Assembly (NCBI GenBank): GCA_025363475.1 | Contig: JANYDS010000015.1 | Span: 20,020 to 84,019 of the forward strand | From: Terriglobia bacterium | Lineage (GTDB): Bacteria > Acidobacteriota > Terriglobia > Bryobacterales > Bryobacteraceae | Direction of reading: 5' to 3' | DNA: 64,000 nucleotides | Part shown: one piece after another, positions 1 through 64,000 of the stretch | Layout: the number at the start of each line of letters is the position of its first letter | How positions within the stretch are numbered: the stretch's first letter is position 1 | Made by a program: the position numbers and the translations under genes | Notes under the pieces: model-generated | Told to the model about the DNA's origin: nothing | Seen by the model: only the letters and a program-made list of their open reading frames with translations | Database searches by the model: none

Positions 1-676
1 AGGACCAGCCATCATTCTTGTTGGCGAGTTCGCCGGCGGGGAGTTTGCCCTGATCGTATTCGGCGAAATCTTTTTCGGTCCACTTCAGTTCGCTGATTTC
101 GGCTGTAGGGGGCGCGTTTCCACGCCCGCCGCGTCCCGCTTCCACGGGAACGGGAACTCTCCAAACATTGCCGCCGACACGAGTATTCGGACCGCCGGGG
201 CGCAGGGTGACCAGTGGATCGACTGCAAAAGGCAGTTTCTCGATGTCGAGTTTGATCAGCTCGATGGCGTTGGCTGCGATGAGTTCGCTTTCCGCAGCGA
301 CGGCCAGAATCGGCTCCCCCTGATAGACCAGTTCCCGGGCGAGGCCAGGTTCCGCCCTAAGGTTGGCGGGGATGCGAGTGCCGTTGTCCGTCACGCTGTC
401 GGCAGGGCCAGGCAGATCGTCATGCGTGATGATGGCCTTCACGCCGGGCAAAGCAAGGGCAGCAGTGATGTCGAAGCCGCGGAGGATGCCGTGGGGAACA
501 GGACTCAGGAGCAGCTTGCAGAAGAGCATGCCGTCAGCACGGTAATCCTCAGCGTATTTCGATTTGCCGGTTACTTTTGCGACCAGATCGGGAGTCTGGT
601 AGTTCTTGCCGATCAGTTTGTGTTCGCCGCCTGTTTTAAGGACGACTGGTTTCACCTGGTTAATCGAATTTGGCAC
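1..676 (-). CDS. Xanthine dehydrogenase/aldehyde oxidase family molybdopterin-binding subunit, C-terminus off the left edge
   Basis: Minus-strand translation reads ...KLIGKNYQTPDLVAKVTGKSKYAEDYRADGMLFCKLLLSPVPHG..., typical of the N-terminal domain of this family; GTG start near 676 after an in-frame stop; absent from ORF track because open at the edge. Confidence 0.7.
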   Translation of the reverse strand, partial: MPNSINQVKPVVLKTGGEHKLIGKNYQTPDLVAKVTGKSKYAEDYRADGMLFCKLLLSPVPHGILRGFDITAALALPGVKAIITHDDLPGPADSVTDNGTRIPANLRAEPGLARELVYQGEPILAVAAESELIAANAIELIKLDIEKLPFAVDPLVTLRPGGPNTRVGGNVWRVPVPVEAGRGGRGNAPPTAEISELKWTEKDFAEYDQGKLPAGELANKNDGWS

Positions 677-756
677 TGGCTTTTTTCCCCCGCTATCTCA
701 ACCCGTACAATACTTTATCCAAACGGGAGGGCGGAGACAATGCCAGCAGCGCTGTT

Positions 757-1602
757 TTAAAGGACGTCGTGATTCAGCGGCACGATTCTGAACATGGCGA
801 TTTCCACATTCAGTGCGATTTCCTTCTTGTTGCGCACCACAGTAAACGAAATTGCTTTTCTCCGGCTGGACTGCACCAGGCCGGAGATTTCGCGCGGAGA
901 CGTCACCATAGTTCCGTTCACCTTTGTGACAACGTCGCCAGCTCTCAAACCTGCACGTTCGGCTGGCGTGTGCGGGCCCACCGTGCGGACCAGGACACCG
1001 TCTTTCACGCCGAAGAATTCTGCCAGTTGCGGGGTGAGGCTCTCGCCTTCAAAACCGATCCTCGGGCTGGATGCTGTGAGGCCGAAATAGCGGTCGTCCG
1101 TGTTTGGGGCCATGGGCGGCATGGGGGGTTGCGGAGCCTCGGGCGGCGGAAAGATCATGATTGTATTGCTCGGTCGCGCGTCGAGCAGAGCGGTAAAGTT
1201 TTTCTTTTCTCCGCTGCGCCAAACCGTGAGATTGACCTTGTCGCCGGGCGGCGTCATACCAACGAAGCCGATGAAATTTTCCACGTCATCTACAGTCTTG
1301 CCGTTGACTTCCAGAATGACGTCATTTTCCTTGATGCCGGCTTTGGCCGCCGCACTGTTTTCTTCCACTCGTTTGACTTCTACACCCCTGTCATCTTTCA
1401 GACCAAGGTTTTTAACGCGGTCCGGAGCGAGTTCGATTACGCCTACTCCGAGATAACCCCGGTCGGCGGGTCGGTGCAAACCCATGGAACGGGCTCGCTG
1501 CGGAGCCGGGTTTTGGGCAAGGCCCGAAGCCAAAAAGGCAAGAGAAGCAAGGCAGGTGAATAGCGATTTTTTTATGATCATTTTCAATGAAACTCCCGAC
1601 AT
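757..1602 (-). CDS. Exported protein with two PDZ domains
   Basis: Signal peptide; two PDZ-like repeats (GYLGVGVIEL...GVEVKRVEENSAAAKAGIKENDVILEVNGK and YFGLTASSPRIGFE...GVLVRTVGPHTPAERAGLRAGDVVTKVNG). Confidence 0.8.
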   Translation of the reverse strand: MSGVSLKMIIKKSLFTCLASLAFLASGLAQNPAPQRARSMGLHRPADRGYLGVGVIELAPDRVKNLGLKDDRGVEVKRVEENSAAAKAGIKENDVILEVNGKTVDDVENFIGFVGMTPPGDKVNLTVWRSGEKKNFTALLDARPSNTIMIFPPPEAPQPPMPPMAPNTDDRYFGLTASSPRIGFEGESLTPQLAEFFGVKDGVLVRTVGPHTPAERAGLRAGDVVTKVNGTMVTSPREISGLVQSSRRKAISFTVVRNKKEIALNVEIAMFRIVPLNHDVL

Positions 1603-1663
1603 CCGGTTAGACGAGGCCAGATTGATTTAGTAAGTAGAATCAGTAAGAAGCTCAATAAGCAGC

Positions 1664-2575
1664 TCAGTAAGTACCGACAGACGCTTTCATTGTTTCCAGC
1701 AGGTTCCTGGTGCGGGTCCTGATGTAACTGTTGTCTTCCTTCTGCACCACATCCTGTAAGACGCTGACGATGGAATCGTCGTGATGCGTCGTTAGGAGAT
1801 CAATGGCCTTGACCCGAACGCCGGGGTCGTCATCTTTTAACAGAACGTTCGCCATAGCCTTGCGCACCGTAGCGTCCCCACCATACTGCTTCAGGCCTTC
1901 AATCGCTTTCAAACGAACCGTGGCATTGGGGTCGTGGGTAATAGCGTCAATCAGGGCGTTGCGGATCTCATCGGAATCGGCGCTCTTTTGCAATACGCCA
2001 ATCGATTCCACACGAACGCCAGGATTCGTTTCTTCGCGCACAGCGCTGACCAGCAAGGCCTGAATCCGCGGGTCTCTCAGGCTGCCGCTTACCACGTGCC
2101 GCTGCACATCATCAACCGCAATCTGCACGCCGCCAGAGGCATCCGGCTGGACCGAACGAACGCTCGAAAACATAGGTTCGGCAACACCTGCGCGGGCTCC
2201 GCCAAAGCGCTCCGGAGTGTAGTGCGCCCCCAGCCATCCCAGCAGCACCAGCGCCATGGCCCCAACGGGGACACGGAACGGAATGTGCATGGCCGAGAAC
2301 TCGCGCAAACCGGCAAACCAGCCTGGCCAGGGTTTCGGGGCCGGCGCAACTGTGTGAACAGCGCGATGCAGATCAGCGCGGCAGGCGGTCAGAAGTGCGG
2401 CATCCGTCAGATCTTCCCGCTGGTCGACAGCGTGCAGGAAAGTGCGCTGCCGGGAGAGTTCCCGGCCGCAATCCTGACAATTTTCCAGATGGGCTTCCAC
2501 AAGTTCTTCCACATCGGAAGAAATCTCACCGTAAACGTAAAGCGGAATTTCAACCTGAGTTTCCTGACAATTCAT
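1664..2575 (-). CDS. Anti-sigma factor: zinc-finger (ZAS/zf-HC2) N-terminus, TM helix, HEAT-like repeats C-terminal
   Basis: HLENCQDC motif, hydrophobic segment VGAMALVLLGWLGAHY, then three or four repeats like DPNATVRLKAIEGLKQYG; overlaps upstream sigma gene by 4 nt. Confidence 0.8.
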   Translation of the reverse strand: MNCQETQVEIPLYVYGEISSDVEELVEAHLENCQDCGRELSRQRTFLHAVDQREDLTDAALLTACRADLHRAVHTVAPAPKPWPGWFAGLREFSAMHIPFRVPVGAMALVLLGWLGAHYTPERFGGARAGVAEPMFSSVRSVQPDASGGVQIAVDDVQRHVVSGSLRDPRIQALLVSAVREETNPGVRVESIGVLQKSADSDEIRNALIDAITHDPNATVRLKAIEGLKQYGGDATVRKAMANVLLKDDDPGVRVKAIDLLTTHHDDSIVSVLQDVVQKEDNSYIRTRTRNLLETMKASVGTY

Positions 2576-3198
2576 ATAAATGTTTCCAGACTGACTCTCA
2601 TTTTGTGCGTGGCGCGGAACAGGCAGTTCTTAGCCGCTTCCTCGCTGGTGCCGATCATTTCGCCGATGGCCCGCAGACGCAGACCTTCGTAATGCCGCAG
2701 TTCAAATACCGTTCGTTCGCGCGGGGTCAGAGCATCAAGCGCCAGGCTGATGCGCCCGCTCAACTGACGGTTCCACATTTGCCGTTCCGGATCGCCCGTT
2801 GGATGTTCTTCCGCCACCCGCGAGATCCGGTCCACCAGCCCGTCTTCGGTCTGCACCACCGTCGATTCTTCCTTGCGGACTTTGCGGCGACGCAGGTGAT
2901 CCAAACAGATATTGGTGACGATTCGATACAGCCAGGTGTGAAACGAACAATCGAACCGGAAGGAACTGAGATTTTTGTACACCTTCAGAAACGCTTCCTG
3001 ATAAACGTCGCGGGCCTCATCGGGCGACCGCAGCAGATTGATGGCTATGCGCAAAACGCTTTGGTCGTAAAGACGCACCAGACGTTCAAACGCATCGCCA
3101 TCCCCATTTTGGGCAGCACGGATCAGTTCCGCTTCGACACTTTCCAGTGGAAGCGCGACGGGAACACCGGCACTCACCGTTTCCGCAGCCTCGTACAT
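2572..3198 (-). CDS. ECF-type RNA polymerase sigma factor
   Basis: Sigma-70 region 2 (DEARDVYQEAFLKVYKNLSSFRFDCSFHTWLYRIVTNICLDHLRRRK) and region 4 (LTPRERTVFELRHYEGLRLRAIGEMIGTSEEAAKNCLFRA). Confidence 0.9.
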   Translation of the reverse strand: MYEAAETVSAGVPVALPLESVEAELIRAAQNGDGDAFERLVRLYDQSVLRIAINLLRSPDEARDVYQEAFLKVYKNLSSFRFDCSFHTWLYRIVTNICLDHLRRRKVRKEESTVVQTEDGLVDRISRVAEEHPTGDPERQMWNRQLSGRISLALDALTPRERTVFELRHYEGLRLRAIGEMIGTSEEAAKNCLFRATHKMRVSLETFI

Positions 3199-3397
3199 TC
3201 TCCAGAGCTTCTATTACGGTGGACGCACGGCATGAAAAAAGGTCTCGTACGTCTACAGTATTATGCCGCTATCAACCATCGGTGGCGCTCCAGCGGTTCA
3301 ACGCCCCGCGGTCGGCGGACGCCACAATTCATGAAATCGGTCCGAAGTGACCCGGTCCGGTTTGACCCATCACCTATAATCAGAAACGGACAAACCC

Positions 3398-6076
3398 ATG
3401 CACCAACTACGGACTGAACGCCTGCCAGACCTCAACCCCGGAGAAACCGCCGAGTGGCTTGAAGCGCTGGATCAGATCGTCGATGCAGCTGGACCCGACC
3501 GGGTCAACTACATCCTCGAAAAGCTTACGGAACGCGCCCGCGACAATGGCGTAGAGGTTCCGGTTCGCAGTACGACGGACTATATAAACACCATTCCGTC
3601 GGATCGCGAAGTCCCGTATCCGGGCAACTGGCAGCTTGAGAAAAAGATGAAAGGCTACATGCGCTGGAATGCCATGGCCATGGTTGCCCACCAGAACAAG
3701 CTTGATGATGGCATCGGCGGGCACATCGCCACCTACGCCTCGCTCGCAACCCTGCTGGAAGTAGGTTTCAACCATTTCTTCCATGCCAGTTATGGCGAGC
3801 AGCCCGGTGATTTCATATATTTTCAGGGCCATGCGTCGCCTGGTGTCTATGCCCGCGCTTACCTCGAAGGGCGTTTGAGTAAAGAGCAGCTGGAAAATTT
3901 CCGCCATGAACTGCGGGGCACGCCGGGTTTGTCATCCTATCCGCATCCCTGGCTGATGAAGGATTTCTGGCAGTTCCCCACGGTTTCCATGGGTCTTGGC
4001 CCCATCAATTCGATTTACCAGGCGAAGTTCATGCGGTATCTGGAAAACCGCGGCCTGATTGAAGCCACTCCGCGCAAGATCTGGGCTTTCCTGGGCGATG
4101 GCGAGATGGATGAACCGGAATCCACGGGTGCCATCACCGTCGCCACCCGCGAAAAGCTCGACAACCTCATTTTCGTCATCAACTGCAACCTGCAGCGCCT
4201 TGACGGCCCTGTACGCGGCAACGGCAAGGTAATTCAGGAACTGGAAGGCCTGTTCCGCGGCGCGGGCTGGAACGTGATTAAGTGCATTTGGGGTGGCGAC
4301 TGGGATCGTCTCCTTGAGAAAGACACGTCCGGCAAACTCATTGAGCTGATGAATGAATGCGTGGATGGGGAATACCAGGCGTTTAAGGCCCGTGGCGGCG
4401 CTTACACGCGCGAGAAATTCTTCGGGCGCTATCCGGAGACAGCGGCACTGGTTGCCGATATGACCGACGATCAAGTAGGCGAACTGCACCGCGGCGGCCA
4501 CGATTCCCGCAAGGTCTACAACGCTTATAAAGCCGCTGTAGACCACAAGGGCGGCCCCACCGTGATTCTTGCCAAGACAGTGAAGGGCTATGGCATGGGC
4601 GACGCCGGTGAAGCTCGGAACCACACCCACCAGCAGAAGAAGATGAACGAAAAGGCGGTGGACCACCTGCTCGCCCGCTTCGAGATTACGATTCCAGCGG
4701 AAGTCGCGGCCAGCATGTCGCAGTTCCACCCGGGCGATGAGGCCCCTGAAATCCAGTACATGCACGAACGGCGCAAAGCGCTGGGTGGATATCTGCCGAG
4801 TCGCAAACCAGCCGCTTCGCAGACGATTGCCCCACCTGCGGATCTCATTGACGAGTTCAAATCCGGGTCGAAAGAGCCGCATCCTTCCACCACGATGGCC
4901 TTCGTTCGGCTGCTGGGCAAGCTGATCAAGAACTCGGAATTTGGCAAGCGGATCGTTCCCATCATTCCCGATGAGGCCCGCACCTTCGGCATGGAAGCCA
5001 TGTTCCGCACTCTGGGCATTTATTCCTCCGCCGGCCAGCTCTACAAACCGCACGACGCTGACATTCTGCTCTATTACAAAGAAGCGAAAGACGGCCAGGT
5101 GCTGGAAGAGGGCATTACGGAAGGCGGCGCGATTGCCGAATTCACGGCAGCCGGTACTGCTTACGCCAATTACGGAATCGATATGATTCCGTTCTATATC
5201 TATTACTCGATGTTCGGGTTCCAGCGCGTGGGCGATGCCATCTGGGCCTTCGCTGACTCGCGCGGCAAGGGTTTCCTGCTGGGTGGCACCGCAGGCCGCA
5301 CCACGCTCTCAGGCGAGGGCTTGCAGCATCAGGACGGCCACTCTCTGCTCATGGCCAGCACGGTGCCTACGCTGGCTGCCTACGATCCTGGCTTTGCCTA
5401 TGAGATCGCCGTCATCGTGCGGGAAGGGATCCGCCGCATGTATGAAATGCGGGAAGATCTTTTCTACTACATCACGCTTTACAACGAAAACTACGCACAG
5501 ATGGCTATGCCGGAAGGTGCTGAGGCGGGGATTCTGAAGGGGATTTACCTTTGCCGCAAGTCTGATGTGAGCAAACCGAAGGCGCGTGTTCAGTTGCTGG
5601 GCAGTGGTTCGATCCTTACAGAAGCGGTGAAGGCGCAGCAGATTCTGGCTGAAAAATACAATGTGGCGGCCGATTTGTGGAGCGTTACAAGCTACAGCGA
5701 ACTGCGCCGCGAAGCTCTTTCGGTGGATCGCTGGAACCGTTTACATCCCGCTGAAGCGGCGAAAACGCCTTACATCCAGCAGGTTCTTGAAGGCACTGAA
5801 GGGCCGGTTGTGGCGGCTTCGGATTACATGAAAATGGTGCAGGATCAGATTGCACCCTGGTTGTCTGGCAGGTATGTAACGCTGGGAACCGACGGCTTCG
5901 GCCGCAGCGACAACCGCGAACACCTCCGCGCGCATTTCGAAGTGAACGCGGCATCCATCGCCGCGGCAGCGCTTTCCAGCCTGGCGCGGGCCGGTAAGTT
6001 TGATCCAAAGAAAGCGGCTAAAGCTTTGGGAGAGCTTGGGATTGATCCGGAAAAGATTGATTCGGCCATCGCCTAG
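3398..6076 (+). CDS. aceE: Pyruvate dehydrogenase E1 component, homodimeric type
   Basis: 892 aa, AceE-type sequence throughout (FFHASYGEQPGDFIYFQGHASPGVYARAYLEGRL, FLGDGEMDEPES, LSGEGLQHQDGHS). Confidence 0.95.
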   Translation: MHQLRTERLPDLNPGETAEWLEALDQIVDAAGPDRVNYILEKLTERARDNGVEVPVRSTTDYINTIPSDREVPYPGNWQLEKKMKGYMRWNAMAMVAHQNKLDDGIGGHIATYASLATLLEVGFNHFFHASYGEQPGDFIYFQGHASPGVYARAYLEGRLSKEQLENFRHELRGTPGLSSYPHPWLMKDFWQFPTVSMGLGPINSIYQAKFMRYLENRGLIEATPRKIWAFLGDGEMDEPESTGAITVATREKLDNLIFVINCNLQRLDGPVRGNGKVIQELEGLFRGAGWNVIKCIWGGDWDRLLEKDTSGKLIELMNECVDGEYQAFKARGGAYTREKFFGRYPETAALVADMTDDQVGELHRGGHDSRKVYNAYKAAVDHKGGPTVILAKTVKGYGMGDAGEARNHTHQQKKMNEKAVDHLLARFEITIPAEVAASMSQFHPGDEAPEIQYMHERRKALGGYLPSRKPAASQTIAPPADLIDEFKSGSKEPHPSTTMAFVRLLGKLIKNSEFGKRIVPIIPDEARTFGMEAMFRTLGIYSSAGQLYKPHDADILLYYKEAKDGQVLEEGITEGGAIAEFTAAGTAYANYGIDMIPFYIYYSMFGFQRVGDAIWAFADSRGKGFLLGGTAGRTTLSGEGLQHQDGHSLLMASTVPTLAAYDPGFAYEIAVIVREGIRRMYEMREDLFYYITLYNENYAQMAMPEGAEAGILKGIYLCRKSDVSKPKARVQLLGSGSILTEAVKAQQILAEKYNVAADLWSVTSYSELRREALSVDRWNRLHPAEAAKTPYIQQVLEGTEGPVVAASDYMKMVQDQIAPWLSGRYVTLGTDGFGRSDNREHLRAHFEVNAASIAAAALSSLARAGKFDPKKAAKALGELGIDPEKIDSAIA

Positions 6077-6120
6077 CAGCTTGTAAGCCCCAACATGTTA
6101 TATTTTGATATAACTTTAGG

Positions 6121-6387
6121 ATGACTTCCGGACACACAACAAATCTGCGTAAGGTCGGCGGCTCAGTTATGCTGGCCGTCCCGCCAGCCCTGCTCGACAT
6201 CCTGCACCTTCGGCCGGGAGTCCAGGTCGGCATTGCGATTGAAGGCGGTCGGCTCGTTGTGGAACCGCAGCAGCGGCCCCGCTATACCCTGGACGAACTC
6301 CTGGCCCAGTGCAATCCCAGCGCAAAGCGAACCAGGGAAGATCGTGAATGGCTCGGCAACAAACCAGCGGGCACCGAGATCCTCTAA
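6121..6387 (+). CDS. AbrB/MazE-type antitoxin
   Basis: Swapped-hairpin AbrB-like N-terminus (TNLRKVGGSVMLAVPPALLDILHLRPGVQVGIAIEGGRLVVEP); overlaps downstream MazF-like gene by 1 nt. Confidence 0.8.
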   Translation: MTSGHTTNLRKVGGSVMLAVPPALLDILHLRPGVQVGIAIEGGRLVVEPQQRPRYTLDELLAQCNPSAKRTREDREWLGNKPAGTEIL

Positions 6388-6719
6388 TGAAGCGGGGTGA
6401 GATCTGGCTGGTCGGGCTCGATCCCTCGGAAGGCCATGAACAAAAGGGCCGCCGCCCCGTTCTGATCGTTTCGCCGGAGGCGTTCAACCAGCTGACCAAA
6501 GTGCCCGTAGTCCTCCCCGTCACCAGCGGCGGAAGTTTCGCGCGGACAGCTGGTTTTGCCGTATCCCTTACTGGAGCCGGAACCAGAACAGCTGGCGTAG
6601 TCCGTTGCGATCAGCCCCGCGCGCTCGATCTTAATGCTCGCGGCGGCAAAAAACTGGAGAGCGTCCCCACCGCGATTATGGAGGAAGTGCTGGCGAAGCT
6701 CGCACCCATTTTCGAGTAA
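6387..6719 (+). CDS. MazF/PemK-type endoribonuclease toxin
   Basis: MKRGEIWLVGLDPSEGHEQKGRRPVLIVSPEAFNQ...VVLPVTSGG...; ATG overlaps the TAA of the antitoxin. Confidence 0.85.
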   Translation: MKRGEIWLVGLDPSEGHEQKGRRPVLIVSPEAFNQLTKVPVVLPVTSGGSFARTAGFAVSLTGAGTRTAGVVRCDQPRALDLNARGGKKLESVPTAIMEEVLAKLAPIFE

Positions 6720-6954
6720 ATAGAATCTTGTTTCCGTCACCGCTCAACATCCCGCCGGACAACGCCGGGGCATAGCCAGAGCACTCGCGTTCGCAGCGGA
6801 CTCGCCACCAGCACCAGACACCATAAACGGGTCGATGCAAACCCCCACTGCCGTCAGCAATTCAGAATTCCCTGCCTGTTGATTACTCCCGCCCGCTGGG
6901 CTAAAAATCGCGCTTGAGGGGTGGGTTCGTTGTACGCTTACGAATGATCCACGC

Positions 6955-7498
6955 TCAGATTGGATGGGCTGAGGCCACGACGTTGTACATATCTGCGAGT
7001 CGCGTGATATCGCCGTCAAACCGGACACTGATGCTGGGTCCATCAAAGAAGTAACAAACGGCGCTGGCCCTCGATGCAGATCTGAAGTCCAGGCATACAA
7101 CTGGCGCGGCGCGAGTTGCCAGGGTCCTTTCTTCGCGAAAAATGAATCCGGCAGAATGTTGTTCAGCGATTAAAACTGATCGGAATCTGTCGAGATCGCG
7201 ACCAAGATACAGTTGTTGTCCTACTGGGTGCGGAAAAATATCTATCAAACCGTATGAGCCGCTGAACATAGGTACGCCTAAGCCGAACTGCCATAATGAC
7301 ACCGAACCGTCTTTTGAAGTCGACAACGTAGTACTTCGCCGGCACTTTAAACAGAACACCTCGCGATACAGCCGCGGGCTTGAGGAAAAGGTTCTGGATC
7401 CTTCCCGCCCAAGGCACGAGCAGCAAAACTAGTGTTGCCGAAACAATCCCGCCAGCGACCGCGGAAAATGCACGCTTGGCCCACACACGAACGATCAT
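6955..7498 (-). pseudogene. Hypothetical single-TM protein split by an apparent 1-nt frameshift in an A4 run (T4 on + at 7312-7315)
   Basis: ORF 7163..7498 supplies MIVRVWAKRAFSAVAGGIVSATLVLL...KYYVVDFK; ORF 6955..7359 continues DGSVSLWQFGLGVPMFSGSYGLIDIFPHPVG...; dropping one A joins them. Confidence 0.45.
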
Positions 7499-7866
7499 CG
7501 CTTACACGTCCCTGCTGTCCGCATTCGCTGCTGCTTTCACACTTTGGCGGGGACGGTGGCAGTGGTGGTTTGGGTGGCACCGGAGGAGCGATCATGCTCC
7601 CAATCGCCTTGGTTGACCGCCCCTGCCGTTTGAGAATGAGTTCCGCCGCTCTCAGTCGCAATTGACGTCCTGTTCATTAAAGCGCTCTCGGCCTTATCCG
7701 TCGCAACACCTGTCACAAAGCCTTTCAAAGTTTCAGGCGCATCCATTAAAACCCCAAGCTGCCCAGCCTCGTCGTTCCCAGTCGTCAGGTGAACATCCGT
7801 GCCATCCCGGCGAATCCCTGACCGAGTCCAGGGCACCTCAATCTATGCCAGGACCGCCCCCCAGGG

Positions 7867-9447
7867 TCACTTTATTTTGTCAAGTATAGCGGCGCTTTCT
7901 TCAATCTTGTCTTCGCGATAAAGTACGCTGGCAAGACCCTTGAGTGCGTCCGGGTTACCAGGTTGAGCTTTGAGCACTTGGTTGTAAATGTCTTCCGCAG
8001 TCGCGTAATCCTTGCGATCCGTATATTCGGCGGCTGCCTGAATTTTCGTTTTGGCGTCGGCCGAAGACGGAACTTCGATCAGACTTAACTTCGGCACCAC
8101 ATCAGTTGAATTTACCGTTTTGGCAGCGGACTGGGTGCTTCCCTTGCCGCGCGTCATGACGACACCTGTTGTGACCAGAAGTGCCAGTACCGCCGCAATC
8201 GCCCAGAACATCGCAGGTGAAAAGGAACGCGAACGCCGGCGTTTTACTTTCACCGCAGGTACTTCATCAATCGAAGATTCCGGCAGCGCGATCCTGCGCG
8301 GCAGTTCCTGCGCCAGCTTGTCTACCCCTGTGATCAAGCGGCTGAGGTTGTCTTCCGTGCGCTGCGAATATTCACGCAGTTGATTCATCGCCTCAGCCTG
8401 CTTGGTCATATCGGTTTCGAGCGCTGAGACGCGCTGAACCAGCTTTACCTGAATATTCTTAACAAAGGTTTCCAGCGTACGGACGTGGGTGTCTTCAATT
8501 TCTTCCTGAAGCTTGTCCGCCATCTGATGGAACCGGGAGGTCACGGCCTGTTCAATCATCTGAGGAAGGCGGGCTTCCAGTTCCTGCATGGACCGCGGGT
8601 CCGTGGCACCGCCGCGCCCGTCCCGGAACGTATCCGACATCTGGCTGCTCAGCCAGCCCCGAGGGTCCTGCGGCACCGGTTCCACGCCAGTTTCCATGCC
8701 CTGGACGCGGCCTTCAATCTCTTCCAGACGGTCGAGGATCGGACGGATGCCATCCGCCATCAACTCCAGAATTTCGTAATCGCGATCACCGAGGTTTTCG
8801 GGTTCCCCTTCATCGCGCATGCGTTCGCGCAGCCGCCGCGGCTCCGCACGCCGAGCCGGAGCAACTCGCCGTGGAGCTTTGCCGTAGGTGCTGCGGTCCC
8901 GCGGTGCCAGCGCACGACCAGGCGAGCGGCCGTCATCACTGCTCTCGTCCTGAGAATCGCGCGACGAATCCGAGGGAGTGCGGGCGGGTTCTTCCAGCAA
9001 ACGCCGGGCCAGGCCATCGCGCCGCAGTTGCGGTGAGAAATACTGGCCGCCGTCGCGAACGTAGGAAATGGCGTCAATCAGGTGCCTGGCCGGGCCGTTT
9101 TTGAGCAGGTAAGCATCGCCACCGGCGCGTACCACTTCACGGATAATATCGTCGTCCGTGGACCCCGACAGTATGACGATTTTGGTACTCAGGCCCTCGC
9201 TGCGTATGCGCCTGATGAGTTCGATGCCGTGCAGTTTCGGGATATTCAGGTCAATGACAGCTACATCGGGACGAACGCTGCGGATGAGTTCGAGCGCTCG
9301 TTCGCCATCCGGACACTGGGCGACTACCTCGAACTTCGAGGCACCCTGCTGCAGTACCGCTGCCAGGCCATCACGGCGCAGCGCGTCTTCATCAGCAAGT
9401 AATATTGTAATTTTGTCCAAAGCTGGCACCGGAAACGAGTTGTTCAC
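7867..9447 (-). CDS. Response-regulator receiver domain fused to coiled-coil linker, TM helix and TPR-like C-terminus
   Basis: REC domain (VAVIDLNIPKLHG), charged linker, heptad-like region, TM (AMFWAIAAVLALLVTTGVVMT), then TPR-like DRKDYATAEDIYNQVLKAQPGNPDALKGLASVLYREDKIEESAAILDKIK. Confidence 0.8.
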   Translation of the reverse strand: MNNSFPVPALDKITILLADEDALRRDGLAAVLQQGASKFEVVAQCPDGERALELIRSVRPDVAVIDLNIPKLHGIELIRRIRSEGLSTKIVILSGSTDDDIIREVVRAGGDAYLLKNGPARHLIDAISYVRDGGQYFSPQLRRDGLARRLLEEPARTPSDSSRDSQDESSDDGRSPGRALAPRDRSTYGKAPRRVAPARRAEPRRLRERMRDEGEPENLGDRDYEILELMADGIRPILDRLEEIEGRVQGMETGVEPVPQDPRGWLSSQMSDTFRDGRGGATDPRSMQELEARLPQMIEQAVTSRFHQMADKLQEEIEDTHVRTLETFVKNIQVKLVQRVSALETDMTKQAEAMNQLREYSQRTEDNLSRLITGVDKLAQELPRRIALPESSIDEVPAVKVKRRRSRSFSPAMFWAIAAVLALLVTTGVVMTRGKGSTQSAAKTVNSTDVVPKLSLIEVPSSADAKTKIQAAAEYTDRKDYATAEDIYNQVLKAQPGNPDALKGLASVLYREDKIEESAAILDKIK

Positions 9448-9562
9448 ATTCTATCGTGATATGGGATAGCTATGTGTATCACTCGCAACAAACATATGGC
9501 GTAATATCTCCGGCGGTGCCGCAGCCCCGGCCGTTTCCGGGGCGAAGACTTCAAGCGGTATA

Positions 9563-9907
9563 TCAGCGCCGGGTAAATACTTCTCTGCTGCCTGGCTCCG
9601 GCTCCACATTTTCACGGGTCTGACGGGCAGGTATCAGCTGATCGAGGCGAGAGAGCAAAGCATGAAGCGTGTGTTCATTGCGCAGGGCGCAGTCGCGAAG
9701 CTCAGAAAGCTGCGCTTCGTGGACGTCGAGCCGGGTTTCATTTCGCTCCAGACGTTTTTCGATAGCGTCGATGCGCGCGTCGTCGCGTGTGTCGGGGGCG
9801 GGCGGCAGCACTTTCTTCGCCGCGATGTTTTCCCCCAGCCGGATACCCGCACCCAGCAGGATGCCGCCTCCGAACGAAGCCGCAAGTATTTTAGAGAGTT
9901 TTGCCAA
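9563..9907 (-). CDS. Hypothetical small membrane-anchored coiled-coil protein
   Basis: N-terminal hydrophobic helix followed by heptad-rich RIDAIEKRLERNETRLDVHEAQLSELRD. Confidence 0.55.
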   Translation of the reverse strand: MAKLSKILAASFGGGILLGAGIRLGENIAAKKVLPPAPDTRDDARIDAIEKRLERNETRLDVHEAQLSELRDCALRNEHTLHALLSRLDQLIPARQTRENVEPEPGSREVFTRR

Positions 9908-10000
9908 TCAAATCACTGCTTCAATGCACGCTGAGCAAACCTGATTTTACTCTTCGGCAGTTTCGGGCGTCAGTTCCAGTTAGTAAACAATGCCCGGAAA

Positions 10001-10669
10001 TTAACAGGGACTTCCAACCGGCTGGCCACCGGGCTGAAGATTACGCTGGATCGCAAAACGGACCAGCCCGGCGATACCATCCACCTCAAGCTTGCGCATG
10101 ACGCTGGCGCGGTATGTATCCACCGTTTTTGGGCTGATCTCAAGCAATTTGGCGATGTCCTTTGGCCTCATACCATCCACGAGAAAGGAAAACACCTCGA
10201 ACTCGCGCTTACTGAGCGCCGCCAGGGCGTTGGTTTCTTCCCGCTTGTTGTCAATATTTTCGCGACGGATCAGAGGTGTGAGGTACTGCCCCCCATCCAC
10301 GACGTAATTGATCGCTTCGAAAAGATGGCGCGCCGGCCCGTCCTTCAACAGATAGCCGTCACCGCCAGAGCGAAACACTTCGCGGATCACGCTTTCGTCA
10401 CGGCTGATGGACAGCACCAGAAGGCGTGTTTCTGATTTTGCCTGCCGAACTTTACGGATAACATCGAGACCGGACAGTCTGGGCATATCTAGGTCGAGAA
10501 CAGCAAAATCGGGTTTGTGCGTCAAAATCATAGCGACTGCTTCCTCCCCGTCAGAACACTGCCCGATCACTTTCAGATCCGGACGGTTATCGCAAAACGC
10601 GGCGATTCCTTCGCGGACGATTCCATGATCGTCGGCAAGGATTAACGTAATGACTTTGGTCGCTTCCAT
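10001..10669 (-). CDS. NarL/FixJ-type response regulator (REC + LuxR HTH)
   Basis: REC FAVLDLDMPRLSGLDVI; HTH LSKREFEVFSFLVDGMRPKDIAKLLEISPKTVDTYRASVMRKLEVDG. Confidence 0.92.
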   Translation of the reverse strand: MEATKVITLILADDHGIVREGIAAFCDNRPDLKVIGQCSDGEEAVAMILTHKPDFAVLDLDMPRLSGLDVIRKVRQAKSETRLLVLSISRDESVIREVFRSGGDGYLLKDGPARHLFEAINYVVDGGQYLTPLIRRENIDNKREETNALAALSKREFEVFSFLVDGMRPKDIAKLLEISPKTVDTYRASVMRKLEVDGIAGLVRFAIQRNLQPGGQPVGSPC

Positions 10670-11509
10670 TTATTCCTCCATGGTGACTGTCGATAGCAAG
10701 GCTACAGACAGCACAACCGTGGTTCCGGCGGAATCACTTTTGACATCCAGGATTCCATCCGCCACCTCGGCGTATTCTTTTAATGCGATCAGTCCGATTC
10801 CCCGGTTCAGTTTATCGCTGAACGGGTTCTCTACCTCAAATCCACAACCATTGTCCCGAATGCGCATCACTATGAACGGGCCTTCCAGTTCCACCCGGAA
10901 CGACACGCGTGTCGCAGCGGAATGTTTGATGATGTTCGCGATGCATTCCTGAGCGCAACGGTAGATGGCAATTTTGATGTCATGAACGGGTTCCACAGGG
11001 AACTCACTCACGATGAACTCGACGGCGACTCTTTCGGCCAGCCCGCTGGTTTCAACCAGCGCCCGCAAGGCAGTATAGAGGCTGAGCCCCTGCCAGTCCG
11101 GTGGATGCAGAGAGTGCGACACTGACCTTACCTGCTGCAGCGCCTGTTCTGTCAGGCGTTCGAGGCGGTCCATAAACTTCCGGGCCGGGGCAGATAATAT
11201 ATCCTGACTCGTAGCCAGCATTTCCAGATTGAGTTTGATTCCCGCCAGCGACTGGCCAGCACCGGAATGCAGTTCCCGCGCCAGGCGGGAGCGCTCACGC
11301 TCCATTTGTCGCAAAACCGGTACAGCGCGCGGTCTGGTGCGGCAGATGAACTGGCTCAACCGCTCGTTCTGGCGGCTGATACTGGTGAGCGTGTTTGCCC
11401 ACGGCGTAACTGACGGACTGTTCCCCTGACCTTGGGGCGGAACAGAGCGAACCGGCTCTCCTGACAACTCAGCGAGACTCAGATTCGCCTGCAACTTGCG
11501 TTCAGGCAC
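10670..11509 (-). CDS. Soluble sensor histidine kinase (HisKA_3 / HATPase, NarX/DegS class)
   Basis: H-box RERSRLARELHSGAGQSLAGIKLNLEML; N-box YRCAQECIANIIKHS; G-box IRDNGCGFE; no TM segment. Confidence 0.88.
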   Translation of the reverse strand: MPERKLQANLSLAELSGEPVRSVPPQGQGNSPSVTPWANTLTSISRQNERLSQFICRTRPRAVPVLRQMERERSRLARELHSGAGQSLAGIKLNLEMLATSQDILSAPARKFMDRLERLTEQALQQVRSVSHSLHPPDWQGLSLYTALRALVETSGLAERVAVEFIVSEFPVEPVHDIKIAIYRCAQECIANIIKHSAATRVSFRVELEGPFIVMRIRDNGCGFEVENPFSDKLNRGIGLIALKEYAEVADGILDVKSDSAGTTVVLSVALLSTVTMEE

Positions 11510-11642
11510 TTCCTATCTTTATAGCTGTTCGTCGGGGCTTTCGCTCTGTTTTTGTTACAGAACGGTTCCAGTACTAAAGCTCTACCACAGTACTGGTACC
11601 AGAAGCAGGACTAGCAGGCCCAAAAAAAACTATACTTGCGGG

Positions 11643-11996
11643 GTGCTTCAGTCTGTCCTGTTACCGGTAGCGAAATCTGCGCTTGTCGTTGCGGGTTCGG
11701 CATTTGGTTTGGTGGAAGCCCTCGTCGTGTTCGGCAGCTCTCCTGAAGCGGCCGCGCCGGGAGCGCAGATTGAAAAGGGGCTGGATTCGCTGCGAACCAA
11801 GCTGGCAAGGACTGAAAATGCGATTGACCTGATTGAGCTGCGGGTGGCTGAAATGGTGACCCGCACGGAACTCGATGCCCGTCTCGGAGCACAGGCCGAG
11901 TCGATGGAATCGCTGCGGATCATGATCACGCACACGGACGAATTGCTGGAGCGCGTGCTCGAACGGCTGGAGAGCGACGCAGCAGAGTACTTCTAG
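11643..11996 (+). CDS. Hypothetical small membrane-anchored coiled-coil protein
   Basis: GTG start; hydrophobic VLLPVAKSALVVAGSAFGLVEALVVFG then coiled coil IEKGLDSLRTKLARTENAIDLIELRVAEM. Confidence 0.5.
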   Translation: MLQSVLLPVAKSALVVAGSAFGLVEALVVFGSSPEAAAPGAQIEKGLDSLRTKLARTENAIDLIELRVAEMVTRTELDARLGAQAESMESLRIMITHTDELLERVLERLESDAAEYF

Positions 11997-12733
11997 TACT
12001 TGTACTGGCCGGCTGGCCGACGTTCTTCCTGTCTCACCGGGACACGTTCCACAAAAAATGATCGCGGCGACTGCCACAGCGGACCGGTCGGACTCTTCTT
12101 ATCGTCGCGCGGCATGCCTTCGAGAGACCCGCCGCCCGGCGCGAGGTTCTTCAGTCCATATAGTGCCAGCTCGAAACGGTCTTTCACTCCCAGTTTCTGG
12201 AACAGTCTGGAAAGATAAACCTTAACTGTGCCCTCAGAGATCGTTAAGGCATAGGCGATTTCCTTATTCTTAAGCCCCTGTGACAGGAGACTGACCAGCT
12301 GTCCCTCCCGCCGCGTGAGGGAATACCGGCGGGCGGAGAGGATGCTGTCGGTGAGAGCCTTCTCAAACCATAGTTCCCCGTCGTTAACCCGCGTCAGGCA
12401 ACGCAGTAAGACTTCAACTGCCAATGTCTTTCTGAGGATTCCCCGGACGCCCAGGCTCATTGCCTGCAGTGCCAGTTCGGTCGATATCGAGTGGACCCAC
12501 AGAATAATCTTAGTCTGGGAGGCAACTTCCTGGAGCCCGCTCAGTATAGAGAAGGTGAACCCGGCGGTGAGATCCACCAGCAAAACATCGGGTTGGTGGA
12601 CCTGCAGTTGACTGCGGAGTTCTTCCATTTTGGGGCAGTATGAGACCAGACTCAGGTCTTCAACAGAGGCCAGAATCCGGGTCAGACCCTCTGCCAGAAT
12701 CGGTTCGTCACTGCACAGGAGCAAGCTTGCCAT
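11993..12733 (-). CDS. LuxR-type response regulator
   Basis: REC-like domain (DVLLVDLTAGF) and HTH LTRREGQLVSLLSQGLKNKEIAYALTISEGTVKVYLSRLFQKLGVKDRFELALYG. Confidence 0.88.
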   Translation of the reverse strand: MASLLLCSDEPILAEGLTRILASVEDLSLVSYCPKMEELRSQLQVHQPDVLLVDLTAGFTFSILSGLQEVASQTKIILWVHSISTELALQAMSLGVRGILRKTLAVEVLLRCLTRVNDGELWFEKALTDSILSARRYSLTRREGQLVSLLSQGLKNKEIAYALTISEGTVKVYLSRLFQKLGVKDRFELALYGLKNLAPGGGSLEGMPRDDKKSPTGPLWQSPRSFFVERVPVRQEERRPAGQYKY

Positions 12734-13021
12734 GAGAAGGAGCTTACCACCTTACAGATGAATTTTCTAATATTTTTTGCAGTTTTCTTTGATTATTCTT
12801 TTGGCCGTCTTTCGTGAACCTGTCAAAAGTTACCGCCGGACCCTGCAATCGAGAATACCTATAAAACGTTGATATCGAGACCGACATAACTGTTAACAAA
12901 GGTTAGTGCGAGAACTCCGGATAACGCCGTTTCGTAACCATCGATAACATTCTGCTGCAACCTATTTACGGTATTGTTCAAACGCAGCCAGGGTAATAAA
13001 TTCAGTTCTTACACCTGCTCT

Positions 13022-13408
13022 ATGAACCGCCGCTGCCAAACCCGTCACGATGTTCAGCTCACCTGCTATGTGGAGGTAGGAAGAGTGGCTGTGACACCCG
13101 TTCAGGCCTTCACTGAAAACGTGAGCCGGACCGGAATCCTGATGCGCTGGCTCAACGACGTTCCCCTTCCCGGGATCGACTCACGTCTTATCCTTGACAT
13201 TGTACTACCAGAAAAGTCTGAGTTTGGACAAAGATTACTCCGATGCCGTACAAATGTGGTGCGTGTAAGGACGCAGGAGGGCGAGGCGCCAGAGGTGGCC
13301 CTCAGAATTCTCACCATGCGATTTGTGAAGGCCGGGGGGTCGCCGGTGCGGAAGACCAGGAAGATCGACCTCGCGGTTATGCCGCTGGCGACGCAGCGGG
13401 TGAGCTGA
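13022..13408 (+). CDS. PilZ-domain protein
   Basis: MNRRCQTRHDVQLTCYVEVG...TENVSRTGILMRW...: R-rich N-terminus plus xNxSxxG PilZ signature. Confidence 0.75.
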   Translation: MNRRCQTRHDVQLTCYVEVGRVAVTPVQAFTENVSRTGILMRWLNDVPLPGIDSRLILDIVLPEKSEFGQRLLRCRTNVVRVRTQEGEAPEVALRILTMRFVKAGGSPVRKTRKIDLAVMPLATQRVS

Positions 13409-13415
13409 AAAAACA

Positions 13416-15143
13416 ATGCTGATTCCGATTCCCACTCTCAAACCTGAAGCCCGGCCCGCCCTCAGCGAATCAGCCGAAGACCGGCGCAACCGGCGCATTG
13501 CCCGATTCCTGCCTTCTTTGACGGATCTGGCGTTCCTGATGCCGGTGATCCTCCTGTTCGTGAAGCTGGATGGCGCCCGCACCATGCTGGGCGACGGCGA
13601 CACCGGCTGGCATATCCGCACAGGCGAATGGATGCTGGCCCACGGGCAGGTGCCGCACAGCGATATGTTCTCATTCAGCCGTCCCGGCGCGCCCTGGTTC
13701 GCCTGGGAATGGCTGTGGGATGTACTTTTTGCCCTGCTGCACCAGCGCTGGGGGATGCCGGCGGTGGTGCTGGCCAGCGTCCTGGTGCTCTGCGTTACCA
13801 GCGCTTTGCTGTTCCGGCTGGTCCGGCGCAAGTGCAACAACGGTTTGGTCGCTATCGCCGTGACCCTTTTGGCGACCGGGGGCTGCGCAATTCATTGGCT
13901 GGCGCGGCCCCATCTTTTCACTCTTCTGTTCTTCACCGTCACGCTGCACATTACCGAGCGGGCCAGTGAAGGGCGCATCAAGCTGCTCGGCTGGCTGATT
14001 CCCCTTACCTTGCTCTGGACGAATCTCCACGGCGGCTTCTTCGTGGTCTTTCTCGTCCTGGCCTGTTACATCGGTTCAGACCTTCTGAATGCCGTCATCG
14101 AAAAGGACGCGGACCGCCGCAAAGCGTTTTTGCGCTCTACCCTGCCCTGGCTGAAGACCGGGCTGGCCAGTTTCGCTGTGACGTTTATCAATCCCTATGG
14201 CTGGCAGCTGCATAAACATGTGGTTGACTACATTACTGACCCGTACCAGTTGATCCACATCAGCGAGTTCCAGTCAGTAAATTTCCATTCCCCGGTCGTC
14301 GTCTACTTCGAGCCGCTGATGATTGCCGCGCTCCTGACAGCGCTGTGGGATGCGAAGAACCGGCGTTTTGCCAATGTGTTTCTAAGCCTCGGCTGGCTGC
14401 ATCTCGCTTTGATCGCTCAGCGCAATCTTCCCCTGTTTGCCATCGCCGCGGCACCGTTGATCGCCAAATCGCTGGTGTCGGCGATTGAGGTGGCCCGCGA
14501 GGCCGGTCTGGCGCCTTGGGTTGCGCGGACAGCCCGGTGGTTTACAACCGCCACCGACAGTTTCGAGGAAACGGACCGGCTGGGCCGCCTCTATATAGTG
14601 AGCGCCGTGCCGCTGGTTCTGGTGGGCCTGCTGCTGATGGCACCAAAGCCGGTGGCAGCGCGTTTCAGCTCAACCTATGATCCGGCCGCTTATCCGGAGA
14701 AGGCGCTGGCGCAACTGCGGAGTCCGGAAACGCACCATATTTTCTCCGAAGACGAGTGGGGCGACTACCTGATCTACAACCTCTACCCCTCACGGCAGGT
14801 GTTTGTGGATGGTCGCAGCGACTTTTACGGCGACGACTTCGGGGAACGCTATCTGGATGTCATGAACGTCAAGGTGGGCTGGGACAAGACCCTTGACAAG
14901 TATTCAATCGACACCATTGTGCTCTCGCCGAAGTTTGCGCTGACCAGCACCCTCAAGATTTCACGCGACTGGCGCGTTGTGTATGACGATGGCGTGGCCG
15001 TCGTCTTCCGGCGCGCGATTCCGGTAATACCGGACAGCCGTGCAGCAGTTTCTCCTGCTTTGAAAGAAGCGGGGAAAGACCGTGATCGGGCGATCACGAA
15101 AACCATGACCGGTGGTCGCAGGACCACGAAACCCAACACCTAA
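13416..15143 (+). CDS. Multi-pass membrane protein, glycosyltransferase-39-like/hypothetical
   Basis: Many TM segments; C-terminal soluble region HIFSEDEWGDYLIYNLYPSRQVFVDGRSDFYG. Confidence 0.6.
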   Translation: MLIPIPTLKPEARPALSESAEDRRNRRIARFLPSLTDLAFLMPVILLFVKLDGARTMLGDGDTGWHIRTGEWMLAHGQVPHSDMFSFSRPGAPWFAWEWLWDVLFALLHQRWGMPAVVLASVLVLCVTSALLFRLVRRKCNNGLVAIAVTLLATGGCAIHWLARPHLFTLLFFTVTLHITERASEGRIKLLGWLIPLTLLWTNLHGGFFVVFLVLACYIGSDLLNAVIEKDADRRKAFLRSTLPWLKTGLASFAVTFINPYGWQLHKHVVDYITDPYQLIHISEFQSVNFHSPVVVYFEPLMIAALLTALWDAKNRRFANVFLSLGWLHLALIAQRNLPLFAIAAAPLIAKSLVSAIEVAREAGLAPWVARTARWFTTATDSFEETDRLGRLYIVSAVPLVLVGLLLMAPKPVAARFSSTYDPAAYPEKALAQLRSPETHHIFSEDEWGDYLIYNLYPSRQVFVDGRSDFYGDDFGERYLDVMNVKVGWDKTLDKYSIDTIVLSPKFALTSTLKISRDWRVVYDDGVAVVFRRAIPVIPDSRAAVSPALKEAGKDRDRAITKTMTGGRRTTKPNT

Positions 15144-15169
15144 ACCACCCAACGAGGAGCACTACACCG

Positions 15170-15355
15170 ATGAAAAACATGATGATGAATTTCGTTCGCG
15201 ACGAGCAGGGCCAGGATCTGATTGAATACACGCTTTTGATGGCATTCATCGCTCTGGCTTCGGCTGCCATTTTCGTGCAGGCCGGCACCAGCGTGAACTC
15301 GATCTGGAAGTCCGCCAGCAGCCAGCTTTCGAACGCCGCCGTTTCCGCGAGCTAG
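15170..15355 (+). CDS. flp: Flp family type IVb pilin, copy 1
   Basis: MKNMMMNFVRDEQGQDLIEYTLLMAFIALASAAIF: Flp signature with processing-site glutamate. Confidence 0.9.
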   Translation: MKNMMMNFVRDEQGQDLIEYTLLMAFIALASAAIFVQAGTSVNSIWKSASSQLSNAAVSAS

Positions 15356-15459
15356 TCTTTGGCGCGGATTGTTGGGCGCCGGGGCGGCGACATACTGCTG
15401 CTCCGGCGCGAACTTGAGACTCTGCCGGCGTGTCCGGTACACGACTTAAAGGAAAAACG

Positions 15460-15645
15460 ATGAAAAATATTTTGAAGAACTTTCTGCGGGACGAATCGGG
15501 TCAGGATCTGATCGAGTACACGTTGTTGATGGCGTTTGTGGCACTGGCGTCGGCGTCGCTGTTTCTGAGCGCGGGCAACAGCGTGAGCACCATCTGGCAA
15601 TCGGGCAGCAACCAGTTGTCGAATGCCTCTGTCGCAGCCAGCTAG
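15460..15645 (+). CDS. flp: Flp family type IVb pilin, copy 2
   Basis: MKNILKNFLRDESGQDLIEYTLLMAFVALASASLF; tandem paralog of copy 1. Confidence 0.9.
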   Translation: MKNILKNFLRDESGQDLIEYTLLMAFVALASASLFLSAGNSVSTIWQSGSNQLSNASVAAS

Positions 15646-15721
15646 ACCGGGCGGGGCGCCGGCTTTTATAACCTAAGCGCCCCGTCAGGATTGTTGAGAG
15701 ACACGGATTGGAGAGAACACG

Positions 15722-16624
15722 ATGAAGAAGCGTTTGCTCAGCGTGCTCGCCTTTGCTTTGGCCGTTTCGGCCGGGGCAGCGTTCGTGCTTTATCAGTTGA
15801 TCTCGTCGAAGGTAAAGGTGGGGGCTTCGACGAAGCCTGACACGACCAAAGTTTTTGTTGCGTCAAGGGATCTGGAAATTGGTTCCCTGATTCAGGACAA
15901 GGATGTTTCCGTACAGGAATATCTGGCCCCGCCCGCAGGCGCAATCCTCAAGAGAGAGGACATTGTGGGCAGAGGTGTCACGAATCCGCTGCATCGCGAT
16001 GCGCCGTTTTACGACGGGTATCTCGCGCCTAAGGGCGGTGGCGCGGGCTTTGCCGCGATTATCCCCCAGGGGATGCGGGCCTTTGCGGTTCATGTCAATG
16101 AAGTGGTGGGCGTCGCCGGTTTTGCCGTAGCCGGGATGCGGGTGGATGTTCTGGTCTCGGGCACCATGCCCGGTAACACTGATGAGAAATCCGGACCAGT
16201 CACGCGAACCCTGTTGCAGAATACGCAGGTGCTTTCGGCGGGCCAGAATTATCAGAAAGATGCGGAAGGCAAGCCGGTGCTGGTGCAGGTGGTGAATCTG
16301 CTGGTTTCGCCGCAGCAGGCGGAATTGCTGAACCTGGCTACGGAACACAGCATTCAGCTGGTGCTTCGCAACCCCGCGGATAAAGAGATTGTGAATACAC
16401 CGGGGGCCACTACTTATAGTCTGTTCAACGGCGGCTCTGTGGGCGTGGTTTTACCGCCGCAGCGGCCTCGCCAGGCGTCGGTTTCCCCGGCTCCCATTCC
16501 CGTACGAACCGCTGCGCGAATTCCTGACTCGGTCGCCGTTGTTGTTCCCCCAAAGACAGTGACTATCGAGGTGTATTCCGGCAACAAGAAGGCGGAAAGC
16601 ACTTTTACGGATCAGCAGTTATGA
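15722..16624 (+). CDS. cpaB: Flp pilus assembly protein CpaB/RcpC
   Basis: TM then SAF-like domain (VFVASRDLEIGSLIQDKDVSVQEYL); position in tad operon. Confidence 0.88.
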   Translation: MKKRLLSVLAFALAVSAGAAFVLYQLISSKVKVGASTKPDTTKVFVASRDLEIGSLIQDKDVSVQEYLAPPAGAILKREDIVGRGVTNPLHRDAPFYDGYLAPKGGGAGFAAIIPQGMRAFAVHVNEVVGVAGFAVAGMRVDVLVSGTMPGNTDEKSGPVTRTLLQNTQVLSAGQNYQKDAEGKPVLVQVVNLLVSPQQAELLNLATEHSIQLVLRNPADKEIVNTPGATTYSLFNGGSVGVVLPPQRPRQASVSPAPIPVRTAARIPDSVAVVVPPKTVTIEVYSGNKKAESTFTDQQL

Positions 16625-18174
16625 AACTCCGGCTAACTGACTGGCTGTTGCTTGCCGCGCTGCTGCTCTGTTCGAGTGCACTGCGCGCGGCTCAGTCTGA
16701 GGCGGAAACTCTAATCGTCAGCGCGGGCAAGACACAACTGCTCGACATGCCGCTCAACATCCAGCGCATTTCGATTGCCGCGCCAGAGACTGCGGAAGCC
16801 GTTCCGGTCAATGCCCGCAGTGTCATGGTTAATGGCAAGGCTCCGGGCGAGACCAGTCTTGTGGTGTGGCTGGAAGACGGATCGCGCAGGATCTATGACG
16901 TGTTTGTGAAGTTCGCCGCATCGCGGATCGAAGCCGCCAATCAGCAGATTGCCGCCGAGTTTGGCACTGACGTGCGCATGACCACTGACAACGGGTCTGT
17001 GTATCTCACCGGACGAGTGAAAAATATGTTCGCGGCCGAGCGCGCCGAGGCGATTGCCGGAACGCTGGGCAAGGTCATCGACCTGCTGAAAGTAGATGTC
17101 CCGGAGCAGGAAGCGCAGATCCTGCTTAAAGTACGTTTCGCGGATGTTGACAGGACCAAATCGACTGACCTCGGTATCAGCTTCTTCGGTGCAGCCCAGG
17201 GGATTCCGTTCTCAGCGCGGACCGGTCAATATGCGGCATCGTCTGTAACCGGTGTAAGTCAGGGACAAGGGAGTTCTGCCGCTCAGTTTTCACTTAGTGA
17301 TGCACTCAATCTGTTTCTGTTCGATCCCCATCTGAATATCGGCGCAACCATTAAGGACTTACAAAATCGCAGCGTGCTTCAGTTGCTCGCCGAACCCAAC
17401 GTCCTGGCGATGAATGGCCATGAGGCCAGTTTCGTTGCAGGCGGCGAATTCCCCTTTCCGACTCTGCAGGGCGGCGGCTCCGGAGTGGGACAAATCACAA
17501 TTCAGTTTCGCGAATTCGGCGTGAAAATTCACTTTCTGCCTCGTATTACACCGCGCGGCACCATTCGCCTGCATGTAACACCGGAAGTGAGTTCGCTCGA
17601 TTACGCCAACGCACTTACGGTTTCGGGGTATACGATTCCGGCACTCAATACGCGCAAAGTCGATACCGAAATCGAACTGGAAAACGGCCAGAGCTTTGCA
17701 ATTGCAGGGTTGCTTGATAACCGCACTACGACGGCCCTGAGCCGGATTCCGGGCCTTGCCGACATCCCGTTCCTGGGCAAGCTATTCACTTCGAGGTCAG
17801 TAAGCCGGGCCAATTCGGAGTTACTCATTATTGTCACGCCTGAGCTGGTAGGGCCGATCCCCGCTGGGCAGGCGCTGCCTGACCTGGCGCGGCCCTATTC
17901 ATTTCTGCAAGAGAAGGGAGTGATGACCACTCCGCCGCAAACACCAGGCGCGGACAAGACAGGGCCGCCGGTGAGCAAGCCTCGCCGAACGGAACTGCCG
18001 GTGCAGGAGTTGCAACAACTGGAGCGTGAAAATCTGGCGGTGGCTCCTGCTGCCGACACTGCCTTAGTGAAGGTTCCGGCGTCGGCAATCGCCGGTAGTG
18101 GCGCGAACGACGGGCCAGGTGGTACGGCAAATACCGGCATGCCGCCGCCATCCACTCTGAGGCTCGGCAAATGA
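16621..18174 (+). CDS. cpaC: Type II/III secretion-type secretin, CpaC/RcpA
   Basis: BON-like N-terminus and secretin core (QLLAEPNVLAMNGHEASFVAGGEFPFP...VSSLDYANALTVSGYTIPALNTRKVDTEIELENGQSFAIAGLLDN). Confidence 0.93.
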   Translation: MKLRLTDWLLLAALLLCSSALRAAQSEAETLIVSAGKTQLLDMPLNIQRISIAAPETAEAVPVNARSVMVNGKAPGETSLVVWLEDGSRRIYDVFVKFAASRIEAANQQIAAEFGTDVRMTTDNGSVYLTGRVKNMFAAERAEAIAGTLGKVIDLLKVDVPEQEAQILLKVRFADVDRTKSTDLGISFFGAAQGIPFSARTGQYAASSVTGVSQGQGSSAAQFSLSDALNLFLFDPHLNIGATIKDLQNRSVLQLLAEPNVLAMNGHEASFVAGGEFPFPTLQGGGSGVGQITIQFREFGVKIHFLPRITPRGTIRLHVTPEVSSLDYANALTVSGYTIPALNTRKVDTEIELENGQSFAIAGLLDNRTTTALSRIPGLADIPFLGKLFTSRSVSRANSELLIIVTPELVGPIPAGQALPDLARPYSFLQEKGVMTTPPQTPGADKTGPPVSKPRRTELPVQELQQLERENLAVAPAADTALVKVPASAIAGSGANDGPGGTANTGMPPPSTLRLGK

Positions 18175-19436
18175 ATATGATGCCGCTCACGGCGGCTCTA
18201 ATTATTCCCAACCGCACGCTCTGGGAACAGACACACACCTGCATCCAGACTCTTCCGGTGCGGATTGCGGTCGAGCAAAACGAATTGACAGATGCAGACG
18301 CCCTGCTGGACCGGATTGAGCGGCACCGTGTGGATATTGTGCTGGTGGAGGCCAACCGGATTTCTCTGCCACTCGAAGAATTCATCCGCAGGCTGCGGAA
18401 TACGCCGACTCAGCCCGCAGTCTTCGTCCTGCACTCTGAGGCCTCCGGGGCCTTGATCCTTGAAGCACTCCGCGCGGGTGCAAGTGAGTTTCTTTTCCCT
18501 CCTCTGGCGGAAACGCTGCGGACGGCGTTTGAGAAGCTTTCTGTTTCGCGGTCAAAGCGCGGAGCCGGTGTGATGAATGCGCTGGGAAAGATCTATGGTT
18601 TTCTTTCGGCGCGAGGCGGGTGTGGCGCGACAACCTTTGCGATTCATGTGGCAACGGATCTGGCGAGACAAATCAACCAGCGGCCAGCGGGCCAGACAGC
18701 GGCAACACAGCAGGTGCTGCTGGCAGATTTCGACTTTGACGCCGGGCTGCTGCGCTTCCTGATGAAATCGAAGAACGTCTATTCGGTGCGCGATGCACTG
18801 GACAATATGCACCGCATGGATTCCAGCTACTGGAAAGCTCTCGTCTTAACCCATGGTCCGCTCGATTTCATTGCCGCGCCGGATGAAGTGGCGGCAAAGT
18901 GCCCGACCGGTCCGGAGGAGATCACGCATCTGATGCGATTCGTGCGGTCTCTATATCCCGCAACCATAGTGGATTTTGGACGGAGTGTAAGTCCTGCGGC
19001 GCTGGATTCCCTGCCGGAGCTGGAATGTCTGTACCTGATCACAGGCTCTGACCCGATAACTCTGGAACATACCAAACGCGCCATCGCCAACATGGAAGAG
19101 CGCGGCTTCAACGATCAGCGTATTCGAGTGCTGCTGAACCGGACTACCGAACGCGCCGCCGGAGATCTGAACGCGATTGAAAACTACCTCGGCTATCCGC
19201 TGGCCGCGACTTTCGCCAACGATTACGCGGCACTCTATGATGCATATTCCGAAGGGCATTTGATGGAATCGGACGCGGTCCTGGCGAAAGATCTGAATGC
19301 GCTGGCCCGGGCCATCCGCACCAGAACCTTCGGCGCTCCGGAAGAGATCCCAGCCAAGCACCCGGGCAAGCTTGCGGGCGTGTTGGCAGGCGGCACTCGG
19401 CGATGGCTCTCGCTCTTCCAAAAGGCAACGGCATAA
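18171..19436 (+). CDS. cpaE: CpaE/TadZ-like pilus localization ATPase
   Basis: Atypical receiver-like N-terminus then ParA/MinD-like P-loop KIYGFLSARGGCGATTFAIHVATDLA. Confidence 0.85.
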   Translation: MNMMPLTAALIIPNRTLWEQTHTCIQTLPVRIAVEQNELTDADALLDRIERHRVDIVLVEANRISLPLEEFIRRLRNTPTQPAVFVLHSEASGALILEALRAGASEFLFPPLAETLRTAFEKLSVSRSKRGAGVMNALGKIYGFLSARGGCGATTFAIHVATDLARQINQRPAGQTAATQQVLLADFDFDAGLLRFLMKSKNVYSVRDALDNMHRMDSSYWKALVLTHGPLDFIAAPDEVAAKCPTGPEEITHLMRFVRSLYPATIVDFGRSVSPAALDSLPELECLYLITGSDPITLEHTKRAIANMEERGFNDQRIRVLLNRTTERAAGDLNAIENYLGYPLAATFANDYAALYDAYSEGHLMESDAVLAKDLNALARAIRTRTFGAPEEIPAKHPGKLAGVLAGGTRRWLSLFQKATA

Positions 19437-19441
19437 CAACT

Positions 19442-20803
19442 ATGGCAAGCATCGAAACAGTACAACCGGGAACCAACCCGGAAGCAGGCTGGGTCACTCG
19501 GCTGGCGAACCGCGACAGCTCCGGTTTGGAGTTTCAGGAGCTGAAGTTCACCATTCACCGCAAGCTGCTCGACCGCATCAATCTGGATGCCCTTTCTTCG
19601 CTGGCCAGCGAACGAGCCCGGGCGGAAATTCGCGTGGCCGTTGCGCGTCTCGTGGACGAGGAACGGACTCCGCTCAGTCTCGCGGAAAAAGAACGCGTGA
19701 TTGAAGAAGTGCTGGACGAAGTATTTGGCCTGGGACCGCTGGAACCTCTGTTGCGTGACCCTACAATTTCAGACATTCTGGTCACCACGCCCAAGCTTGT
19801 CTATGTGGAACGGGCCGGCAAGCTTTACCGCACGTCGGTCGAGTTCAAAGACAACACGCATCTGCTGCGTATCATCGAAAAAATTGTTGCCCGCGTAGGC
19901 AGGCGTGTGGATGAATCAACGCCGCTGGTAGACGCGCGTCTGCCTGACGGCTCACGTGTCAATGCCGCCATTCCACCGGTGGCGGTAGACGGGCCCCTGT
20001 TGTGTATCCGCCGCTTCGGCCGCGATCTTCTCGAAGGCTCTGATCTGGTGGCGAAGCTGGCCCTTACCGACGGCATGCTGGAACTCCTGAAAGCCTGCGT
20101 CCGGGCGCGTCTCAACATTCTGATCTCGGGCGGTACCGGGGCGGGGAAGACAACGCTGCTGAATGTGTTGTCCAGTTACATTCCGGAGAACGAACGCATC
20201 GTAACTATTGAAGATGCAGCGGAACTAAAATTGCGCCAGACACATGTTGCGCGCATGGAGACGCGGCCTGCGAATATCGAAGGCAACGGCGCGATCAAAA
20301 TTCGCGATCTGGTCATCAATGCGCTGCGAATGCGGCCCGACCGGATCATCGTCGGCGAAGTCCGCAGCGAAGAAGCACTGGATATGCTGCAGGCCATGAA
20401 CACAGGCCATGACGGTTCTCTAACGACCATCCACTCCAATACGCCGCGGGATGCAGTGGGCCGCCTGGAAGTGATGGTTGGTATGGCGAACGCCAACATG
20501 GGAGTGCGTTCCATTCGTGCCCAGGTGACCAGCGCGATTGACCTGATGGTTCAGGTGGCACGCTTCAGTGATGGCACCCGCAAAATCACTTACATTACCG
20601 AACTGGTAGGAATGGAAGGCGAACAGGTAACCATGCAGGATATCTTCCTGTTTGAGAAGAGTGGCGTGGCGGAAAATGGCAAGATCCTCGGGCGGTTCCG
20701 TGCGACCGGTGTGCGTCCCCGCTTTTACGAAAAGCTCCGCACGTCCGGCATTCAATTGCCGCCGGCGTTGTTTCAAACCATCGTGGAGATTGGCCAGTCG
20801 TGA
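19442..20803 (+). CDS. cpaF: CpaF/TadA secretion ATPase
   Basis: Walker [52 protein letters not shown]. Confidence 0.95.
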
Positions 20804-21768
20804 GCGCACTGGTTGCCTTCTGCTTTCTGGTGATCCTCGCCCTGCTGCTGTTTTCCATCAGCTTCGGCCTGAAGTTTTACGAGGGCCAGCGGCGCAAGAA
20901 GCTGGTCTCTATGCTGCGGACGGTGACGCAAAATGGAGAATCGGAGCACGTCAACCTGCTGGTGGAAGAAACGAAGAAGCGGGACGTGGTGGAGGGGTTG
21001 TTTAGTTCGCTGAACATCACAGACCGCATCACCATGCAGCTAAGTGAATCCGGCCTTGACTGGACACTCAACCGTCTGGCCATCACCAGTTGCATCACGT
21101 TCATGATCGGTGCGGTAGCCAGTTTACGGATACCGCTCGAATCGCCCCCGGCCTTAAGGGCACTGGCGGTTGGACTTTGCGCGGCCTATCTGCCATTGCT
21201 CTATGTGTCAAAGAAACGCAGTGCGCGGATTGCAGAGCTGGAAACGCAGTTGCCGGATGCACTGGATTTTCTGGCACGCTCCATGCGGGCAGGTCATGCG
21301 TTTTCCATTAGTCTCGAAATGGTGGGCGAGGAGTTACACGATCCTCTGGGGCAGGAGTTCCGGGCGCTTTTCAATGAGCAGAATCTGGGCGCTTCGCTGG
21401 AGCGTTCATTCGCCACATTTGCGCGACGCGTGCCCATTGCCGACGTGCGCTTCTTTTCTTCCGCCGTGCTGCTTCAGCGGCAGACCGGTGGCAATCTGAG
21501 TGAGATTCTAAACCGGCTGTCGCACATCATCCGGGAGCGCTTCCGACTTAAGGGCCAGGTAAAATCTGCCAGCGCGCACGGGAGGCTGACGGCTACGATT
21601 CTGACGCTATTGCCTATCGCAACACTGGGCGGACTCCTGATTACATCGCCCGGCTATCTGGACCCGATGATGACCAACCCCACGGGCCGCAAGATTGTGG
21701 CGCTCGGCGTGATGGCGCAGATCATCGGAAATTTCTTCATCCGCAAAATCATCAAGATCAAGGTCTGA
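20800..21768 (+). CDS. tadB: TadB pilus inner-membrane protein (T2SS F domain)
   Basis: TMs plus QLPDALDFLARSMRAGHAFSISLEMVGEELHDPLGQEF. Confidence 0.9.
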   Translation: MSALVAFCFLVILALLLFSISFGLKFYEGQRRKKLVSMLRTVTQNGESEHVNLLVEETKKRDVVEGLFSSLNITDRITMQLSESGLDWTLNRLAITSCITFMIGAVASLRIPLESPPALRALAVGLCAAYLPLLYVSKKRSARIAELETQLPDALDFLARSMRAGHAFSISLEMVGEELHDPLGQEFRALFNEQNLGASLERSFATFARRVPIADVRFFSSAVLLQRQTGGNLSEILNRLSHIIRERFRLKGQVKSASAHGRLTATILTLLPIATLGGLLITSPGYLDPMMTNPTGRKIVALGVMAQIIGNFFIRKIIKIKV

Positions 21769-21770
21769 CT

Positions 21771-22706
21771 ATGATGCCTCTCATGCTTGCCGGTTTTCTT
21801 TTCATCCTGCTGATGACGGTGATCTCTGTCTATGGCTACCGGGCCTATGTCCGCCCCAGCCGGATCTATGACCGCGTTGGCGGCATGGCTGATTTGACCG
21901 TGCAGAGCGAAACACAATCAGTAAAACCGCGCGATGTTGTGGTGCGGGTTTTTGAACAGGTGGGCGAACAAATTCCCCTGAGTCCGGCAGACCAGACCGT
22001 CACCAGACGCGATCTGGTGATGGCAGGCTACCGGTCTGAAGGGGCGATCCGTATGTTCTATGGGGTCAAGGTGATTTTCTGTGTCCTGATGTTCATCTTT
22101 GGTCTGATGAGCAAAAATATGATCACGGTCAACCCGGTCCTGCGCATTGTCTATCTCGTAGCCGCCACCGGTTTGGGTTACTACGCGCCTGTCATCTATC
22201 TGGAAAGTCTGGTCAAGAAACGGCAGGCGAAGCTGCGGCTGTCATTGCCCGATGCTCTGGACATGATGGTGGTTTCAGTGGAGGCGGGTTTAGGGCTTGA
22301 CCAGGCGCTGCAATACGTGAGCCGTGAGATTGAGGAAACACATCCGGAACTGGGCGATGAGTTCAGTCTGGTGGGCCTTGAGATGAGGGCTGGCAAGCGC
22401 CGTGGCGAAGCGTTGAAGAATCTGGCCGACAGGACGGGAGAAGCGGAATTGCGCAAGCTGGTGGCGATTCTGATTCAAACCGACCGCTTTGGCACAAGTA
22501 TGGGGGAAAGCCTGCGCACGCATTCCGACTTCATGAGACTGCGGCGCAAGCAGGAGGCGGAGGAACGGGCGGCGAAGGTGGGAGTGAAACTGGTGTTTCC
22601 CATCTTCCTGTTCATCCTTCCTTCGATGATGATCGTCGCTGCGGGACCGGCGATGCTGAAGGTGTTCCAGGACCTGTTCCCGATGATGCAGAGTTTTGGC
22701 AAATAG
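21771..22706 (+). CDS. tadC: TadC pilus inner-membrane protein (T2SS F domain)
   Basis: LSLPDALDMMVVSVEAGLGLDQALQYVSREIEETHPELGDEF. Confidence 0.9.
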   Translation: MMPLMLAGFLFILLMTVISVYGYRAYVRPSRIYDRVGGMADLTVQSETQSVKPRDVVVRVFEQVGEQIPLSPADQTVTRRDLVMAGYRSEGAIRMFYGVKVIFCVLMFIFGLMSKNMITVNPVLRIVYLVAATGLGYYAPVIYLESLVKKRQAKLRLSLPDALDMMVVSVEAGLGLDQALQYVSREIEETHPELGDEFSLVGLEMRAGKRRGEALKNLADRTGEAELRKLVAILIQTDRFGTSMGESLRTHSDFMRLRRKQEAEERAAKVGVKLVFPIFLFILPSMMIVAAGPAMLKVFQDLFPMMQSFGK

Positions 22707-22779
22707 CTTTGCCAGGAAATAACTTCGGCATGAATAACTTCGGTTAATTCCGCCAGGTAACTAAAAGGAGTAACACAAG

Positions 22780-22878
22780 ATGGATCAAAACGTGGTGCAA
22801 TCGATCTTCTGGATCGCAACTCTCGCAGTACTGGTTCTGTTTCTGCAGAGACGCCGGAAGCGTAAGGCTAGTTTTTAG
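22780..22878 (+). CDS. 32-aa single-TM microprotein A
   Basis: Read directly: MDQNVVQSIFWIATLAVLVLFLQRRRKRKASF; upstream AAAAGGAG; absent from ORF track (below size cutoff). Confidence 0.65.
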   Translation: MDQNVVQSIFWIATLAVLVLFLQRRRKRKASF

Positions 22879-22928
22879 TTTCGGACAAGACAGCAGTTTG
22901 TAACAAAATCAAAAGGAGAATAAATACG

Positions 22929-23027
22929 ATGAATGGAACAGTAATGCAGGCGGTTCTCTGGATTGTGGCAGGTCTCTTCCTGGCGCTTCTGATCGTTCGG
23001 CGCAGCAAGCGTAAAGCTCGCAGCTAA
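22929..23027 (+). CDS. 32-aa single-TM microprotein B, similar to microprotein A
   Basis: Read directly: MNGTVMQAVLWIVAGLFLALLIVRRSKRKARS; upstream AAAAGGAG; same length, topology and basic tail as A. Confidence 0.65.
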   Translation: MNGTVMQAVLWIVAGLFLALLIVRRSKRKARS

Positions 23028-23042
23028 CCGAAAGGTCGGTGA

Positions 23043-23873
23043 ATGCTTTTGGCGATGACAGACTGGCAAAGCACCCAAAACCGCGATGGCGGCTGGGGGT
23101 ATGGGCGGGGAAATTCGTGGACGGAACCAACCGTCCTCGTGCTTCTCGCCCAGTCCGTCACGCAGGTTGAGCGGGGGAGTTTCGAAGCAGGGGTGAACTT
23201 CCTCCGCTCGGTGCAGCGCCGGGATGGCGGTTTTAGTCCGCGGGCTGATGTGGAAGAAAGTACGTGGGTCACATCACTCGCGCTGCTATTGCCTGGGGAA
23301 GCACTCGGGCGTGATGTGAGAGTGCGGGGTAATGAATGGCTCGGCGCTCAGACCGGTCGGGAATCCGGCTGGAATTTTCGTTTTCACCAGTGGCTGGCAG
23401 GGAATAAGGAAGAATATCCGGAAGGCTGGCCCTGGTTTCCGGGGGCGGCGGCGTGGGTAATCCCGACAGCGCTGGGTGTGCTGGCGTTTGAGCGTGTCCT
23501 GAAGACGAACGAGAGCAAAGCAGTGCGGGAGCGGGTCCGCACCGGGCGCGCGTTTTTAATGAACCGGATTTGTGCCGACGGCGGCTGGAACCATGGGTCA
23601 AACAGAGCGCTCGGCCGGGATGGCGATTCGTATCCGGAGACTACCGGGATTGCCTTGATGGCATTGCGTGGTGTGGCGGGAACGGCGCAGATGACCGCGG
23701 CGCGGAAACATCTGGCGAGTTGCAAGACGGCCGAGGGCAGCGCGTGGCTGCGGATGGGTTTGGCGGCGCAGGGCGAAATAGCTACTGTGACGGAAGCACC
23801 CGCGGCCCGAACGGTGACCGACCGGGCTTTACTCGCACTGGCGAAGGCAACTCGAAATCCATTGCTGAGTTAA
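23043..23873 (+). CDS. Squalene-cyclase/prenyltransferase-like alpha-alpha toroid protein
   Basis: Repeats NRDGGWGYG, RRDGGFSP, CADGGWNHGS typical of terpenoid cyclase/PFT repeats. Confidence 0.7.
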   Translation: MLLAMTDWQSTQNRDGGWGYGRGNSWTEPTVLVLLAQSVTQVERGSFEAGVNFLRSVQRRDGGFSPRADVEESTWVTSLALLLPGEALGRDVRVRGNEWLGAQTGRESGWNFRFHQWLAGNKEEYPEGWPWFPGAAAWVIPTALGVLAFERVLKTNESKAVRERVRTGRAFLMNRICADGGWNHGSNRALGRDGDSYPETTGIALMALRGVAGTAQMTAARKHLASCKTAEGSAWLRMGLAAQGEIATVTEAPAARTVTDRALLALAKATRNPLLS

Positions 23874-23879
23874 GTTCCT

Positions 23880-24863
23880 GTGAAGAAACCTGTTTTGAAC
23901 ATGACACGGCGGGAAGTACTGGCAGCCAGTGCGGCTGCTCTGGCGGGTTGCGGGCGAGTCACAAGTGTACCGGTGGCTGGGGCGTTTCCGGTCTCGGATG
24001 TCACGATCGTGAAGGCACCGGCCTACACGATGGCCATCTATGACACCATCTACCGGCTGGTGGAAAGTCACAAGCTGAATGTCCGCGGCAAGCGGATTGT
24101 GCTCAAACCAAATCTGGTGGAGTTTGACCCGAATACGGCGATCAACACTCATCCGATGGTGGTTCATGCGGCCTTCGAGGCGTTCCGTAAACTGGGCGCC
24201 GCAGAAGTGAAGATCGCGGAGGGGCCGGGACACCGGCGCGGCACTCTTGATCTGGCTGATGCCGCCGGTTACTTTTCGACGATACCGGAGTTTGAAAACG
24301 CGTTCACAGATTTGAACCTTGATGATGTCGCGAAACGAGTTATCGCGCGGCCGGTATCGCAGCTAAAGTCACTCTATTTGCCCCATACTGTTCTTGACTG
24401 TGACCTGCTGGTTTCCCTGCCCAAGATGAAAACCCACCACTGGGCGGGGGCAACTTTGGCAATGAAAAATCTTTTTGGTCTGGTCCCCGGCGGAGTCTAT
24501 GGCTGGCCCAAGAATGTGCTGCACTGGGCCGGGATTGCGGAATCGATTGTGGATCTGCACCACCTTTTCCCGCGACAGTTTGCCATTGTCGACGGGATTG
24601 TCGGAATGGAAGGCAACGGGCCGATCCAGGGCACTCCCAAAGCAGCCGGAGTGCTGGTTGCCGGCAGTGATGTGGCTGCTGTAGATGCCACCTGTTGCCG
24701 GATCATGGGTATCGAGCCGAAGCGCGTGGAATACCTGCGGCTGGCGCGCGGTGAAGTGAATCTGGGTGAAGCGGCGTGCAGACAGAGGGGGGAAACTGTG
24801 GCCTCTGTCCGCACGCGGTTTGAACTGGTTGCTCCGTGGGACCAGATGGTTCGCGCCGCCTGA
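23880..24863 (+). CDS. DUF362 domain-containing exported protein
   Basis: TRREVLAASAAALAGCG leader; KRIVLKPNLVEFDPNTAINTHP, LVSLPKMKTHHWAGATLAMKNLFGLVPG typical of DUF362. Confidence 0.8.
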   Translation: MKKPVLNMTRREVLAASAAALAGCGRVTSVPVAGAFPVSDVTIVKAPAYTMAIYDTIYRLVESHKLNVRGKRIVLKPNLVEFDPNTAINTHPMVVHAAFEAFRKLGAAEVKIAEGPGHRRGTLDLADAAGYFSTIPEFENAFTDLNLDDVAKRVIARPVSQLKSLYLPHTVLDCDLLVSLPKMKTHHWAGATLAMKNLFGLVPGGVYGWPKNVLHWAGIAESIVDLHHLFPRQFAIVDGIVGMEGNGPIQGTPKAAGVLVAGSDVAAVDATCCRIMGIEPKRVEYLRLARGEVNLGEAACRQRGETVASVRTRFELVAPWDQMVRAA

Positions 24864-24877
24864 TACTGAACTCGGAG

Positions 24878-25171
24878 TCAGGACGGAATGAGCCGGCTGC
24901 CCGCCACGTAAATGATGGACAGGTTCCAGACGATTAAGCCTGCGTACCAGTAATTGATCCAGCTCACCAGGCGCGCCCGGCTGGTGGCCACGCAGATGGC
25001 CCCGATCCCCAAACCAACCAGCTTGGAGAATGCCAGACCCCACAGGGGAGAGCTAATGTGAATGAGTTTGGCGATGAACGGACTGGCCTCGCTTGCTCCG
25101 AGACGAAATCCGATCAGAGTCGTGAAAAAGTCAAGAATTTGAAGATAGATAAAGACCTGTATTACCAACAT
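24878..25171 (-). CDS. Small membrane protein (DUF5658-like)
   Basis: 97 aa, several TM helices, LQILDFFTTLIGFRLGASEASPF... Confidence 0.55.
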   Translation of the reverse strand: MLVIQVFIYLQILDFFTTLIGFRLGASEASPFIAKLIHISSPLWGLAFSKLVGLGIGAICVATSRARLVSWINYWYAGLIVWNLSIIYVAGSRLIPS

Positions 25172-25194
25172 GTATGATTGCCTCCTGATAAGTA

Positions 25195-25755
25195 CTAATA
25201 AAATCTGATCTTGTACCGCACCATCACTACGAAGGCAATCGCTCCGACCGCGATCAGGGCTCCGTGCGGGAGCCTCATGCCTTTCGTGGAATTGACGTCA
25301 AGTTCTTCGCTGCTTTGATATGGTGCGCGAAGTTGTGAAAGATCTCGCATAATCCACGCGAGGTTGAAGAAAGTCTTGCGAACACGGCCGGCGAAAACCA
25401 GCATGATCACCGCGATGAGGCCGCCGAGGATCGCAGTCAGCAGAAACATCCAGACTACGTTGGAAGGGCCTGTAATTGCACCCACGGCGGCGAGGAGTTT
25501 TACATCTCCGGCGCCGCGCGCACGTAGAAGGTACAGCGGGAAGTAGAGGACGAAGCCGAGGCCGAAACCTTCAGCGGCATGACCCAGCCCGGACCATCCC
25601 AGAGAGTACCCATTCCAGGCGAAGCCGACAATGATTCCGGCGAGTACCAGCCAGTTGGGAATCCTGCGGAAACGGATGTCATAGATGGCCGCAATCAAGA
25701 CCAGAATCCCCAGCAGAATCTGGCCGGCGTCAGTAAGTGTGGGCTCGCTCAGCAT
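25195..25755 (-). CDS. cpaA: A24 prepilin peptidase, CpaA/TadV
   Basis: IYDIRFRRIPNWL and GAGDVKLLAAVGA (two catalytic Asp motifs). Confidence 0.88.
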   Translation of the reverse strand: MLSEPTLTDAGQILLGILVLIAAIYDIRFRRIPNWLVLAGIIVGFAWNGYSLGWSGLGHAAEGFGLGFVLYFPLYLLRARGAGDVKLLAAVGAITGPSNVVWMFLLTAILGGLIAVIMLVFAGRVRKTFFNLAWIMRDLSQLRAPYQSSEELDVNSTKGMRLPHGALIAVGAIAFVVMVRYKIRFY

Positions 25756-25875
25756 CGTTGCAAAAATGAGTATAGCCCGAATCTAACTATCGGTAACTCA
25801 TTTTGGAGCTTTGTTAACTAAGGTTAGCGTCTGGTACGTTAACCATCGCGTTAACCAAAGCGTCGTTTGGCAGCA

Positions 25876-27332
25876 GCATTGTGCTAACGCCGTGCCATTC
25901 GACACGTTCATCAAACGCTCGCGCTGGTTTGGATTCCGGTTCTTCTTTTCGGCGCTGTAGTGTCGTATCAGATTCTGGGTCCCACTCCCATCGGGATGGC
26001 TGACAACCGGGATTTTAGACGGGTACTTGCGTCGTTGCGACTCTGGCCCCACACACCCGACGGGCATTCCTACTTCTTCTATTTCTTACCTGAGTATTTC
26101 GTGGCGGACCCCGTCTACGACCCGGGCGTGCCCAGTTCTGAACGCTTCATTGTGCGAAGACGGGCAAGTTTTTTACGAAGATATTCCTGCCGCGGCACCG
26201 GTTTGAGCTGCGCGTAACGGGCATACTTCATGCGCTGGTGCTCGCACTTGTAATGCTTTGTTGTTTGCGGGCTCTGTGTCGTCAGGCGGGCTGGGTGCGG
26301 ATATCGGCGGCCGCGCTGATGTTGTGAATGTGGACCGATGTCATGTACGTCCAGCAGTCCAGCACCGCATACTCGGACGCAGGCGCCGTGGTTGCGCTTT
26401 GTCTGGCATTTTCTGTTGCTCTGACGGTATTGCTAACGCGTGGTGGAAATTCCGTCAGGTGGTTATTGGCGTTTGCAGCAGCCTCGTGTTTTCTTTTGGG
26501 GACGAAGCTGCAACATGCCGCGGCAATCGTGCCACTGTCAGCGTTTTCCATCATGATGGCGGTTCGGACAAAGACCCTGCCTTTGTGAATGGCATGGCTT
26601 GCGATACCCGTGGCCCTGCTCGGAACCGTCTTGTATCTGGCAGAACGCACCCCCGTGACATACCGCGAGCCGCCTGCCTTTACCGTAGTGTTCTTCAAGC
26701 TGGCGGTGCTCTCGAAGAACCCGGCCGAGGTGCTGGCTGCATTTCACATGCCGGGTGAAGAGTTCAGTAAAGACATAGGGCATCACCGTTATGAGCCCAT
26801 GGTTCCGAAAGACGATTCGTTTCGCCAGCGCATCGTGTCACTGGTTACTCCGGTCCGGCTCGCGGCATTCTACTGGCATTATCCGGAAGTGGCGGCAGCA
26901 GCCATACAATCCGACCGGAACGAAGCGGCCAGCGATGTCAGTCTCAACGGTTACGGCCATCTGCGCGAGGTCGATGTGGTTCAGAAAAAGACATCCCCCG
27001 AATTCAACTTGTGGAGCGGGCTGCGCAGAGCACTTTTCCGCCCCGCGCCCTTGTATCCGGTATATCTTTTTGGACTGGCACTGATTTTTTGTGTGGCGGG
27101 CGCGGTGAGCCGCCGCTTACGTGAACGCTTGCCGCTGTGGCCTCTCCCGGCCATGGCGACTTCCATCGCGGTTAGCTGCTATCTCACTGCATCACTGATG
27201 GATGCTGTCGGAACCCGGCGACACCTGGTGCTTGTTCACGCCGCGACGGATCTGACTATACTGATGCTGTTTTTGGCAGTGCTGGCACGAGCCGTGCCCG
27301 CGCTTCGCCTACCAGGAACAGTGACCCGGTGA
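25876..27332 (+). pseudogene. Degraded multi-pass membrane protein gene (frameshift region near 26150-26200 and two in-frame TGA codons)
   Basis: ORF 25960..26217 (frame 1) continues in frame 0 as FLPRHRFELRVTGILHALVLALVMLCCL..., interrupted by TGA at 26325-26327 and 26586-26588. Confidence 0.55.
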
Positions 27333-28542
27333 TGAATGTCGTCATGGGTCTTTCCTGGATAGTAGCCAGCGCGTCGGTCACCCTGGGGCGTACCCGAATA
27401 TTTGGATGGTCCGTGACTTCCAGCACCAGCTCCGGATTCAGCGCTCGCGGCTGATCGGGCGCGGTCAGCACTACTTCCGCAGCCAGAGGAAACAGGACGC
27501 TGGTGACTTCATCGATGGCCTTGTCGCGCATGGCACCGTAGATGAGGCGGATCGGTTCATCGGCAAAGAACCGTTTAATGTAGGCGGCCAGGGCGCGGGT
27601 ACCTGCCGGGTTATGAGCGCCGTCCAGAATCACATCGGGATCTGTGGCCACTCGTTCCAGACGGCCTGGCCAGACTGCCTGAGCGAAACCCGCGCTGATA
27701 GCGGTCGGGGGCAGTCCGAAAACTTTGAGTGCCGCCGCCGCAGTACGCGCATTTTCCACCTGATGCTCACCCGCGAAAGGACAGTCAATCGGGATGGTTT
27801 CGTCCGCCACCAGCTTGAAGCGGCTGCCGAAACGGTCGACCGCTAAATCTTCAATGCGCCAAAACGACGACAGCGTGACCGGTGAACCCATTTCCAGTGC
27901 CTTGCGGTCCAGCACACTAAACGCTTCCGGACGTTGCGCAGAAAACACCACCGGGCGGTCTTCCTTGATGATTCCAGCTTTCTCCGCCGCAATGGATTCG
28001 ATGCTGGACCCCAGAAAAGCTTCGTGGTCGAAATCAATCGGAGTAATTACGGAAACTTCCGGCACCACAACGTTCGTGCCATCCAGACGCCCGCCCAGAC
28101 CTGTTTCAAGTACGACAACATCCACCTGCGCCCGTGAAAAAGCGACCAGGGCCATGACGGTGATGGTTTCAAAAAAACTGGGATGCGCGTCAATTGCTTC
28201 CCGTGCCAGCAGCGCTTCCGCCGCAGTATGAACTTCTGAAAAAACGGACGTCCACAGCTCTTCGGTAATGAGCGAACCGTCAATTTGAATGCGCTCGCGC
28301 GGATCACACAGGTGCGGCGAAGTATAAAGCCCGGTGCGAAACCCTGCTACACGCAGCGCGGACGCCATAAGTGCACAGGTAGAACCTTTGCCATTGGTGC
28401 CCGCCACATGAATGAAGCGGCCCTGACGGTGGGGATTTCCGAGCACCTGCAGCAGCGCTTCGACACGCGCCAGGTCCCATTTGACGGTCTTCAGCTCCGG
28501 ACCCAGGGAGAAGAGAAACCGGAGGGAATCCGCGAAAGTCAC
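27256..28542 (-). CDS. folC: Bifunctional folylpolyglutamate synthase/dihydrofolate synthase
   Basis: FIHVAGTNGKGSTCALMASALR, YTSPHLCDPRERIQIDG, ILDGAHNPAGTRAL. Confidence 0.93.
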   Translation of the reverse strand: MTFADSLRFLFSLGPELKTVKWDLARVEALLQVLGNPHRQGRFIHVAGTNGKGSTCALMASALRVAGFRTGLYTSPHLCDPRERIQIDGSLITEELWTSVFSEVHTAAEALLAREAIDAHPSFFETITVMALVAFSRAQVDVVVLETGLGGRLDGTNVVVPEVSVITPIDFDHEAFLGSSIESIAAEKAGIIKEDRPVVFSAQRPEAFSVLDRKALEMGSPVTLSSFWRIEDLAVDRFGSRFKLVADETIPIDCPFAGEHQVENARTAAAALKVFGLPPTAISAGFAQAVWPGRLERVATDPDVILDGAHNPAGTRALAAYIKRFFADEPIRLIYGAMRDKAIDEVTSVLFPLAAEVVLTAPDQPRALNPELVLEVTDHPNIRVRPRVTDALATIQERPMTTFITGSLFLVGEARARLVPALPKTASV

Positions 28543-29411
28543 GCCGCCTGTTCCGCCGCTCCACAGAAGAATTCGAGAGCCCTGGCGATATACGCCTTCA
28601 TTTCAGAACGCGGCACCACAGCATCGAGCATTCCATGTTTCAGCAGGAACTCGCTGCGCTGAAAACCTTCCGGCAGCTTCTGACGAATGGTCTGCTCAAT
28701 CACGCGCGGGCCGGCGAATCCGATGAGCGCGCCGGGTTCGGCGATGTTCAGGTCACCCAGCATGGCGAAGCTGGCAGTGACGCCGCCCGTGGTGGGGTCA
28801 GTCAACATGCTGATGTAAGGGATTCCGGCTTCGTCAAGACGCATGAGCGCGGCAGACACTTTGGCCATCTGCATCAGGCTGATGGCGCCTTCCTGCATTC
28901 GCGCGCCGCCTGACGCTGAAACGATAATGACTGGAGCGCCTGAAGCAATGGAACGTTCGATGGCGCGCGTGATCATTTCGCCAACGACGGACCCCATGCT
29001 GCCGCCAATAAATTTCGGCTCCATCGCGCAGATGTTGACAGTGCGTCCGGCCAGTTTCCCGGTTGCGGAGATCAGCGCGTCCTTCAGCGAGGTTGCTTCC
29101 TGAGTTGATTTCAAGCGCGAGGCGTAGGGTTTCTGGTCGGTAAATTTCAGCGGATCAGACGATTGCATGGTCTGGTCATGCTCTTCGTAAACACCGCCGT
29201 CGAAGAGGCTTTCCAGCCGCGCACGCGCATCCATGCGGAAGTGGTAACCGCACTTGTTGCAGACGCGCATGGTGAGATCAAGATCTTTCTTCCAGATGAT
29301 TTCGCGGCAACCGTCGCATTTGAGCCAGAGGCCCTCGGTGCGGACGGTGTGCCCGCTGTCGTCGTTGTTCGGCTGTTTTGCCGCGTTGGAATCTCGTTTA
29401 AACCAGGCCAT
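28539..29411 (-). CDS. accD: Acetyl-CoA carboxylase carboxyltransferase subunit beta
   Basis: Zn finger CDGCREIIWKKDLDLTMRVCNKCGYHF; SASGGARMQEG; DPTTGGVTASFAMLGDLNIAEPGALIGFAGPRVIEQT. Confidence 0.95.
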   Translation of the reverse strand: MAWFKRDSNAAKQPNNDDSGHTVRTEGLWLKCDGCREIIWKKDLDLTMRVCNKCGYHFRMDARARLESLFDGGVYEEHDQTMQSSDPLKFTDQKPYASRLKSTQEATSLKDALISATGKLAGRTVNICAMEPKFIGGSMGSVVGEMITRAIERSIASGAPVIIVSASGGARMQEGAISLMQMAKVSAALMRLDEAGIPYISMLTDPTTGGVTASFAMLGDLNIAEPGALIGFAGPRVIEQTIRQKLPEGFQRSEFLLKHGMLDAVVPRSEMKAYIARALEFFCGAAEQAA

Positions 29412-29464
29412 GATTTGGATGTAACGACTTGTCTTTATAGGCTAGCGTATTTGGACCCGGCTAG

Positions 29465-29884
29465 CTAGCGGGGGTAGGGGTGTCCGCGCAGGATGGTGAA
29501 GGCGCGATAGATTTGTTCGGCGGCGACAGCACGCGCCAGTTCATGGGGCATCGTCATGGCCGACAACGAGAGCAGCATGTCGGCCCGTTCGCGCCACGCG
29601 TCCGAATGGCCATCGTGCCCACCCACTACGAAGACCAGATCATGCCCCAGCATTTCGGCTTTCGAAAACAGTTCGGCGAAAGTGTCGGAATCGAGGGAAC
29701 GCCCGGCGGGATCCAGCAGGATCTTTTTCGCAGTAGGGTGCTTTGCCCAGAGGTCAGTCTTCTCGGGTTTGATTTCCGTCATTACCGCAGGAGTGTAACG
29801 ACTGGTGCGTTTGATGTAATCCGCAGCCATTGCATTGGCGTGCGGATCTTTGGCCGTGCCGGAGTAGTAGAGAAAAACCTTCAC
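29465..29884 (-). CDS. rlmH: 23S rRNA pseudouridine1915 N3-methyltransferase
   Basis: LVFVVGGHDGHSDAWRERADMLLSLSAMTMPHELARAVAAEQIYRAFTILRGHPYPR. Confidence 0.9.
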   Translation of the reverse strand: MKVFLYYSGTAKDPHANAMAADYIKRTSRYTPAVMTEIKPEKTDLWAKHPTAKKILLDPAGRSLDSDTFAELFSKAEMLGHDLVFVVGGHDGHSDAWRERADMLLSLSAMTMPHELARAVAAEQIYRAFTILRGHPYPR

Positions 29885-30348
29885 TCTGCCGGAAGTTCAA
29901 GCGGCAGTTCGGGTGGCAGTTCAACCGGTTTGCCTTCGCGCCAGAGCCGTTCCAGGCTGTAGTATTCGCGCGATTTCGGCGAGAAGACATGCACCAGAAA
30001 GTCGCCGTAATCGGAGAGAATCCATTCGCCCTGTTCGTAACCTTCAATGCTGTGGGGAATCTCACCGCGCTTTTTGAGCTGGAAGTGGATCTCGTCCGTG
30101 ATCGCCTGATTCTGCCGGGGGTTGGTTCCACAGCAGATTACGAAATGGTCAGTGAAGGTGGTGACGCCTGAGAGGTCAAGCACCAGAATGTCCTGCGCCT
30201 GTTTTTCGCGCGCACCCTGCACGGCGATGACCCAGCCTGGTTCCTGAAACTCTGTTTCTTCTTCGTTCTCTTCAAAAGCTTCGGTGTCAATCAAGTCGGT
30301 AATAGTATCTGAATTTTCTTGCAGCGGAGTGTGTCCCTTAACTTCCAT
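29881..30348 (-). CDS. rsfS: Ribosome silencing factor
   Basis: Iojap-type DILVLDLSGVTTFTDHFVICCGTNPRQNQAITDEI...WILSDYGDFLVHVFSPKSREYYSLERLW. Confidence 0.92.
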   Translation of the reverse strand: MEVKGHTPLQENSDTITDLIDTEAFEENEEETEFQEPGWVIAVQGAREKQAQDILVLDLSGVTTFTDHFVICCGTNPRQNQAITDEIHFQLKKRGEIPHSIEGYEQGEWILSDYGDFLVHVFSPKSREYYSLERLWREGKPVELPPELPLELPAE

Positions 30349-30364
30349 CGTACTATAGATAAAG

Positions 30365-31225
30365 GTGCTTCTCCGTCTCTTCGCCCTTGCGGCGCTTACA
30401 TTCGGTATCGTTTTTGCTCAGTCGGAAGCTGGCGCGGTCACGTCTCCCGTGTTGCATGTGGACGAGAATGATCCCATGGTGATGCGCGCTCGGGACAATC
30501 TGGAGCAGACGAAGAAACTGGTGATGATGGGGGCACTGCCTCCGCTGCGTCTGCGCAAAGCTCAGGATGAAGTTCAGGATGCACTCGATATGTCGTTGTT
30601 AAAGAAGAGCTTATACAGCAACGATCTCACGCCGGCACAGATTGACGAAATGGTTTTTGTCGCCCAGAAAATGGTTTTCCGGCGTCGCAGATCGATGGCG
30701 GAAATGCAGGAACTGGTTAGCGCCGGGGTTATTTCGAGATCTGAAGGCGAGGCAACCAGCGCCGACCTGGAACGCGCGGTGAAGGAGCTGGAAGTTGCCG
30801 AGACGCGGGCGAAGCTGATCCAGCAGCTGGCGGAATCGGTGCGCGTGGAGAAGGCTTACGCCAGTATTGAGACGGAGGCTGAATTTCACCCGGAGTGGAA
30901 TGGCAAAGTTTATTTGAGGTATGACGGCAACGGTGCGTTTACCCGGGCTGACCTTCTGGATGTGGAGTCGGCGTTCATAGGAAAGTTTTTGCGTCCGCTG
31001 CCGATTAGTGCGGATGGGGAAACAGCTGTTCACCGTTCACTGGGGTTTAACCATCGCGGACGAGTGGATGTGGCAGTGAGTCCGGACCAGCCCGAAGGCC
31101 AGTGGCTGCTGAAATATCTGCAGGGGAAACACATCCCTTATTTTGCATTCCGCACGGCGGTCCCTGGCAAGGCGACTGGCGCGCATATACATTTGGGTCC
31201 GCAAAGTACAAAGCTGGCGTTTTAG
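30365..31225 (+). CDS. Exported helical protein with C-terminal region resembling M15/hedgehog-type peptidases
   Basis: Signal peptide; C-terminal SLGFNHRGRVDVAVSP ... ATGAHIHLGP (H-x6-D and HIH spacing). Confidence 0.5.
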   Translation: MLLRLFALAALTFGIVFAQSEAGAVTSPVLHVDENDPMVMRARDNLEQTKKLVMMGALPPLRLRKAQDEVQDALDMSLLKKSLYSNDLTPAQIDEMVFVAQKMVFRRRRSMAEMQELVSAGVISRSEGEATSADLERAVKELEVAETRAKLIQQLAESVRVEKAYASIETEAEFHPEWNGKVYLRYDGNGAFTRADLLDVESAFIGKFLRPLPISADGETAVHRSLGFNHRGRVDVAVSPDQPEGQWLLKYLQGKHIPYFAFRTAVPGKATGAHIHLGPQSTKLAF

Positions 31226-31271
31226 CCTCAGGCTTGAGAAACTCCCGGCTGCTCGCCACAGTATCGGTGCG

Positions 31272-32105
31272 ATGCATGAGTACGATACAGCTCTGAAGCG
31301 CGTGCTGTAGCGTCTGGGCGGCAGCGTCCTGCGGCAACGGACTGGCCTTGATGTTGTCCGCTGGGTGAATGTCGAGCTTCCTGAGGTGCGGAACCGGCGG
31401 GTCGATTTGCTGGGGGAAGCTGCGGACGGGCGGCTGATTCACATCGAGTTGCAGAGCACGCACGAACGAGCTATGGCATTACGAATGGCCGAATATTCGC
31501 TCGCGATCTTCCGCCAGTTCGGAAGATTTCCCGAACAGGTAGTGCACTACGTGGGCGAGGCGAGGCTGCGGATGGAAGGGCGCCTGAGTGGCCCGCACTT
31601 TCAGTTCGCTTGCCGCATCGCAGATATCCGCGAATTTGATGGCGAACCGCTGCTCGACAGCGAATATCTGGCCGATAACATCCTCGCGGTGCTGATGCGG
31701 CTGCGGGACCGGCGGGATACCGTGCGGCGGATCCTTGAGCGGATTCAGGAACGGGAACCAGCCGAACGCGAAATCGCGATGGCGGCGTTGCTGATTCTTG
31801 CGGGATTGAGGAAACTGGGAACAGTAATTGAACGGGAGGTTGAAACGATGCCGATTCTCGATGACATTATGGACCATGAAGTGATCGGTCGTGAGCGGAA
31901 GCGCGGCATGGCGCTGGGCCTCGAAGAGGGCAAACGAATCGCCTTCCGGCGTGAGACAGCACTCATCACGCGCCAGCTCGAAAAGCGTTTTGGCCCGCTT
32001 CCCGGCTGGGCAACGGACAGGCTGCAGGCAATGAACCCGGATTCAATCGAAGCAGTGGCACTGCGCCTCTTTGACGCAGCCAGCCTCGCCGAACTTCCGG
32101 GCTGA
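31272..32105 (+). pseudogene. Rpn/PD-(D/E)XK nuclease family protein with DUF4351-like C-terminus; amber codon at codon 13 (31308-31310)
   Basis: MHEYDTALKRVL[TAG]RLGGSVLRQRTGLDVVRWVNVELPEVRNRRVDLLGEAADGRLIHIELQ...; one frame across the TAG; track ORF begins at internal GTG 31365. Confidence 0.6.
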
Positions 32106-32144
32106 ATCCCCAGTTTCGGTATCATACAGCGGGAGCCTTGAACC

Positions 32145-33125
32145 ATGCCGAACGTATCCCGCCGCGAATTTCTAACCACTACTGCCGCTTCGGCGCTCTT
32201 CCTCCGCACAGGTGCCGCCGCACAGGATAAAACCTTCGAGGGCATCTTCCCCATCATGCAAACCCCCTTTGCAGAAGGCGGTGCGCTGGATCTGGAAACG
32301 CTGGGCCACGAGGCCGAATTCCTGCACCGGGTTGGCGCACAGGGAATGACGTGGCCGCAACTCGCAGGCGAGTACGCGACCCTGACTTTCGAAGAACGCC
32401 TTGCCGGGGCCGAAGCCATTGTGGCAGCCAACAGGAATGCGCCTGCGGCCACACGCCCCTCGGTCATAATTGGCGTTCAGTCTGACGATATTTCCACCGC
32501 CGTCAAATACGCGCGGCATGCCGAGCGGATTGGTGCCGACGGAATCATCGCCCTGCCCATGAATGGCGGCAAAGATCCCGAAAAACAGGCTGAGTACTAC
32601 CACGCCATCGGCTCAGCCTCCACCAAACCACTGGTTGCCCAGGCCATTGGTGACATGAGCGTCGAACTAATCCTGCGCATGTCGAAAGAAACGCCAACGC
32701 TGCAATACGTGAAGGATGAAGCAGGAGTCACATTGCCGCGCCTGAGCGAGTATGGCCGCAATTCCCAAAAACTGCGGGGCGTTTTCTCGGGCAAACACGG
32801 TCCGAATTTTCTGGACGAACTGGCACGCGGGGCCTGCGGCAACATGCCTGCCGCCGGAATTGCCGACCTCTACGTGGCGGCCTGGAAAGCGTGGAAAGCC
32901 GGCAAGAAAGACGAAGCGGAAGACATGTTCAGCAAGACTCTTCTCCTGATCGTCGACGCGCAAACTTACGGCATCGCAGGTCAGAAATATATCCTGCAGT
33001 TGCGCGGCGTGTTCCCCAACACGATCTGCCGTCGCGAAGACGCAGGGCGTGTGCCGCTCGACGACGAAGCCAAACGCGCCATCGCACGTACCGTGGCCTA
33101 TACAAAACGCTGGTTCAAGGCGTAG
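32145..33125 (+). CDS. Dihydrodipicolinate synthase (DapA) family protein with Tat-type signal
   Basis: VSRREFLTTTAASALFL leader; DapA-like barrel with LQYVKDEAG lysine region. Confidence 0.75.
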   Translation: MPNVSRREFLTTTAASALFLRTGAAAQDKTFEGIFPIMQTPFAEGGALDLETLGHEAEFLHRVGAQGMTWPQLAGEYATLTFEERLAGAEAIVAANRNAPAATRPSVIIGVQSDDISTAVKYARHAERIGADGIIALPMNGGKDPEKQAEYYHAIGSASTKPLVAQAIGDMSVELILRMSKETPTLQYVKDEAGVTLPRLSEYGRNSQKLRGVFSGKHGPNFLDELARGACGNMPAAGIADLYVAAWKAWKAGKKDEAEDMFSKTLLLIVDAQTYGIAGQKYILQLRGVFPNTICRREDAGRVPLDDEAKRAIARTVAYTKRWFKA

Positions 33126-33126
33126 C

Positions 33127-34515
33127 TTGGCCGCCGGTTTTCTCGCAACCATAAAAGACGCCCTCGCGGGCACGCAACAGGATCTGACGCAAGGTAACCT
33201 GCGCAGGAGCATTGTGCTGCTGGCGATTCCCATGATCCTTGAAATGCTCATGGAATCGCTGTTCGGCATCGTTGACATGTTTTTCGTGGCACGGCTGGGA
33301 GTGGATTCCATGGCTACCGTGGCCCTGACGGAATCGCTCCTGGTCCTCGTCTTCGGAATCGCCATGGGCCTGAGCATGGCCACCACCGCATTTGTCGCGC
33401 GGCGCATTGGTGAAAAAGATCATGAAGGTGCGCGCACGGCCGCAGTTCAGGCCGTCGCGATTGGCTTCGTTTTGTCAGCGCTAGCAGGCGTTGCCGGTTA
33501 CCTGTTCGCGCCCCAACTACTCGCGATGATGGGCGCCACCGAATCGGTGATTCGCATCGGCACCACCTACACCCGTATTTTGCTGGGCGGTTCCGTCACC
33601 ATCTTTCTGCTGTTTCTGATCAATGCGATTTTTCGCGGCGCGGGTGATGCCGCCCTGGCAATGCGCGCATTGTGGGTGGCCAACCTTTTCAACATCGTGC
33701 TGGATCCGTGCCTGATCAACGGCTGGGGCCCGTTTCCAAAACTGGGCGTTACAGGGGCTTCTGTCGCCACGACAACCGGCCGCGCGATCGGCGTCGGGTT
33801 CCAGCTCTGGATGCTTTTCGGCGGCTACAGCCGCATCTGCATGGGGCTGCAACATGTGCGAATCAACGCTGCGGTGATGTGGAGCCTGCTCAAGGTTTCT
33901 TTCACAGGCATCCTGCAATTCCTGATCGCGACCGCGAGCTGGACGGGCCTGGTGCGACTCTGCGCGCTGTTCGGCAGCGTGCCGGTGGCGGGTTATACAG
34001 TAGCGATCCGGATTTTCATGTTTGTGATTCTGCCAGCCTGGGGCTTGTCGAATGCGGCATCAACCCTGGTGGGCCAGAATCTGGGCGCGGGACACCCACA
34101 GCGTGCGGAAGAAGCGGTCTATCAGACGGGCCGCTATGCCATGTATTACATGGGTTCAATCGCCGTGGTCTTCCTGATTTTCGCGCCGCAACTGGCCGCG
34201 TTTTTTACCGCCGATCCTGCGGTGCAGAGCCTGGCGGCGGACTGCCTGCGTTTGATCAGCCTGGGCAACATCTGTTACGCGTGGGGCATGGTTCTCGTAC
34301 AGGCGTTTAATGGCGCGGGCGATACACGCACGCCCACTGCCATCAATTTTTTCTGCTACTGGTGTTTCCAGATACCGCTGGCCTATACGCTGGCAGTAGG
34401 GCTGAACTGGGGTGCGCGCGGGGCGTTCGTCGCCATCCCGGCAGCCGAGACTGCGATGACAATTTCAGCGTTCCTGCTCTTCCGGCGCGGTACCTGGAAG
34501 AAGCAGGTTATTTAG
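33127..34515 (+). CDS. MATE family efflux transporter
   Basis: LRRSIVLLAIPMILEMLMESLFGIVDMFFVARLG...; 12-TM pattern; probable TTG start. Confidence 0.9.
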   Translation: MAAGFLATIKDALAGTQQDLTQGNLRRSIVLLAIPMILEMLMESLFGIVDMFFVARLGVDSMATVALTESLLVLVFGIAMGLSMATTAFVARRIGEKDHEGARTAAVQAVAIGFVLSALAGVAGYLFAPQLLAMMGATESVIRIGTTYTRILLGGSVTIFLLFLINAIFRGAGDAALAMRALWVANLFNIVLDPCLINGWGPFPKLGVTGASVATTTGRAIGVGFQLWMLFGGYSRICMGLQHVRINAAVMWSLLKVSFTGILQFLIATASWTGLVRLCALFGSVPVAGYTVAIRIFMFVILPAWGLSNAASTLVGQNLGAGHPQRAEEAVYQTGRYAMYYMGSIAVVFLIFAPQLAAFFTADPAVQSLAADCLRLISLGNICYAWGMVLVQAFNGAGDTRTPTAINFFCYWCFQIPLAYTLAVGLNWGARGAFVAIPAAETAMTISAFLLFRRGTWKKQVI

Positions 34516-35890
34516 CCTTTGCCACTTCCATAACCACGCGCCACGTGAAGTCGGCGAACTGGTAGACAGAGACTTCCAGCAGGCGCTCCACATCTCCATG
34601 CGCTCCGTATTGTGCGCTGTCCCGGTCGCTGCTGGCCGGGCCTATTCCATAGGATGGAATCCCTTTCGCACGCAATTGGGCCATGTCGGAAGCACCGGTC
34701 GACATAGTGGGCAACACCACGGCCCCGGGGAACATCTGGCCGCTGACCTTTTCGATGGCGCGGTACATATCCGTATCAAGCCGTGAGGGCGGGGCAGCCG
34801 GTCGCAGGTTACCCGTGATGGGTTCGATTCTGACAGCCGGATCGTTGATCACCTTCGCCATTTCTGCAAAGAACTTCGGCATATCTTCATCAGGCAGCGC
34901 GCGGATATCCAGCGTGGCTTCCGCCTCCGAAGGAATCACATTGGCGCCAACGCCGGCTTTCATCAAAGTGGGCACAACCGAAGTTCGCAGCATGGATGAA
35001 CGCGAACCTTCGTTCTCCGCCAGATACTTCTGCACTTCGGGCGACGCTGTTCCCTGTACCAGCGCCTTGTACCGCGCGGCCTGAGCGGGACTGCTCATAG
35101 TGGCCAGCTTTTCAAAGTAAGTACGGGTCGTATCGTTGAGCCGTATAGGCGTTTGCCAGGTGCCCACCTTCGCCACCGCGCCGCCAAGGTGAATCAATGC
35201 ATTGTCAGGACGTGGCACAGACCCATGCCCCGAAATTCCGGTGGCAATCAGGCGGGCGCGCCGCGGAACCTTTTCGCTGGTGCCCACAGTCACAACTGAC
35301 ACCTTGTTGTTGCCGTCGATTGAAGCCCCGCCGCCTTCAGTAATCGCGAACTCCGCTTCGATTTCACCGAAATGTTTTGCCACCATGAATGAGATGCCTA
35401 CACCGGTGGGGTCTGCCTCTTCGCCGGACTCCGCCAGAAAAATCAGGTCGCGGTCCAGCGGGACGCCCTCGCGTTTCGCACGCAGCATCACCATCAGATT
35501 AGCGGCAAGTTTGTCCTTGTCATCGCGGGAACCCCGGCCCCAGACGTAGCCGTCTTTCATCACCGCGCCGAAGGGATCTACGGGCCATTTTTCACGCTGC
35601 ACCGGCACCACATCTGTATGGGCCATCAGCAGCAGAGGCTTCTTCCTGCCATTGCCCTTCAAGCGGGCAACCAGGTTGGCACGCGATGGGTCCTGGGCGA
35701 AGGTTTTAGTGGGAATGCCTTCCGCTTCGAGCACTTTCCGCAGGTAGTCAACAGCAGCGGTTTCGTTGCCGGGAGGGCTGCTGGTATTGATCTGAATCAG
35801 TGCGCGGTAGTGGCGCAGCATCTCAGCATCCTGAGCCAGTGCGGCGGCGGATACCAACAGCGCGATGACGAAGGTCTTGATCATGGGCAT
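34508..35890 (-). CDS. Exported M20 family metallopeptidase
   Basis: LLMAHTDVVPV, GRGSRDDKDKLAANLMVML, ESGEEADP. Confidence 0.9.
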   Translation of the reverse strand: MPMIKTFVIALLVSAAALAQDAEMLRHYRALIQINTSSPPGNETAAVDYLRKVLEAEGIPTKTFAQDPSRANLVARLKGNGRKKPLLLMAHTDVVPVQREKWPVDPFGAVMKDGYVWGRGSRDDKDKLAANLMVMLRAKREGVPLDRDLIFLAESGEEADPTGVGISFMVAKHFGEIEAEFAITEGGGASIDGNNKVSVVTVGTSEKVPRRARLIATGISGHGSVPRPDNALIHLGGAVAKVGTWQTPIRLNDTTRTYFEKLATMSSPAQAARYKALVQGTASPEVQKYLAENEGSRSSMLRTSVVPTLMKAGVGANVIPSEAEATLDIRALPDEDMPKFFAEMAKVINDPAVRIEPITGNLRPAAPPSRLDTDMYRAIEKVSGQMFPGAVVLPTMSTGASDMAQLRAKGIPSYGIGPASSDRDSAQYGAHGDVERLLEVSVYQFADFTWRVVMEVAKAK

Positions 35891-35914
35891 GCTCTGTACC
35901 AGTATCCTTAACGC

Positions 35915-37696
35915 ATGGCAATCCTTGAAGGACTTTCACGCAGAGAGCTGATTCTTGGCGGACTCACCGTCGCATCGCTCAGCGCCCAAACTCCCAAAAT
36001 TCCGGCCCAAAATATCGATGATTTCTTTCGTGACTTTACCGCCGAATGGGTGCGGCGCAACCCCAGCCAGGCCACGCGTTCCCGCTATTTCACTGGCGAA
36101 GAGCAGGACCGCCTCGCCCGCCAGATTACTCCCTCAACCCCGGCCTGGAAACGCGAACGCATTGCCCTCGCCCGTAAAGGCCTTGCTCAGCTGCGTGCCT
36201 TTGACCGCACAGGCCTGAACGAACTGCAACACGTCTCTGTCGACCTGCTCGACTGGCAACTCGATAGCGTGATCCGTGAAGAACCGTATCTCGACTACAC
36301 CTTCCCGCTCGAACAAATGAACGGTGCCAACGTCGGCCTGGTCGAGACGATGACGGTCAGCTATCCGCTGCTGTCGGCGCGAGACGCGGAAAACTATGTG
36401 GCTGCGCTCGGTCAGGTAGCCGCGCGCCTTGACGAAGCGACTGCGGATTCGAAACGTCTCCAGACAAAAAAGTTCATCCCGCCGCGTTACATCCTCCGCG
36501 CCACCATTAAACAGATGCAGGGCTTTGTCGATCCGTCGCCCTCTCAGAACCCTTTTGTCACGTCTTTCGCGGAAAAAATGGCGACGATTAAAGACCTGCC
36601 GCCAGCCAAACGCGACGCTCTTCAGGCTGAAGCGGAAAAGCTTGTCGCCACCCAAATTTATCCGGCATGGAAGCGCGGAATTGCCGTGCTCGAAACTCAG
36701 CTACCAGCCTCAACCGATGAAGCCGGTCTCTCGCGGCTCAACGGCGGGGATGCCGCTTATGCCTTCTACCTGCGCCGCTACACAACCACCAGCCTGACTG
36801 CCGATCAGATTCACAACATCGGCCTGCAGCAGGTGGCCCGCATTGAAGGCCGGATGGATACGCTGCTGAAGCAGATCGGACGCACCCAGGGCACCGTCAA
36901 TCAGCGTATTCAAAAGCTCAAACTCGACATGCAGTATTCGAACCCCACGTCCGAAGCCAGCCGCGAACAGATCATGAAGGATATTGATGGCATCATCCGA
37001 GACGCCGAAAAACGCGCTGCGCTGCTCTTCGACATCACACCCAAAACGCCCGTGATCGCCAGACCCTTTCCCACCTTCCGTGAGGTCAACGCCGCAGCCA
37101 ATTACAACGGGCCGCCGCCCGACGGCTCAAGCCCCGGCACCTTCCAGTTCCCGCGCCGCGTCGAGTGGATGACGAAATTCGGGCTCCGCAGCGCGGTCTA
37201 TCACGAGACTGTGCCAGGCCACCACTTCCAGATCGCCCTTCAGGTTGAAAATAAAGGGCTCCCGCGCTTCCGCCAGATCGGTGCCTTCGGCGGTATTTCC
37301 GCCCTCTCAGAGGGTTGGGGCCTTTATGCGGAACGCCTGGCCGCCGAATCCGGCTGGTACGGAGATGACGTCGCGGGGCAGCTCGGCCAGCTTGATTTCG
37401 AACTGTTTCGCGCGAGACGCCTTGTGGTGGATACCGGGCTCCACTCGAAACACTGGACCCGCCAGCAGGGTATCGATTACGGCATTGAAGCCAGCGAAGT
37501 GGAACGCTACACGGTCTATCCGGGACAGGCGTGTTCCTACATGATGGGCGAATTGAAGCTGATTGAACTCCGCGACCGGGCATTGAAAGCAAGTCGGACC
37601 CTGCGTGATTATCACAACAAGGTCTTAACCACGGGAACGGTGCCTCTGGAACTTCTGGAAAAACAGATCGACGCCTGGCTGGCAGCAAAGGCGTGA
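35915..37696 (+). CDS. DUF885 family protein
   Basis: YHETVPGHHFQIALQ and C-terminal YPGQACSYMMGELKLIELRDRA. Confidence 0.88.
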   Translation: MAILEGLSRRELILGGLTVASLSAQTPKIPAQNIDDFFRDFTAEWVRRNPSQATRSRYFTGEEQDRLARQITPSTPAWKRERIALARKGLAQLRAFDRTGLNELQHVSVDLLDWQLDSVIREEPYLDYTFPLEQMNGANVGLVETMTVSYPLLSARDAENYVAALGQVAARLDEATADSKRLQTKKFIPPRYILRATIKQMQGFVDPSPSQNPFVTSFAEKMATIKDLPPAKRDALQAEAEKLVATQIYPAWKRGIAVLETQLPASTDEAGLSRLNGGDAAYAFYLRRYTTTSLTADQIHNIGLQQVARIEGRMDTLLKQIGRTQGTVNQRIQKLKLDMQYSNPTSEASREQIMKDIDGIIRDAEKRAALLFDITPKTPVIARPFPTFREVNAAANYNGPPPDGSSPGTFQFPRRVEWMTKFGLRSAVYHETVPGHHFQIALQVENKGLPRFRQIGAFGGISALSEGWGLYAERLAAESGWYGDDVAGQLGQLDFELFRARRLVVDTGLHSKHWTRQQGIDYGIEASEVERYTVYPGQACSYMMGELKLIELRDRALKASRTLRDYHNKVLTTGTVPLELLEKQIDAWLAAKA

Positions 37697-37699
37697 TCT

Positions 37700-38038
37700 T
37701 TAAGGATAAAGCAGCTTCGCTTTCAACTGCTCCGCCCAGAGAAGTTTTTTCTCTTTCAGCAGGTCAGTGACGGCGGTGGTTGGCGTGTCGTCATCCAGTT
37801 GTTCGAGCACTTCATATTGAATGGCATCGGCACCGAGGGCGTTGTAGTCATCCTGCAGCGAAATGTTCTTGTGGTTGCCGGCGCGCAGGAAGAACCAGAA
37901 GCTGTTTTTGGTCGCAGCCAGGTTGCGGGATGAATCCACCCAGACGCGGTCAGTGGCGAGGCACCGCGCGACATAAATGCCGCGCGGAATCTTTGCGTCT
38001 TTGTAATCCTGGCTCGCTTGTTTGCGGTTGATACTCAC
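37700..38038 (-). CDS. GIY-YIG nuclease family protein
   Basis: GIYVARCLATDRVWVDSSRNLAATKNSFWFFLRAGNHKNISLQDDY. Confidence 0.65.
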   Translation of the reverse strand: MSINRKQASQDYKDAKIPRGIYVARCLATDRVWVDSSRNLAATKNSFWFFLRAGNHKNISLQDDYNALGADAIQYEVLEQLDDDTPTTAVTDLLKEKKLLWAEQLKAKLLYP

Positions 38039-39025
38039 TTAAAACATTCTCCTGATGGATTCTTCAAAACGCGGCAACTTCATCATTCGCAAACTCTCTC
38101 TGAGCAACACTTTCGCATATAGCAGTTGCCCGTCGTATGAGCCGAGCGAAATCTGCCCGCTACGGATCAGGCCGCAGGCCTCTCTGAGACCCGGGGCTGT
38201 CATATCGGTGTTCGCTATAGCGCCCTCAAGCTTTGAGGCCGCCGCGAGCCGCAGAAAACACATCGCATAAAACATGTGGCACGCCTGACGCATGAGAAAG
38301 AACCGCGCCGGGACATATTCATCCACCCCACCGCCGAAGTAAATTTCAAGGAACGTTTTTTCCTGTTCGTCGGTATGCACGAAGCTGTTGGCCGCAATGG
38401 CCAGATCAACATAGCGGTCATTGGCGAAGGATGCTTCCCAATCCACAAGCCACAGCCGTGTGCCATCAAAGAGCATGTTATTCGGGTTGAGGTCATTGTG
38501 GCTGGCGACCAGGTCGGGCTGATGGCGCGGATAGACCCTCTGTATCTCAGCGTAGTAACGAAAGTGTTCGGCTGTGCACACAGCGGGCAGCAGTTCCGAG
38601 GCGTGGAACTGGCGGATAAACATATCGATGCCATCCAGATAGTCGGCCAGCGGGGGAAAGCAGGGCAGCGCGTGAATCCTTTGAATCAGGGCGGCCAGAT
38701 CCGCCAGTATTGTCACGACTGGCAGTGGTGCGGTATGAATGAAATCAGTGATGGCGACTGCGTCTTCCGCATGGGAATACCACACGTACGGCGCAATTCC
38801 CGCCTCAGCCGCGGCCTTCATGCAGAGGTACTGGCGTGCCGGATTGTTGAAGTAATCAACCTGCATGATGATCCGCAGCAGGTAGTGCTTCCCGGCCACT
38901 TCAATCCTGTAGACCAGAGCGGACGAGAGACCGCCTGTCAGGAGCGAAATACTCTCAATCGTTTCTGTCCCGAACGCTATTCGCAGTGCCCGGTTCACCG
39001 CTTCCTGTTTCGATTGCGGAATCAT
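38039..39025 (-). CDS. Aminoglycoside/choline phosphotransferase family protein
   Basis: LVASHNDLNPNNMLFDGTRLWLVDWEASFANDRYVDLA. Confidence 0.88.
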   Translation of the reverse strand: MIPQSKQEAVNRALRIAFGTETIESISLLTGGLSSALVYRIEVAGKHYLLRIIMQVDYFNNPARQYLCMKAAAEAGIAPYVWYSHAEDAVAITDFIHTAPLPVVTILADLAALIQRIHALPCFPPLADYLDGIDMFIRQFHASELLPAVCTAEHFRYYAEIQRVYPRHQPDLVASHNDLNPNNMLFDGTRLWLVDWEASFANDRYVDLAIAANSFVHTDEQEKTFLEIYFGGGVDEYVPARFFLMRQACHMFYAMCFLRLAAASKLEGAIANTDMTAPGLREACGLIRSGQISLGSYDGQLLYAKVLLRESLRMMKLPRFEESIRRMF

Positions 39026-39468
39026 GAGCGTGGCAGCGCCGCCACCAGTTTCGTATAGAGACGCGTGCGTGCGGAAACATTCCGGGGCACGGCCCAGTCG
39101 TAGCCGATGGCTGCCCAGTCGGGATCATCGGGGTCAAGGCCGAGGCTTTCGATAAAATTCCGCCCCACTACTATAAAGTTTTTCTTCCATGCCAGCAGGT
39201 AACCCTGACTCTTTTCCCTGTCTTCTTTCGCCTTTGCATAGTCGGCGTACCAGGCGTTCAGGGTGGGGCCGTGTTTGGGGTAAAGCAACGCTCCGAATTC
39301 GCTGGCATCGGCAGCGCCAGTCAGCATGGCGCGGGCGGTAAGAAAGCTGGAGAAACCCCAGTTGCGGGCCACCTGATTCAGGCAGTCGCGCAGTCGAACG
39401 GAGGGCTCTGTTGATTGTTTGTGAAGAATTTCAGCGCGGATTTTGAGTTCGCGCAAGGCGTTGGTCAT
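39022..39468 (-). CDS. Conserved hypothetical protein, overlapping the phosphotransferase by 4 nt
   Basis: MTNALRELKIRAEILHKQ...RDCLNQVARNWGFSSFLTARAMLTG. Confidence 0.5.
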   Translation of the reverse strand: MTNALRELKIRAEILHKQSTEPSVRLRDCLNQVARNWGFSSFLTARAMLTGAADASEFGALLYPKHGPTLNAWYADYAKAKEDREKSQGYLLAWKKNFIVVGRNFIESLGLDPDDPDWAAIGYDWAVPRNVSARTRLYTKLVAALPRS

Positions 39469-39646
39469 TGCACAGCTCTTTTCTTCCAGCCGCTCCCCAC
39501 ACATCTGAGCTGGATCAAAAAGGCTGAATATGACTCGCGTTTTTGGACGGGCGAAACACAAGCAGGGTGAAGACTTCTTGCGGTGGGAGAGGCACCCCTG
39601 CGCACCTTCAAATATTCTAACCCCTGCACTACAATAAAAGAAAGCT

Positions 39647-40090
39647 ATGTTCTTTCGCCGCGCTGTCGTTAAACATCTTTCGTTCGAAGATCATATGGGT
39701 GTGGCACGGGCTGCCGGATTCAGTACCGAAGCTGCCGGAGGCGGAAAAACTCGGATAGCGCGCAATGGAATTGGCTGCACAGCTGAACAGGGCGAAGGGG
39801 ATTTCCCGCGATTTGTGGAACGAGCGGGCGTGATTGTGGGCAAAGAAATCGGCACGCTTACGGATGGCGGTTTTCAGAAGTTTTTTATCACGCCGTCGGG
39901 CAAGCGGCAGCCTGCACTGTCGGATGACTTAAAGGCCATTCAGAATTTCCAGGAAGACCTGCGTGAAGCGCTGGAACTGACTGCGCTTTATAACGAGTCA
40001 CTCGGGACGGTTTCGAACCAGTATCTGTATGACCGCGTAGAAGGCCGTGATCGTGGTGATCACAGCAAACCCTGGCAAACACCGGTCTAA
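39647..40090 (+). CDS. Conserved hypothetical protein
   Basis: 147 aa ORF with coding-like composition, charged C-terminal helix. Confidence 0.5.
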   Translation: MFFRRAVVKHLSFEDHMGVARAAGFSTEAAGGGKTRIARNGIGCTAEQGEGDFPRFVERAGVIVGKEIGTLTDGGFQKFFITPSGKRQPALSDDLKAIQNFQEDLREALELTALYNESLGTVSNQYLYDRVEGRDRGDHSKPWQTPV

Positions 40091-40244
40091 CGAATCAATT
40101 TCTGAGCCGCGCACGTGAGTAAGCGGTGCTCAAATGTCACGGTACGGGAGAATAGCGAACCGTCCCTGTTTTTGCGTTCAGCGGTTGACTCGATCTTAGA
40201 TCTGCCATAGGGCGAAATGATGCATCCATGGGCTCGCGCTAATC

Positions 40245-40841
40245 CTAAGCCGTGACCGCGCCGATCACCGATGCCATCCAATGCGGAGCGTAATGGGCAA
40301 GGTCTTTAAGACCGGTTTTCGCCTCTGAGGGCAGGCTCTGGCGAAGCTGCTGAATGATGCCGGAGGTGAGGTGATCCGGCCCGAATGCGCGAATCGCCTG
40401 GAGCGCGACACCCGCCAAGGTCCCTGCTCCCAAAAGCGCTGTTGGACCAGCATGTTTGAAATGGATGATCTGATTGCCGACCTTGATCTTTCTGGAACTG
40501 CCGTCAATCAGGTAGACGATCTGCGCGGGCACCTGCGAAGAAAGACCGAGGACGTTGGCCGCACGCGCAGGCGTCGGCTGCAGTCGATACCCGGCCTGTG
40601 CTGCGATAGATCTCGCTACGGCATCGGGGTCTGCCGACAGAGCGCCGAGCGTGGGGTGCATCTTCGGAATATCGTAGACACAGCGAGCGATTCGTCTAAT
40701 TTTTCCTGCTTTAGTCAAGCGGCTCAGAGCCTGATCCACGGCGGCGCGTTTACCCAGATCGTCGAACATCCTCGGACTAAATACAGACCCCGTTGGTGCA
40801 ATCTTGATGCGCGCGAAGAGTCTCGAACCAAGATCGGCCAT
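40245..40841 (-). CDS. DUF6088/AbiEi-type antitoxin-like protein
   Basis: N-terminal winged helix (FSPRMFDDLGKRAAVDQALSRLTKAGKIRRIARCVYDIPK) and IVYLIDGSSRKIKVGNQIIHFKHAGP. Confidence 0.75.
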   Translation of the reverse strand: MADLGSRLFARIKIAPTGSVFSPRMFDDLGKRAAVDQALSRLTKAGKIRRIARCVYDIPKMHPTLGALSADPDAVARSIAAQAGYRLQPTPARAANVLGLSSQVPAQIVYLIDGSSRKIKVGNQIIHFKHAGPTALLGAGTLAGVALQAIRAFGPDHLTSGIIQQLRQSLPSEAKTGLKDLAHYAPHWMASVIGAVTA

Positions 40842-41072
40842 GTCAGAAATATACTGAAACTCTGGTCTGTGTCGCTATTGAATTACAAATGAAAGGAAGG
40901 CACTACAGAAGTGAATCGAAAGGCAAACGACAGTTGGCCGGTTTTTACTGGACAGACCCAACTGTTGACTGGTCACGCTTTTTGCCACGCCCGGAGGCGC
41001 TTTGCCGATATTGGCACGCCGGACAGTATCGTAAATTGGAGAAGTGGTTTAGAATGAAGAAACCAGTAGATG

Positions 41073-41123
41073 TCGGGCGTAGCGCAGCCTGGCAGCACAC
41101 CTGCCTTGGGCGCAGGAAGCGGT
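41073..41123 (+). pseudogene. 5' partial copy of tRNA-Pro (D-arm and anticodon arm only)
   Basis: TCGGGCGTAGCGCAGCCTGGCAGCACACCTGCCTTGGGCGCAGGAAGCGG aligns to the 5' two thirds of tRNA-Pro at 41198; no T-arm or 3' acceptor. Confidence 0.7.
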
Positions 41124-41197
41124 TTCTTGAAGTTGTTTTGTTTGTATGGCTGGTTTGCAAATGTAGCCCCGTGCAAACCCGTGCAAATGAAAATTGT

Positions 41198-41274
41198 CGG
41201 GGCGTAGCGTAGCCCGGTATCGCGCCTGCTTTGGGAGCAGGAGGCCGCTGGTTCGAATCCAGCCGCCCCGACCA
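41198..41274 (+). tRNA. tRNA-Pro (anticodon TGG)
   Basis: CGGGGCG/CGCCCCG acceptor stem, CCTGC-TTTGGGA-GCAGG anticodon arm, GGTTCGAATCC T-loop, encoded CCA. Confidence 0.95.
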
Positions 41275-41473
41275 TTTCTTAGTTCGGTCCAAAACTCGGG
41301 AACCGAGCTCTACACACTTAGTAAGGGCAATCCTGCCTTCGACTGATATCTAAAAACACAAATACCTTAACCGTCAATCTGTAACCGCGCCTCCTGCTGG
41401 CGCAGCCTCCACGAGCGGCGGCATGGTTTTGCCCCGTTGATGGACAAGCTCGCTATACGGCGATAAGCAAAAC

Positions 41474-41524
41474 GGCTGTGGAAAAGTTGAAAAACAAAAA
41501 CCGTTTTTCAACTTTTCCACAGCC
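41474..41524. repeat. Perfect 22-bp inverted repeat with 7-nt spacer
   Basis: GGCTGTGGAAAAGTTGAAAAAC-aaaaacc-GTTTTTCAACTTTTCCACAGCC. Confidence 0.95.
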
Positions 41525-41690
41525 ACGGCGACGACGGGTCTAAATTATTAAGGGATACGGAAACCGAGGGCAAGGTCAGACAGCAATCGAACCGATATCA
41601 TCACACTCACTAAGGCGTGAGTCGCTCTTCAAACCGGTAACATGCCTGCAAAATATCCCTGCCCATTCCGCAAGCCCCTTCGGCCATGCG

Positions 41691-42704
41691 TCAGCGATTC
41701 GGATAGTACCCGTCGCGTGTCTGCACGATCAGATTCGGACGCTTCACCGCAACTCCAATTCTTCTGAAGCCCCCGGCCTCCAGCGAATCGGAGCTATAGC
41801 CCAGGCTGTACTGATTCCGCAGTTCCTCTTCAATTCGGGCGTAGATGATATCGATGGGCAGCTTCTTCGATACCTCGAAAAATCCGCCACCAGTTTCCCT
41901 GGAGATTCTTTGCAGCACTTTCCTGCCGTCTTCCCTTGGAATCCACGAAGGCTGACCGCCGCCCCTGCCTCTTCCGCGCCCGCCAAAATCAATCAATGAA
42001 CGCTGGTTACCCTGCTCACCTTTAAACAGAATTGAGTAGACCAGCGTATCTGCTTTCTGCGCCGCCCGGACAGCTTCTTCCAGAGATACTTTGCTGCCGT
42101 TATCCACGCCGTCAGTCAGCAGAATCAGAGCTTTCCGTCCCTGCTGCCGGCTGGTGATCTCGTCACCGGCGAGCAGGATGGAATCGTAGAGCGTAGTGCC
42201 GCCACCGCGCTGGCCCGCGCCCCGCCGACCAAACTGCGGGCGGTTTTCCCTTGCCAGACCAACCTGATTCAGCGCCTTCTCAAGAGTTGACCGGGAGGAT
42301 GTCAGATCCTGCAATAACTCAATTTCAAAATCAAAATGGATCAGGAAAGTCTGGTCTTTGTCTTCCCTGAGAACCTTTTCAAGAAAGCGAAAGCTGGCCG
42401 TTTTTTCCTCCCCCAGCACCTCGCGCTGACTCATACTGGTGTCGATCAGCAGACCCAGCGTGAGCGGCAGATTATTCTCGCGCGAGAAATAGCGGATGGC
42501 CTGCGGACGGTCTTCCTCGGTGAGAGTGAAGTCATCTGTGGTCAAGTCGGCAATGACCTTGCCGGATTTGTCGTGGACAGTGGCGAGGATGCTGACGACT
42601 TTCACGTCAGTGGAAAACGTCGTGTCGCGAGGTGCCTGGGCGCGCAGCAATCCCGCACCCGCCATCGCGATTAAGGTCCTGCGGCTGATGCTGAGGGAGT
42701 CCAT
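41691..42704 (-). CDS. VWFA domain protein (acidobacterial VWFA-related type)
   Basis: LGLLIDTSMSQREVL (MIDAS-like DxSxS), KALILLTDGVDNGSKV. Confidence 0.88.
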   Translation of the reverse strand: MDSLSISRRTLIAMAGAGLLRAQAPRDTTFSTDVKVVSILATVHDKSGKVIADLTTDDFTLTEEDRPQAIRYFSRENNLPLTLGLLIDTSMSQREVLGEEKTASFRFLEKVLREDKDQTFLIHFDFEIELLQDLTSSRSTLEKALNQVGLARENRPQFGRRGAGQRGGGTTLYDSILLAGDEITSRQQGRKALILLTDGVDNGSKVSLEEAVRAAQKADTLVYSILFKGEQGNQRSLIDFGGRGRGRGGGQPSWIPREDGRKVLQRISRETGGGFFEVSKKLPIDIIYARIEEELRNQYSLGYSSDSLEAGGFRRIGVAVKRPNLIVQTRDGYYPNR

Positions 42705-42710
42705 CCTGAT

Positions 42711-43715
42711 TTAACCCACACAGCGCGCTGCGCGTCCGGTACTTTGTTTCCCTTCCGCATCCCAGAGCAGAGTCCGTGTGCCATCGGGACAGATCGCCTT
42801 TGCGTCGGCGCTCTTTGGCGAGATATTGAGGACCGCTCCATCGCTGTAATCAACATCCCCGCTCATACCCGTGTCGATCAAAAAGAGCAGACCGAAGCGT
42901 TGAAACATCTCACCTGGACGGCGTTCCGTGCCATCCGCAAATACGACTGCAGATGGCTTATGTCCCTCTACGATATGGGCAACGCCGAGAGCCCTGGCAT
43001 AAGCTGCCAGCAGCGCAGGCTCATTGCGCACGGGCATTCCTTCCTGAATCCACGGCATGCCACGCGGGCCATCTTTATCCAGTTTGGCTTCAAGCAGAGA
43101 GTTTCCGCCGGTTAGTTGTTCTGACTTGTAGCCGTCCTTGTCGAATCCGGCCTCGATGTCGCGTCGCAACTGCGCGATGGACCGCCCACCGGTGTTACCG
43201 GCGTGTGAGAAAAACCAGTCATTGATCCGCGCCCCGAATGCCAGGGAGCAGAGGAATGTTCCGATCTCACCCTTACACGCAGCGGCCTCGGCAGGTTTGA
43301 TGCCGGCCGCGCGCAGCTGATCTGCGAATTCTTTGCCTTTGGGTGCATCAGGATCGGCAAGAAATTCTGCTTCATGATTTCCCGCCAGGATGATGACGCG
43401 CCCCCCGGCCTTGCCCGCCTGATCGCGCAGTGTCATCAGCAGGTGCACAACATCAAGAGCGCGCGAACCTTTATCAATCATGTCGCCCGTCGTGATCAGG
43501 ACGGTTTGACGCCCACTCCAGTTGTTCTGGCGGTCGATAATACCCGCTCCGCGCATGGCCGCAGCAAGGCGCACAGAATCACTGTGGGCGTCGCCGATGG
43601 CGAAGATCTGTTCAGGAGTATCGAGTTCGATGATCGCCGGATCTTTGCTCCAGTCCCGTGCCGCAGCAATGAGCTGCGACAGCGAGAGAAAGATAAGGAC
43701 GGCGGCGATCCGCAT
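42711..43715 (-). CDS. Exported metallophosphoesterase
   Basis: IFAIGDAHSDSVRLA, LITTGDMIDKGSRALDV, IILAGNHEAEFL. Confidence 0.85.
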   Translation of the reverse strand: MRIAAVLIFLSLSQLIAAARDWSKDPAIIELDTPEQIFAIGDAHSDSVRLAAAMRGAGIIDRQNNWSGRQTVLITTGDMIDKGSRALDVVHLLMTLRDQAGKAGGRVIILAGNHEAEFLADPDAPKGKEFADQLRAAGIKPAEAAACKGEIGTFLCSLAFGARINDWFFSHAGNTGGRSIAQLRRDIEAGFDKDGYKSEQLTGGNSLLEAKLDKDGPRGMPWIQEGMPVRNEPALLAAYARALGVAHIVEGHKPSAVVFADGTERRPGEMFQRFGLLFLIDTGMSGDVDYSDGAVLNISPKSADAKAICPDGTRTLLWDAEGKQSTGRAARCVG

Positions 43716-43718
43716 GGC

Positions 43719-45161
43719 TTAATATGCCTTGGCGATGACAACGCGGTGTGAAACATCTTCACCGGTAAGAATGCATTTGCCAGGCCCGTCGAATTCATCC
43801 ACCAGCGGGATGTTACGAATGCTGGCCTTGAAGCCCTTGATGCGCGCATCGTTGGCAGGGTCATCTTTGAGATGCGCCATCACGAACTTGCCACCGCCTT
43901 TTTCCGCAGTCACATCGTTCAGAATTTCCTGCACTTCGCCGATGGAATTCGCCAGCACCGTATTGGCCTTGAGCCGGTTCTTAGCTTTGTTGAAAAGATC
44001 CGTCTGCATGGCTTCCAGCGTGGCGGCGAGCCGATTCGCTGCTTCAGGCTGCGGGATCACTTCCTTGGTGCCTGTATCGCGCCGCTTGAGCACAATATTG
44101 CCGCTGGCCACGTCCCGGGGGCCTAGTTCAAACACCACCGGCACGCCCAGACGTTCCCAGTGGAAGAACTTCGCGCCGGGGCTCTGGCCTTCGCGCGTAT
44201 CCACAAATGCGCCCAGTTCCGCAGCCAGTTTCATGGCAGTTTCCATCACGGGCCCGCGCTCTTCTTCTTTGCGGAAGATAGGCACGATCACGGCTTTGCG
44301 CGGGGCCACTTTCGGCGGAAGAACCAGACCCTTGTCATCGGAATGCGTCATGATCAGGCCGCCGATCAGGCGTGTACTGACGCCCCAGCTGGTCTGCCAC
44401 ACGTGCTCAAGCTTGCCTTCCTTGCTCTGGAACGTGACATCGAAGGCCTTGCCGAAATTCTGGCCCAGGTCATGGCTGGTGCCGGCCTGCAGCGCAAGGC
44501 CGTTCTGCATCATCGCTTCAATGGAATATGACCGGTTCGCACCGGCAAATTTTTCGGCGCGGGTCTTAACGCCTTTAATCACGGGCATCGCCATGATGTT
44601 TTCCGCCACGTCGGCGTAAACATCAAGCATGCGCAGTACCTCTTCCAGCGCTTCCGGATGATTGGAATGCGCTGTATGGCCTTCCTGCCAGAGGAATTCG
44701 GTGGTGCGCAGAAACATGCGCGTCCGCAGTTCCCAGCGGATCACATTGGCCCACTGGTTATAGAGCAGCGGCAGGTCCCGGTAGCTCTGAATCCACTTGG
44801 AGAAAAAGTGGCCGATGATGGTTTCGGAAGTGGGCCGGATTACATACGGCTCTTCCAGCTCTTTACCGCCCGCAATGGTCACTACTGCAAGTTCCGGGGC
44901 GAAGCCTTCCACATGTTCAGCTTCTTTTTTCAGGAAGCTTTCGGGAATCAGCAGAGGGAAGTAGAGATTCTGATGGCCTGTGGCCTTGAACCGCGTATCA
45001 AGCTCACGCTGCAGCACTTCCCAGACCGCATAGCCATTGGGTTTGATGACCATGCAGCCCTTCACGATCTCGGCCGGTTCGGCCATGTCACCCTGTAATA
45101 CGACGTCCTGATACCACGTCGCGAAGTCTTTTTCGCGCGCTGTGATGGGAGATTCAGCCAT
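43719..45161 (-). CDS. proS: Prolyl-tRNA synthetase
   Basis: [59 protein letters not shown]. Confidence 0.95.
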
Positions 45162-45168
45162 TTCTGTA

Positions 45169-46896
45169 ATGATATCGTCCACCGTCATCCCGACCCTCAT
45201 CATCGACAATTACGACTCCTTCACCTGGAACCTTGCCCAGGCTGTGGCCGTGATCACAGGGCGCGAACCTGTGGTGGTGCGGAATGATGAAATTTCCTGG
45301 GAGGAGTTAGCGCGGCTGAACCCGGCGCGGATCATTATTTCGCCCGGGCCCGGGTCGCCTGACAACATCCGCGATTTCGGTATTTGCCGTCGCGTGATTG
45401 AGGAAATGCAATGTCCGATTCTGGGCGTGTGTCTGGGACATCAGGGGATTTGTCTGGCGTTTGGCGGCAAGGTGGTCCGGGCGCAAGAGGTGATGCACGG
45501 GCGTTTGAGCCTGGTGTTTCATCAGGGCGATGCGCTGTTTGCGGGCGTTCCCAGTAGCTTCGAAGCGGTGCGGTATCACTCCTTGATTGCGGAATCATTG
45601 CCGGCTTGTCTGGAACGCATCGCATGGTCTGCTGATGGCGAAGTGATGGGGGTCCGGCACCGGACGAAGCCGATTTGGGGAGTGCAGTTTCATCCCGAAT
45701 CCATCTGTACGGAATACGGCGAAGCGATCCTGCGGAACTTCATTGATCTGAGCAGGGAACTGCATTCCGGCCCGGATGCCGGAGCAATGTTTCGTGAACA
45801 GTTTGCGGGCGAGGCTCACGCATTCTGGCTGGACGGGGGCGCTAACGCGTGCAGTTACGTGGGCTCCGGTTCGCGTGTGATCGAAGGCCCTGACGCGCTG
45901 GATCGACTCGCCGCAGACCTGGCACAAAACCGCAGGGAGCCGGATCCCGCTTTGCCCTGGCCGTTTCAGGGCGGCTGGGTGGGCTACATAACCTATGAAG
46001 GCGCAGCCCGCTTCATTTTGGTGGATCGTTTCGTTGCAATCGAGAGTCAAACCGCAGCGCTTTGCCAGTCACCGGGCCCGTCAACAGATCAGTTGCAGTT
46101 CGATATCCCGAAAGACGTCTACCTCAAAAAAATAGCCGACTGTCTGGAAGCGATTCGAGCCGGTGAAAGCTACGAAATCTGCCTGACGAACCAGTTGCGC
46201 GGCACCTGTTCATGGGCTGCGCTTGACTACTTTGAAGCTCTGCGCGCAGCGAACCCAGCCCCCTTCAGCGCTTACATTCAACACCCAGATCTTCAGGTCG
46301 CGTGCTCTTCGCCGGAGTTATTTCTTAATGTCACCGCCAGCGGACGCGTGACATCGAAACCAATCAAAGGCACACTCGCCCGTTCAGCAGATCCGCTACA
46401 GCTTTCTCATGATGAAAAAACGCGCGCCGAAAATCTGATGATTGTCGATCTGGTGCGCAATGATCTCGGTCGTGTCTGCCAGGCGGGCAGTGTCCGCGTG
46501 CCGGTTCTTATGGGCATTGAAACTTACGCGACCGTACATCAAATGGTGAGCACAATTGAAGGAGACTTGAAGCCTGGGCTGACCGCTCTCGACTGCATTC
46601 GCGCCGCCTTTCCGCCGGGTTCAATGACCGGTGCGCCGAAACTCCGTACCATGGAGATCATTGAACGCCTTGAGGCGCAGCCGCGTGGCATTTACTCAGG
46701 GTGTATCGGTTTTCTGAGCTACACCGGTGCGGCCACATTCAATGTGGTGATCCGCAGTGCTGTGTTTACTGATGGCAATGTTTCCATCGGCACGGGGGGC
46801 GCCATAGTCTCCCAGTCTGATCCGGAAAAAGAATGGGACGAACTGGTACTTAAGGCTGAGGTTCTGGTGCGGGCATTGCGCGCGTCAATCGGCTAA
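45169..46896 (+). CDS. pabB: Fused glutamine amidotransferase (PabA) and aminodeoxychorismate synthase component I (PabB)
   Basis: [32 protein letters not shown]-terminal [10 protein letters not shown] and [25 protein letters not shown] favours ADC synthase over anthranilate synthase. Confidence 0.88.
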
Positions 46897-47395
46897 CGAT
46901 TTCGTCAATCACCGAGTCAGCTTTTGCTTCTATCTCCGCGCGAGTCTGATCCTGTACCGGATGCCGGACATAGACCGCGTCGAAGTCAGCCCTGCCCAGC
47001 GCTGCGGCCTGAGCCCGCGCGGCACTCATAAATTCGTGCGTCGCAACCGGCACCGCAGGGATACCGAAGCTTTCCATTTTGATTGAGTCGTGCAAACTGC
47101 ACGTTGTACAGCTCCCTCAATCAGCAAGGGCTTCGATAAAAGCGTCCACACCTCGCAAACTGTCCAGCACATTCTGGGACGCGGGCTTGGTGTAAGTTCC
47201 TTTTTGTGTGCGGATGATTTCGCCCACGCGAAAGCGGGTAGTGAGTAAGTGTTCAAGCCGGTCAAGGAAAGCGCTGCCGCCAGGCTTCGTGATATCCAGC
47301 AATGCGATTATTTTCCCGGCGACTGTGTCCAGGCGAGCAGCCGGCATTCCGGGCAGGACACAAGCGTCGTTCATGGGACTGACTAATGTTGTCAT
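46850..47395 (-). CDS. UGSC-family selenoprotein: in-frame UGA (47117-47119) predicted to encode Sec93; 181 aa
   Basis: ORFs 47117..47395 and 46850..47095 share one frame; read-through gives ...VLDSLRGVDAFIEALAD-U-GSCTTCSLHDSIKMESFGIPAVPVATHEFMSAARAQAAALG...; UGSC motif plus SECIS-like hairpin. Confidence 0.88.
47081..47122 (-). promoter_or_regulatory. Bacterial SECIS-like hairpin overlapping and following the UGA
   Basis: mRNA GAUUGAG-GGAGCUGUACAA-CGUGCA-GUU-UGCACG-A-CUCAAUC: 7-bp lower and 6-bp upper stems, apical loop starting with G, 19 nt between UGA and loop. Confidence 0.8.
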
Positions 47396-47398
47396 AAG

Positions 47399-48886
47399 TT
47401 ATACCGGATACGTCACCATTTGACTGCCGCGCGGGCCGGAAGCCCAACCCTGAAGCATAGCTGAGAATTTGCCCGCCGTACCGCCCGCCACAATAATCTT
47501 AATAGATTCGGGGGACAAAAATTTCTGATAGCAAGGTTCGTCGTCAATCATGATCTCTGTGTAAGTATGACGCGCAGCAGAGCCTTCGCCCGGGTCGTCG
47601 TCGTTGTAACATCGCAGCGGCACGCCTGTATGATCGAATAAAAACTGCCGCACATCCTGCTTGCTCCAGCCATCACGTGCAATGGTCTTTACGTGTTCCG
47701 GGGCCAGAATCAGAAACGCTTCAAACGCACGACAACTGCGGTGAGACCAGTTAGTCGCCAGTGAGTAAGTCATTGTTTTCAGAACACCGCGGGCAGTGCG
47801 GGCGGCCTGCTCTGAAATCCCGTGTGGCGCCCCTGCGGCGAACAGGCTCAACGTGCTTTCGTCTGGACGGAAACCGAGTTCAACGTGAAGGGGCTCCCAC
47901 GGGCTCTCCTCTTCGTTTTCTGCAATACAGTAAGAAAATTTACCAGCGTTGCCCATGGTGGACATGTCAATGGCATCAGGCCGGGCACCGCCAAGGTTGA
48001 GCAGAATCAATTGCAATGCACGACCCACAGAACTGTTCGTACGCGCAACATTGCTGAACAGATTCTGGCGCGAATGAAAGCCCAGTTCCGCGCGCACCGG
48101 CCCATTCATCACGATTAACGGGGCTACAGATTGCGTCGTCGCCTGCACGCCGTGAGCGTTAAAGCGCTCATCGCACAACGCTCGAACCAGCGGGATCAGG
48201 ACCCGCATCATCGGCGGCAGACATCCTGCCATAACCGCATTGGCAGCGATTTTCTCGACCGTGGCTTCGCCGTAACACGGCGGAATGCATCCAATCACTT
48301 CCAGTGGATCGTTGGTCACCGCAGCCAGCATACGAGCAATTCGCGCCGGAGTTGGCGGGACCACGGGAAGAGCATCGCCAAAGGCACGGTAGCAATATTC
48401 GATCAGGTCATCACTATCCGCCACGTCCATCCGCAGCGCCAGGGTTCCCCGCACTGATCCGGTGTTGAGAGCCGGTGCCGTTTCACCGTCCGCCTGTGTT
48501 TCCAGATGACGGGAAGAACAGCCAGGTTTTGACGCAGGCATTCCATCAAACGGCGTTGCCACAGGAGTACTGCCGCACAATGCTGCAAGTTCGTTGATCA
48601 CCTGCTTATCGAAGCCGGGTTCCACCCGCACAACGTCGCCCGAATCGTCCAGCAGGACCAGGCTGGGGACTGTCACTAAATCCAGTGCCCTTGACCGCGA
48701 CCAGTCCGCGTCACGCTCTACCGGGAAAGCCACGCCCGTCTGTTCCACAAACATCCGTGTGTCCGCTTCGCCATCCTGCGAAACGCCAGTCATCTGCACG
48801 CCGTTACCCGCGAGCGCGTTGGCATAGGGGATGATCACGCGGCAGGTGGGGCAGTCGGTCTGAAAGAAAAAAAGCAATCGCGGCAT
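47399..48886 (-). CDS. Thioredoxin-fold N-terminus (CPTC) fused to large uncharacterised domain; upstream partner of the UGSC gene
   Basis: MPRLLFFFQTDCPTCRVIIPYANAL thioredoxin-like; C-terminal Cys-containing region IGCIPPCYGEATVEKIAANAVMAGC; ends 3 nt before the selenoprotein ATG. Confidence 0.7.
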   Translation of the reverse strand: MPRLLFFFQTDCPTCRVIIPYANALAGNGVQMTGVSQDGEADTRMFVEQTGVAFPVERDADWSRSRALDLVTVPSLVLLDDSGDVVRVEPGFDKQVINELAALCGSTPVATPFDGMPASKPGCSSRHLETQADGETAPALNTGSVRGTLALRMDVADSDDLIEYCYRAFGDALPVVPPTPARIARMLAAVTNDPLEVIGCIPPCYGEATVEKIAANAVMAGCLPPMMRVLIPLVRALCDERFNAHGVQATTQSVAPLIVMNGPVRAELGFHSRQNLFSNVARTNSSVGRALQLILLNLGGARPDAIDMSTMGNAGKFSYCIAENEEESPWEPLHVELGFRPDESTLSLFAAGAPHGISEQAARTARGVLKTMTYSLATNWSHRSCRAFEAFLILAPEHVKTIARDGWSKQDVRQFLFDHTGVPLRCYNDDDPGEGSAARHTYTEIMIDDEPCYQKFLSPESIKIIVAGGTAGKFSAMLQGWASGPRGSQMVTYPV

Positions 48887-48934
48887 GACGTGTGCCTTTC
48901 TATCCTATATAATCATCGCGACCTCAGGAGATCC

Positions 48935-49426
48935 ATGCGCATACTACTGCTTCTTACGGCAACCGCCCTCACGCTCGCCGCACAAACCCCGCCCCCGGCC
49001 ACCGATATTCCGAATGACCAGATACAGGCCTTCCTGAAAGCTCTGCCGCGCGACAAGGTAAGCGACCTGCCGATCCGTATCGTCGAGGTCGGCGGCTACA
49101 AAGTAGGCGTCTATGGTGTGTTCCGCCCCAAAAATTCAATACAGGAAGCCAACGTCCATGAGACCAAAATCACCGAGGTTTACCAGATACTGGAGGGTTC
49201 GGCCACGCTGGTAACCGGTGGCAAACTCATCAATCCCCGACACGTGGCAGCGCCCAGCACCAGCCTTCGCGGCGATGGCATTGAAGGCGGCGTCACCCGG
49301 CACGTGGCGAAGGGTGATGTCATCATCATTCCCGGCTACCTGCCGCACTGGTGGAGCAAGATGGATTCTGATCTGGTCTACCTGATTACGCGGCCTGACC
49401 CGGAAGGCAAGAGCAAACTGAAATAG
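48935..49426 (+). CDS. Exported cupin-domain protein
   Basis: Signal peptide; HETKITEVYQILEGSATLVTGG...VAKGDVIIIPGYLPHWW. Confidence 0.75.
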   Translation: MRILLLLTATALTLAAQTPPPATDIPNDQIQAFLKALPRDKVSDLPIRIVEVGGYKVGVYGVFRPKNSIQEANVHETKITEVYQILEGSATLVTGGKLINPRHVAAPSTSLRGDGIEGGVTRHVAKGDVIIIPGYLPHWWSKMDSDLVYLITRPDPEGKSKLK

Positions 49427-49732
49427 CTACCGCGCGGCAAACCGGCGGAAGAAACTGTCGGACTTCCACTCAGGGGCCTTCGGCGCATCCGCCACGCGCC
49501 GCAGCAATGACAACAGAATGCCATTGAACTGCGCCGCCGCTTCCTTGTCCACCGGCTGGGTCAGGTCATCCGTTACCGCGTGATACCGGTTGCTGTACCA
49601 GGCCTTGAAAATCTTTTCTTCCGCGCTGCCAGGGATCCATCCGAATTTGAAAGCCAGCGCCGGAATGCCCTTCTTCACAAAACTATACTGATCACTGCGG
49701 ATGAAGCGGTTGGCATTCGGCTCTTTGTCGGC
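49427..49732 (-). pseudogene. C-terminal remnant of an M28-type exported peptidase
   Basis: ADKEPNANRFIRSDQYSFVKKGIPALAFKFGWIPGSAEEKIFKAWYSNRYHAVTDDLTQPVDKEAAAQFN...; begins immediately after the stop of the upstream ORF, no N-terminal domain. Confidence 0.65.
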
Positions 49733-50841
49733 CTACAAATCGGGCCGCATCACGCGTTCCGAAACGCCCTTGTAATCCGGCGTACCCTTAACCATGCCCC
49801 AGCGGAGGAACTGGCTCAACGACCAGTAACCATAGGTCCGCGAAGGGAAGTTGCAGCTGCGCTGATTGAAAATCATGTAGTTCGGGTCCTGCTCTTTGCG
49901 CCCGTCGCCGTAATCGTACTTACCTTGCAAGCGTTCAAGAATCACTTCCTTCGACGCATTGATATAAGTTGGCCGCGAAATCACTTCAGCCACGCTGGGC
50001 CGGTTCTCCATCTTGTCGATGTATTCGCTCGAAAGCTGCAGCGCTTTGAGTACCGCAATCACCGTCTTCGGATTCTTGTTGGCGAACTCTTCCGTAAACG
50101 CGCAAACTTTTTCCGGATGGTCCGGCCACATTTGCTGCGTAGTAACTACCGTAAAACCAATGCCGTCCTGAATGGCCCGCAGATTCCATGGCTCACCCAC
50201 ACAGAAGCCATCCATCTTGTCCACTTTCATGTTGGCTGCCATCTGCGGAGGCGGAATGGTAATCAGCGTTACGTCTTTATCCGGATTGATGCCGCCCGAC
50301 GCCAGCCAGTAACGCATCCACATGGCATGGGTACCAGGCGGGAACGTCATCGCAAAAATCAGCGGGTCGCCGGCCGCTTTCGCTTTATCCACCAGCGGTT
50401 TCATATCCTGGGCCGTTTTGACTTTGCCTTTGAACTTGTTCGCCAGCGTGATCGCTTGGCCATTGCGGCTAAGCAGCCACGGCACAACCATCGGCTTTAC
50501 AGGCGACCCCAGCAGCCCCATCGTCGAAGCAATCGGCATCCCCAGCAGCATGTGCGTGGCCTGATTTTCCCCAAGCGAAAGTTTGTCGCGGATCACTGCC
50601 CACGAAGCGTCTTTCGAAATGATTGAATTAATTCCAAATTTCTTGAAATAACCCAGCTCATGGGCCATCACGATGGAAGCGTCGTCAGTGAGGGCAATGA
50701 TGCCGAAGCGCATGTCCGTGGTTTCCGGCGCGTCGCTTGCGTAAGCGGAACCGCTCCAGGCCGCGGAAGCCCTGCCATTAAAGTTGCCAGCGGTGTTGCA
50801 ACAGCGGCCTTCTTCAGAAATGATCGTCGGTTGAAGTCCAT
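49733..50841 (-). pseudogene. NrtA/CmpA-type ABC transporter substrate-binding protein, Tat signal out of frame with mature domain
   Basis: Signal MDFNRRSFLKKAAVATPLATLMAGLPR in one frame; AWSGSAYASDAPETTDMRFGIIALTDDASIVMAHELGYFKKFG... in another; single-nt shift near 50761. Confidence 0.65.
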
Positions 50842-51070
50842 GGGAATCCCTCGCGCTGCCGAAACGCAAAACAGGCTCCGGCGCTTCAAAATTATGTAAT
50901 TGGAATCGCGCTCGGGGCATTGAGCGCGGGGGAGGAGGGGTACGGGCTCCAGACTGCTGACTGCCTCATTGGAAACCCGTTTGCTACCGAATGAGAATTC
51001 TCAAGATAGCAACTTGCAGCGCCGCTGCCAAGAAAGAATTTTCTATTGAGACGATTCGTCTGCACGCACT

Positions 51071-51487
51071 GTGAGAAAATCCTTGGCGACACACATGCCC
51101 GATTACAGGATCAACGCAACCCGCACGGAAGTAGTGGAAGTGGGAGATGGAAACGCTATTAGTTTCCTCGGTGAGCACGGCCCCCGCGTACTCTCCACAC
51201 CCAACATGATTCTCTATATGGAGCAGACCTGCCGCAATCTGTTGCTGGAGATGCTTGACCCTGGTCATGACAGCCTGGGTACGCATGTCAACGTCTCTCA
51301 CAGTGCCGCCGCTCCCCTCGGCTCAACAGTTACTTTCCACGCCGAATTGATTGCGGTAAACAAACGCCGGGTTGATTTTCGCGTCGCAGCCATGCTGGGT
51401 AACAAGGTCGTCGGTGAAGGCACACACCAGCGTGGAGTCATCGACGTCACCCGCTTCGCTGACAAGCTCAAAGAAGAAAATTTGTGA
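51071..51487 (+). CDS. Hotdog-fold thioesterase (FlK-like)
   Basis: LSTPNMILYMEQTCRNLLLEML..GTHVNVSHSAAAPLGSTVTFHAELIAVNKRRVDFRV. Confidence 0.75.
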   Translation: MRKSLATHMPDYRINATRTEVVEVGDGNAISFLGEHGPRVLSTPNMILYMEQTCRNLLLEMLDPGHDSLGTHVNVSHSAAAPLGSTVTFHAELIAVNKRRVDFRVAAMLGNKVVGEGTHQRGVIDVTRFADKLKEENL

Positions 51488-53469
51488 CGCTTCGCAACGC
51501 AATCCTCGCAATCGCAATCCCCGCTCTGGCCACAGCCCAAACCAATCGCACGGTCACGGAATGGAACAGCTACGGGGCCACTAATTGGAGCCAGAAGTAC
51601 GCTGCTCTGGAGCAGATCAACGCGGCGAATTTTAAGAACCTCAAGGTCGCGTGGACGTGGAACTCTCCCGACCTCGATCTTGTAGCCGCAGACACCATAA
51701 AACGCGACCCGCCTCTCTCTCCGTACGGCCTCAAAGCCACGCCCCTGGTGATCAAAGGCGTGATGTATATGAGCACCGGGCTCAACCAGATCGCGGCCAT
51801 TGACGCTGCCACCGGTGTCACCAAATGGGTCTACAACCCGAAAGCCTACGAAGAGGGCATGCAAGCCGACATCATGGGCTGGCTATCCCGCGGCGTCGCT
51901 TACTGGACGGATGGCAAGGATGAAGAACGCCTGTTCATGGGTACACTCGACGGTTACATCATCGCCGTTAATGCCAAAACCGGCAAACCGGTAACCAGCT
52001 TTGCTGACCACGGTCGTGCCGATCTCAACACGCCCATCCCCCGTGCCACCCGCGGCACACTGCACCTGCCCGCCGGCGAGCGCCACTATATTTCCGTGGA
52101 TTCGCCGCCAGTAGTTGTTCGCGATACCGTGATCGTCGGGTCATCCATGTCAGACCGCACACCCACGAAAGAGTGGGCACCCGGCTACGTGCAGGCCTTT
52201 GACGTTCATACCGGCAAGCTGAAGTGGGTGTTCCATACCGTCCCGCAGGATGGCGAGTTCGGTGCCGATACCTGGAAAGAACACGCCAACCGCTATAGCG
52301 GCAACGTAAACGTGTGGTCGATGATGAGCGGCGATGATGAACTCGGCCACGTCTACCTGCCTCTCACTACACCCAACAGCGATTACTGGGGTGGCGCGCG
52401 GAAAGGCGATGGCCTCTTCGCCGAAAGCCTGGTCGCAGTCGATGTCGAAACGGGCAAACGCATCTGGCATTTCCAGGCCGTCCACCACGGCATTTGGGAT
52501 TACGATTTCCCCGCAGCGCCCACCGTGCTCGATATCACCGTCGCCGGAAAAAAGATCAAAGCCATCGCTCAGGTCAGCAAGCAGGGCTTCACTTACGTGT
52601 TCGACCGCGCAACAGGCAAACCCGTTTGGCCGATTGTCGAAAAGCCCGTGCGGCATTCTGACGTTCCCGGTGAAGAAACGTCTCTCACCCAGCCTTTCCC
52701 CACCAAACCTCCGGCATTCGAGCGTCAGGGAGTGACTCCTGATGACGTGCTTGATTTCACGCCCGAATTACACACCCAGGGCCTCGCCATCCTGAAGAAT
52801 TACCGCTACGGACCGCTCTTCACTCCACAGTCTCTCTACGAACGCGGTGGAACGCGCGGCACCATTCAACTGCCCGGCACCGTTGGCGGCGCGAACTGGA
52901 GCGGGTCCGGTGCTGACCCTGATAGCGGCTGGCTCTACGTCCCCTCCCGAACCAGCCCCACCATGATGGTGCTCACTCCGGGCAAGCCGGAATTCGCCAA
53001 CCTGGGCTACGTCCGCAACGGCAGTTTCGGTCCGGACAGCGTGCATCCGGAGCATCCCGAACCGCCCGTCGGCCCCGGTGGTCTTCCGCTGCTGAAACCG
53101 CCGTACACACGCATGACTGCCTACAACCTGAACACCGGCGAAATCGCGTGGCAGGTCCCCACCGGAATGGGGTCAGACGCAATTCGCAACAACCCCCTGC
53201 TCAAGGGCCTCACGCTGCCGGCTCTCGGCGGTCAGGGTGGGCAGGGTGGTCCGCTCATTACGAAATCTGTTCTCGTCTATGGTCTGACAGTGGGCCGTTC
53301 CGCTGGCCAGCTGGTTGCCTACGATAAGAAGACCGGAGCGACCCTGGGTGAAGTGGCTCTCCCCGCACAGCCGCTCGGCACACCGATGACTTGGATGCAG
53401 GGCAACAAACAATACGTCGCCCTCACCCTGCTCAACGGTCAGCTCATCGCGCTTGCATTGCCCGATTAA
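51484..53469 (+). CDS. PQQ-binding quinoprotein dehydrogenase-like protein
   Basis: Beta-propeller repeats; AIDAATGVTKWVYNPKA, VDVETGKRIWHFQAVHHGIWDYDFPAAPTVLDI. Confidence 0.9.
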   Translation: MTLRNAILAIAIPALATAQTNRTVTEWNSYGATNWSQKYAALEQINAANFKNLKVAWTWNSPDLDLVAADTIKRDPPLSPYGLKATPLVIKGVMYMSTGLNQIAAIDAATGVTKWVYNPKAYEEGMQADIMGWLSRGVAYWTDGKDEERLFMGTLDGYIIAVNAKTGKPVTSFADHGRADLNTPIPRATRGTLHLPAGERHYISVDSPPVVVRDTVIVGSSMSDRTPTKEWAPGYVQAFDVHTGKLKWVFHTVPQDGEFGADTWKEHANRYSGNVNVWSMMSGDDELGHVYLPLTTPNSDYWGGARKGDGLFAESLVAVDVETGKRIWHFQAVHHGIWDYDFPAAPTVLDITVAGKKIKAIAQVSKQGFTYVFDRATGKPVWPIVEKPVRHSDVPGEETSLTQPFPTKPPAFERQGVTPDDVLDFTPELHTQGLAILKNYRYGPLFTPQSLYERGGTRGTIQLPGTVGGANWSGSGADPDSGWLYVPSRTSPTMMVLTPGKPEFANLGYVRNGSFGPDSVHPEHPEPPVGPGGLPLLKPPYTRMTAYNLNTGEIAWQVPTGMGSDAIRNNPLLKGLTLPALGGQGGQGGPLITKSVLVYGLTVGRSAGQLVAYDKKTGATLGEVALPAQPLGTPMTWMQGNKQYVALTLLNGQLIALALPD

Positions 53470-53507
53470 CAGACAGCACAGCTTGATAGACTGACAGTGA
53501 ACAACTG

Positions 53508-53678
53508 ATGGCCATTAGCCTGGAACTCCTCGAAATCCTGATCTGCCCCGCCTGTCGCGCGAAGGTCGAACTCAAGCCCGATTCCAGCGGTCTGCGCTGC
53601 GTGGCCTGTCATCGCCTCTACCCGGTGCGTGACGACATCCCCGTCATGCTCGTCGATGAAGCCACCATCGACGAATAG
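53508..53678 (+). CDS. Trm112 family protein (56 aa)
   Basis: Read directly: MAISLELLEILICPACRAKVELKPDSSGLRCVACHRLYPVRDDIPVMLVDEATIDE; CxxC...CxxC; below track cutoff. Confidence 0.85.
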   Translation: MAISLELLEILICPACRAKVELKPDSSGLRCVACHRLYPVRDDIPVMLVDEATIDE

Positions 53679-54561
53679 TCCGGACGCCCCTGCGGATATA
53701 CTTGGCCAGCTTCCCCCCGGCAGCCGCGTTGCCGTCATTCGCCTGCGTTCCCTGGGTGATTGCGTCCTGACTACGCCCGCGCTTCAGCTTCTGAAAACAG
53801 CCCGCCCGGATCTTAATATCGCCATAGTGGTAGAAGACCGCTTTGCCGCAATCTTCGAGAACCCTCTATCCCCGTCAATCCGGGCCTTGCGGGATTTCCG
53901 CCCTGACCTCTGTCTCAACCTGCATGGAGGCACACGCAGCGCCCGCCTCACGGCTCTCTCCGGAGCCAAATTCCGTGCAGGTTTCGATATTTTCAAGCCG
54001 TCCCTTATCTACAACGTGCCCGTCCCCACAGCGCAGCAGGTGCTTGGTATCACGCGCCGCGTCCACACTGCGGAGCACATGGCGGCGGCTGTTTTTCACC
54101 TCGGTGTACCGGTAACTGAAGTTCCCCGCGCGCACATCAAAGCCGCGCCCGCACAACACCAAAAGCCCTACGCGGTAATCCACCCGGTAGCGGCAACACC
54201 TGAAAAAACCTGGCCCGCAGCCGCCTTCGCGCAACTCGCTCCCCGCCTCCCGTTTCAGCCCGTCTTTATCGCCGGACCATCTGACGATCTGACCCCTTTC
54301 AAACAGTGGCAAACCATCATCGGCGCACCTCTGCCAGAGCTTGCCAGTCTTATGCAGGGAGCCTCCCTGTTTATCGGTAATGATTCCGGCCCGGCCCACA
54401 TGGCAGCCGCTTTCGGCATCCCCCAGGTAGTCATCTTCGGGCCATCCGACGCCGAGATCTGGGCCCCCTGGCGCACCGAAGCCCGGGTGATCAAAGCAGC
54501 CGGCCCCATCTCCAGCGTCACCGTCGATCAGGTTATGCACGCAGTGGAGCAACTCCTGTGA
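53629..54561 (+). CDS. Glycosyltransferase family 9 (heptosyltransferase-like); start uncertain
   Basis: VAVIRLRSLGDCVLTTPAL; FIGNDSGPAHMAAAFGIPQVVIFGPSD. Confidence 0.88.
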   Translation: MTTSPSCSSMKPPSTNSPDAPADILGQLPPGSRVAVIRLRSLGDCVLTTPALQLLKTARPDLNIAIVVEDRFAAIFENPLSPSIRALRDFRPDLCLNLHGGTRSARLTALSGAKFRAGFDIFKPSLIYNVPVPTAQQVLGITRRVHTAEHMAAAVFHLGVPVTEVPRAHIKAAPAQHQKPYAVIHPVAATPEKTWPAAAFAQLAPRLPFQPVFIAGPSDDLTPFKQWQTIIGAPLPELASLMQGASLFIGNDSGPAHMAAAFGIPQVVIFGPSDAEIWAPWRTEARVIKAAGPISSVTVDQVMHAVEQLL

Positions 54562-56384
54562 AAGACGCCCTGAGACTGCTCGGGTACGCACGCCGTTACT
54601 GGTTGCTGCTTGGCGTGTCCGTCGTCCTCATGGCCGTAGTAGGTGCCATGACCGGCGCTCGGACCCTGCTCATCAAGCCTGTCCTCGGGCGCGTCCTGCG
54701 CCCCGGTGGCGATGCCTCTGCGGTACCAATTTTCACCATTCCGGTAGTCAACAAGCCGCTCTATCTGGAACAGTTCTTCCCGGCCTCCATCCACAACGTC
54801 TTCACCATCGTAGCCATCTCGATCCTGGTCGTGTTCTTATTGCGCGGCGTGTGTGACTACCTCGGCGACTACCTCACCAATCTGGTCGGATTCTCTGCCG
54901 TCAAAGACCTTCGCAATGAGGTTTTCGACAAGGTCCTGCGTCACGGTGCGGCGTTTTTCGAAGCCACCTCTACCGGTCGTCTCATGTCTTCCATCATGAA
55001 TGACATCGACAAAATTCAGGTCGCCAGTTCGGACATGTTTGCCGACGTTCTGCGCCAGATTTTCTCCGTCATCTTCCTCACCATCGTTATCTTTGGAACC
55101 GACTGGAAGCTCGCCCTCTTCGCCATTACCCTCTTTCCCTTCGTTCTGCTGCCCACCGCGCGCCTCGGCAAACGCATCCGCCGCCGCAGCCGCAAAACGC
55201 AGGACGCAGTGGGAGACCTCACCCAGGTCTTGCAGGAAGCCATTGCCGGGCACCAGGTTGTGAAAGCATTTGGTGCCGAAAAATACGAGAGCAATCGCTT
55301 CCGCGCCGCCGCTGACCGCCTGCTGAAAACCAACCTCCGCTATGTCCTGATTCAAGGCATTCCCTCACCCTTTATTGAAATGATGGGTGCAGTAACCTTC
55401 GTTGGTCTGCTCTGGTTCGGTCGTGAAGAAATTAAGGATCACGTTCTCGAACCGGAAGCCTTCATGAGTTTTCTCGCGGCTCTCTTATTCCTCTACGAAC
55501 CGGTGAAGCGACTCACCAACCTGCACAACATTTTCCAGCAGGCCATCGGTGCTTCTGAGAATGTCTTCCGCTACCTGGATGAACCTGAAGAGATCGAAGA
55601 TAAACCGGGTGTCAAATACCTCGAAAAGTTCAAGGGCAGCATCCGTTTTGACCATTTGAATTTCCAATACCCTTCGGCCGGCACCATGCAACTCACTGAT
55701 GTCTCGCTCGACATCCAGGCGGGTGAAGTGGTGGCGCTGGTGGGTTCAAGCGGGGCAGGGAAGACCACGCTCGCCGGCATGCTTCCCCGGTTTCGAGACC
55801 CTGTCTCCGGCGCGGTGGTGCTCGATGGCGTCGATGTCCGTGAACTCAGTTTGGCCTCCCTCCGCGACAAGATCAGCGTAGTCGCGCAGGATACTTTTCT
55901 CTTTAACGACACCGTTGCCAACAACATCGCCTACGGCCAGGAAAAGTACGACCGCGCGCGCCTCATTGAAGCTTCAGAAGCCGCGCTGGCGCATGAGTTT
56001 ATTGGACAGCTTCCGAAAGGCTACGAAACCGTCATCGGCGATCGCGGCGTCAAACTCTCCGGCGGCCAGCGCCAGCGGCTTGCCATCGCCCGCGCCATTC
56101 TGAAAAACGCCCCCATCCTGATTCTTGATGAAGCCACGTCACACCTCGATACAGAATCAGAAATGCTGGTGCAGAAAGCGCTTGCCAACCTGATGCAGGG
56201 CCGCACCGTCATCGTGATCGCCCACCGCATTTCCACCATTCGCCGCGCTGACAAAATCGTCGTCATGGACTCAGGCCGCATTGTCGAAACCGGCACCCAT
56301 GACGAACTCATGAACCACGGCGGCATCTACCACCGCCTGCACGAACTCCAGTATCTTGACCCCAATTCCCTCGCCGATATTTAG
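54558..56384 (+). CDS. ABC transporter, fused permease/ATPase (MsbA-like)
   Basis: 6-TM domain; Walker A GSSGAGKTT; signature LSGGQRQRLAIARAIL. Confidence 0.93.
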   Translation: MKDALRLLGYARRYWLLLGVSVVLMAVVGAMTGARTLLIKPVLGRVLRPGGDASAVPIFTIPVVNKPLYLEQFFPASIHNVFTIVAISILVVFLLRGVCDYLGDYLTNLVGFSAVKDLRNEVFDKVLRHGAAFFEATSTGRLMSSIMNDIDKIQVASSDMFADVLRQIFSVIFLTIVIFGTDWKLALFAITLFPFVLLPTARLGKRIRRRSRKTQDAVGDLTQVLQEAIAGHQVVKAFGAEKYESNRFRAAADRLLKTNLRYVLIQGIPSPFIEMMGAVTFVGLLWFGREEIKDHVLEPEAFMSFLAALLFLYEPVKRLTNLHNIFQQAIGASENVFRYLDEPEEIEDKPGVKYLEKFKGSIRFDHLNFQYPSAGTMQLTDVSLDIQAGEVVALVGSSGAGKTTLAGMLPRFRDPVSGAVVLDGVDVRELSLASLRDKISVVAQDTFLFNDTVANNIAYGQEKYDRARLIEASEAALAHEFIGQLPKGYETVIGDRGVKLSGGQRQRLAIARAILKNAPILILDEATSHLDTESEMLVQKALANLMQGRTVIVIAHRISTIRRADKIVVMDSGRIVETGTHDELMNHGGIYHRLHELQYLDPNSLADI

Positions 56385-56645
56385 CTCCGCGTTCCGCAGT
56401 ACGGACAGACAAACCAAAACTCGGACTTGGAATACCAGCGGTGTGGGGATTCAAGCCGCTGCTGCGGTAACCCGCAAGGCGAACCTGCGCCCAGGTGTGA
56501 ACGCTCTTCAGTACAGCGACAGGCAGGTACGGCCTGCGACATTAGTGCTGCTCTGGGTTGCGTCAACTCCGGGACTGACCCCTAACTCCTATCTGAAGCC
56601 CTTCCAGGATTACCCGGTCGTGGCACTAACCCTGAGTTATAAATC

Positions 56646-56930
56646 CTAAGGAATCTGCGCGCTAATCCTGGTCGCCAGGCTTAAATCGCGCCCGGTCAGC
56701 CCGTCCACATCGTGAGAATAGGTCGTAACTTCTGCCCGTCCCCAAGCCAGCAGAATGTCGGGATGATGTCCCAGTTCCTCCGCAATTGCCCCCGCCTGAT
56801 TCACAAAATCAAGCGCTTGTTGAAAATCCGGAAAGCGGAAAATACGATGCAGCTGACGGCCATTGACCACTTCCCACCCGGGTAACTGCGCCGCCAGCCC
56901 CGCCAGTTCCTCAGCTTTAAGTAAACTCAT
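56646..56930 (-). CDS. 4a-hydroxytetrahydrobiopterin dehydratase
   Basis: FPDFQQALDFVNQAGAIAEELGHHPDILLAWGRAEVTTYSHDVDGLTGRDL. Confidence 0.9.
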   Translation of the reverse strand: MSLLKAEELAGLAAQLPGWEVVNGRQLHRIFRFPDFQQALDFVNQAGAIAEELGHHPDILLAWGRAEVTTYSHDVDGLTGRDLSLATRISAQIP

Positions 56931-56986
56931 TCCCCGATCATATCCAAAACCAGCCGCAGCAGCCGCATTCCCGTACACTGGCTATT

Positions 56987-58162
56987 GTGATGAAGCTTGC
57001 AATCGCCCGCCAGGCCGCCTTTGGCGCTCTGCTCGCCGTAGACCGCGGCAAATGGTCCGCCGAAGCGCTTGGCGAGAAATCCACGCACCTTGATTCCCGT
57101 GACGCAGGTCTCGCCTCCGACATTGTTTTCGGCACGCTGCGCCACCGCGGTGAACTTGATTTTCTGATCAGCGCCTGCTCCAGCCGCCCTGTCGATCAGC
57201 TGGATGCCGAAGTAAAGATCGCCCTTGAGATGGCAATCTATCAGCTGCGCTTTCTCGACCGTGTTCCTGACCACGCTGTGGTTAACGACGCAGTGGAACT
57301 GGTGCGCAGAGCAGGGAAGGACAAGTCCGCGCCCTTCGTAAATGCTGTCCTGCGGCAATCGCTCCGGGAACCCGCCGAAGCGGAAGCAACGCTCTCCACC
57401 CCGCCCTGGCTTCTTGCCCGCTGGACCGCGCACTACGGCTCTGAACTGGCCCTAACCATTGCGCGAGCCAGTCTGGTGACGCCACGCCGTTATATCCGGG
57501 TCGGCAATGCCGAACCGCCTGCGGGAGCTGAAGCCACCGAAATACCAGGCTGCTGGATACTCAATTCCGGCGACCCCGGCCCGTTCCGGTTTCAGGACAT
57601 TAGTTCTCAGGCCGTGGTGCCGCTGCTGGATTTGGAACCTGGCCAGACCTTCCTCGATCTGTGCGCGTCGCCCGGCAATAAAACCTCGCAGGCGCTCGAA
57701 AGCGGAGTGAAAACAATTGCCAGTGATCTGCATGAAAGCCGTGCACGGATGTTGCTCGCGCTGGGCATTCCGGTAGTGGCTCTCGACGCGTCAAAACCGC
57801 TGCCCTTCGCCACCAAATTCGACCGCATTCTGGTGGACGCCCCCTGCTCCGGCACCGGCACCCTCGCACGCAACCCTGAAATCAAATGGAGGCTGAAGAA
57901 CGACGATATCTTCGACCTCCGTCGCCGGCAGAAAGCAATCCTGCGCAACGCCCTGGAGATGGTGGCACCAGGAGGTCTGCTCGTCTATTCCACCTGTTCG
58001 CTCGAACGCGAAGAGAATGAAGATGTGGTGGAAGCCTCCGGCGCGACGGTAATCAAAACCATGCAGCGTATCCCCGGAAGAGAAGCCGGCGACGGCTTCT
58101 TCGCCGCCGTCCTGCGGCCCGGAGGGCAGGGCTCTGCCCCGACGACGCCCCCGTCGTCGTAG
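56987..58162 (+). CDS. rsmB: 16S rRNA m5C967 methyltransferase
   Basis: NusB-like N-terminus; DLCASPGNKTSQALE, VDAPCSGTGTLARNPEIKWR, YSTCSLEREENEDVV. Confidence 0.88.
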   Translation: MMKLAIARQAAFGALLAVDRGKWSAEALGEKSTHLDSRDAGLASDIVFGTLRHRGELDFLISACSSRPVDQLDAEVKIALEMAIYQLRFLDRVPDHAVVNDAVELVRRAGKDKSAPFVNAVLRQSLREPAEAEATLSTPPWLLARWTAHYGSELALTIARASLVTPRRYIRVGNAEPPAGAEATEIPGCWILNSGDPGPFRFQDISSQAVVPLLDLEPGQTFLDLCASPGNKTSQALESGVKTIASDLHESRARMLLALGIPVVALDASKPLPFATKFDRILVDAPCSGTGTLARNPEIKWRLKNDDIFDLRRRQKAILRNALEMVAPGGLLVYSTCSLEREENEDVVEASGATVIKTMQRIPGREAGDGFFAAVLRPGGQGSAPTTPPSS

Positions 58163-58175
58163 GTTGAGCAGAACA

Positions 58176-58517
58176 ATGGCAGTAATCAGCGAATCTGCTC
58201 ATAATGAGCGCCAGACAGCCGCCCTGGAAGCGCTCGACTCCCTTCCCGGAATGACATCAGAACAGTGCCATCGGGCCGACCTGATTTCCATGCAAATCGA
58301 ACAGTTCGAACGGCGTTACGATCTCGGCCACGCCTCACCCCTTGATGCTCTGAAATCCCTGATGGAAGATCGCAAACTGCGCCAGCGGGATCTCATCCCC
58401 GTATTTGGAGCAAGCTCGGTAGTCTCAGACGTTCTGCTCGGCAAAAGAGAAATCAGCAAACAGCACCCCCGCCAACTGGCCGAATATTTCAAAGTACCCG
58501 TGGTTCTGTTCATCTAA
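58176..58517 (+). CDS. HigA-like HTH antitoxin-type protein, no adjacent toxin
   Basis: SPLDALKSLMEDRKLRQRDLIPVFGASSVVSDVLLGKREISKQHPRQLAEYFKVPVVLF. Confidence 0.75.
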   Translation: MAVISESAHNERQTAALEALDSLPGMTSEQCHRADLISMQIEQFERRYDLGHASPLDALKSLMEDRKLRQRDLIPVFGASSVVSDVLLGKREISKQHPRQLAEYFKVPVVLFI

Positions 58518-58562
58518 CGGCGCTGTAGCTTGCCCTTACCCAGCCCGATACACTAAACCTTG

Positions 58563-59915
58563 ATGGAACAGACATCCCTGAGCTTTGTTCCCGACCGCCG
58601 CATCTACTCCCTCCGCGAACTCAGCGACGGCATCCGGTCCGCCCTCGACCGCAACTTCGCCAACATCTGGATTGCCGGTGAAATCTCCGGCACCAAAGCC
58701 GTCCCCAGCGGCCACTGTTACTTCTCCCTCAAAGATTCCGACGCCCAGATCAAATGCGTCTGCTGGAAGCTCACATACTGGCGGCTGAAATTCAAACCCA
58801 AAGACGGCGTCCAGGTCCTGGTACGAGGCCGCGTCGACATCTACGAACAACGCAGCGAATACCAGTTCGTCGTCGAAGCCATCGAACCCCAGGGCCACGG
58901 CGCGCTCCAGCTGGCCTTCGAACAACTCAAACAAAAACTCCTGGCCGACGGTCTGTTTGACTCCGCCCGCAAACGCCCTCTGCCGCTCTACCCGCAACGC
59001 ATCGGCATCGTCTCATCCCCATCGGGTGCCGTCATCCAGGACTTCATCGAAATCCTCTCCCGCCGCTTCCCCGGCCTGCACATTCGCCTCTTCCCAGCCC
59101 GCGTTCAGGGGCCCGGTTCCGTAGAGGACGTATGTCGCGGCCTCGACTATTTCGGCCGATCCAACTGGGCGGAAGTAGTCGTCGTGGCCCGTGGCGGCGG
59201 TTCCATTGAAGACCTCTGGACGTTCAACGAAGAAGCCGTCGCGCGCGCCATCGCAGCATCCCCGGTACCGGTAGTCTCCGCCATCGGCCACGAAACAGAC
59301 GTCACCATTGCCGATTTCGTCGCCGACCTCCGCGCCCCCACGCCCTCTGCCGCTGCGGAGATGATCGTCTGCACCCGGCAGGAACTCCTGAACGGAATCG
59401 AAGCCGCGCGCTCCCGTGCCACGCGGTCCATTCACTACCGCCTTTCCGTTCTCGCCCGCCGCTTGCAGGAACAGGCAATTGACCGCGCACAGTCTCTGCT
59501 TCATCGCGGCATCTCGCGCCGACTGCAGCGTGTCGATGATGCCGATGACCACTTGCGAACCGCCATCCGCGAAGCCCTCATTGCCCGCGAACGCCGCCGC
59601 CGTGAACTCGAAGAACGCCTGCGTTATTTTGACCTGCGCCCGCGCCTGCGCCGCGACCGTGAGCGCCTGAACACCGCCTCATTCCACGCTGCCACTCTCA
59701 TTCGCCAGCACCTGAATCAGCGCCGCCAGCGCTTCGAAACCGCCGCCACCAAACTTAACCAGCTCAATCCGCGCCTGGTGCTTTCCCGCGGCTACGCCAT
59801 CGTTCTGAATGAAACTGCAGGGATCGTGCGCCATGCCGCAGATGCCCCCGCTGGCACTTCCATCAAGATCCTCCTTGAGAAAGATGCGCTCACCGCGCAA
59901 GTCACCGAAGCCTGA
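58563..59915 (+). CDS. xseA: Exodeoxyribonuclease VII large subunit
   Basis: IWIAGEISGTKAVPSGHCYFSLKDSDAQIKCVCWK; ARGGGSIEDLWTFNEEAVARAIAASPVPVVSAIGHETDVTIADFVADLRAPTPSAAAE. Confidence 0.95.
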   Translation: MEQTSLSFVPDRRIYSLRELSDGIRSALDRNFANIWIAGEISGTKAVPSGHCYFSLKDSDAQIKCVCWKLTYWRLKFKPKDGVQVLVRGRVDIYEQRSEYQFVVEAIEPQGHGALQLAFEQLKQKLLADGLFDSARKRPLPLYPQRIGIVSSPSGAVIQDFIEILSRRFPGLHIRLFPARVQGPGSVEDVCRGLDYFGRSNWAEVVVVARGGGSIEDLWTFNEEAVARAIAASPVPVVSAIGHETDVTIADFVADLRAPTPSAAAEMIVCTRQELLNGIEAARSRATRSIHYRLSVLARRLQEQAIDRAQSLLHRGISRRLQRVDDADDHLRTAIREALIARERRRRELEERLRYFDLRPRLRRDRERLNTASFHAATLIRQHLNQRRQRFETAATKLNQLNPRLVLSRGYAIVLNETAGIVRHAADAPAGTSIKILLEKDALTAQVTEA

Positions 59916-59917
59916 TC

Positions 59918-60262
59918 ATGTCTCCTGCGATTCCAATACCCGAAGGAACCTTTCTTGCGCCCGTGCGCAGAGGCGCAATTCAATTGCCGCCACCCATGGT
60001 CCGCTACTGCCAGAGCGCCGGCTGGACGCTGTTCCGCTTCGAAGTCACCGACAAAGATCACGTAACGATACAACCGGTTCGCGGCGATGACGCCACCGAA
60101 TTCCACGCCAGCCTCGGTTCCGACGGCATGCTTTGGATACCAGCCGAACTCCGCGAATCCGTCGCCCTCGGCGAACAAAGCGTCATGCTCCGCATCGAAG
60201 GCGCAGCCATCAAAATGTACATCCGCAAGGTCTTTGAAACCCTCGGTTACGGACCCCATTAA
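59918..60262 (+). CDS. Conserved hypothetical protein
   Basis: 114 aa, beta-rich, directly downstream of xseA. Confidence 0.5.
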   Translation: MSPAIPIPEGTFLAPVRRGAIQLPPPMVRYCQSAGWTLFRFEVTDKDHVTIQPVRGDDATEFHASLGSDGMLWIPAELRESVALGEQSVMLRIEGAAIKMYIRKVFETLGYGPH

Positions 60263-60263
60263 A

Positions 60264-60593
60264 ATGAAGCTCTCCGACATGCCTTTTCAGACCACGGACT
60301 GGGCTTCAGTCGAACCAGTCGTCCATCCCGGCGAGACTGGCGAGGCCCAATGGCGCACCCGGCAGTTCGGCGAAATTCGAGTCCGAATTATCGATGATTC
60401 TCCCGGCTGTCTGGTCGATCACTGGTGCGAAAAGGGCCACATTTTATACTGCCTCGAAGGCGAACTCCACACGCAACTCAAAGACGGACAGGTGGTGGTC
60501 CTGTCGCCGGGCATGAGCTATCAAGTGGGCGACGGTATTGCGGCTCACCGCAGCTATTCGCCGCAGGGCGCAAAGCTGTTCATCGTAGATTAA
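60264..60593 (+). CDS. Small cupin-fold protein (DHCW-motif type)
   Basis: CLVDHWCEKGHILYCLEGELHTQLKDGQVVVLSPGMSYQVGDG. Confidence 0.75.
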   Translation: MKLSDMPFQTTDWASVEPVVHPGETGEAQWRTRQFGEIRVRIIDDSPGCLVDHWCEKGHILYCLEGELHTQLKDGQVVVLSPGMSYQVGDGIAAHRSYSPQGAKLFIVD

Positions 60594-60597
60594 GAAT

Positions 60598-61341
60598 ATG
60601 AAAACGATTGGCCTGCTGGGCGGGATGAGCTGGGAATCCACCATCCCCTATTACCGCCACATTAATGAAGCTGTCAAAGCAGCCCTCGGAGGTCTCCATT
60701 CCGCTAAACTTCTGCTTTACAGCGTCGATTTTCAGGAAATCGACGCCTTGCAGCAAGCCGGGAAATGGGACGAAGCCGGACACCTGCTCGCCTCGGCAGC
60801 AAAACGGCTCGAAACCGCCGGCGCCCAGTGCATCGTTCTCTGTGCCAACACCATGCACCTGGTGGCCCCGGCAATTGAGGCAGCCATCTCCATTCCTTTC
60901 CTGCACATTGCCGACGCCGCCGCAATTGCAGTCAAACAACGCGGACTTCATTGCGTCGGTTTACTCGGAACCAGATTCACCATGGAGCAGGACTTCTACC
61001 TGCGCCGCCTGCGCGAAAAACATGGCCTCGAAGTGTTCGTGCCGGAAGCTGACGATCGCGCCGAAGTCCACCGCATCATTTACCAGGAGCTGTGTCTCGG
61101 GCGAATTCTCGGTCAGTCCAGAGTCACGTACGAACAGATCATCGAGCGCCTTACATCGCGCGGCGCGCAGGGGATTATTCTCGGTTGCACCGAAATACCC
61201 ATGCTCATTGATCCCGCCCGACTCGCAGTACCCGCGTTTGACACCGCGCTGCTGCACGCGCAGTTCGCCGCCAATTACGCGCTGTCTGAACCGCCTGAAC
61301 CCGCCCCCAGCCACGAAATCATAGATCTCAGGCGCTCGTAG
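60598..61341 (+). CDS. Aspartate/glutamate racemase family protein
   Basis: MKTIGLLGGMSWESTIPYYRHINEAVKAALGG; CIVLCANTMH; GIILGCTEIPMLI. Confidence 0.92.
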   Translation: MKTIGLLGGMSWESTIPYYRHINEAVKAALGGLHSAKLLLYSVDFQEIDALQQAGKWDEAGHLLASAAKRLETAGAQCIVLCANTMHLVAPAIEAAISIPFLHIADAAAIAVKQRGLHCVGLLGTRFTMEQDFYLRRLREKHGLEVFVPEADDRAEVHRIIYQELCLGRILGQSRVTYEQIIERLTSRGAQGIILGCTEIPMLIDPARLAVPAFDTALLHAQFAANYALSEPPEPAPSHEIIDLRRS

Positions 61342-61625
61342 GCTTCCACCCTGGCAACATCTGAACCCGCCGCTTCCGCCCGTCGCACATGCTCCCGCAT
61401 CTGTTCAAAGACAATCGGTCCCATTGCAATCAGCGCTTCTGATCCGGAAGCCGCCCATTTCACCAGAACGTAACGCACCAGACATTCAACCGGAATACCT
61501 GAACCCGCACTCAAATTTTCCAGCGTAGGCAGCGGATCAGCCACCGAATAACACGCCACCTCGGCCTTGAAATTCGCATGACGGTCGTCTGCCGGCCAAC
61601 TGTCACGATAAGGTTTTAGTTCCAT
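61275..61625 (-). CDS. Conserved hypothetical protein, overlaps racemase end
   Basis: MELKPYRDSWPADDRHANFKAEVACYSVADPLPTLENLSAGSGIPVECLVRYVLVKWAASGSEALIAMGP. Confidence 0.55.
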   Translation of the reverse strand: MELKPYRDSWPADDRHANFKAEVACYSVADPLPTLENLSAGSGIPVECLVRYVLVKWAASGSEALIAMGPIVFEQMREHVRRAEAAGSDVARVEAYERLRSMISWLGAGSGGSDSA

Positions 61626-61656
61626 CTCTTCTCATCACGCAATCTATCATTTAAGA

Positions 61657-63666
61657 ATGACTAAGCTTCCGGTGGCTCTCTTCCTCGGCGCACTGTGCCT
61701 TGCACAAACGGGAACGCGCAACGGCATTGACCGCAGCACGCTCGATACCACCTGTAAGCCCTGTGACGACTTCTGGCGCTACGCCAACGGTTCCTTCATC
61801 GACAAGAATCCAATTCCCGCCGCCTACGCGCGCTGGGGCACATTCCAGGTCCTCCGCGACGCCAACGCGGAACGCATGAAAGTCATCCTCGAAACTGCTG
61901 CGGACAACACCGCAGCCACAGGCAACGAACGCACGGTCGGTGCTTTTTACGCCAGTTGCATGAACACCGCAGCCATTGAAGCAGCCGGCGCGAAACCTTT
62001 GCAGCCCGACTTCACCCGCATCGCCGCCATCACTGGTGTCCCGCAGCTCATCACTGAACTCATTGCGCTCGAATCCCAGAGCGCAGGTGGTCCGGTACGC
62101 ATCGGTGGCCAGCCCGACCTCACCAATGCAAAACAGGTCATCGCAGCCGTAACACCCGGTAGCTTGTCGCTGCCGGAACGCGATTACTATCTGCGCGATG
62201 ATGCCCGTTCCAAGATCATCCGCACCCAGTTTCTGACCTATGCGGCAAGGCTCCTCACACAACTGGGTGACACGCCCGCAGATGCGGAAACCGAAGCCGC
62301 AGCCATCCTGAAATTCGAAACCGTACTGGCCCAGGCGACAATTTCCAACGTCGAAGGTCGCAACCCCTACAACCGCTTCCACAAGATGAATCTCGTCGCC
62401 CTCCAGGGCGTGAGCCCGGCCTTCGACTGGATCGCTCTCTTCAAATCCCTCAACATTCCCGAGACGATCGCGGTCAATATCTCCCAGCCGGATTACATCA
62501 AAACCGTTGACCGTGAACTGAACGCGACCCCGCTCGATACCTGGAAGCTGTGGCTCCGCTGGCATCTTGCCGATGAACGCGCCCCCTACCTTTCCCGCGC
62601 CTTTTACGACGAGTGGTTCCGCTTCCACCGCACCGTGCTGACCGGCGTCACCGCGCAACAGCCGCGCTGGAAAGTCTGCGCGCTGGAAGCCGATGCCCGC
62701 CTCGGCGACGCTCTGGGCAAGCTCTTCGTAGAAAAGCATTTCACCGCACAGGCCCGCAACCGCATGAAGCAGCTGGTGGAAAATATGCGACTCGCGCTGG
62801 GTGAAGAGCTGCAGGCCGCCGAATGGCTCGACCCCGAAACCCGCAAAAACGCCCAGCGCAAACTGGCTGCCTTTGACGCCCGCATCGGCTATACAGATGA
62901 CTGGCGTGACTTCGGCGCCGTAAAAGTCGACCGCGAAAACTATGCAGCCAGTGTCGAATCAGCCCTTGCCGTCAACCGCCGCTTCGGCCTCAGTCAGATC
63001 GGCCACCTGGTGGACCGCACCCACATGGGCATGACGCCGCCCACAGTCAACGCCTCCTACAGCCCGCCCACCAACATCATCACGTTTCCCGCAGGTATCC
63101 TGCAGCCCCCGTTCTTCATCGCCGATGCTGACGACGCAGTGAATTACGGTGCCATCGGTGCCGTAATCGGCCACGAAATGGGCCACGGGTTTGACGATCA
63201 GGGTTCCAAATACGATGCTGAGGGCAACCTGAAAAACTGGTGGACCGATCAGGACCGCGCGCGCTTCGAAGTCCGCGCCACCTGCGTCTCAAACCAGTTC
63301 GATTCCATTGACGTCGGCAACGGCCTGCGCCACAAGGGCATGCTCGTCAACGGCGAAGCCATGGGTGACCTGGGTGGAATCGCAGTGGCATTCCGCGCTT
63401 ATCACAAAGCGTTGAACGGCAAGGAAGCACCAGTGCTCGATGGTTTTACCGGCGACCAGCGCTTCTTCCTGGCCTTCGCCCGAGTCTGGGCAGATCAGTC
63501 GAGAGTTGAGCAGCAGGCGCTACAGCTAAATACCGACCCGCATCCACTCTCGAAATACCGGACGAATGCCACGCTGCAAAACCTGCCCGAATTCCACAAA
63601 GCCTTCGGCTGCAAACAGGGCGACCCCATGGTCAGACCCACAGACCAGCAATGCAGATTGTGGTAA
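61657..63666 (+). CDS. M13 family metallopeptidase (neprilysin-like), exported
   Basis: CKPCDDFWRYANGSFIDKNPIPA; VIGHEMGHGFDDQGSKYDAEGNLKNWW; C-terminal CRLW. Confidence 0.95.
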   Translation: MTKLPVALFLGALCLAQTGTRNGIDRSTLDTTCKPCDDFWRYANGSFIDKNPIPAAYARWGTFQVLRDANAERMKVILETAADNTAATGNERTVGAFYASCMNTAAIEAAGAKPLQPDFTRIAAITGVPQLITELIALESQSAGGPVRIGGQPDLTNAKQVIAAVTPGSLSLPERDYYLRDDARSKIIRTQFLTYAARLLTQLGDTPADAETEAAAILKFETVLAQATISNVEGRNPYNRFHKMNLVALQGVSPAFDWIALFKSLNIPETIAVNISQPDYIKTVDRELNATPLDTWKLWLRWHLADERAPYLSRAFYDEWFRFHRTVLTGVTAQQPRWKVCALEADARLGDALGKLFVEKHFTAQARNRMKQLVENMRLALGEELQAAEWLDPETRKNAQRKLAAFDARIGYTDDWRDFGAVKVDRENYAASVESALAVNRRFGLSQIGHLVDRTHMGMTPPTVNASYSPPTNIITFPAGILQPPFFIADADDAVNYGAIGAVIGHEMGHGFDDQGSKYDAEGNLKNWWTDQDRARFEVRATCVSNQFDSIDVGNGLRHKGMLVNGEAMGDLGGIAVAFRAYHKALNGKEAPVLDGFTGDQRFFLAFARVWADQSRVEQQALQLNTDPHPLSKYRTNATLQNLPEFHKAFGCKQGDPMVRPTDQQCRLW

Positions 63667-63749
63667 CTCAGCCAAAAACGGGGTAGTGGTCCAATTTGAA
63701 ATTCGACCCTCTTGACTCGGGACGGATCGCTCCGCCACCCTAGTAGTCG

Positions 63750-63905
63750 ATGGCGAATAAAAGCACCAATCGCGGCAAAGTCAAGCCGGACGTTAACGTC
63801 GTTGCCTACGAAACCATGTTGATAGCTACGGGACAGAAACCCAAGCCCGAAGCGCCAACAGTTAAGCGCGAGGGGGCCAGTCTTCGGGAGTTGGGGCGGA
63901 CTTAG
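63750..63905 (+). CDS. Possible 51-aa basic hypothetical protein
   Basis: MANKSTNRGKVKPDVNVVAYETMLIATGQKPKPEAPTVKREGASLRELGRT; no other support. Confidence 0.3.
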   Translation: MANKSTNRGKVKPDVNVVAYETMLIATGQKPKPEAPTVKREGASLRELGRT

Positions 63906-64000
63906 GGCGTTACGATTCGTCTGGTGGACCTCGGAACGGCTTGCGCTGAATATCTAAGACAAGACCTCCGTGACCTATCGTGCCGCCGTATTGAGGCCGA

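Follow-up and report, generated by a model that had tools for sequence, protein, structure and literature searches.

It was found that a gene divided by open reading frame (ORF) calling at an in-frame UGA is one real selenocysteine (Sec)-encoding gene of the UGSC family, confirmed at 47395–46850 in the window, i.e. the whole stretch of 64 000 nucleotides of Terriglobia bacterium DNA that was analysed. Together with the adjoining gene, referred to here as the partner, it very likely constitutes a two-gene unit encoding a Sec-dependent redox enzyme, in which a Sec nucleophile resembling that of GrdB/PrdB would be recycled by the partner, as suggested by sequence comparison. The features of the unit are listed in Table 1.

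Table 1. Features of the UGSC–partner unit, in window coordinates
Feature	Position	Strand	Remarks
Partner gene, 495 aa	47399..48886	-	Kept beside UGSC in relatives
Thioredoxin/ResA-like domain of partner, residues 4–92, CPTC motif	48611..48877	-	AhpC-TSA 2e-07; closest solved structures are those of ResA
Partner domain of ~335 aa, residues 160–495	47402..48409	-	No match in Pfam, NCBIfam, PHROG or PDB sequence searches
UGSC-family selenoprotein gene	46850..47395	-	181 aa, Sec93; PF24696 and NF041046 matches spanning UGA
In-frame UGA, codon of Sec93	47117..47119	-	Almost all examined homologs have UGA at this column of the alignment
UxxCxxC motif codons, U93-G-S-C96-T-T-C99	47099..47119	-	U93 and C96 unchanged across 67 aligned sequences
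SECIS-like hairpin CGUGC-AGUUU-GCACG	47089..47103	-	Directly 3' of UGA; covariation

The UGSC gene begins with ATG at 47395 and ends with TAA at 46852–46850, its frame remaining open past the TGA at 47119–47117, and the ORF caller splits it into pieces of 92 aa (47117–47395) and 81 aa (46850–47095, TTG start). The initial annotation had followed the minus-strand ORF from 47395 to this TGA and the open frame onward to 46850, with all coordinates correct, and the 181-aa product that it predicted, with Sec at position 93 in the sequence LAD-U-GSCTTC, was reproduced by read-through translation. Its assignment to the UGSC family was borne out by an HMM search of the read-through product, with scores above the Pfam and NCBIfam cut-offs for PF24696 (residues 16–171, 5.2e-42, 144.3 bits, cut-off 25) and NF041046 (residues 27–171, 1.6e-40, 138.5 bits, cut-off 125). 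Both alignments were uninterrupted across the UGA; as both flanks match one profile, the two called pieces, the second with its weak TTG start, are one gene, as had been proposed. The 3' end of the gene overlaps that of a convergent anthranilate/aminodeoxychorismate synthase-like gene (45142–46896, plus strand) by 47 bases, 46850–46896.

UGSC is an uncharacterised selenoprotein family known since 2008 (Zhang and Gladyshev, PMC2398784). Published work already covers the family, the Sec that it contains and how abundant it is (PMC2398784, PMC5029168, PMC13188914); the window gene adds a new member, and the discovery of the family itself is not new. The window protein resembles PF24696 / NF041046 members in its full-length profile match, UGSC motif and UGA-encoded Sec, and differs in its two-gene arrangement, in which the partner contains a thioredoxin domain.

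Across 67 aligned homologs, P7, Sec93, C96 and F122 were invariant, and K37, K65, D92, G94, S95, E108, G111, G134, H145 and P146, lying on either side of the UGA, were near-invariant. Conservation on one side of the UGA only, which the initial annotation had considered as evidence against a selenoprotein, was thus not what the homologs displayed. The C99 position is often W in other UGSC subgroups. Because one profile matches both flanks, and the UGA and its flanks are conserved across many phyla, a chance origin of the in-frame UGA is excluded.

The Sec decoding machinery that the initial annotation had named as a check was present in full in the source genome (96% complete), comprising a tRNA-Sec (70.7 bits, cut-off 47; ARAGORN anticodon TCA) and, by profile search, selA (477.5 bits), selB (350.7) and selD (351.8), all above cut-off. 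Of 297 genomes sampled within the phylum, 32 had UGSC above cut-off, and a single in-frame TGA was almost always present. Leaving out genus g43, tRNA-Sec was found in 21 of 22 sampled genomes with a UGA-containing UGSC, the only UGSC-bearing genome without a match being an assembly of about 240 contigs (G116). Same-class relatives without UGSC had tRNA-Sec in 5 of 20 cases, and both UGSC and tRNA-Sec were absent from the two genomes sampled from the same family. A scan of viral contigs with the UGSC protein found no relatives.

Read-through of the UGA received additional support from a hairpin 3' of it, at bases 17–31 counted from the U of UGA. Its pairing was maintained in 100% of cells in 52 distinct homologous sequences, with compensatory changes at four of the five pairs (e.g. 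the loop-closing pair C-G to G-C), values reached by none of 500 shuffles. Loop positions G23 and U24 were almost invariant (82/86 and 85/86, respectively) and correspond in position to the G and U that SelB contacts in the Escherichia coli fdhF SECIS. A loop-closing G-C pair is accompanied by mostly Trp, not Cys, at the third position of UxxCxxC. A SECIS element downstream of the UGA, as in the UGSC family, is thus predicted computationally from the covarying hairpin; no Rfam family was matched in the region, and promoter and terminator scans of its minus strand gave nothing convincing. Sec is almost certainly inserted at this UGA in vivo, judging from these comparisons. The opposite reading, that translation really ends at the UGA or that the UGA arose through a sequencing error, leaving a broken gene or two small proteins, would account for the two pieces from standard ORF calling, the second with a TTG start, but its likelihood is negligible given the recurrence of the same UGA across phyla with both flanks conserved, the hairpin covariation and the presence of Sec machinery.

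While the UGSC gene stood as initially annotated, the partner gene, the GrdB/PrdB-like site and the prior publication of the family had been missed. The partner stop and the downstream UGSC start codon are 3 bases apart, and the two genes are probably co-transcribed and translationally coupled. The N-terminal domain of the partner is similar to the ResA/DsbE/thioredoxin family (PF00578, PF08534), including its CPTC motif, and the partner differs from that family in the fusion of this thioredoxin-like domain to a domain without known relative. For this second domain of ~335 aa, no Pfam, NCBIfam or PDB sequence match was obtained and PHROG matches were at chance level only; it contains the motifs DGLPVVPPT, NAVMAG and NGPI. 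No obvious signal peptide was seen in the window copy. The N-terminal domain also scores as AhpC-TSA/Redoxin, and thiol peroxidases are frequent among environmental selenoproteins (PMC2398784), both of which would fit UGSC being an antioxidant or organic-hydroperoxide-detoxifying selenoprotein with a peroxiredoxin-like partner. This is improbable, however, as the partner has a CPTC motif and is closest, among solved structures, to ResA/DsbE reductases rather than peroxidases, and as the predicted UGSC model is not peroxiredoxin-like in Foldseek comparison.

To determine the association between the genes, the partner domain (not UGSC) was used as the query against genome contigs of 84,980 species and the 80 best loci were assessed. 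UGSC was located within 2 kb of the partner domain in 72 of these 80 best loci, mostly within 250 bases; 70 of the 72 had an in-frame UGA, one had Cys (Natrialba asiatica) and one was cut by a contig end. The 80 best loci were from Acidobacteriota, Binatia, Rokubacteria, Methylomirabilota, Chloroflexi, Poribacteria, Sumerlaeota, Alpha-, Beta- and Gammaproteobacteria, Acidimicrobiia and one haloarchaeon. Among the eight loci without UGSC, two (L086, L097) were at contig ends and four were Poribacteria (L090, L094, L095, L096) with a shorter partner domain and no UGSC gene nearby, indicating that a partner was lost there or that the domain is put to another use. In the reverse direction, the partner was present in 14 of 16 fetched standalone-UGSC regions, a small set from one phylum. 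The two were also found as single-protein fusions, UGSC first, in Acidobacteriota genus g43 (family f28), a groundwater Chloroflexi bin (L123) and a proteobacterial bin (L105), and some partners were without the thioredoxin domain. This pattern of adjacency and fusion suggests that the partner is very probably part of the same enzyme as UGSC.

Zhang and Gladyshev (PMC2398784) report a fusion of UGSC to a domain termed ‘Unknown_1’, which may, as a guess, be the partner domain described here. The open-access literature searched yielded no description of the near-obligate partner, of the relationship to GrdB/PrdB or of a fold other than thioredoxin for UGSC, and earlier descriptions elsewhere are possible. 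The partner has no internal UGA, which makes it a usable marker for UGSC genes split by gene callers. Among 72 genes neighbouring the UGSC–partner pair on the same strand (loci L061–L151), Pfam domains included thiolase in five, AIR-synthase/SelD-like in three and pyridine nucleotide-disulphide oxidoreductase in three, with no hint of a common pathway or substrate among them. In the haloarchaeon Natrialba asiatica, a Cys-form UGSC (DCGSCTSWC) adjoins the partner (L115:5360–5863) and would be useful for expression without Sec machinery.

The Sec site of UGSC was compared with that of GrdB/PrdB (PF07355, TIGR04483), with which it shares UxxCxxC (UGSCTTC in the window), then E..GIP and, further on, HP, while differing in a distinct N-terminal half, the gene partner and the lack of a direct PF07355 match. 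UxxCxxC is named as the GrdB motif in a 2026 review (PMC13188914). PF07355 matches in the phylum end just before the Sec codon, and reading past it gives ...VDAVLLTPVUPMC...E..GIPT... and, in a full-length GrdB, NUATCSRCGA; the shared segment is therefore outside the matched part. A UGSC profile compared with a GrdB-like Sec-segment profile (hhalign) gave a probability of 88.7% and a score of 41.3, with E-values being those of single comparisons rather than a database search, and the alignment matched the Sec, the Cys and the E..GIP of one profile to those of the other. By comparison, the highest score among 150 column-shuffled controls was 24.2, and an unrelated alignment scored 12.5. TIGR04483 (NCBIfam PrdB) also matched a fused UGSC weakly over the same motif (E 0.069), while PF07355 (GRDB) gave no match to the UGSC protein up to E 10 and none in the window protein's own genome. 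There is good evidence in these alignments that the Sec segments of UGSC and GrdB/PrdB are homologous, without UGSC being a member of PF07355.

Short GrdB/PrdB-like proteins with UPxC motifs (L193–L205) are common in the phylum and, since PF07355 matches stop before the Sec codon, are probably truncated by gene callers. A role for the partner as a GrdE-type pyruvoyl subunit was rejected, with a probability of 0.2% against two PF09338 proteins. The activation step must therefore differ from that of glycine reductase, and without a PF07355 match or GrdE/PF09338 kinship the chemistry of that enzyme is not transferable wholesale. Whether UGSC would use Sec chemistry of the GrdB/PrdB type is put at even chances.

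The fold of the window UGSC protein was predicted with AlphaFold, with Cys in place of Sec, giving a model (pLDDT 94.4) in which a beta-alpha unit is repeated five times and Sec93 is situated between the third beta strand (85–91) and helix 94–109. No thioredoxin was present among the 50 best PDB matches of this model in Foldseek; those obtained, such as a glycoside hydrolase 3 C-terminal domain (TM about 0.5), look generic for alpha/beta proteins and were rejected as an indication of function. A direct PDB sequence search with UGSC found nothing. For a fused UGSC–partner protein (L049), the pLDDT of 92.8 and pTM of 0.91 indicate that the two domains are placed confidently with respect to each other. 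Its sole PDB match at E <= 0.001 was a glycoside hydrolase also matched by the UGSC model alone, which leaves the partner domain without an evident relative among solved structures.

The predicted fold of UGSC is thus alternating alpha/beta and not thioredoxin as published, the Trx-like assignment of the family being unsupported by the AlphaFold model. UGSC was proposed at the original family description to be a thioredoxin-fold thiol/selenol oxidoreductase, with UxxC acting as the thioredoxin CxxC and, by extension to this locus, the partner as a mere reductant; PMC13188914 likewise places it in Trx-like-fold families, and the UxxC motif and the thioredoxin domain in the partner gene agree with this. 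Nevertheless, five alternating beta-alpha units without a thioredoxin among those 50 best matches, together with a profile comparison that puts the Sec site with GrdB/PrdB, make it highly improbable.

For the preferred reading of a Sec-dependent, GrdB/PrdB-like enzyme, the following mechanism is proposed. The UGA would be read as Sec by SelA, SelB, SelD and tRNA-Sec, guided by the hairpin 3' of it. Sec93 would then act as the nucleophile in reductive bond cleavage of a small organic substrate, as in glycine/proline reductase, after which C96 (and, in the window protein, C99) would close a selenenylsulfide with Sec93. This bond would be re-reduced by the CPTC domain of the partner or, where the partner is without that domain, by a separate thioredoxin, and the ~335-aa domain would serve in substrate binding or in completing the active site. 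Recycling of Sec by the partner's thioredoxin domain is somewhat favoured. Points against the mechanism are W at the C99 position in many relatives, partners without a thioredoxin domain, the loss of Sec in some fusions, the negative PDB fold search for the partner domain and the failure of the neighbour genes to point to a common pathway. The partner gene, the fusions and the GrdB/PrdB link nonetheless turn an ‘unknown redox protein’ into a specific and testable enzyme hypothesis.

Tentatively, UGSC and its partner may represent an undescribed class of Sec-dependent reductase complexes spread over many phyla, with a GrdB/PrdB-type site, an unnamed ~335-aa protein replacing the pyruvoyl subunit and often a thioredoxin of its own; expansion in genus g43 to 10–28 copies, several with secretion signals, would suggest a family of substrate-specific reductases. 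If this is a true reductase family, its breadth would be comparable to that of the reductive dehalogenases.

The g43 genomes (family f28, Acidobacteriota; G113, G274, G258, G122, G037, G196, G085 and G180; loci L045–L051, L059, L069, L070 and L152–L191) carry 10–28 UGSC domains each, mostly fused to the partner domain, a striking expansion of one selenoprotein family. An in-frame TGA was present in about 20 of the 28 UGSC domains of G113 and 18 of the 19 of G122, and tRNA-Sec was matched in all eight genomes, above cut-off in seven. Several fused copies start with a secretion-signal-like N-terminus. At the UGSC position, the fused paralogs L059, L069, L070, L172, L185 and L188 lack both Sec and Cys (e.g. 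VKTSGS, VGDSGQG), so that their UGSC domain apparently still has a role despite the missing redox residue.
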